Shown here piece after piece: positions 1 to 25,845 of a stretch of DNA of 25,845 nt (within the stretch, counting starts at the first letter, position 1; the number at the start of each line of letters is the position of its first letter). Source of the DNA: a virus; IMG/VR virus record IMGVR_UViG_3300028864_000089, positions 1 to 25,845 of that record. One strand, 5' to 3'. The position numbers and the translations under genes were made by a program. The notes beneath the pieces are model-generated. The model ran no database searches, had not been told where the DNA came from, and saw nothing but the letters and a program-made list of their open reading frames with translations.

Positions 1-3000
1 CATAGCTAATCAAAAAGTCTACAACCTGTTGTTTATTGTGGAACTCGTAACCGTACGGTAATGTAATTTTTACAGATTGGTAGTTGTTGTAGACTACTCC
101 GGTCGAATCACCAACAGTGATTGTTTGCTGATTTGAATTCGCTTCACTTGGGATGATTGTGAATATTGGGTTCTCTGAATTATAGCCAGACACCGAATAG
201 CCAGCAACTGTCTTTTCAACAATGACGGCGCTGTAGACGATACGGTCGACCGGAGTTGATTTGTGCAGGTGAATCTTGTAATTCTCATTCGGGACAATAA
301 TCGAATCGTTCGTGCTACCTGGGCTGCTCTGCTCTGCTAACACGCGCAGGTAGTTTTTATCTGTGAATCCAGCAGCTCGATATCCTAGTTGTGTCCCTAG
401 CGACTTAAGATATCCAGATATTTTAGAGACTGGATCAGCACCGTATCCAGTAATGTAATCTGCGATCCAATTCAGGTAGCCAGCGTTACGTGAGCCTGCT
501 GAGTTGATGATAAAATCAGCAGGAGTAATGCGCTGTTTGGTGATTAAGTTTGTGAACTGATTTAACTCAAGGTTTTTCTTGTACGATGCAATCGACGCAA
601 GCTGAGCAAAGTATCGTGCTGGAACCATCAAGCTGATTGCTTGTTGAACTGCGAACGGATAGGCGCTGCTGTTTCGCCATGCTGCTTCAACCGGCGCTTG
701 GTCCCCGATCGAGAACGCACCAGATGCATCGGCGCTCCCTGTTACTTTTGCCATAAATTCGTCAGGTGATCGAAGCTCGCCCGAATCAGTTACTGGAATT
801 ACAGTTGACAAGCCGGGGCGAGCATAGCGTGCATCAATGCCGGCTCTATCACCGTGACGGATCAAGCCTTTCTCTAAGTCGCCCCACAAGACCAAGTTAC
901 CACCAGTGTATGGTGCTGGTCCATAGGTGTCGACCCACCACAATGGCATCTCGCTGAAGCCTAAACACTCCCAAGGACGTGTATGAGGGGCATCAGTGTC
1001 GAAGAAATATTTGTAAGCGCCGCGCCAGAATCCTATCATGGTCTCGCCGCCTACGTCTAAGAATCGACGGTAGTTCCAGGTCCACGGATTGTTGCTTTGG
1101 AACCATTCGTTCGTTGCGTAATCGATTCTTGTAGTGCTGACCCAATCTAAGAAGCATCGTGAAACGATCTGATTGAATTCAGCTATCGAGTATCCCGTCT
1201 TACGGAATCGTCCAGGAATCACGTCGTTGACATCAAAGTTGCTGACGTCGTATGACACCTTGATGTTATTGTAGATACGTTTTTCAAGCTCTAACAGCAG
1301 GCCGTCACGCAGGTCGCCAAACTTAGGTGTTAAGCTTCCGTCGTGGCCACGAATCATCTCTACTGGGTTCTGATAGGTTGTGTCTGAATAAACCTCCGGT
1401 GTAAATCTCGGATATAGGCCCATCTTAGACGGGGTTTCTGGAATATAGCATCCGTCAGTGTTGTGGTAGATCCGAATCAAAATCGTATCGTCGTAATCAA
1501 ATGTCGTCTTAAAGATTACTGATGGACGTTGTTGGTTGAAGATGTAATCAATGCCGCGAAGCATTTGAACACCGTTACGATATACAAGAATAGCCTTGTT
1601 GCTAAGGACCGAATCATCAAATATCGTGTCGATCTCGTACTCAGTAAGCTCGATGTTTAGAACCGTGTATTCGATCTCAGTTTTGTTCTGATCATAAGGA
1701 ACCATATCGCTGTAATACCATGGCGATGCGACACTCTTCACCTCATTGAGATTATGCAAAATAAAGTCTACAGCATCTTTTGGATCAGTGATGCCTGCAT
1801 CTATGGCCGAACGCGTCGATTCTAAGAAACGTGTCTTAAATTTCTGGTATTCATGTTGGGCAAAAGTGATGCTGTCAATGAAATTTATGTCTTTCTCGAT
1901 TAAGAACAACGAACTGTAAATCGACGGTGAGCTATGTTGTAGGATACTACCGCCGCTCTCTTTGACACTAACGTCTCGAAGGTTACTTGACCCAGGAACT
2001 TGCCCAACCACGTACCCATTGTTGTTGCTCATCGAGATTAAGTGGTTTCTGAACTGACCTAAGGTCAATGATGTGAAGTTTTCGTTCAGCGGGTTAAAAT
2101 CTAAGTTCTGTGGAATTTCGTAATACCCGAAATCAGAGACTGACAGTGAGTAGATTAAAATATCGACCTTATCGTTTAGCTGTAACGGTGCAGATACTAG
2201 AACCGCAGTGCGGGCGCCGACGTTGACGATAGAGTAATCACCTAACGGGAGTCTGACATTGTTCACAAACACTTTGATGTTCGGAGCTACTTCTTGTGCT
2301 GCCGGTAAGATGTCAATTTCAAAGTATGAGGTGGTGCCATCGCAGATATTTGATATGATCTGATATTGTTTGGTTTTCTCAGTTATCGTCGTCCAGATGT
2401 TGACGCTAGTACGTGAAGAACGATCAATTATCTTTGACGGCGTGCCAGTATTTAATTTGTGTGAAATTGTTGAGTTGTTCACTAACTCAGTGAAAGTAGA
2501 GCTATCAAACGTATTTTCGAACTCGATGTCGCCGACATTGTTGAAGTTTCTGTACGAAATTGGAAAACCTAACACAGTGTCGTTGGTTCCTTTTCCGATT
2601 TTATATGAGAAGATAGTAGATCCAACAAACGATGAGTTAGCGTATTTTGTAGCGTCTGAGAAACTAATAGTCTCGTTGTCAAAAATGTCAAATAGCGGTG
2701 GACAATTAACCCCAACTTTGTGCTGGGATTGAATCCACGAGTTACCATTGTACCAGAAAGTGTATCCTAAGATTAATCCTACTGTAGGACTCAATACGCC
2801 GTCTAAAGGAACAATAGCAATATTGTTGCTAGCACTCATTCGTCGATATATAGGGTTTAAAGCTAACGTAGAATTTGATGTGATCGGATCCATTAACACA
2901 GTACAACCGTTAATTGGTATCACTGAATCGCCAGCTGACAGTTGGCCATCATCTACTTCAGTTAAATGGATTTTTGTTGCACCATTTATGTCTAATACAT

Positions 3001-4912
3001 TAACCTTGTAAATTTGATTCCTAACAATTGGATCTTTATCATTAACAAAGATGATTGTCATACCATCTCTAAAGTTTGCGGTTGTAAAGTACGTGTTGCT
3101 AATTCCTTCTACTTCATTAAATGCGTCAGTTATTGTGAAGTCTAACACGTCGACGTGTTTTCCGATTGATCCGTAGTTAAACAACTGTAGGTCTGGATCA
3201 AATTCAATAATCGGTCGCGCCGCCCTAGCTGATTGATCAAACATCGGAACCGTTAGATTGTAGTCAGCTGTTAATTTGATTACATCGTTGTGGAACCAAC
3301 GGTTACTCCTGGACCAGCTATTTGCATCAATGCTTGATCTGTTGATTGTAATATAGTCTGAAGTTAGTGGCCCGTTGAGCGACTCGTCAAAAAAGTCGTC
3401 GCTAAACCCATATATATCGAATGGAATAGACGATGCATCCGACACATCCGGGACAACTAAATCACTTACTAACGGTAATCTGATACTAACCCCAACCCCT
3501 TCAACATAGCATTCTCTACCTGCATATTTTGCCGGCAATGCCGCTGAGTTAAACCTTACCTTTAGTCCATTAGTAAATACAACGCCGTTCGGACTAGTAT
3601 ATGACTTCTTACCTAATATGCTTTCATCGACGTTGATTGTAACATTGAGGGTATCTACTAACAAGATGCGCCCATAGAATCGTTGATCTTGTCCATCATT
3701 GTAATAGAGTTGGGTCAATGTAGCAGTAATCATCGGCATTCTAACAATATCACCAACGGTATTTTTATAGAACTCAACGTTAGCAAAATTGCTGCCGGCG
3801 CTAACTAATACCCTAGACTCTACCGGCATATCCCGGTCATACGACAGTTCGATCAACTCGTTACCGTCGATCAATCGTAGGTTGATTCTCCATACCCCAG
3901 ATCTTCTCGCTATCGGAATATATGCACCATCGTCGTACGGATCTTCGTCTTTGTTGTCTACTAGGTTAGTATCGTTATCATATGCGTTAAGAGCATACAC
4001 ACCTTTATTTTCCCAAGCAGGATCAGAAAAATCGTTACTAACAAACAGAATTGTTTTGCCATTGAGGTTAGAGGTTATTCCATCTACCCCACCGTTAAGA
4101 TTTTGCAACAGTTTGTGGTGAATGTCAACAAAATTTAACGTAGTAGCAAAATCTGCCTCACTCTTCGGCATATTGATGTAGTAATCTTGCTCGTCAAGAG
4201 TTGGCACTTCAAAAGTTACTGTGCCATTCGCTGCGCCGTTGTCGGTTACTCCATATACACTTCTGCTGCTCAGGTTTGTTTGTCCAGTAACTGTGCCGGA
4301 TAATCCCGGCACTGTCTGAATCCAAAATTGGTCACCTGGTTGATTGACCTTAAAGGTGTACCTACCGCCGCGGGCTAGTATCAAATCTGGATTCTGTGCA
4401 GTGCCGAATCCCGAGATAGTGTAAGCCGATAATTGTTGATCTCGCGTTACTACGTATTCTTGCTCTAAATCTACAGTCGCGTAAACATCTACTGCATCAG
4501 GACCATTTGGTAGCCAGTAGTATTGACTAAAGTTGACTAGCTTGTCGAAGTCAACTAGGCCGTCGAACGAGTAGGCTTCATTCGAAAATAGTCTAGAATG
4601 GTTGTTATCGATACTGCCATAAAATTTCAATTTCTGGATCGTATCAGTGTAGCTGCTTAAAAATTGAATATTCTTATTGTCATTAGTAGATACTACACAC
4701 GGTTCAAGTTGATAATTCTGACGGTCGGCTGAATCCTCAATGAGGTAGTTATCAGATTGTTTGTAGGTCGGTGCGAATTTTCGTCCGACATACCCGTTGA
4801 GCTTACGCAGATCAGGTTCTGTAACGAGCTGGTCTAACGTTGCGTTTAAGAATTTCTTATTTGCCGGTGTTTTGAATATGTCCGGCAGAAAACCAATTGT
4901 TCGAGTCGTCAT
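1..4912 (-). CDS. Giant baseplate-wedge-associated virion protein, 3' end outside window (gp7-like position)
   Basis: I translated this frame by hand. It starts at ATG 4912-4910 and I found no stop in the stretches read: all of 4912-3000 line by line, then spot checks near 2400, 1800, 1200, 600 and the left edge. It gives 1637 full codons with no stop. The start follows directly from gp6: the TAA of gp6 and this ATG share one base (TAATG), so translation is probably coupled. The N-terminus has a conserved-looking segment (LPDIFKTPANKKFLNATLDQ). Near the left edge there is a Trp/Tyr-rich region with PWTWNYRRF, HTRPWECLGF, GPAPYTGGNL and a later APVEAAWRNSSAYPF, which I associate with very large structural proteins next to gp6 in marine T4-like phages. 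In T4 the gene after 6 is 7 (1032 residues), so this is probably a wedge component in that position. The gp7 equivalence rests on synteny, not on demonstrated homology. Confidence 0.8.
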   Translation of the reverse strand, partial: MTTRTIGFLPDIFKTPANKKFLNATLDQLVTEPDLRKLNGYVGRKFAPTYKQSDNYLIEDSADRQNYQLEPCVVSTNDNKNIQFLSSYTDTIQKLKFYGSIDNNHSRLFSNEAYSFDGLVDFDKLVNFSQYYWLPNGPDAVDVYATVDLEQEYVVTRDQQLSAYTISGFGTAQNPDLILARGGRYTFKVNQPGDQFWIQTVPGLSGTVTGQTNLSSRSVYGVTDNGAANGTVTFEVPTLDEQDYYINMPKSEADFATTLNFVDIHHKLLQNLNGGVDGITSNLNGKTILFVSNDFSDPAWENKGVYALNAYDNDTNLVDNKDEDPYDDGAYIPIARRSGVWRINLRLIDGNELIELSYDRDMPVESRVLVSAGSNFANVEFYKNTVGDIVRMPMITATLTQLYYNDGQDQRFYGRILLVDTLNVTINVDESILGKKSYTSPNGVVFTNGLKVRFNSAALPAKYAGRECYVEGVGVSIRLPLVSDLVVPDVSDASSIPFDIYGFSDDFFDESLNGPLTSDYITINRSSIDANSWSRSNRWFHNDVIKLTADYNLTVPMFDQSARAARPIIEFDPDLQLFNYGSIGKHVDVLDFTITDAFNEVEGISNTYFTTANFRDGMTIIFVNDKDPIVRNQIYKVNVLDINGATKIHLTEVDDGQLSAGDSVIPINGCTVLMDPITSNSTLALNPIYRRMSASNNIAIVPLDGVLSPTVGLILGYTFWYNGNSWIQSQHKVGVNCPPLFDIFDNETISFSDATKYANSSFVGSTIFSYKIGKGTNDTVLGFPISYRNFNNVGDIEFENTFDSSTFTELVNNSTISHKLNTGTPSKIIDRSSRTSVNIWTTITEKTKQYQIISNICDGTTSYFEIDILPAAQEVAPNIKVFVNNVRLPLGDYSIVNVGARTAVLVSAPLQLNDKVDILIYSLSVSDFGYYEIPQNLDFNPLNENFTSLTLGQFRNHLISMSNNNGYVVGQVPGSSNLRDVSVKESGGSILQHSSPSIYSSLFLIEKDINFIDSITFAQHEYQKFKTRFLESTRSAIDAGITDPKDAVDFILHNLNEVKSVASPWYYSDMVPYDQNKTEIEYTVLNIELTEYEIDTIFDDSVLSNKAILVYRNGVQMLRGIDYIFNQQRPSVIFKTTFDYDDTILIRIYHNTDGCYIPETPSKMGLYPRFTPEVYSDTTYQNPVEMIRGHDGSLTPKFGDLRDGLLLELEKRIYNNIKVSYDVSNFDVNDVIPGRFRKTGYSIAEFNQIVSRCFLDWVSTTRIDYATNEWFQSNNPWTWNYRRFLDVGGETMIGFWRGAYKYFFDTDAPHTRPWECLGFSEMPLWWVDTYGPAPYTGGNLVLWGDLEKGLIRHGDRAGIDARYARPGLSTVIPVTDSGELRSPDEFMAKVTGSADASGAFSIGDQAPVEAAWRNSSAYPFAVQQAISLMVPARYFAQLASIASYKKNLELNQFTNLITKQRITPADFIINSAGSRNAGYLNWIADYITGYGADPVSKISGYLKSLGTQLGYRAAGFTDKNYLRVLAEQSSPGSTNDSIIVPNENYKIHLHKSTPVDRIVYSAVIVEKTVAGYSVSGYNSENPIFTIIPSEANSNQQTITVGDSTGVVYNNYQSVKITLPYGYEFHNKQQVVDFLISY

Positions 4913-7900
4913 TAAATATTTCCGAGAGTGATACTATTATTTACCGAGGAAAAATTAGCGTTAATTGCAGCAGCGGTAATCGCGCTAATAATTTCAATGT
5001 TGTCTACTGTTGCTGAGCTAGATAATATTTCGTTTGCCTCTGCATTGATCTGATACAAGCTTCCAAACATTGAAGTCGGATTCAGTGGCACAATGATAAT
5101 CGACGACACATTCGGGCTCAGGCTAGAGTGCAAATATGCGCTCAACTCGCTGAAGTAAAACGTTTCGCCGAAGTCCCAATTGTCTACAGAGAAATACGTG
5201 TTGATCGCATTTACTACGTTTGACTTAATATCGTTGTCACTCAGGTTTAACGACGCATTTTTCACGACCTTAAAGGTGGCCTGTAACAATGGATCAGCTT
5301 TAGCGCCAAACAGCGACTTAAATTTTGCACTGTTGAAGATGATTGTATCACTAATTGCTTTATAATTCTCTAACGTGCCATATGACATCGAAAGTTGATC
5401 AGTAGTAGGCGGTTGTGGTTCTTCAATAGCGCCAGTTGTATCTCTAACCCAGGTTTGGTAATCCGAAGCGAACACTTTTGTTAGCATATACAAGTCGATG
5501 ATGTTACTCGGACTTGGGTCAATGCGTCGATAACTCGGGCTGTTATGACGATATTGAAAATACAACCCCCCGGATTCTGGAGATGCGCCACCGCGCCCGA
5601 CATACGCCTTGTAAATATTGACCTGCTCTTCTAAGGCTTTCCCGCTAGATGCGTTGCTGGCTATCACCTTGTAGAATTTGTTGTCTCCGGTTGTGTAATA
5701 CAAATCACCAATCAACACCTCCACCGACGATAGAGTAGCATCAATACTGCTCTTAAATTCATAGGCAGAATTGATATACTTAGGTGTTGGAGCATACGAC
5801 ACAAATCCTGTGTAGTTGATCTCTCGCTCGAAGAATACTAACTTGTTCTGTGCGTCGTATTCAGGAGCAACCACCATATCAAAGATATCTGGGTTGTCAG
5901 GAATACCATCAGCATTAGTATCAGTAAAGGTCAGCAACACCTTACTCTGATTTTCATATCCGTCTAAGTCGATCACATTCTTGTGGACATTCCACACAAA
6001 GTCAACACCTAACGGCATAGATTCCGAAGTTGACGATGTAGTTGGTGCCTGGTTAACTTTCAAGATTTTCACAATGTCTTTGATCGTAGAACCAGTCTTG
6101 CTATCATAGATTTTGACTTTCTCGTCGAAGTAAAATTTTGATTCCAGCAGGCTTTCAAAGTAGTAATTTGTACTTCTCCAATAGATATTGTACCCTACGT
6201 TGGTGCTGTATTCAAATCGTATCAGCCAGCTGTCATCTGCTGGCCCGCCAGCATTCGTCCAGGAAAAATCAGTACTGATCGGGTTAGTTAAATTGTAGTC
6301 TTCAACGATTACCCAGTTTGCCGACCTTAAATCATAGCGCAATGCAAAGTTATTAAAGGACAAGATCTTATTCACAATTGTTGTTAATACCGTAGTTGGC
6401 AGTCTAGATTTAAACACTGGGATGATTTCTATTAGGGTTGCAGTCGACGGAACTTTCACGCTTAGTGTTACTGGACCTTGTTTGCTTGTAGGAGAAATCG
6501 CGCCACCGAATGTGCCGTCGCCAACAATACTAGTCACTGACGTATAGATAAACATCTTGTCGCCATTAAACTTTGGTGTTCCTTGTGTAATATGATTTTG
6601 CGTGTTGAAGTAGTATCCTTCTGGTGCCGCAAACTTTAATATTGATCCTATTTTCACATCTTTAGTGGTGGCGCTAGTGCTGTCGCCTACCTGTATCACT
6701 ACAGGAGTAGGTTTACCTGTTACAGGATCTAGGGCTGTTGTGTCATAATACATGTATCCAGTACAGCCATCTGAATTGATCGAATTTACATTCCACAATA
6801 CAGGGCGGTAGGTAGTAACGCCATTGACTAGCTCAGTCATATACGGGTCAGTCCTAAGAACGTTCTCGTAGTAAAAGTGTTGAATCTCTTTTGAGCCTAA
6901 GATAATCGTGAGTTCATCTTGAATCAGTTGTTGCACGCCAGATGATGTTAAGAACGTAAAGCTAGTAGAGTCTAGCTTCGATTCACGATATAAGAATCCG
7001 TCTTGAGCAAAAATGTTTGTGCTAGAGTATTTGCCGCTAGAATCGTTTACGTCTAAGAATCGGCTTACTCCGCTGCTGGTACGATTGACTGCCTTAGCCT
7101 TCAAAATATCTGAGAATGCAGTAAACGGTACGATGTTGTAATCTTCACCTGTTATCATTCTACCCTGGGTGTAGTATTGTTGTGGGGCTTTGCTACGAAT
7201 TTCTTCAGACGATTCGTTCGATGTTGCGTTGGCCACAGTGTAGTTCAGATTAGCACGAATCGTTAGTGTCTCTTGCTGACCTGCACGAGAGATATATGGC
7301 ATTGTGATCGTTGCATTTTGTATTTCGTCAGGCGTGACTTTGTACGACTGACTGTTACTTGTTCTGAAGAACAACCTGTATGCGCCTTGTGGTACGTTTG
7401 CAAAAGACCCGTCGCCAAAGACTAAGTCGATTTGATCACCAGCTGTTGTATTGATTTGATAAAGGTTGCGCTCAGCTGACTTGTTATAGATGACATTGAT
7501 CCCTGCTACTGCCGGGACTGCGGTCCATTTAGTATTTGCTGTACCATCGGAGGCTACATCATACAGCCACACATCAGAATTGTTGATGTTGCTGAACCCA
7601 ATACTAAGGACACGATTAGGCAATGCTTCCGACACTGTAAAGTCGGCAGACTGTAATGCACCTTGTTTGAAGTACATAAAGAAACCAGTGTTAATGCTAC
7701 CATTGCCTTGGTTATCGTTACGATACAGCACGTTGAACTTGCTTAGTGGCTTAGGTGGCACTTCGTAGATATACGGTTGTCCTACGCTGGTTGCCGATAC
7801 TGCTTCAAACTGCATTGAGGTTCCACCTACTGTAGCCGAAAATCGAAATGCCGGCAAGGTATTCGGAGTAATGTTAATCGTATACTCATCAGTTTTGATA

Positions 7901-8442
7901 CTGTTGATCGACTGCGAATTACCTGGCTTTCCGATCACTTGGCTGTTGAGCAAGGTTGCATTTGTGATGATAGTAAACTGTTCGAGCCAGTTACTATTCG
8001 TAACATCGTTCCAGGTAATTGCTAAGTTCGCTAGGTCATAACCGTTCGAATCAATTACAGATTCTGTTGTTGCAATTGAGGTAATCTTTAAGAGTCCAGA
8101 TGCCGGGATGCAACGCTTCGGACTGTATCCCACTAAGCGAGCTAGTTTAAGAATGCTGTCTCGTCGTTCTGCGGTGTCTAGGAAATTTTCACGTGAATTT
8201 AAGTCGGTCCGGAAAGCAAGACTCTGACCTAAGAATGCAATCAAATCAATGAGGGCAATGTATTCGCTCGACTCAATAAAGTCATTAAAATCTTCCGGAT
8301 AGTACAGTCTTAGATAGTCGATCATTGTTTTACGCAATGTTTCGAAATCATAAGATTGAAAATCGGCTTCCCTAAATGTCTGGTAGACTTTTTTCCAGTC
8401 CTCTGCTGCTAATAAGCTGTTTTGGCGATCAATTGACGACAT
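4912..8442 (-). CDS. 6: Baseplate wedge protein gp6
   Basis: 1176 residues. gp6 dimers form the inner ring that ties the baseplate wedges around the hub. The N-terminal 30-110 residues carry the typical gp6 block: YLRLYYPEDFNDFIESSEYIA, then a stretch with FRTDLNSRENFLDTA and LARLVGYSPKR. The C-terminal 130 residues have the gp6/gpJ-like end, with VDNWDFGETFYFSELSAYLH followed by SIIIVPLN and an acidic tail. T4 gp6 is about 660 residues, so this protein is almost twice as long, with the extra mass in the middle (about residues 420-1000). The start is supported by CGAGGG (8456-8451) 8-9 nt upstream of the ATG and by a late promoter at 8464-8471. It follows gp25, as baseplate partner genes often do, and its stop overlaps the next start. 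Confidence 0.95.
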   Translation of the reverse strand: MSSIDRQNSLLAAEDWKKVYQTFREADFQSYDFETLRKTMIDYLRLYYPEDFNDFIESSEYIALIDLIAFLGQSLAFRTDLNSRENFLDTAERRDSILKLARLVGYSPKRCIPASGLLKITSIATTESVIDSNGYDLANLAITWNDVTNSNWLEQFTIITNATLLNSQVIGKPGNSQSINSIKTDEYTINITPNTLPAFRFSATVGGTSMQFEAVSATSVGQPYIYEVPPKPLSKFNVLYRNDNQGNGSINTGFFMYFKQGALQSADFTVSEALPNRVLSIGFSNINNSDVWLYDVASDGTANTKWTAVPAVAGINVIYNKSAERNLYQINTTAGDQIDLVFGDGSFANVPQGAYRLFFRTSNSQSYKVTPDEIQNATITMPYISRAGQQETLTIRANLNYTVANATSNESSEEIRSKAPQQYYTQGRMITGEDYNIVPFTAFSDILKAKAVNRTSSGVSRFLDVNDSSGKYSSTNIFAQDGFLYRESKLDSTSFTFLTSSGVQQLIQDELTIILGSKEIQHFYYENVLRTDPYMTELVNGVTTYRPVLWNVNSINSDGCTGYMYYDTTALDPVTGKPTPVVIQVGDSTSATTKDVKIGSILKFAAPEGYYFNTQNHITQGTPKFNGDKMFIYTSVTSIVGDGTFGGAISPTSKQGPVTLSVKVPSTATLIEIIPVFKSRLPTTVLTTIVNKILSFNNFALRYDLRSANWVIVEDYNLTNPISTDFSWTNAGGPADDSWLIRFEYSTNVGYNIYWRSTNYYFESLLESKFYFDEKVKIYDSKTGSTIKDIVKILKVNQAPTTSSTSESMPLGVDFVWNVHKNVIDLDGYENQSKVLLTFTDTNADGIPDNPDIFDMVVAPEYDAQNKLVFFEREINYTGFVSYAPTPKYINSAYEFKSSIDATLSSVEVLIGDLYYTTGDNKFYKVIASNASSGKALEEQVNIYKAYVGRGGASPESGGLYFQYRHNSPSYRRIDPSPSNIIDLYMLTKVFASDYQTWVRDTTGAIEEPQPPTTDQLSMSYGTLENYKAISDTIIFNSAKFKSLFGAKADPLLQATFKVVKNASLNLSDNDIKSNVVNAINTYFSVDNWDFGETFYFSELSAYLHSSLSPNVSSIIIVPLNPTSMFGSLYQINAEANEILSSSATVDNIEIISAITAAAINANFSSVNNSITLGNI

Positions 8443-8463
8443 ATTTCATACCCTCGTATGTTG

Positions 8464-8471
8464 TATTTATG
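8464..8471 (-). promoter_or_regulatory. T4-type late promoter element upstream of gp6
   Basis: On the minus strand the element reads CATAAATA and ends 21 nt before the gp6 ATG. It matches 7 of 8 bases of the T4 late consensus TATAAATA, which is read by RNA polymerase carrying gp55. It lies in the 66-nt gap between gp25 and gp6, so gp6 and the giant protein can be transcribed independently of the upstream genes. The function is inferred from motif and position. Confidence 0.75.
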
Positions 8472-8508
8472 GGCATACGAAAACAGCGTATATAATAGCT
8501 AGATTGTG

Positions 8509-8871
8509 TTAGGACTTGTCTTTTCGGTCAAATGCAAACTTCATTTGGGCAGTTTGATTCGTTACTACGAAGGTTAAATCGACGTTGACCTGAATTCCAT
8601 TTTCAAATTCTGTAATAGCGATGCTGTCAATCGAAAGCCTAGGGTCATACGAAATGATAGATTTAAGGTCATCCTGGATAAGAGTTTTAACGTCTGGCGT
8701 TAGCGGTTCAAACAATAAATCCCAAATGATCGTTCCGAAATTCGGGTTCATCAGCTTCTCACCTTTTCTGATGTGCAGGTGGTTAATTAGATCTTGCTTT
8801 GCAAGCTCAAAGTCTGTGACTCTGTATTTTTTTCTTCGATTGACGGTCGAGAACCCATTATAGATAGACAT
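8509..8871 (-). CDS. 25: Baseplate wedge protein gp25
   Basis: 120 residues, the usual length of the GPW/gp25 family (T4 gp25 is 132). gp25 joins gp6 and gp53 in the inner baseplate and is thought to start sheath assembly. The family core is plain: DLINHLHIRKGEKLMNPNFG, then LLFEPLTPDV and a C-terminal beta-rich half (ENGIQVNVDLTFVV). The start at 8871 has AGGA about 8 nt upstream, lying inside the end of gp5. Only 5 nt separate it from the gp5 stop, so it is probably translated from the same message. Confidence 0.95.
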   Translation of the reverse strand: MSIYNGFSTVNRRKKYRVTDFELAKQDLINHLHIRKGEKLMNPNFGTIIWDLLFEPLTPDVKTLIQDDLKSIISYDPRLSIDSIAITEFENGIQVNVDLTFVVTNQTAQMKFAFDRKDKS

Positions 8872-8876
8872 GTAAA

Positions 8877-10949
8877 TTATCCTGTAGTGTCTGATTTACC
8901 ACCCTTAGCTAATACAATAATTGCATATCGGCCTCGTTGATAGTATGTGTCGCCGGACGTGCCGTTAGCATCTGAGCCGCCGAGACCCTTAGCCCATTTG
9001 TTGCACCCACCAGCACCAAGCAAATGTGATACAGACAATTTGCCGGCTACATCATCTGCTGTTGACGAAGCGTTGATTGTTCCGAGACGCATCAACGTTT
9101 TGTAGTTAGCTAAAAGATTAGTGTCCATAATCTCTTCTTGTACTTTTTGAGCACCCCAATAATCCTGTTTGCTAGAGAGACCATTTTTACCGATCCAATT
9201 TGCTGGATCACTTAATCCTCGGTTGCTAGTACCGGATCGAATATAACCCTGGTCAATTAATGCTAGGGCGCCAAATTGATATTTTCCAATGTAGCCTAGT
9301 TGATTTTCTGCAGAGTAGTTACCGCCTGATTCTGATTTGCTAATTTGAGTCTTTAATGCAGTTACTTCTTCCGATGTTAGTGATCCGATCCCGGTAGTAT
9401 TAGCTGGTTGGTTAGCTAGGTCCGACGACGAAGCCGGGTTAGATACTCCAGAATTTTGAGCCATCGCTGGGCCAACTTGGTCACCACTAGTCGGCTTACT
9501 TGTTGCGGAGGTAGCAGTAGGTTGTGACCCAGACGAGCCAGTAGCTTGTGTGGCGGCGGTCGGGTGATGGGTCGTCCACGGCTCGTGAGTCGGGACTACC
9601 ATACCTTCAGACTCATTAATCGAGAACACTTTGTCATTCTGCTTAAATTTGTAATATGGTGCTGGTTTAGTAGGCTTAGTATCTTTAAACTTAGACGGTT
9701 GCATAGTTACCGGAGGTGCTACAGATGGGGCAGGTTTTTCATTGATGTAAATTTTACCGGAGCCAAAAACTAGTTCTGTTCCAGAGCCGAACGACCCTAT
9801 AGTGCTAGCCTGTAAGCCGAGAGTGGATCCGGAGGATATACCCACCTTCTGGCCGAATTGATTTAACTCTACTGATGCGTTAATAGTGATCGATTTTGAT
9901 TGCTCGACAATACCCTCGGTTGATACTAAGTTGATCTTTTTTGCTGCTGCTAAATTGATGTTTTTGTCTGCGTGGAAGTTGATGTTACCCTTAGCACGAA
10001 AGTTTATGTTAGAGTCGGCGAATACGTGCATCTGTCCGTCACCAGTGAATTCCATCCAGACCGACCCTACAGAATTACCAATGTATAGGACCTGCTCTGT
10101 ATCGTTCATTAAAATCTGATGACCACCAGCGGTACGTAGGCGTATTAGTTTGTCTATACCATCAATGTTGCCGTCATCCATCACAAAGGTGTGTCCACCA
10201 TTACGATATGCTGGCTGGCCAGTTTTTGGATCTTTAGGTGTGCTTGGAGCTCCCGGAGTGCTAATACCAAATACACGGCTCGGACTCTCTCGTTGTGAAG
10301 TGCTAGAGATGACCCCGCGAGTTTTATCGTCCTCTAGCCCTTGGCGCAATAATATTTTAGCTTGCTCTTCGTGGATTGGTTTGCTAATTAACAAGAAGTC
10401 GTTCCAATGTTTCTTTAGATCATCATTCTCGTCGTTGAATTCTACGCACGGATATGGCGGGTTAGTTAGCACTTCAGCTAATGCAGGATCTACAAAAGGG
10501 GCGGCTCCTTGTGAGCCTACGCCGCCAGCTTGACCAGGGATCGCATACTGACTGAGTTCAGGCATAATGCAGGCGAACCAGTATCCCTTAGTAATGTCAC
10601 CAGCAATAAACGTGACTAAAACGTAATTGCCGAGGTCGGGCGGGACAAACCACATGCCGTAGGTATGGTTTACATGGGTATAGTCATTTTCCTTGGTTCG
10701 TTTAGTAGGGTCCATGCCTCGGACTGCACCCATAAACGGACTAGCGTAACGAACTGTGATCCACCCTGCTTCATCCTCTTGACGACCAGTGAATTCTGGG
10801 ATCCACACCTTTAATCTACCTGCTCGTGTTGGATCAGTGTTGTGCTTAACGATGCCGATGTATGTCTGCGTAACTGGCAGGGCACCCATCGTATTGTTCT
10901 GGTCGAACATTTTCGACGCTTTAGATCCTAGGATTTTATCTGAGCTCAT
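8877..10949 (-). CDS. 5: Baseplate hub / central spike protein gp5 with C-terminal lytic domain
   Basis: 690 residues. The domains in order are: an OB-fold (about 28-135, TYIGIVKHNTDPTRAGRLKV to YWFACIMPEL) of the gp5/VgrG/phage_base_V type; a linker; a beta-helix-like repeat region (about 300-390) with short periodic units such as SNINFRAKGNINFHADKNIN; a Pro/Ser/Thr/Gln-rich linker (about 405-515); and a C-terminal domain (about 520-690) like lysozyme/transglycosylase peptidoglycan hydrolases. That last domain has a candidate catalytic Glu540 in SKSESGGNY, GKYQFG at 555-560 and HLLGAGG later. In T4 gp5 the lysozyme sits between the OB-fold and the beta-helix, so the order here is different. 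The protein is the membrane-piercing spike and should cut the cell wall during injection. The enzyme class is inferred from motifs. Confidence 0.92.
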   Translation of the reverse strand: MSSDKILGSKASKMFDQNNTMGALPVTQTYIGIVKHNTDPTRAGRLKVWIPEFTGRQEDEAGWITVRYASPFMGAVRGMDPTKRTKENDYTHVNHTYGMWFVPPDLGNYVLVTFIAGDITKGYWFACIMPELSQYAIPGQAGGVGSQGAAPFVDPALAEVLTNPPYPCVEFNDENDDLKKHWNDFLLISKPIHEEQAKILLRQGLEDDKTRGVISSTSQRESPSRVFGISTPGAPSTPKDPKTGQPAYRNGGHTFVMDDGNIDGIDKLIRLRTAGGHQILMNDTEQVLYIGNSVGSVWMEFTGDGQMHVFADSNINFRAKGNINFHADKNINLAAAKKINLVSTEGIVEQSKSITINASVELNQFGQKVGISSGSTLGLQASTIGSFGSGTELVFGSGKIYINEKPAPSVAPPVTMQPSKFKDTKPTKPAPYYKFKQNDKVFSINESEGMVVPTHEPWTTHHPTAATQATGSSGSQPTATSATSKPTSGDQVGPAMAQNSGVSNPASSSDLANQPANTTGIGSLTSEEVTALKTQISKSESGGNYSAENQLGYIGKYQFGALALIDQGYIRSGTSNRGLSDPANWIGKNGLSSKQDYWGAQKVQEEIMDTNLLANYKTLMRLGTINASSTADDVAGKLSVSHLLGAGGCNKWAKGLGGSDANGTSGDTYYQRGRYAIIVLAKGGKSDTTG

Positions 10950-10978
10950 GAGTATACTTATCTAGATTAGGGTAGGGG

Positions 10979-13900
10979 TCAGAATTGTCCACCGGTGCCA
11001 GACGCTGGGGGTGTTGGTACCTTCAGGGTTGCTTGGACATTACCAAGCGCCGTAGAGGCGGCTGATTGAGCAGAGGCCAGACTGGAGGTGAGTTGCGAGC
11101 TGGCATCTTTCAACATCGGCATCGTTGGAATAGTAGACGGGACCTTTCCTAGTAGGTTGTCTAACGTCGGGGTAAGCCCGACCTGCGTCGCAGACATTTG
11201 ACGTTGGATCGAATCTTCTCCAATATGCAAGGTAGGATAAGTAGTGGCTAATTTTCTAACTGCTGTGATTCTCTCTGTGAGGTCAGGTTCTCCATCGCCC
11301 CATTCTATTTCTGGTGGTCTAGGCGACGGCGATTCTTCTGGGCTACGGAAATCGTTGAGCATCTTAGTGCCATCAGTCTTTGCTGAATCGGCTAGTAGTG
11401 GCGACGAAGTATCATCGCTAGCTGTGCGAGTATCTCCCGGACGGTAATCTCCGGTGGACCGCTCTTTCGAATCAGTAGCCTTCACTGGCGCATTCAGACC
11501 TTGTGTAGGTTGATTTGGATAATAGACTAAATCGAGCTCTTGCTCAAACTTACCTCCCGAAAAAGTATTTTTAACCGTTAACACCTTGTATCGCCCAGAG
11601 AAGATACTTGAGTTGTAATTAGCGTATCCGGGATACGCAATACCCTCTTCACTATAATCTCCAGGAGTCTTGAAGGTGAGGTTAACAAAAATCTCACCTA
11701 AATCCATAACTATGCTGCCATTTGGTAGCTTGTAGTTAGCTTCCTTCATTGCAGTTAATGTTGGCGTAGAATAAAAACAGTCATCCTGCTTAATAAAATC
11801 TGGATCACCGACGATCTTTAGTTTTATAGATAGCATGTCTCCGCTAGGTGAGGTTAGAAGCTGTTGGTGTAACTGTTTCGCTTGGTCATCCTTACTGGTT
11901 AAGCTAGCTAGGCCGACTGTAGAATTCACGTTCGAAAACGTTGGCTGATATCCGTAGTTCGCTTTTGAATCGCGCAGAGCCTTTTGCTCTGCTGCTTTAA
12001 TAGAGCTTTCTTGTGCTTTGATGTCTGCATCATCTTTAGTATCTTGGGCACCAGAGGTTGATTCCCTATTCACTGCCGCAGTAGTTTGGGCTACATAATA
12101 CAACGAATCAAAATTGATATCTAAATTTACAATGTCATTATTTTGTCCGGTGTACATATATTGATAATCTTTAACGTACCCCTTTGGCTCTCCTTGTGGA
12201 GCAAGCCTATTTTTTGTATTGTAAACAGTAAAGATTTCAATCTTGTAGGTGATCACTTTTGCGAATGAGTTTTGCGTGTGGTCAAACTGCTTCAACTTAA
12301 CCCTCGGCGTTATTTTAAACCACTTGAGCGCAGTCTTGGCTAATTTTGCTAACTCGTCTGGGGTAGCAGAACTAGTTAGTGGATCTTGGATCTGACCCGT
12401 GATGAATGAACTAGATCTTAGCGCAAGACCAACGACCTCTACAATCGAGGTGCCTTGATTAATCGACATGATTCGAGTTCTGGCATCTCCCTCATAACAT
12501 TTTGTGTACCATCCGTTCTGAGTCTTTTCTTTACCTTTAACAATGTCTGTGGCGGCTGCGACTCTTTGTGACTCAGTAGCTTTTGCATAGGCTGCATCAC
12601 CTGCAGCCTGATCTATTGCTGCCTGCTTCACTGCATTTTCCTCTTTCCACTTAGCAGTATATCCTACTGGGTCGGTACCGTAGGCGCTAGCATCAAAGTT
12701 TGGGTCATCTTGTGGGCGTGCATATATCACCGGCGTTGTTGCTGCGGTTGTTTTAGTGTTTGCAGTATTTGCTAACGCTGGGGCAGTACGAGCTTGCCCT
12801 TCTGGTCTGTTTTGTATATCGTTGCTAGACGCTGCTGTAATACCATCTATAGACGAAGTGTTCACTTGTGACACATAGGTAAAATTCTTCGCTAGCAAAA
12901 CATCAGTAGCAGTTTTATCTGCGTCAGTTTTAGTTTGCTGCATTGGCATATCTGCTGGAGGTAATACATTCTCACCCGGGAATGAAGCTTTGGCTATCTC
13001 CGGATCTATCTCAAACTCAATAACGTTCGGATATTCAATTTTGTTTTCATCCCTAAGAGCTTCCCACCAAGCATTAACCGCCCCAGTATAACTATGTACT
13101 CGAACTAATGCGTTACTCACTGAAGTTGATAATACTTTTTGTTCGTTCTCTAACTCAATTTGCACCTGGGACTTAGCTGGAGGACCTCGAGTGCCGTCAG
13201 CTTTTTGTTGAGCTGTTCTTGCTTTCTCTGCCATAGCTACTTCTCTATCAACAATATCTTTTCTAGCCGCGTTGTTCACATTATCTTTTACTCGTTGTGT
13301 ATCGGCTTTCTTCATCTCCTCTGAGACGCCAGTCTTTGATAAGAAGAAGTCCCCCACAGTAGGAGCCACTACCTCTAATTTTGTTGGAGTTGATGCAATA
13401 GTTTCAGCAAACGCTATGTGATTGAACGGGAAGGCAGTGATGGCGTATTCAGCGCCTTTCGTCGACAGCTTAATTTTGAACTCACCGAAGCGAATCGGGA
13501 TCATCTTCGATATCCCTGGGATCTTAGTAGGGACGCCGTCATCCTTATAGCCAAAGAAATCGATCTGGAGTAGGTAAGGCATTTCGCGGAAATTCTGACC
13601 TCCGATGTCGGTGCTCACGTTCATGATTCTATTCAGTAGTGTGACGCCATACGGTTCAATGATTGTGAACGAGCATGATATCGCGTTAGTGTTTCTTGTC
13701 TGAGCAGTCATACCGATCACTGTCTCGATGACTAGATTATCAAAGAAGAAATCCACTCCAGCAAATTCTTTATGCCGTTCTTTTGGATACCGGCCAGCAC
13801 TCGCAATCAATACCGCCTTTGGAATGTAGTCTATTCTCGGATTTTCTATAATCGCCGAATAATCATCAGGAGTTAGGGCATGTAGACTTAGACTGTAAGT

Positions 13901-14380
13901 ATATGAAGCGTATTCGTGCAACTGGTTTGGTGTAACTGTGTATTCTGGAATGGTAGAGGCTTCGTTAATCGTTTCTACCTTTGCTCCAGGCTTAGCTTTT
14001 GACGCATCTTCAACACCAGATAGTGATGTAGTGTTTGTACTAGGTACATATTCAGAACCTGCATCTTTTGCTGCCTCTACTCGGTCTGCTTCTGCTGACG
14101 TCATAGGAGTAGATGTAGGGGTTGAAGTAGATTCATCAGGTGGTGGCAGCGTTGAGGATGTTTCTTCAGCTACTTTTGGTTGTGGCGTTGGCTCAGGTAC
14201 TGTAGGGCGAGTATCTGGTGCTGGAGTATTAGGCGGTGGTCGAACCTGGTTCGGATCTTTTAACTTGGCTTGCCCCGTTCGAACATAATATTCAACATTT
14301 TTATCATGTTCAGCATTGCCGGTGTACTCCATCTCGTTAGTGGGATTTGTAGTATCCTTATATTCTGCCCATTGAGCCAT
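10979..14380 (-). CDS. Large baseplate hub-associated structural protein (possible gp27 equivalent)
   Basis: 1133 residues; no T4 protein of this size is recognised. Residues about 45-100 are a Pro/Thr/Ser-rich linker. The region from about 165 to 345 looks like a compact structural domain: LHALTPDDYSAIIENPRIDY, then FFFDNLVIETVIG and YLLQIDFFGYKDDG. The middle is Ala/Lys/Gln-rich and probably helical. A later folded section includes LDINFDSLYYVAQTT and LPNGSIVMDLGEIFVNLTF, and the C-terminus is Ala/Ser-rich. It lies between gp53 and gp5, one nucleotide after the gp53 stop and 29 nt before gp5. A protein beside the spike gene suggests a hub role, as gp27 has for gp5 in T4, but I see no sequence proof of gp27 homology. 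Confidence 0.7.
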   Translation of the reverse strand: MAQWAEYKDTTNPTNEMEYTGNAEHDKNVEYYVRTGQAKLKDPNQVRPPPNTPAPDTRPTVPEPTPQPKVAEETSSTLPPPDESTSTPTSTPMTSAEADRVEAAKDAGSEYVPSTNTTSLSGVEDASKAKPGAKVETINEASTIPEYTVTPNQLHEYASYTYSLSLHALTPDDYSAIIENPRIDYIPKAVLIASAGRYPKERHKEFAGVDFFFDNLVIETVIGMTAQTRNTNAISCSFTIIEPYGVTLLNRIMNVSTDIGGQNFREMPYLLQIDFFGYKDDGVPTKIPGISKMIPIRFGEFKIKLSTKGAEYAITAFPFNHIAFAETIASTPTKLEVVAPTVGDFFLSKTGVSEEMKKADTQRVKDNVNNAARKDIVDREVAMAEKARTAQQKADGTRGPPAKSQVQIELENEQKVLSTSVSNALVRVHSYTGAVNAWWEALRDENKIEYPNVIEFEIDPEIAKASFPGENVLPPADMPMQQTKTDADKTATDVLLAKNFTYVSQVNTSSIDGITAASSNDIQNRPEGQARTAPALANTANTKTTAATTPVIYARPQDDPNFDASAYGTDPVGYTAKWKEENAVKQAAIDQAAGDAAYAKATESQRVAAATDIVKGKEKTQNGWYTKCYEGDARTRIMSINQGTSIVEVVGLALRSSSFITGQIQDPLTSSATPDELAKLAKTALKWFKITPRVKLKQFDHTQNSFAKVITYKIEIFTVYNTKNRLAPQGEPKGYVKDYQYMYTGQNNDIVNLDINFDSLYYVAQTTAAVNRESTSGAQDTKDDADIKAQESSIKAAEQKALRDSKANYGYQPTFSNVNSTVGLASLTSKDDQAKQLHQQLLTSPSGDMLSIKLKIVGDPDFIKQDDCFYSTPTLTAMKEANYKLPNGSIVMDLGEIFVNLTFKTPGDYSEEGIAYPGYANYNSSIFSGRYKVLTVKNTFSGGKFEQELDLVYYPNQPTQGLNAPVKATDSKERSTGDYRPGDTRTASDDTSSPLLADSAKTDGTKMLNDFRSPEESPSPRPPEIEWGDGEPDLTERITAVRKLATTYPTLHIGEDSIQRQMSATQVGLTPTLDNLLGKVPSTIPTMPMLKDASSQLTSSLASAQSAASTALGNVQATLKVPTPPASGTGGQF

Positions 14381-14381
14381 A

Positions 14382-14687
14382 TTACAGTCCTAAATCTTTA
14401 ATGAGGGTCTCTTTAGTCGGTAGATAGATGATGACGCCTGTAGCAAAATCGAAGAGCGGGTCTTTCAGCGTGTTTGGGTTGCGTTCAGCAAACACCCACC
14501 ACAGCGCCGGGTCTTGATATAAGTCGTAGGCTAGCATATCAGGACGGTGATGGTACACTCTGTCGATCTGGTATCGCGTGTCAGTAGCAAGCTTTGAGAT
14601 AGGACGATCAACTCGCATGTCTAAGAATCCGCCATAAGTGCCAGTAGTGGCATACGGACTAGATTTTGAATATTTTACAAGCGCCAT
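14382..14687 (-). CDS. 53: Baseplate wedge protein gp53 (LysM-like family)
   Basis: 101 residues. The sequence has the gp53-family pattern: Y-A-T-T-G-T-Y-G-G-F-L-D near the start, then YHHRPDMLAYDLYQDPALWW, VFAERNP and KDPLFDFATGVIIYLP. This pattern is common to short wedge proteins of T4-like phages. T4 gp53 (196 residues) bridges wedges in the inner baseplate, so this is a short form. The start ATG shares one base with the stop of the preceding gene (TAATG), and AGGA lies about 10 nt upstream, which supports coupled translation. Confidence 0.9.
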   Translation of the reverse strand: MALVKYSKSSPYATTGTYGGFLDMRVDRPISKLATDTRYQIDRVYHHRPDMLAYDLYQDPALWWVFAERNPNTLKDPLFDFATGVIIYLPTKETLIKDLGL

Positions 14688-15598
14688 TACATAAATCCTT
14701 TTGTTATCATTCTGCCAGCAGCAAATTCTTCAAGGTTGAAGGTGGCCGCTTTAACTCGACTCATCATCGGCTGAACATTTACTTGCAGCGTACTCTGTGT
14801 TGGAAGACGCGTAGATTCACCATTGCCTCCAAATGCTGGCACGTTGATATAGTCAACCCCTTCAGGCATCGTATGCATAAACGACGTAACCACACACGGC
14901 ACGTTTGGGAAGTAATGTGCGCCGTAACCGTTCAAGAATAGCATTGGTGGAGGAGCACCAGCAAATATGTCAGTCTCACCTGCCGCACCTAGCGTGCCAG
15001 TGCTTTCGCCGACACCACCCCAAAACATCTTTGTTGCAGCTCTGAAGAAATAAATCGCAGCGAGTAGATATTGTCCTTCTTCGATATTTTGCACCGGGAA
15101 TTCTCCAGCGATAGTAAGAGCTGATACTTCACTGCCTTCATAAAAGAACATTCCGTAGTTACTGTGGGTTAGTGAGGCCGAAGAATATTTTGCGTTGTGT
15201 GTAATTTGCAGATTAGGCGTGATGGGGAATATAACTCCGTCAGTATTTCGTAACGGGTGTAATAACTGACTGGTATTGATGTTATAGAGTAAAGGTGATT
15301 TTGGGGCAACTGACAGACGCAAACGCCAATCGTCGCCGGATACACCAGAGCTTTGGGTTTCGCCGGCGGAGTTCAACCAAGCTGTTGGAGGTGATCCCGT
15401 ATTTTTTGCTATGTCAGCCCCGGATGCTAACCCAGCCAACTGCAATCTAGCTTGACTCGGATTTATTAAACTGCTGACTGCTTTAGTTACCGACGTTGCT
15501 ACGTTAGAGATTACCGCGCCGATCTTTACTATCGGTGTGGCCGCGCCATTACCCCCAGCCTTACCTGTCTCAGCAGTATAATTATCGACTACTCCCAT
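14687..15598 (-). CDS. 48: gp48/gp54-like baseplate tail-tube junction protein
   Basis: 303 residues. After an Ala/Gly-rich N-terminus (about 1-85), a folded region has DDWRLRLSVAPKSPLLYN, GVIFPITPNLQITH, SNYGMFFYEGSEV and EEGQYLLAAIYFFRAATKMFW. It then has PPPMLFLNGYG and VPCVVTSFMHTMPEGVDYI, and a C-terminal LQVNVQPMMSR. I associate this order of motifs with the gp48/gp54-type tube-cap proteins that start the tail tube on the baseplate. The choice between gp48 and gp54 is not secure. It is the first gene of the leftward operon, with a late promoter 22 nt upstream and AGGAG just before the ATG. Confidence 0.65.
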   Translation of the reverse strand: MGVVDNYTAETGKAGGNGAATPIVKIGAVISNVATSVTKAVSSLINPSQARLQLAGLASGADIAKNTGSPPTAWLNSAGETQSSGVSGDDWRLRLSVAPKSPLLYNINTSQLLHPLRNTDGVIFPITPNLQITHNAKYSSASLTHSNYGMFFYEGSEVSALTIAGEFPVQNIEEGQYLLAAIYFFRAATKMFWGGVGESTGTLGAAGETDIFAGAPPPMLFLNGYGAHYFPNVPCVVTSFMHTMPEGVDYINVPAFGGNGESTRLPTQSTLQVNVQPMMSRVKAATFNLEEFAAGRMITKGFM

Positions 15599-15620
15599 AC
15601 CTTACTCCTACTTAGTAAAG

Positions 15621-15628
15621 TATTTATC
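15621..15628 (-). promoter_or_regulatory. T4-type late promoter of the leftward baseplate operon
   Basis: The minus strand reads GATAAATA, ending 22 nt before the ATG at 15598. This is the same spacing and sequence type as the element before gp6. It should drive the gp48-like, gp53, 1133-residue, gp5 and gp25 genes under gp55 control. Confidence 0.75.
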
Positions 15629-15695
15629 ATTAAAATAATACCTGCACTTTATCGGAGATATTCTATCAGGATCATTCAGCCGTCAGAAATCTTTA

Positions 15696-15722
15696 GAAAT
15701 TTATCCAAAAACTATAAATTTC
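15696..15722. promoter_or_regulatory. Perfect inverted repeat just upstream of the gp55 promoter
   Basis: GAAATTTAT (15696-15704) and ATAAATTTC (15714-15722) are perfect reverse complements separated by 9 nt. The right arm ends one base before the -35 hexamer of the gp55 promoter. Each arm also resembles a late promoter element (TATAAATT on the plus strand, GATAAATT on the minus strand). It could be a repressor or activator site, or a weak opposed late promoter pair. Only the repeat itself is observed. Confidence 0.5.
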
Positions 15723-15723
15723 A

Positions 15724-15752
15724 TTGCTATTACTAAAGTCGACTGCTATAAT
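15724..15752 (+). promoter_or_regulatory. sigma70-type promoter of the late sigma gene
   Basis: TTGCTA (15724-15729), a 17-nt spacer, then a perfect TATAAT (15747-15752). Transcription would begin near 15759, about 50 nt before the gp55 start. Such a promoter can be read by unmodified host polymerase, which fits early or middle expression of the late sigma factor. Confidence 0.75.
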
Positions 15753-15762
15753 AATACTATCT

Positions 15763-15790
15763 ATTTGCATTGATGTCAACCAATGCAAAT
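15763..15790 (+). promoter_or_regulatory. Perfect 10-bp inverted repeat in the gp55 leader (operator or RNA hairpin)
   Basis: ATTTGCATTG (15763-15772) and CAATGCAAAT (15781-15790) are exact reverse complements with an 8-nt spacer. The repeat begins about 4 nt after the predicted transcription start and ends 7 nt before the AAAAGGA ribosome site. It could be an operator or a 5'-leader hairpin that affects translation or stability of the gp55 message. Confidence 0.55.
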
Positions 15791-15811
15791 CGCTTTTAAA
15801 AGGACCCACCA

Positions 15812-16774
15812 GTGAGACCACAAAATTACCTCAACAACAAAGATATATTGAAGGAGATACACAAGAGCAAAACCGCATACTGTTATTTTTCAAAACCTGA
15901 ATACGCCGACTACGACATCATCTTATCAAGCGTAGACGATATTCCTGCTTCACTTTTACCTACTACAGAGGTGATCGTTGATGCGGCTGGTAATGAAAAA
16001 ACTGTCGTGAACCCGCCAGCAGCGCAAGCCGCGAGGGCAAAGAGGCTCACAGTAGCAGCGCAAGACGCAGCGTTGCTTGAAGGAAAGAAACTAAAGGCTG
16101 ACGAGGTTGGCATCAGTCACGAAGATATCAAGGTCACTGATCTTGTCTTCCGTATCACATCTTGGGGTCATATTCCAGAGGCTCCGCCATCTGCTCCAAA
16201 GGTAGTCAAAGGTAAGAAATCTAAAGCCATTGTTATCGACGAAGATGCAGACATTGTGATGACCGAATACGACGAAGAAATTCCAGACATTGCGCCGCCT
16301 ACAGCCGCCGTCAAATATGTCAAACTCAACTTTCCACCATTTTTGCATTACAAGCTCAGAGAAGATGGCGACCTCGAAGTAGTAGGCAAAAGCCACTGGA
16401 AAGGCGACTTAATCACTGGTGAATTCAACCGGGATCATGGCAAAATCACCAATAAACTAGCTCTAATGTATATGAAATTGTGCGAGCGGTACGCTACACG
16501 CAGCAATTGGCGCGGTTACACGTACAATGATGAAATGCGGGCTCAGGCGTTGCTACAGCTGGCGCATATCGGGTTACAATTTGACGAATCTAAGTCAGCG
16601 AACCCGTTTGCGTATTACACAGCAGCTATCACCAACTCGTTTACTAGGGTTCTCAACATCGAGAAGAAAAACCAAAACATTCGCGATGACATTCTTGAAA
16701 TGAATAATTTAACACCTAGTTACAGTCGTCAAAATTCTGGTGTTGGTGATTACGGGCATGGCGCAGACGAATAA
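15812..16774 (+). CDS. 55: RNA polymerase late sigma factor gp55, enlarged form
   Basis: 320 residues, starting at GTG with AAAAGGA (15798-15804) 7 nt upstream. gp55 is the small sigma factor that directs host polymerase to late promoters. The N-terminus (NYLNNKDILKEIHKSK) matches the T4 start (NYVNNKELLQAIIDWK). Residues about 205-290 match its core: ITNKLALMYMKLCERYATRS, WRGYTYNDEM, FDESKSANPFAYYTAAITNS and a basic segment. T4 gp55 is 185 residues. Here about 180 residues, Lys/Ala-rich then acidic (EDADIVMTEYDEEIPDI), separate these two parts. The C-terminus is short and lacks an obvious hydrophobic motif like the clamp-binding tail of T4 gp55. The gene sits beside 46 and 47, a neighbourhood also seen in T4. 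Confidence 0.88.
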   Translation: MRPQNYLNNKDILKEIHKSKTAYCYFSKPEYADYDIILSSVDDIPASLLPTTEVIVDAAGNEKTVVNPPAAQAARAKRLTVAAQDAALLEGKKLKADEVGISHEDIKVTDLVFRITSWGHIPEAPPSAPKVVKGKKSKAIVIDEDADIVMTEYDEEIPDIAPPTAAVKYVKLNFPPFLHYKLREDGDLEVVGKSHWKGDLITGEFNRDHGKITNKLALMYMKLCERYATRSNWRGYTYNDEMRAQALLQLAHIGLQFDESKSANPFAYYTAAITNSFTRVLNIEKKNQNIRDDILEMNNLTPSYSRQNSGVGDYGHGADE

Positions 16775-16783
16775 CTGCACTAT

Positions 16784-16822
16784 AAGCAACAGCAATTTCT
16801 TTTGGTGACATTGCTGTTGCTT
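16784..16822. other. Strong 13-bp inverted repeat between gp55 and gp47
   Basis: AAGCAACAGCAAT (16784-16796) pairs perfectly with ATTGCTGTTGCTT (16810-16822) across a 13-nt loop. It begins 9 nt after the gp55 stop. No T-run follows, so it is not a classical intrinsic terminator. Its right arm overlaps the -35 hexamer of the predicted gp47 promoter. It could be an mRNA end-stabiliser, a weak terminator or a protein-binding site. Confidence 0.55.
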
Positions 16823-16846
16823 CACCTGTTAGATTTGCTATATACT
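16817..16846 (+). promoter_or_regulatory. sigma70-type promoter before gp47-gp46
   Basis: TTGCTT (16817-16822), an 18-nt spacer and TATACT (16841-16846). Transcription would start about 45 nt before the gp47 ATG. This would give early or middle expression of the recombination nuclease. It is weaker than the gp55 promoter and lies partly in an inverted repeat. Confidence 0.5.
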
Positions 16847-16895
16847 TACAAGGTAAGAGTAAAACTAACCGACATTTAAGGAACAACCTTAACGC

Positions 16896-17927
16896 ATGAC
16901 TACTAACTTATTCAAAAAAGCAATCGTAATGACTGATTTGCACCTTGGTCTCAAGTCAAATAGCCAAGTTCATAATGAAGATTGCTTGTCATTCATTAAA
17001 TGGATGATTCAACTCGGCAAGGAGCAAGGTTGTGAGACCTGCTTCTTTCTCGGGGATTGGCATAACAACAGGTCCAGCATCAATCTAGTCACGTTAGATT
17101 ACAGTTTGCAGGCTTTAGAGCTACTGTCAGAAGCATTCCAGGTATTTTTCATCCCAGGCAATCACGATCTGTATTTTCGGGACAAGAGGGACATCCAAAG
17201 CGCAGCATGGGCAAAGCATATTCCTAACGTTCACATCGTCAATGAATTTTTCAAAGAGGGTGATGTATCAATTGTGCCGTGGCTAGTGAAGGACGATCAC
17301 AAAAAGATCGAGAAGATTCGTGCAGACTATTGCTTTGGTCACTTTGAGCTCCCACACTTTTACATGAATGCTATGGTACAGATGCCAGACAATGGCGAAA
17401 TCCAGCACGAACATTTTGGGGGCGTAGGCGCAGTCTACAGTGGGCACTTCCACAAGAGACAAACTGGCGATCGTATGGCAGGCAAGAATATCACATACAT
17501 TGGCAATTGTTTCCCGCACAACTACAGTGACGTTGGTGACGATGAACGTGGTTGTATGATTCTAGAGTGGGGCAAGCCACACGAATTTCACACATGGCCA
17601 GATCAGCCCAAATATCGCGTCTACAATCTTAGTCATGTTCTAAACAGTGCTGACATCATTCTGAAACCAAAAATGCACGTTCGTGTTAATCTCGACATTG
17701 ACATTAGCTACGAAGAAGCAACATTCATCAAAGACACGTTTGCAACAACCTACAAGTTACGAGAAATTACGTTACTCCCAAACAAACGAGACTTAGAAGG
17801 GGCCGACGTTCAACCAGGGTCGATAGAATTTTTGTCTGTTGACCAGATTGTGTCAGACCAAATTTCACTCATCGCAAACGAACACTATGATCCAGCAGTG
17901 CTACTCAATATCTATCGGAACCTGTAA
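16896..17927 (+). CDS. 47: Recombination endonuclease subunit gp47 (Mre11/SbcD type)
   Basis: 343 residues (T4 gp47 is 339). The metallophosphoesterase motifs are all present: DLH (Asp14, His16), GDWH (Asp54), GNHD (Asn89, His90), GHF (His149) and GHFH (His184, His186). With gp46 it forms the Mre11-Rad50-like nuclease that trims DNA ends for phage recombination-dependent replication. AAGGA lies about 14 nt upstream of the ATG, a rather long spacing. The gp46 start follows 3 nt after the stop, so the two are made together. Confidence 0.96.
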   Translation: MTTNLFKKAIVMTDLHLGLKSNSQVHNEDCLSFIKWMIQLGKEQGCETCFFLGDWHNNRSSINLVTLDYSLQALELLSEAFQVFFIPGNHDLYFRDKRDIQSAAWAKHIPNVHIVNEFFKEGDVSIVPWLVKDDHKKIEKIRADYCFGHFELPHFYMNAMVQMPDNGEIQHEHFGGVGAVYSGHFHKRQTGDRMAGKNITYIGNCFPHNYSDVGDDERGCMILEWGKPHEFHTWPDQPKYRVYNLSHVLNSADIILKPKMHVRVNLDIDISYEEATFIKDTFATTYKLREITLLPNKRDLEGADVQPGSIEFLSVDQIVSDQISLIANEHYDPAVLLNIYRNL

Positions 17928-17930
17928 CCC

Positions 17931-19703
17931 ATGACCTTCAAAATTAAGACATTGACCTCCAAGAATTTTATGTCGGTCGGCAATGTAACTCAAGCTATTA
18001 GTTTTGACCGGTCAGACCTAACGCTGGTTCTAGGAGAAAACCTAGACTTAGGTGGTGACGATAACGGTAGCAGAAACGGTACCGGGAAGACAACGATTGC
18101 CAACGCTCTGAGCTACGGTATCTTCGGGCAGGCGCTAACGAACATCAAGCGAGAAAACCTAATCAACAAGACTAACGCCAAGGGAATGCTGGTCACTATC
18201 GAGTTTGAGAAGGATGGCATCGATTATCGAATTGAGCGTGGTCGTCGTCCTAACGTCCTAGCTCTGTTTTGTGGTGGTGCTGCCTTCGCAGCCAAAGATA
18301 ATGATGCACAAGGCGATTCACGTGAAACACAACACGAGATCAACCGTATTGTTGGCATGAGTCATGACATGTTTAAACACATTGTCGCGCTAAACACCTA
18401 CACTGAACCATTTCTCAGCCTACGCGCAAACGATCAACGACCTATCATCGAGCAGTTGCTAGGCATCACAGTCCTCAGTGAGAAAGCAGAGAAGCTCAAA
18501 GAGCAATCGAAGATCTCGAAAGATATCATCACTAGCGAAGAATACCGCATCAAAGCAGAGCTCGAAGCTAACAAAAAGATCGAGGAACAGATTGTATCGT
18601 TGCGTCGACGCCAAACAATGTGGAACAATAAGCACGCTGAAGAACTCACTAAGCTGCAAACGTCGATCAACGAGCTAATGACAATCGACATCGAATCTGA
18701 AATATCGTTGCATCAACAGTTAGCAGAATACGTTCAAAAGAAGAAAGACATTAGTGACTTAGAGTTAGCCTTATCTCGTGGGAATGCAGACATTGCACGC
18801 GAACGAAAGACGGTAGCTAAGTTAGAGCCGGAAATCACCGCTCTTAAAAATCACCAATGCCATGCTTGTGGTCAAGCATTACACAACGAGAAGCAAACTG
18901 AAAATCTTGCTATAAAAGAGCAACAGCTAGTCGAGATACAAGGGCGTATTGTCGAGCTTCTATCGTACAACGGACAGATCGAGCAAGGCATTGAGCTCCT
19001 AGGAGAACTAGGGGTAGAGCCCGTCACTTACTACAAGAACATCGGTGATGCTTACAATCACAAAACCTCAGTCGAGCATCAATGGGCTCAGCTAGAGCAA
19101 AAGAAAACAGATGAGAATCCATACGATGACCAAATCGTCGAAATGGAAACTAAGGCGCTAACTGAAATTGACTACACCGAGATCAACAAGGCTACTAAGC
19201 TACGAGAGCATCAAGAATTTCTGTTCAAACTGCTCACAAACAAAGATAGCTTCATACGCAAACGTATCATCGATCAGAACTTAACCTATCTCAATGCTCG
19301 CTTATCTTACTATCTAGGCAAGATCGGCTTACCGCACGTAGTAGTATTCCAGAATGACCTTACGGTTAGTATCGAAGAGCTCGGGCGTGAACTAGACTTT
19401 GACAATCTTAGTCGAGGCGAACGTGGTCGATTGATCTTATCGCTGTCGTGGGCGTTCCGCAACGTTTGGGAATCACTGTATTCCTCAGTTAACCTTCTGT
19501 TCATCGATGAATTGATTGACAACGGGCTTGATGCTAGTGGCGTTGAAAGTGCGATGGGCATCCTGAAAAAGATGACACGCGACACTCATAAGAGCGTGTG
19601 GCTCGTATCGCACAAGGACGAACTCACTAGTCGCGTTGGTAACATCCTCCGTGTTGTTAAGTCGGGCGGATTCACTGAGTACCGTGACGACGAAGCAATA
19701 TGA
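17931..19703 (+). CDS. 46: Recombination endonuclease subunit gp46 (Rad50/SbcC-type ATPase)
   Basis: 590 residues (T4 gp46 is about 560). The N-terminal ABC ATPase half has the Walker A loop SRNGTGKTT at about residues 47-55. Residues about 180-470 are charged and coiled-coil-like, interrupted by a zinc hook CHAC at Cys310 and Cys313. The C-terminal half has the ABC signature LSRGERGR at about 492 and Walker B LLFIDE with Asp526 and Glu527, then SHKDE. This is the complete Rad50 layout. The protein uses ATP to control the gp47 nuclease on DNA ends. Confidence 0.96.
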   Translation: MTFKIKTLTSKNFMSVGNVTQAISFDRSDLTLVLGENLDLGGDDNGSRNGTGKTTIANALSYGIFGQALTNIKRENLINKTNAKGMLVTIEFEKDGIDYRIERGRRPNVLALFCGGAAFAAKDNDAQGDSRETQHEINRIVGMSHDMFKHIVALNTYTEPFLSLRANDQRPIIEQLLGITVLSEKAEKLKEQSKISKDIITSEEYRIKAELEANKKIEEQIVSLRRRQTMWNNKHAEELTKLQTSINELMTIDIESEISLHQQLAEYVQKKKDISDLELALSRGNADIARERKTVAKLEPEITALKNHQCHACGQALHNEKQTENLAIKEQQLVEIQGRIVELLSYNGQIEQGIELLGELGVEPVTYYKNIGDAYNHKTSVEHQWAQLEQKKTDENPYDDQIVEMETKALTEIDYTEINKATKLREHQEFLFKLLTNKDSFIRKRIIDQNLTYLNARLSYYLGKIGLPHVVVFQNDLTVSIEELGRELDFDNLSRGERGRLILSLSWAFRNVWESLYSSVNLLFIDELIDNGLDASGVESAMGILKKMTRDTHKSVWLVSHKDELTSRVGNILRVVKSGGFTEYRDDEAI

Positions 19704-19729
19704 TTTTGGTTATGAAATATTTCGCACTG

Positions 19730-19737
19730 CATAAATA
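19730..19737 (+). promoter_or_regulatory. T4-type late promoter element before the Hc1-like gene
   Basis: CATAAATA lies 47 nt before the ATG at 19785 in the 81-nt gap after gp46. It suggests that the three genes after gp46 are switched to late expression even though they follow early-type genes. Confidence 0.6.
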
Positions 19738-19784
19738 AGTCATAACTAATAGTAAGCAGCAATGCTATTTTAAAAGGAAATACA

Positions 19785-19970
19785 ATGTCAACTCATGAAT
19801 CCATCCTCGCAGCATTTGAACTCTATGTTGCAGAACACGCTAAGTTCGAAGAAAAAGGCGTAAAAGCCTCAGCAGCCCGCGCTCGCGCAGCATTAGGCGA
19901 CTTAGGCAAGCTAACGAAGGTTCGTCGCGCAGAGATCCAAGAAAAAAAGAACGGTTTAGCCGCTAAGTAA
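19785..19970 (+). CDS. Small histone H1/Hc1-like basic protein
   Basis: 61 residues, Ala/Lys/Arg/Glu-rich and probably all helical: FELYVAEHAKFEEKGVKASA, then ARARAALGDLGKLTKVRRAE and a Lys-rich end. The pattern of an acidic helix followed by GxKASAARARxALxxLxKL and RRxEIQEKK resembles the Hc1/histone H1-like family known from chlamydiae and other bacteria. A role in DNA binding or compaction is possible. AAAAGGA lies 8 nt upstream and the next gene starts 2 nt after the stop. The family call is from pattern only. Confidence 0.65.
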   Translation: MSTHESILAAFELYVAEHAKFEEKGVKASAARARAALGDLGKLTKVRRAEIQEKKNGLAAK

Positions 19971-19972
19971 TC

Positions 19973-20305
19973 ATGGCTACTACCTCACCAAGCAAGATTA
20001 TAGATATTCTCGGCACTGTGCCTACTGAGAATACATTAGGTCAAGTAACAATACCGGTAGCACCGGCGTTTATTGACAACTCTCTATCTCCCGAGCAAGA
20101 GGCACAAAGAAAAGCCATGTTGGCGATTACTTCTAAACTTAACTCGATCGAGGAAAAAAGTTCTTGCGGTGGGGTTATGTTCTTAGACAAGGTTGCTGAC
20201 TTTCTAGAGCGGCGCAGTAAAAATCTGCATAACCTATCATTGAAGGTTCGCAATCGTACAGCAAAAATGAGCGCACCTTGCTCAATCACTTTTAAGAAGA
20301 AATAA
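19973..20305 (+). CDS. Unknown protein, 110 residues
   Basis: I do not recognise it. The N-terminal half is Thr/Pro/Val-rich (VPTENTLGQVTIPVAPAF) and likely extended. The C-terminal half is basic and probably helical (FLDKVADFLERRSKNLHN) and ends in Lys-rich FKKK. It has two cysteines, in SSCGG and PCSI. It lies in a tight cassette: 2 nt after the Hc1-like gene, and its TAA overlaps the ATG of the nuclease gene by one base (TAATG). No clear ribosome site was seen beyond the Lys codons of the preceding gene, so its translation is probably coupled. Confidence 0.75.
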   Translation: MATTSPSKIIDILGTVPTENTLGQVTIPVAPAFIDNSLSPEQEAQRKAMLAITSKLNSIEEKSSCGGVMFLDKVADFLERRSKNLHNLSLKVRNRTAKMSAPCSITFKKK

Positions 20306-20805
20306 TGCCAGTCAACGGTAAAGCGAAGGGTTCGAGCTTCGAACGCAAAGTTGCAAACTTGTTTTCAGCAAGATTTGAACCAGTTACTGGCATTGCACAA
20401 GGCTTCCGAAGGAACCCGGATTCTGGGTCTTTCTTTGGCGGCACAAACAAAAAGAGAACCGAGACGCACGATTTAGATCATGCGTTCTTCGGTGATCTCA
20501 TTTGTCCTGAAAAATTTAAATTTTCAGTTGAATGCAAAAGCTATAAGTCTGGTCCATCCTTTGCCTCGATTGTAAAAGGCAAGATCACACAATGGGATGA
20601 CTGGATCAAACAAGCATCACAAGACGCAGAAAGCTCTAAAAAGGCTATGATGCTCATAATGAAGTATAATGGCGTTGACGAGCTTGTATTTGTATCAGCA
20701 CCTGTGTTAGACTTACAACTGGTGCTGCAATACAAGGCGGTATACGGTTACAAACTTCAAGACCTACTTACATCACCAAACTCATATTTCTTCATCATGG
20801 ACTAA
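20305..20805 (+). CDS. PD-(D/E)XK nuclease, Holliday-junction-resolvase-like
   Basis: 166 residues. Motifs of the PD-(D/E)XK fold are visible: Glu13 in KGSSFERKVANLF, a basic/Gly stretch FRRNPDSGSFFGG, Asp64 in FFGDLICPE, and Glu76-x-Lys78 in SVECKSYK, followed by a W/Q-rich segment (KITQWDDWIKQASQDA). The order and spacing suit small resolvase or recombination nucleases. It shares a cassette with gp47/46 and the Hc1-like gene, which points to DNA recombination or branch processing. T4 uses gp49 (endonuclease VII), a different fold, as its resolvase, so this may replace it. The substrate is inferred. Confidence 0.78.
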   Translation: MPVNGKAKGSSFERKVANLFSARFEPVTGIAQGFRRNPDSGSFFGGTNKKRTETHDLDHAFFGDLICPEKFKFSVECKSYKSGPSFASIVKGKITQWDDWIKQASQDAESSKKAMMLIMKYNGVDELVFVSAPVLDLQLVLQYKAVYGYKLQDLLTSPNSYFFIMD

Positions 20806-20822
20806 GTGTGGCTCTGCCACAC
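20806..20822 (+). other. Perfect triloop hairpin directly after the nuclease stop
   Basis: GTGTGGC, loop TCT, GCCACAC: a 7-bp perfect stem starting on the base after the stop codon. No T-run follows, so it is more likely an RNA 3'-end stabiliser or processing site than an intrinsic terminator. Confidence 0.6.
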
Positions 20823-21247
20823 ACCCTCTAAGTATTATCCCGAGACCATCTCTAGCAATCAGTCGTCATCTTAGTTGAGTTATAGATTTGCCCAGAGTCT
20901 ATCATATCTGTGGTGCCAAGCCCCTCTACATGAATGTGGGCCGCTGGTGTAAGTGTGCTCAACACGATCTAATGCACTGCGATGAGCAGTCCTTAAAAAA
21001 TATCAACCCCGAGGTCCAAGGGCACCGGAGCGATGTTTTAGCATTAGAATATAGGTTTTAAAAGTGGTCGGCGGTTCATATAACGTAATCCCGCCGAGTC
21101 GAGGACAAGTGCTAACTAACGAGTCCTAACACAACGACGAACACGCCTGGATACTGAGTCGGCAATCAGTGATGGAGACATAGACAATCCCTACATCGAA
21201 AATTTCAGAAGTTAGAGTAAACAGCGACGGCAAAAATTACACGTATA

Positions 21248-21278
21248 AGGTAGTCCAGATTTTTTTTCTGGCCTACCT
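21248..21278 (+). other. Long hairpin with an all-T loop
   Basis: AGGTAGTCCAGA (21248-21259) pairs with TCTGGCCTACCT (21267-21278) with one mismatch (T21254/C21272), around a loop of seven T. The T-run is in the loop and not after the stem, so this is not a normal terminator in either direction. Confidence 0.6.
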
Positions 21279-21317
21279 ACATTACCGAGTTATGGCTTCT
21301 GGCAAAATAAGTGCTAC

Positions 21318-21336
21318 GCAGCAGCTCTGCTGCTGC
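21318..21336 (+). other. Perfect 8-bp triloop hairpin GCAGCAGC-TCT-GCTGCTGC
   Basis: A perfect stem with the same TCT triloop and GC-TCT-GC core as the hairpin at 20806-20822. No T-run follows. It may be part of a structured RNA or a site for a DNA- or RNA-binding protein. Confidence 0.6.
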
Positions 21337-21458
21337 TGGGAAAGACGCATTAGTAAATAATAGCTTTATTCAAATCAAGTGTATGTATTCTCTTCAAGTT
21401 CATTACAGTTTACAGCGTATATGAAATGAAAAGGCTCAAGCGATTTATCGCGCAGAGC

Positions 21459-21479
21459 TAAAAACGCGAAGCGTTTTTA
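21459..21479 (+). terminator. Terminator-like hairpin, symmetrical
   Basis: TAAAAACGC, loop GAA, GCGTTTTTA: a 9-bp stem whose 3' arm ends in five T (or five A on the other side). It could act in either direction. It is a natural 3' boundary for the structured region. The short GC part makes strong termination uncertain. Confidence 0.5.
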
Positions 21480-21506
21480 CAACAGGATAGCAAATAAAAT
21501 AGAAAC

Positions 21507-21533
21507 CCTTTGAAGTACAAAGGAATTTCTTTG
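21507..21533 (+). promoter_or_regulatory. Two mutually exclusive small hairpins before the DUF5710-like gene
   Basis: CAAAG at 21518-21522 can pair with the upstream CCTTTG (21507-21512, as CAAAGG) or with the downstream CTTTG (21529-21533). The two structures exclude each other, as in an attenuator or leader switch. The stems are short (6 and 5 bp), so this may be chance. Confidence 0.25.
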
Positions 21534-21561
21534 GCTGATTGTCTGCTGTGGTAAATACTGT

Positions 21562-21780
21562 ATGACGATCATAGTTCAACCTTCAGATTATGGCAAAACT
21601 CAACGCACTGCAACAGTGCCTATTCGAGTGAAGCTTCGCGTCCGTTATGAAGAACGTGAGGATGTTAAGAAGCTGGGTGCCAGATGGGATAGGAAAGCAA
21701 AGACCTGGTTCGTTATGATAGGACCAACTCGTAGTATCAATCTCTTCATCCGATGGATTGACTCAACAATTTTAGTGTAG
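21562..21780 (+). CDS. Small DUF5710-like protein
   Basis: 72 residues. The central segment VRYEEREDVKKLGARWDRKA followed by KTWFV matches the pattern of the short DUF5710-type domain (Y-x-E-K/R-x-x-x-K-x-L-G-A-R-W-D then K-x-W-Y/F-V) found in many phage and plasmid proteins, often fused to primases or nucleases. Here it stands alone. The function is unknown. No clear ribosome site precedes the ATG; instead TAAATA lies at 21552-21557, 4 nt before it. A bidirectional terminator follows 17 nt after the stop. Confidence 0.7.
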   Translation: MTIIVQPSDYGKTQRTATVPIRVKLRVRYEEREDVKKLGARWDRKAKTWFVMIGPTRSINLFIRWIDSTILV

Positions 21781-21797
21781 GAATTCAAGACAAAAGA

Positions 21798-21825
21798 AAA
21801 GACTGTTTGCACAGTCTTTCTTTTT
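21798..21825. terminator. Bidirectional intrinsic terminator between convergent genes
   Basis: AAAGACTGT (21798-21806), loop TTGC, ACAGTCTTT (21811-21819), then C and five T. On the minus strand the stem is followed by TCTTTTG. It sits between the stop of the rightward DUF5710-like gene (21780) and that of the leftward small gene (21837), so it can end both transcripts. Confidence 0.85.
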
Positions 21826-21836
21826 GGGTGAGCTGA

Positions 21837-22049
21837 TTAGAAAAAGTTGAGTCCGGTCTTCTTGGTTGTTTCGATGTTCTCTTTGATAATTGAGGCAACA
21901 AATTCTCGTTCATGTGATGATAACAGCATTGCTGAATCGTACGACAATCCGCCACGCATGTACCAGCTAAATTTTAACGCTTCTTCCTTTAAGGCTTTTG
22001 CCTCTTTCTCTAGCTGATTGATATATTTTTCGATCCGATCAGCATCCAT
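21837..22049 (-). CDS. Small tail/baseplate assembly protein, likely also made as a -1 frameshift extension of gp26
   Basis: 70 residues from the ATG at 22049. A TTG two codons earlier is possible, but it is only 3 nt from AAGG, whereas the ATG is 9 nt away. The sequence has an N-terminal helix (ADRIEKYINQLEKEAKALKE), then FSWYMRGGLSYDSAMLLSSH and KENIETTKKTGLNFF. I associate this pattern with a conserved small gene after gp26 in marine T4-like phages, where T4 has gp51 (baseplate hub assembly catalyst). The C-terminal W-x-x-R-G-G-x-S-Y pattern also recalls the T part of tail-assembly chaperones. The frame is open back through a perfect slippery site at 22067-22073, so a 354-residue gp26 fusion is possible. 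Confidence 0.75.
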   Translation of the reverse strand: MDADRIEKYINQLEKEAKALKEEALKFSWYMRGGLSYDSAMLLSSHEREFVASIIKENIETTKKTGLNFF

Positions 22050-22060
22050 CGACAAAAGCC

Positions 22061-22900
22061 TTAAGCGAAAAAATTAGCGTAGTCGAATACAACTGACAAA
22101 TCGAATTTTTCATGACAATCATCACAATCAATGCTGACTGGCTTAATTGCTGCTACTTTAGCTGCCTCTTCAAGCCATGTCCGAACAGCTTTAGGAATAG
22201 CACGATCAGCACTCTTATAGAATTCAGCAATAAACACTGGGTTAGATACTTTGTTCCCATCTGGGGTTTGAATGTAATTAGTGCTATCTACCATAACCAT
22301 TAGATTCAAATCAACAAGCTTTTGCAAATGTGTTTGATATCGAGCAGACTTTTCTTCGTCACTAAGACTATCGTCTCGTATAGTGTCTAGAATTCGCTGC
22401 TCTTCAAAGTTTGCCATATTGGTTTTGTTGACGCTAAAATATGGCTGTGGCTTCATAGCAATTGTTAGCCCGTTCATCTGAACCGTATTGGTGTAATCAG
22501 GTGATGTAATATTGCCTAACACTTGATTCAAATTGATAGTGTATTCATTCTTAGCTTTACAGTGAGGGCATGTCGATTCGATGTCCATATTGCTACCATA
22601 GCTAGCAACACGTATTGCAATCAGCAAAGCATCTACGTCAATGCTAGGCATATTCCATGCATCTGTTATATTTGGACAACAGCTTTGCACGATAGACACT
22701 ATGCCAGCACCGTTTAACAACGCATCAGGGGTACGAATAGTGATTTCGTCTTTTGTCGTCATCGAAAGCACTGGCAATTCGCCAGTCACTGGCAGGCTTA
22801 ACGCACCGTCAAGCCAAAATTGACCTTTGCTTGGCAAAGTGAAGTGAATGATCGGCTGTCTAAAGAAACCAGCAAGTGGATTTTGTGATTGTTGCTCCAT
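22061..22900 (-). CDS. 26: gp26-like baseplate hub / tail assembly protein
   Basis: 279 residues from the ATG at 22900. An upstream in-frame ATG at 22945 would give 294 residues but lies before the late promoter (22926-22933); the 22900 start has GAGGA about 8 nt upstream and is preferred. The N-terminus has LPSKGQFW, typical of the T4 baseplate protein family (gp26; T4 form 208 residues). Two Cys pairs, CPHC (111, 114) and CDDC (259, 262), could form a zinc ribbon. A second conserved stretch is TKDEITIRTPDALLNG. The protein is thought to act in hub assembly. The gene is head-to-head with the tape measure gene, and its last codons contain a -1 slippery heptamer, as in tail chaperone genes of other phages. 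Confidence 0.88.
   Translation of the reverse strand: MEQQSQNPLAGFFRQPIIHFTLPSKGQFWLDGALSLPVTGELPVLSMTTKDEITIRTPDALLNGAGIVSIVQSCCPNITDAWNMPSIDVDALLIAIRVASYGSNMDIESTCPHCKAKNEYTINLNQVLGNITSPDYTNTVQMNGLTIAMKPQPYFSVNKTNMANFEEQRILDTIRDDSLSDEEKSARYQTHLQKLVDLNLMVMVDSTNYIQTPDGNKVSNPVFIAEFYKSADRAIPKAVRTWLEEAAKVAAIKPVSIDCDDCHEKFDLSVVFDYANFFA
22067..22073 (-). promoter_or_regulatory. Predicted -1 ribosomal frameshift site (U UUU UUC)
   Basis: In the gp26 frame the end reads GCT AAT TTT TTC GCT TAA, so T-TTT-TTC has the X-XXY-YYZ phase needed for tandem -1 slippage. After slippage the frame runs CGC TTA AGG CTT TTG TCG ATG into the 70-residue gene without a stop. The -1 frame has a TAA at 22076-22074, just before the site, so the open window fits the slippery site exactly. 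Confidence 0.65.
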
Positions 22901-22911
22901 TTTTAAATCCT

Positions 22912-22919
22912 CATAAATA
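22912..22919 (+). promoter_or_regulatory. Late promoter element for the tape measure gene
   Basis: CATAAATA on the plus strand, 40 nt before the ATG at 22960, which has AAGGG (22946-22950) as its ribosome site. It is the left half of a near-palindrome shared with the leftward gp26 promoter. Confidence 0.65.
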
Positions 22920-22925
22920 TATGTG

Positions 22926-22933
22926 TATTTATG
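22926..22933 (-). promoter_or_regulatory. Late promoter element for gp26
   Basis: CATAAATA on the minus strand, 25 nt before the gp26 ATG at 22900. It forms an inverted repeat with the plus-strand element at 22912-22919, separated by 6 nt. Confidence 0.7.
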
Positions 22934-22959
22934 GTGGAATTTCACAAGGGTAAAAGAAA

Positions 22960-25488
22960 ATGGCTACAACTGACGAACTACTATCTGAGATGCTCGAAAT
23001 GATGCGTGGTGGCACCGGCCTGTCTGGGGGTAGTTATCCACCACGAGACGGTCCTTCTCCTGAAGGTGTGACTAAACGTTTCACTCAGCTTGAAGCAGTT
23101 ATTAAAAACGCAGAAGCAGCTCACAAGCATCTCACAGAAAACATCAAGGACAATTCTGACGAATTTGCTCTAGCTAGCAAACTTCAAGGTCAACAACAAC
23201 TCAATTTGATTGCTCTGAATAAAGCATTTAAGGAAGGCAAAATATCTGCTGATAAGTACCGCCAAGAACTAGGCAAGTTAGAGCGTGAAGTCGAAGATCT
23301 TGGCGATGTGATGGGCGACCTTAACGATCAGTCGAACAAAGCGTTAAAGAAACAAATTGAAAAGGGCAAAAAAGACGCGGATGCATTAAAAAAATACGAC
23401 GAGCTAACAAAATCTATCAAAGGGTTGATGACAGTCTCGGGGTCAGTTAAGCTTGCATTTGCTGGGTTGAATGCAGTAGGTGCAACTGCTGGTAAATTTG
23501 TGTCGGGCATACAAAATAATGCCTCTGGGATGGAATTGTCGTCGGGTATTATGACAGCTAGCATTGATGCTGCTGGCAGTGCTGGTAAGATGGCAGGTGA
23601 TGCAATAGGGACTGTTGGTGGAGCCATGACTACCGCAGGCGGTAAGGTAAAATATTTAGGCCTAGCTGTTGCTGGTGCAGGTATGTTGATTAGTGGTTTT
23701 TCTGACAGCCTGTCTAAGTTAGCAAAGTTTGGGGTTAATGTCCTGCAAAAAGAAGTAGAGAAAACGATTAAGAGCTTCAATGATGCTTCGTCAGCGGGAG
23801 CATTATTTACTGACGGCATGACCGGGATGCGTAATGCATCAGGGGATGCAGGATTAACAGTAGAACAATTTTCTGGGGTGTTAAAATCTCATTCGTCGAC
23901 GATAGCTGCTGCTGGATTAGGGGTATCAGACGGCGCTAAAAAAATGGGAGCTGCCTTAAAAGCTGGTGGTAATCCGATGCGAGATCAACTGTTAAATTTA
24001 GGGTATAGCTTTGAGGAGCAAGCAGGTCTAGTAGCAGAGACTATGCAGCGTATGAAAGGATCAACAGTTGGACCGCTAGGATCGAGCAATGCTGTTATTG
24101 CTGAACAGACGCAAAAATACGCAGAAAATCTTCGAGTAATAACAGCAATTACAGGAGAAGATGCTAAGAAAAAATCAGAAGCAGTTAAGCAGCAGATGAA
24201 CCAGTTAGCGTTTCAACAAAAGCTAGCACAAAAGTCTCCAGAACAGCAAGCTGCTATTGGTAGAGCAATGGAAAACATGTCTGACATTCAACGTAAGAAT
24301 TTTATGGACATGGTAAATTTTGGTAGTGTTATTAACCGAGAAGGTGCAGTATTTAACTCGGCTAGCGCAGGAATGCGAGATATGACGTTGCAATCGCTTA
24401 GCGATTACAATAACGGAATAATGGACGAGCACACAGAACGAGCCAATCAGGCTAAGAACGGTGAGCAAGTGCAGAAAGATATGCTAGCTAACACTTCTAT
24501 CGCAACCGCAGGCGCTGCAGGATTAGGAGGACTAGTTGGTGGACTAGCAGAGTCTATGGGGAAAGAATTGCAGTACCGTATTGCTTGGACTAAGGAAGCA
24601 CAAGCTAATGCTGAAAAAGGTGTAGCAGGTCAAAAAACTACTACAGACGATTTAACTGCTGGAGTACATTCTGCAGCGATTGCGGCTCAAGGGTTAGCGG
24701 TTGATTTACAAACAACGTTGACTCCAGCGATTAAGGCGTATGCAAAGGTTGCTGCTGAAATTCTAGAAGGAGTTAAAAAGCAATTAGAAGACTTAGGGTT
24801 AGGTAGTAAAGATAAAAGTGCTGATAAAAAAGTCACTGACGATTTAGGTAAAGATGTTTCTAAGGTAGGCCTCGGGTTAGCAGCAGTTGGTGCAGGTCTA
24901 TTTGTGTTAGGTGGATTAGCTACTGCAACGGGCATCGGTGCAGCAGCTGGAGTTCCGATGATGGCATACGGCGGAAGTATGGTTAGCGGTGGGTTAACCA
25001 CCGCTACTGTAGGCGGTGGTATATCTGCATTAGGTTACGCTAACGGTGGCATATCCTCTGGCTCACCAGATGGTCACCTAGAAAAACTTCACGGCACTGA
25101 ACTGATTGTGCCGATGGTAGGTGGATCACTCGATATGGCGTCACAGGGGTACGCCGACTTGATGAAGACAATGGACAAAACTAGTTTGCCGTCATCGTCA
25201 ACAGTGACTAATATGTCTAGTAGTGCATCAAGCACTAGCATGATTTCAAACATTATGCAAAAACTGTCTATAATGCCAGCCGAAACTGCGGCTGCATCGG
25301 CAGTAATGAACCCTACTTCAACAAACAGTTCAGATTCAAGCACCTTAACAGAGCTAAAGAAAATCAGCGAAATCATATCTGAATCAGTTAAGACATCAGA
25401 ACAAACATTAGCAGCGCAACAGCAATTAGTGTCATTAGCAGGCGATCAAATCCGTGCTCTAGACATTTTAAGTAAGCATATGTCCTAA
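22960..25488 (+). CDS. Tail tape measure protein
   Basis: 842 residues. Residues about 45-160 are charged coiled coil (LEAVIKNAEAAHKHLTENIK, LGKLEREVEDLGDVMGDLND). Long Ala/Gly-rich helical stretches follow, with a hydrophobic segment near 210-240 and another near 640-690. At residues 693-719 is the motif YANGGISSGSPDGHLEKLHG then TELIVP, a signature near the C-terminus of many phage tape measure proteins (GGI-x-x-G-x-x-G-x-L-x-x-L-H-G-T-E-x-x-V-P). T4 gp29 (590 residues) is the functional equivalent. The length sets the tail length, so this phage should have a somewhat longer tail than T4 if the rule holds. Its neighbour across the divergent promoter is the putative tail chaperone pair, which fits the usual pairing of chaperone and tape measure. 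Confidence 0.85.
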   Translation: MATTDELLSEMLEMMRGGTGLSGGSYPPRDGPSPEGVTKRFTQLEAVIKNAEAAHKHLTENIKDNSDEFALASKLQGQQQLNLIALNKAFKEGKISADKYRQELGKLEREVEDLGDVMGDLNDQSNKALKKQIEKGKKDADALKKYDELTKSIKGLMTVSGSVKLAFAGLNAVGATAGKFVSGIQNNASGMELSSGIMTASIDAAGSAGKMAGDAIGTVGGAMTTAGGKVKYLGLAVAGAGMLISGFSDSLSKLAKFGVNVLQKEVEKTIKSFNDASSAGALFTDGMTGMRNASGDAGLTVEQFSGVLKSHSSTIAAAGLGVSDGAKKMGAALKAGGNPMRDQLLNLGYSFEEQAGLVAETMQRMKGSTVGPLGSSNAVIAEQTQKYAENLRVITAITGEDAKKKSEAVKQQMNQLAFQQKLAQKSPEQQAAIGRAMENMSDIQRKNFMDMVNFGSVINREGAVFNSASAGMRDMTLQSLSDYNNGIMDEHTERANQAKNGEQVQKDMLANTSIATAGAAGLGGLVGGLAESMGKELQYRIAWTKEAQANAEKGVAGQKTTTDDLTAGVHSAAIAAQGLAVDLQTTLTPAIKAYAKVAAEILEGVKKQLEDLGLGSKDKSADKKVTDDLGKDVSKVGLGLAAVGAGLFVLGGLATATGIGAAAGVPMMAYGGSMVSGGLTTATVGGGISALGYANGGISSGSPDGHLEKLHGTELIVPMVGGSLDMASQGYADLMKTMDKTSLPSSSTVTNMSSSASSTSMISNIMQKLSIMPAETAAASAVMNPTSTNSSDSSTLTELKKISEIISESVKTSEQTLAAQQQLVSLAGDQIRALDILSKHMS

Positions 25489-25491
25489 TTG

Positions 25492-25499
25492 GATAAATA
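25492..25499 (+). promoter_or_regulatory. T4-type late promoter element before gp20
   Basis: GATAAATA lies 18 nt before the portal ATG and starts 3 nt after the tape measure stop. AAGGA (25506-25510) is the ribosome site. It lets portal and head genes to the right be transcribed separately. Confidence 0.75.
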
Positions 25500-25517
25500 A
25501 CACACAAGGAACAACAA

Positions 25518-25845
25518 ATGGCCGGATGGAAAAAGCACTTTAAGGCAGCAAACTTAGGCGGAAACGTTAGCCCTATTCACGGCGGGCGCGACACTACATC
25601 AGTAGCCTCCGCATCCTTTGGCTTCAAAAATTATCAAAGTCACCTGCCAGATGTCTATATCGGGCACCCAAATCGTATTGAACGATACAATCAGTATGAG
25701 CAAATGGATGCTGATAGTGAAGTCAACGCAGCGTTAGACATCCTAGCTGAATTTTCAACGCAGAAAAACACAGAAAACAACACGGCGTTCCATATTGACT
25801 TCCACGAAACACCGACTGACAACGAAATCAAGATTGTTAAAGAAC
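25518..25845 (+). CDS. 20: Portal vertex protein gp20, 5' part only
   Basis: 109 codons are visible before the window ends (T4 gp20 is 524 residues). The segment SHLPDVYIGHPNRIERYNQY followed by EQMDADSEVNAALDILAEF and STQ is the highly conserved N-terminal block of T4-type portal proteins. gp20 forms the dodecameric ring at one capsid vertex through which DNA is packaged and to which the tail joins. It starts a rightward late gene set that probably continues with 21, 22 and 23 outside the window. Confidence 0.95.
   Translation, partial: MAGWKKHFKAANLGGNVSPIHGGRDTTSVASASFGFKNYQSHLPDVYIGHPNRIERYNQYEQMDADSEVNAALDILAEFSTQKNTENNTAFHIDFHETPTDNEIKIVKE

Follow-up and report, generated by a model that had tools for sequence, protein, structure and literature searches.

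A predicted −1 frameshift at the end of the gp26-like tail-assembly chaperone gene in jumbo phages and cyanophages

The gp26-like locus and its neighbours

The window, the whole 25,845-nucleotide stretch of viral DNA analysed here (IMGVR_UViG_3300028864_000089), carries a gp26-like coding sequence on the minus strand (22061–22900). It starts with an ATG at 22900, ends with a TAA at 22063–22061 and encodes 279 residues, the putative short form of the chaperone (TAC-N). A Shine-Dalgarno-like GAGG can be read 8 nt before the ATG (22909–22912, minus strand). The product matches the Pfam family PF12322 (T4_baseplate, E=2e-17) with 63.8 bits, above the gathering cut-off of 24.5, as well as the baseplate hub family phrog_150 (E=3e-17). 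Its AlphaFold2 model, based on 30 aligned sequences, has a pLDDT of 86.7. The best matches of the model among viral structures are T4-like baseplate hub assembly proteins, with E-values down to 2e-23; a fold search of the PDB gave no match. Relatives in named phages belong to jumbo myoviruses, including Atu_ph07, Phosso, PA5oct, 121Q, RaK2 and Munch, with GAP32, CBB, XacN1, SCTP-2, Vibrio 2.275 and others adding to the group. A scan of viral contigs with the window's gp26-like protein alone returned no match.

Downstream of the stop codon, an ATG-initiated ORF of 70 residues (21837–22049, minus strand) occupies the −1 frame relative to the gp26-like gene. An intrinsic-terminator-like hairpin (21797–21820, minus strand), with a mirror copy on the plus strand, lies directly 3′ of the stop of this frame.

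On the other side of the gp26-like gene lies an 842-aa ORF (22960–25488, plus strand), which the preliminary description had called the tape measure gene. The ORF does adjoin the gp26-like gene, but is divergent from it, and its putative identity is taken from its position and from the RaK2 gene at the same position, noted as tape-measure-like. Neither Pfam nor PHROG gave a match for it, although homologues lie divergent from gp26 in 61 of the loci fetched; the ORF is possibly a member of an unrecognised tape measure family. It is followed by a portal-like ORF at 25518.

Between the gp26-like and putative tape measure genes, CATAAATA occurs on both strands (22912–22919, plus; 22926–22933, minus) and resembles the T4 late promoter TATAAATA. 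Elsewhere in the window, a gene encodes a homologue of a late sigma factor (15812–16774; phrog_12791, E=7e-76). A 755-nt stretch between the PDDEXK/RusA-like nuclease gene and the DUF5710 gene (20806–21560) has no listed ORF of at least 60 aa, and no Rfam match, tRNA or repeats were found in it.

Slip site and −1 frame

The 3′ end of the gp26-like coding sequence reads AAT TTT TTC GCT TAA (minus strand). It contains the slippery heptamer T_TTT_TTC (22067–22073), in exact X_XXY_YYZ phase with the gp26-like frame. The −1 frame is closed by a TAA codon just 5′ of the heptamer. From the heptamer onwards it is open for 78 codons to the stop at 21837 (21837–22073, minus strand), running through the small ORF. 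A shift at this site would add the C-terminal domain of a long form (TAC-NC) of 354 residues, with ANFFRLRLLSMDAD as the junction peptide. The phase of the heptamer, the closed frame before it and the 354-residue length of the fused frame had all been stated in the preliminary description, and each is borne out. The −1 frame peptide runs FFRLRLLSMDAD...GLNFF. Modelled apart from the gp26-like part, this domain is predicted by AlphaFold2 to be helical (pLDDT 88.7), and a Foldseek search with it gave only weak matches, to small uncharacterised phage proteins.

As a background sample we used 245 other open frames of at least 200 codons from the sequences fetched. Within the last 15 codons, 29 of these frames have an in-phase X_XXY_YYZ heptamer, while in 49 the −1 frame is open for at least 50 codons past the stop. 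Only two frames combine both features. Because one of the two (locus L019) duplicates the gp26 of the window itself, the background rate is about 1/245. The coincidence of heptamer and open −1 frame at the gp26-like end is not due to chance.

We surveyed 202 homologous loci, grouped into 76 clusters at 70% identity. The homologues were retrieved by similarity to the whole of gp26 or by peptides outside the slip site. Since the survey counts come from related sequences, no exact probabilities are given for them. This comparison of the gp26 junction across T4-like phages, proposed with the original prediction, reveals an in-phase heptamer of TTTTTT followed by C, T or G in 74 of the 76 clusters (TTTTTTC in 72, TTTTTTT and TTTTTTG in one each). 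It extends over jumbo phages (121Q, RaK2, PA5oct, Atu_ph07), cyanophages and Aeh1-type phages, and the −1 frame is open through the heptamer in every locus among those listed. In Pseudomonas phage Cygsa01 (L022, 2309–2482), the layout of gp26 and small gene is present without a slippery heptamer (ATT TTC ACC TAA TG); this phage may therefore use reinitiation instead.

The codon 5′ of the Phe-Phe pair ends with T in all 74 clusters, and the pair itself is coded exactly TTT TTC in 72 of them, compared with 4 of the 28 other Phe-Phe pairs of the same genes. At other positions of these genes, Phe is TTT in 68% of cases. The first −1 residue after the heptamer is Arg in 70 of 74 clusters, while the 0-frame residue varies (A, G, V, E or D). 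Similarly, the 0-frame stop is found anywhere from 1 to 21 codons past Phe-Phe, while the register of the −1 domain is constant. The conserved motifs of the −1 frame are FFRxRLL...WYMRGG...ETTKKSGLPFF.

We also considered a Shine-Dalgarno-like stimulator 5′ of the heptamer. It was rejected, as such a sequence is present in 8 of 74 clusters against 6.8 expected.

RNA structure downstream of the heptamer and predicted expression of the −1 frame

A candidate stimulatory stem follows the slip site. The RNA of positions 22064–21989 folds as a 14-bp stem between UUAAGGCUUUUGUC (5′ arm, 22051–22064, minus strand) and GGCAAAAGCCUUAA (3′ arm, 21989–22002, minus strand), with an inner hairpin GCUGAU...AUCAGC in its loop (22013–22043, minus strand) in the minimum free energy fold. 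The GC-rich part of the stem lies 6 nt past the heptamer, within the spacing of about 5–9 nt used as a criterion for −1 stimulators, and the stem is predicted to act as one. The 85-nt fold (21980–22064) has a z-score of −4.6, and the sliding z-score profile stays around 0 upstream and dips directly 3′ of the heptamer. A 60-nt downstream fold of the window gives a z-score of −0.2, which is uninformative because the 3′ arm of the stem is located further downstream.

The structure exceeds what the encoded protein requires. Measured against synonymous recodings in which the −1 protein is unchanged, the 93 nt downstream of the heptamer have a mean z-score of −2.50 over 74 clusters, against −0.24 for the rest of the −1 ORF and −0.22 for upstream gp26. 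In the window the value is −3.6, and none of 150 synonymous recodings is as stable. RaK2, Munch, PA5oct and GAP32 have no excess downstream stability in this test.

Covariation was assessed for a 13-pair helix in a gap-free alignment of 60 sequences, using 500 shuffles. Paired cells amount to 78.2% (69.5 in shuffles), double-changed cells to 58 (18.8 expected) and covariation to 0.252 (0.137 in shuffles), with these shuffle-based counts inflated by the kinship of the sequences. No shuffle matches the helix in pairing, double changes or covariation, and all three drop when the helix is slid along the alignment. The best stem of each cluster commonly begins 2–7 nt past the heptamer, while 3′ arms are register-shifted or relocated. 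Complementarity is kept in a shifted register in L044 (GCCTCTTAAC/GTTAAGAGGC), with a nearer 3′ partner of AGCTCTTAAC in L039 and L061, and in short-loop hairpins in L098 and L099. The cyanophage locus L020 has the stem TATGTCTCA/TGAGGCATA. RNAalifold found no single consensus fold in the 60-sequence alignment, for which the long loop and the register shifts are the probable reason, and Rfam gave no match.

The conserved heptamer, the −1 frame and the downstream RNA stem strongly support the −1 programmed frameshift and the chaperone pair of the lambda G/GT kind that the preliminary description had proposed for the gp26/gp51 locus. We infer that a −1 shift at T_TTT_TTC very probably gives rise to two forms of a tail-assembly chaperone. 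Most ribosomes would terminate at the TAA two codons past TTT TTC, yielding the 279-aa TAC-N. Some would slip back by one base on the heptamer, aided by the stem-loop with its GC-rich part 6 nt downstream, and tRNA-Phe would re-pair in both the P and A sites. In these ribosomes, translation would continue in the −1 frame as far as 21837 and yield the 354-aa TAC-NC, which has an additional helical domain. Judging from lambda G/GT, TAC-N may coat the tape measure protein, and TAC-NC, at a low ratio, may bring in tube subunits or other proteins of the tail.

The small ORF is the point at which other readings enter. Early in-frame −1 starts are present in 45 of 74 clusters, so a frameshift fusion could be accompanied by some independently initiated small protein. 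We regard such a combination as improbable, since these starts are not conserved and no ribosome binding site is apparent: the first ATG in the −1 frame is scattered from codon 3 to 39 over the 74 clusters, in 29 clusters −1 codons 3–13 include neither ATG nor GTG nor TTG, and a Shine-Dalgarno-like 4-mer precedes the early −1 starts in none of the clusters.

The same observations make it very unlikely that two separate genes are present, with a 70-aa protein initiated independently, either by termination-reinitiation or at a ribosome binding site of its own, and with the T-rich heptamer as a codon-usage accident at a conserved Phe-Phe. That arrangement would be in line with a TTG and an ATG soon past the heptamer in the window, with an in-frame ATG as the sixth −1 codon in the cyanophage loci listed, and with the separate-gene annotation of several relatives. 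However, the conserved FFRxRLL lies upstream of the ATG of the window's 70-aa ORF, and the synonymous choice at Phe-Phe as well as the RNA stem would be left without explanation. In the records of PA5oct (L003, 2330–2555) and RaK2 (L006, 2321–2540), the −1 frame domain is present without an annotated gene. Our preferred reading of the 70-aa "gene" is that it forms the C-terminal domain of the long chaperone and is probably not translated on its own.

Transcriptional slippage, in which the long form would come from a mixed mRNA population made by RNA polymerase slipping along the T run, is hardly credible: T runs can cause slippage, which gives two length variants in other genes, but the run here is short, mostly six T, the ribosomal codon phase is kept, and a selected RNA stem downstream of the site would be expected where the ribosome slips, not the polymerase.

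Two chaperone forms in T4 and other known systems

The predicted frameshift at T_TTT_TTC has parallels in well-known phages. The heptamer of lambda G/GT is G_GGA_AAG, which differs from that of the window, where in addition a stem-loop follows the site. P2 E/E′ is, like the window locus, a frameshift pair in a contractile-tailed phage, with the poly-T site T_TTT_TTG. For T4-like phages, the abstract of Vladimirov et al. 2022 reportedly describes a frameshift conserved in several groups, with T4 using genes 26 and 51.

The T4-like TAC-N/TAC-NC pair resembles the window locus in its PF12322 family, its position by tail genes, its poly-T slippery site and its C-terminal domain. The difference lies in the origin of the long form, for which the window phage and its relatives would use a frameshift and T4 a second gene. 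Sequence comparison indicates that T4 gp26 is the short form and that its paralogue gp51 carries the C-terminal domain in the same reading frame. Residues 1–201 of the 249-aa gp51 match PF12322, the Pfam family of T4 gp26 (E=4e-52), and in a profile comparison gp26 and gp51 are related with a probability of 99%. The phrog_150 match covers gp51 to its end, including the part missing from gp26. phrog_634 is matched by the gp51 tail as well as by the phiAS5 peptide encoded in the −1 frame (E=2e-15) and by a small cyanophage protein. The cyanophage/Aeh1-type −1 domain aligns with the gp51 tail with a probability of 98%; the jumbo-type domain has a weak similarity to it (hhalign probability 67% over 33 columns), while the full jumbo fusion matches the cyanophage-type fusion with 99% over 268 columns. 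The 70-aa ORF is not the counterpart of gp51 as a whole: residues 1–201 of gp51 are PF12322, and only its C-terminal domain would correspond to the ORF. gp51 is needed for T4 assembly and is absent from the particle (PMC3004832).

A frameshift in T4 gene 26 itself was rejected: its Phe-Phe is TTC TTT, a heptamer is absent, and gene 25 follows, with gene 51 divergent. Acj9, Aeromonas 31, phiP4-3, SFHK24 and RB43 likewise carry gp26 and gp51 genes and no TTTTTT site at the gp26 end. The short and long forms of these T4-type phages would therefore come from two genes, 26 and 51 in T4. The earlier expectation that T4-like phages keep the frameshift in gp26/gp51 is supported by the jumbo, cyanophage and Aeh1-type phages (heptamer in 74/76 clusters), and fails for T4 and the five other Straboviridae examined that carry a separate gp51 gene. 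In RB43 (L207, 1501–3187), gp51-like, gp26-like and gp25-like genes are in tandem on one strand, while T4 gene 51 is divergent from 26. The tandem order is a possible trace of the gp26/gp51 duplication.

A 2016 review described G-T frameshifting as widely conserved among long-tailed phages "except T4", and noted that certain tailed phages shift seemingly without stimulators (PMC5009743). According to the papers that cite it, Vladimirov et al. 2022 had reported slippery sites in T4-like tail-assembly chaperones. The PRFect paper cites Vladimirov, Gautam & Davidson 2022 (PMID 34826709) for the finding that in some T4-like phages a short gene and a fused long gene take the place of frameshifting (PMC10885494). 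In the paper on phage Adele, the work is the reference for poly-T slippery sites of T4-like TAC-N genes (PMC12846349). The latter phage, of the Vandenendeviridae/Andersonviridae, also has a −1 frameshift close to where its short chaperone gene ends and a downstream stretch that is often annotated separately, but belongs to another phage group and uses a GTTTTT motif (PMC12846349). On the word of these citing papers, frameshifting in the gp26-type family of T4-like phages is already reported, and the statement in the preliminary description that none was described at this locus is incorrect. New here are the window's member of the family, the breadth of the survey and the probable stimulatory RNA stem. 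We found no mention of a stimulatory stem at a gp26-type site in the searchable literature; an earlier description is possible.

We consider it likely that a conserved but structurally mobile stem, with a fixed 5′ arm a few nt past the heptamer and a 3′ arm that shifts between lineages while complementarity is kept, drives the gp26-type frameshift in T4-like jumbo phages and cyanophages, unlike the stimulator-free lambda type, and that T4-type phages swapped it for the gp26/gp51 duplication. This supports one conserved tail-assembly chaperone solution across T4-like phages, cyanophages and jumbo myoviruses, and fits an explanation of why T4 looked exceptional. A large number of "hypothetical" ORFs, some 40–70 aa long, would gain a function and ought to be annotated as gp26 ends, and the annotation of PA5oct and RaK2 should be extended with the −1 frame domain. 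Because of the stem-loop, the ratio between the two forms can be tested directly.
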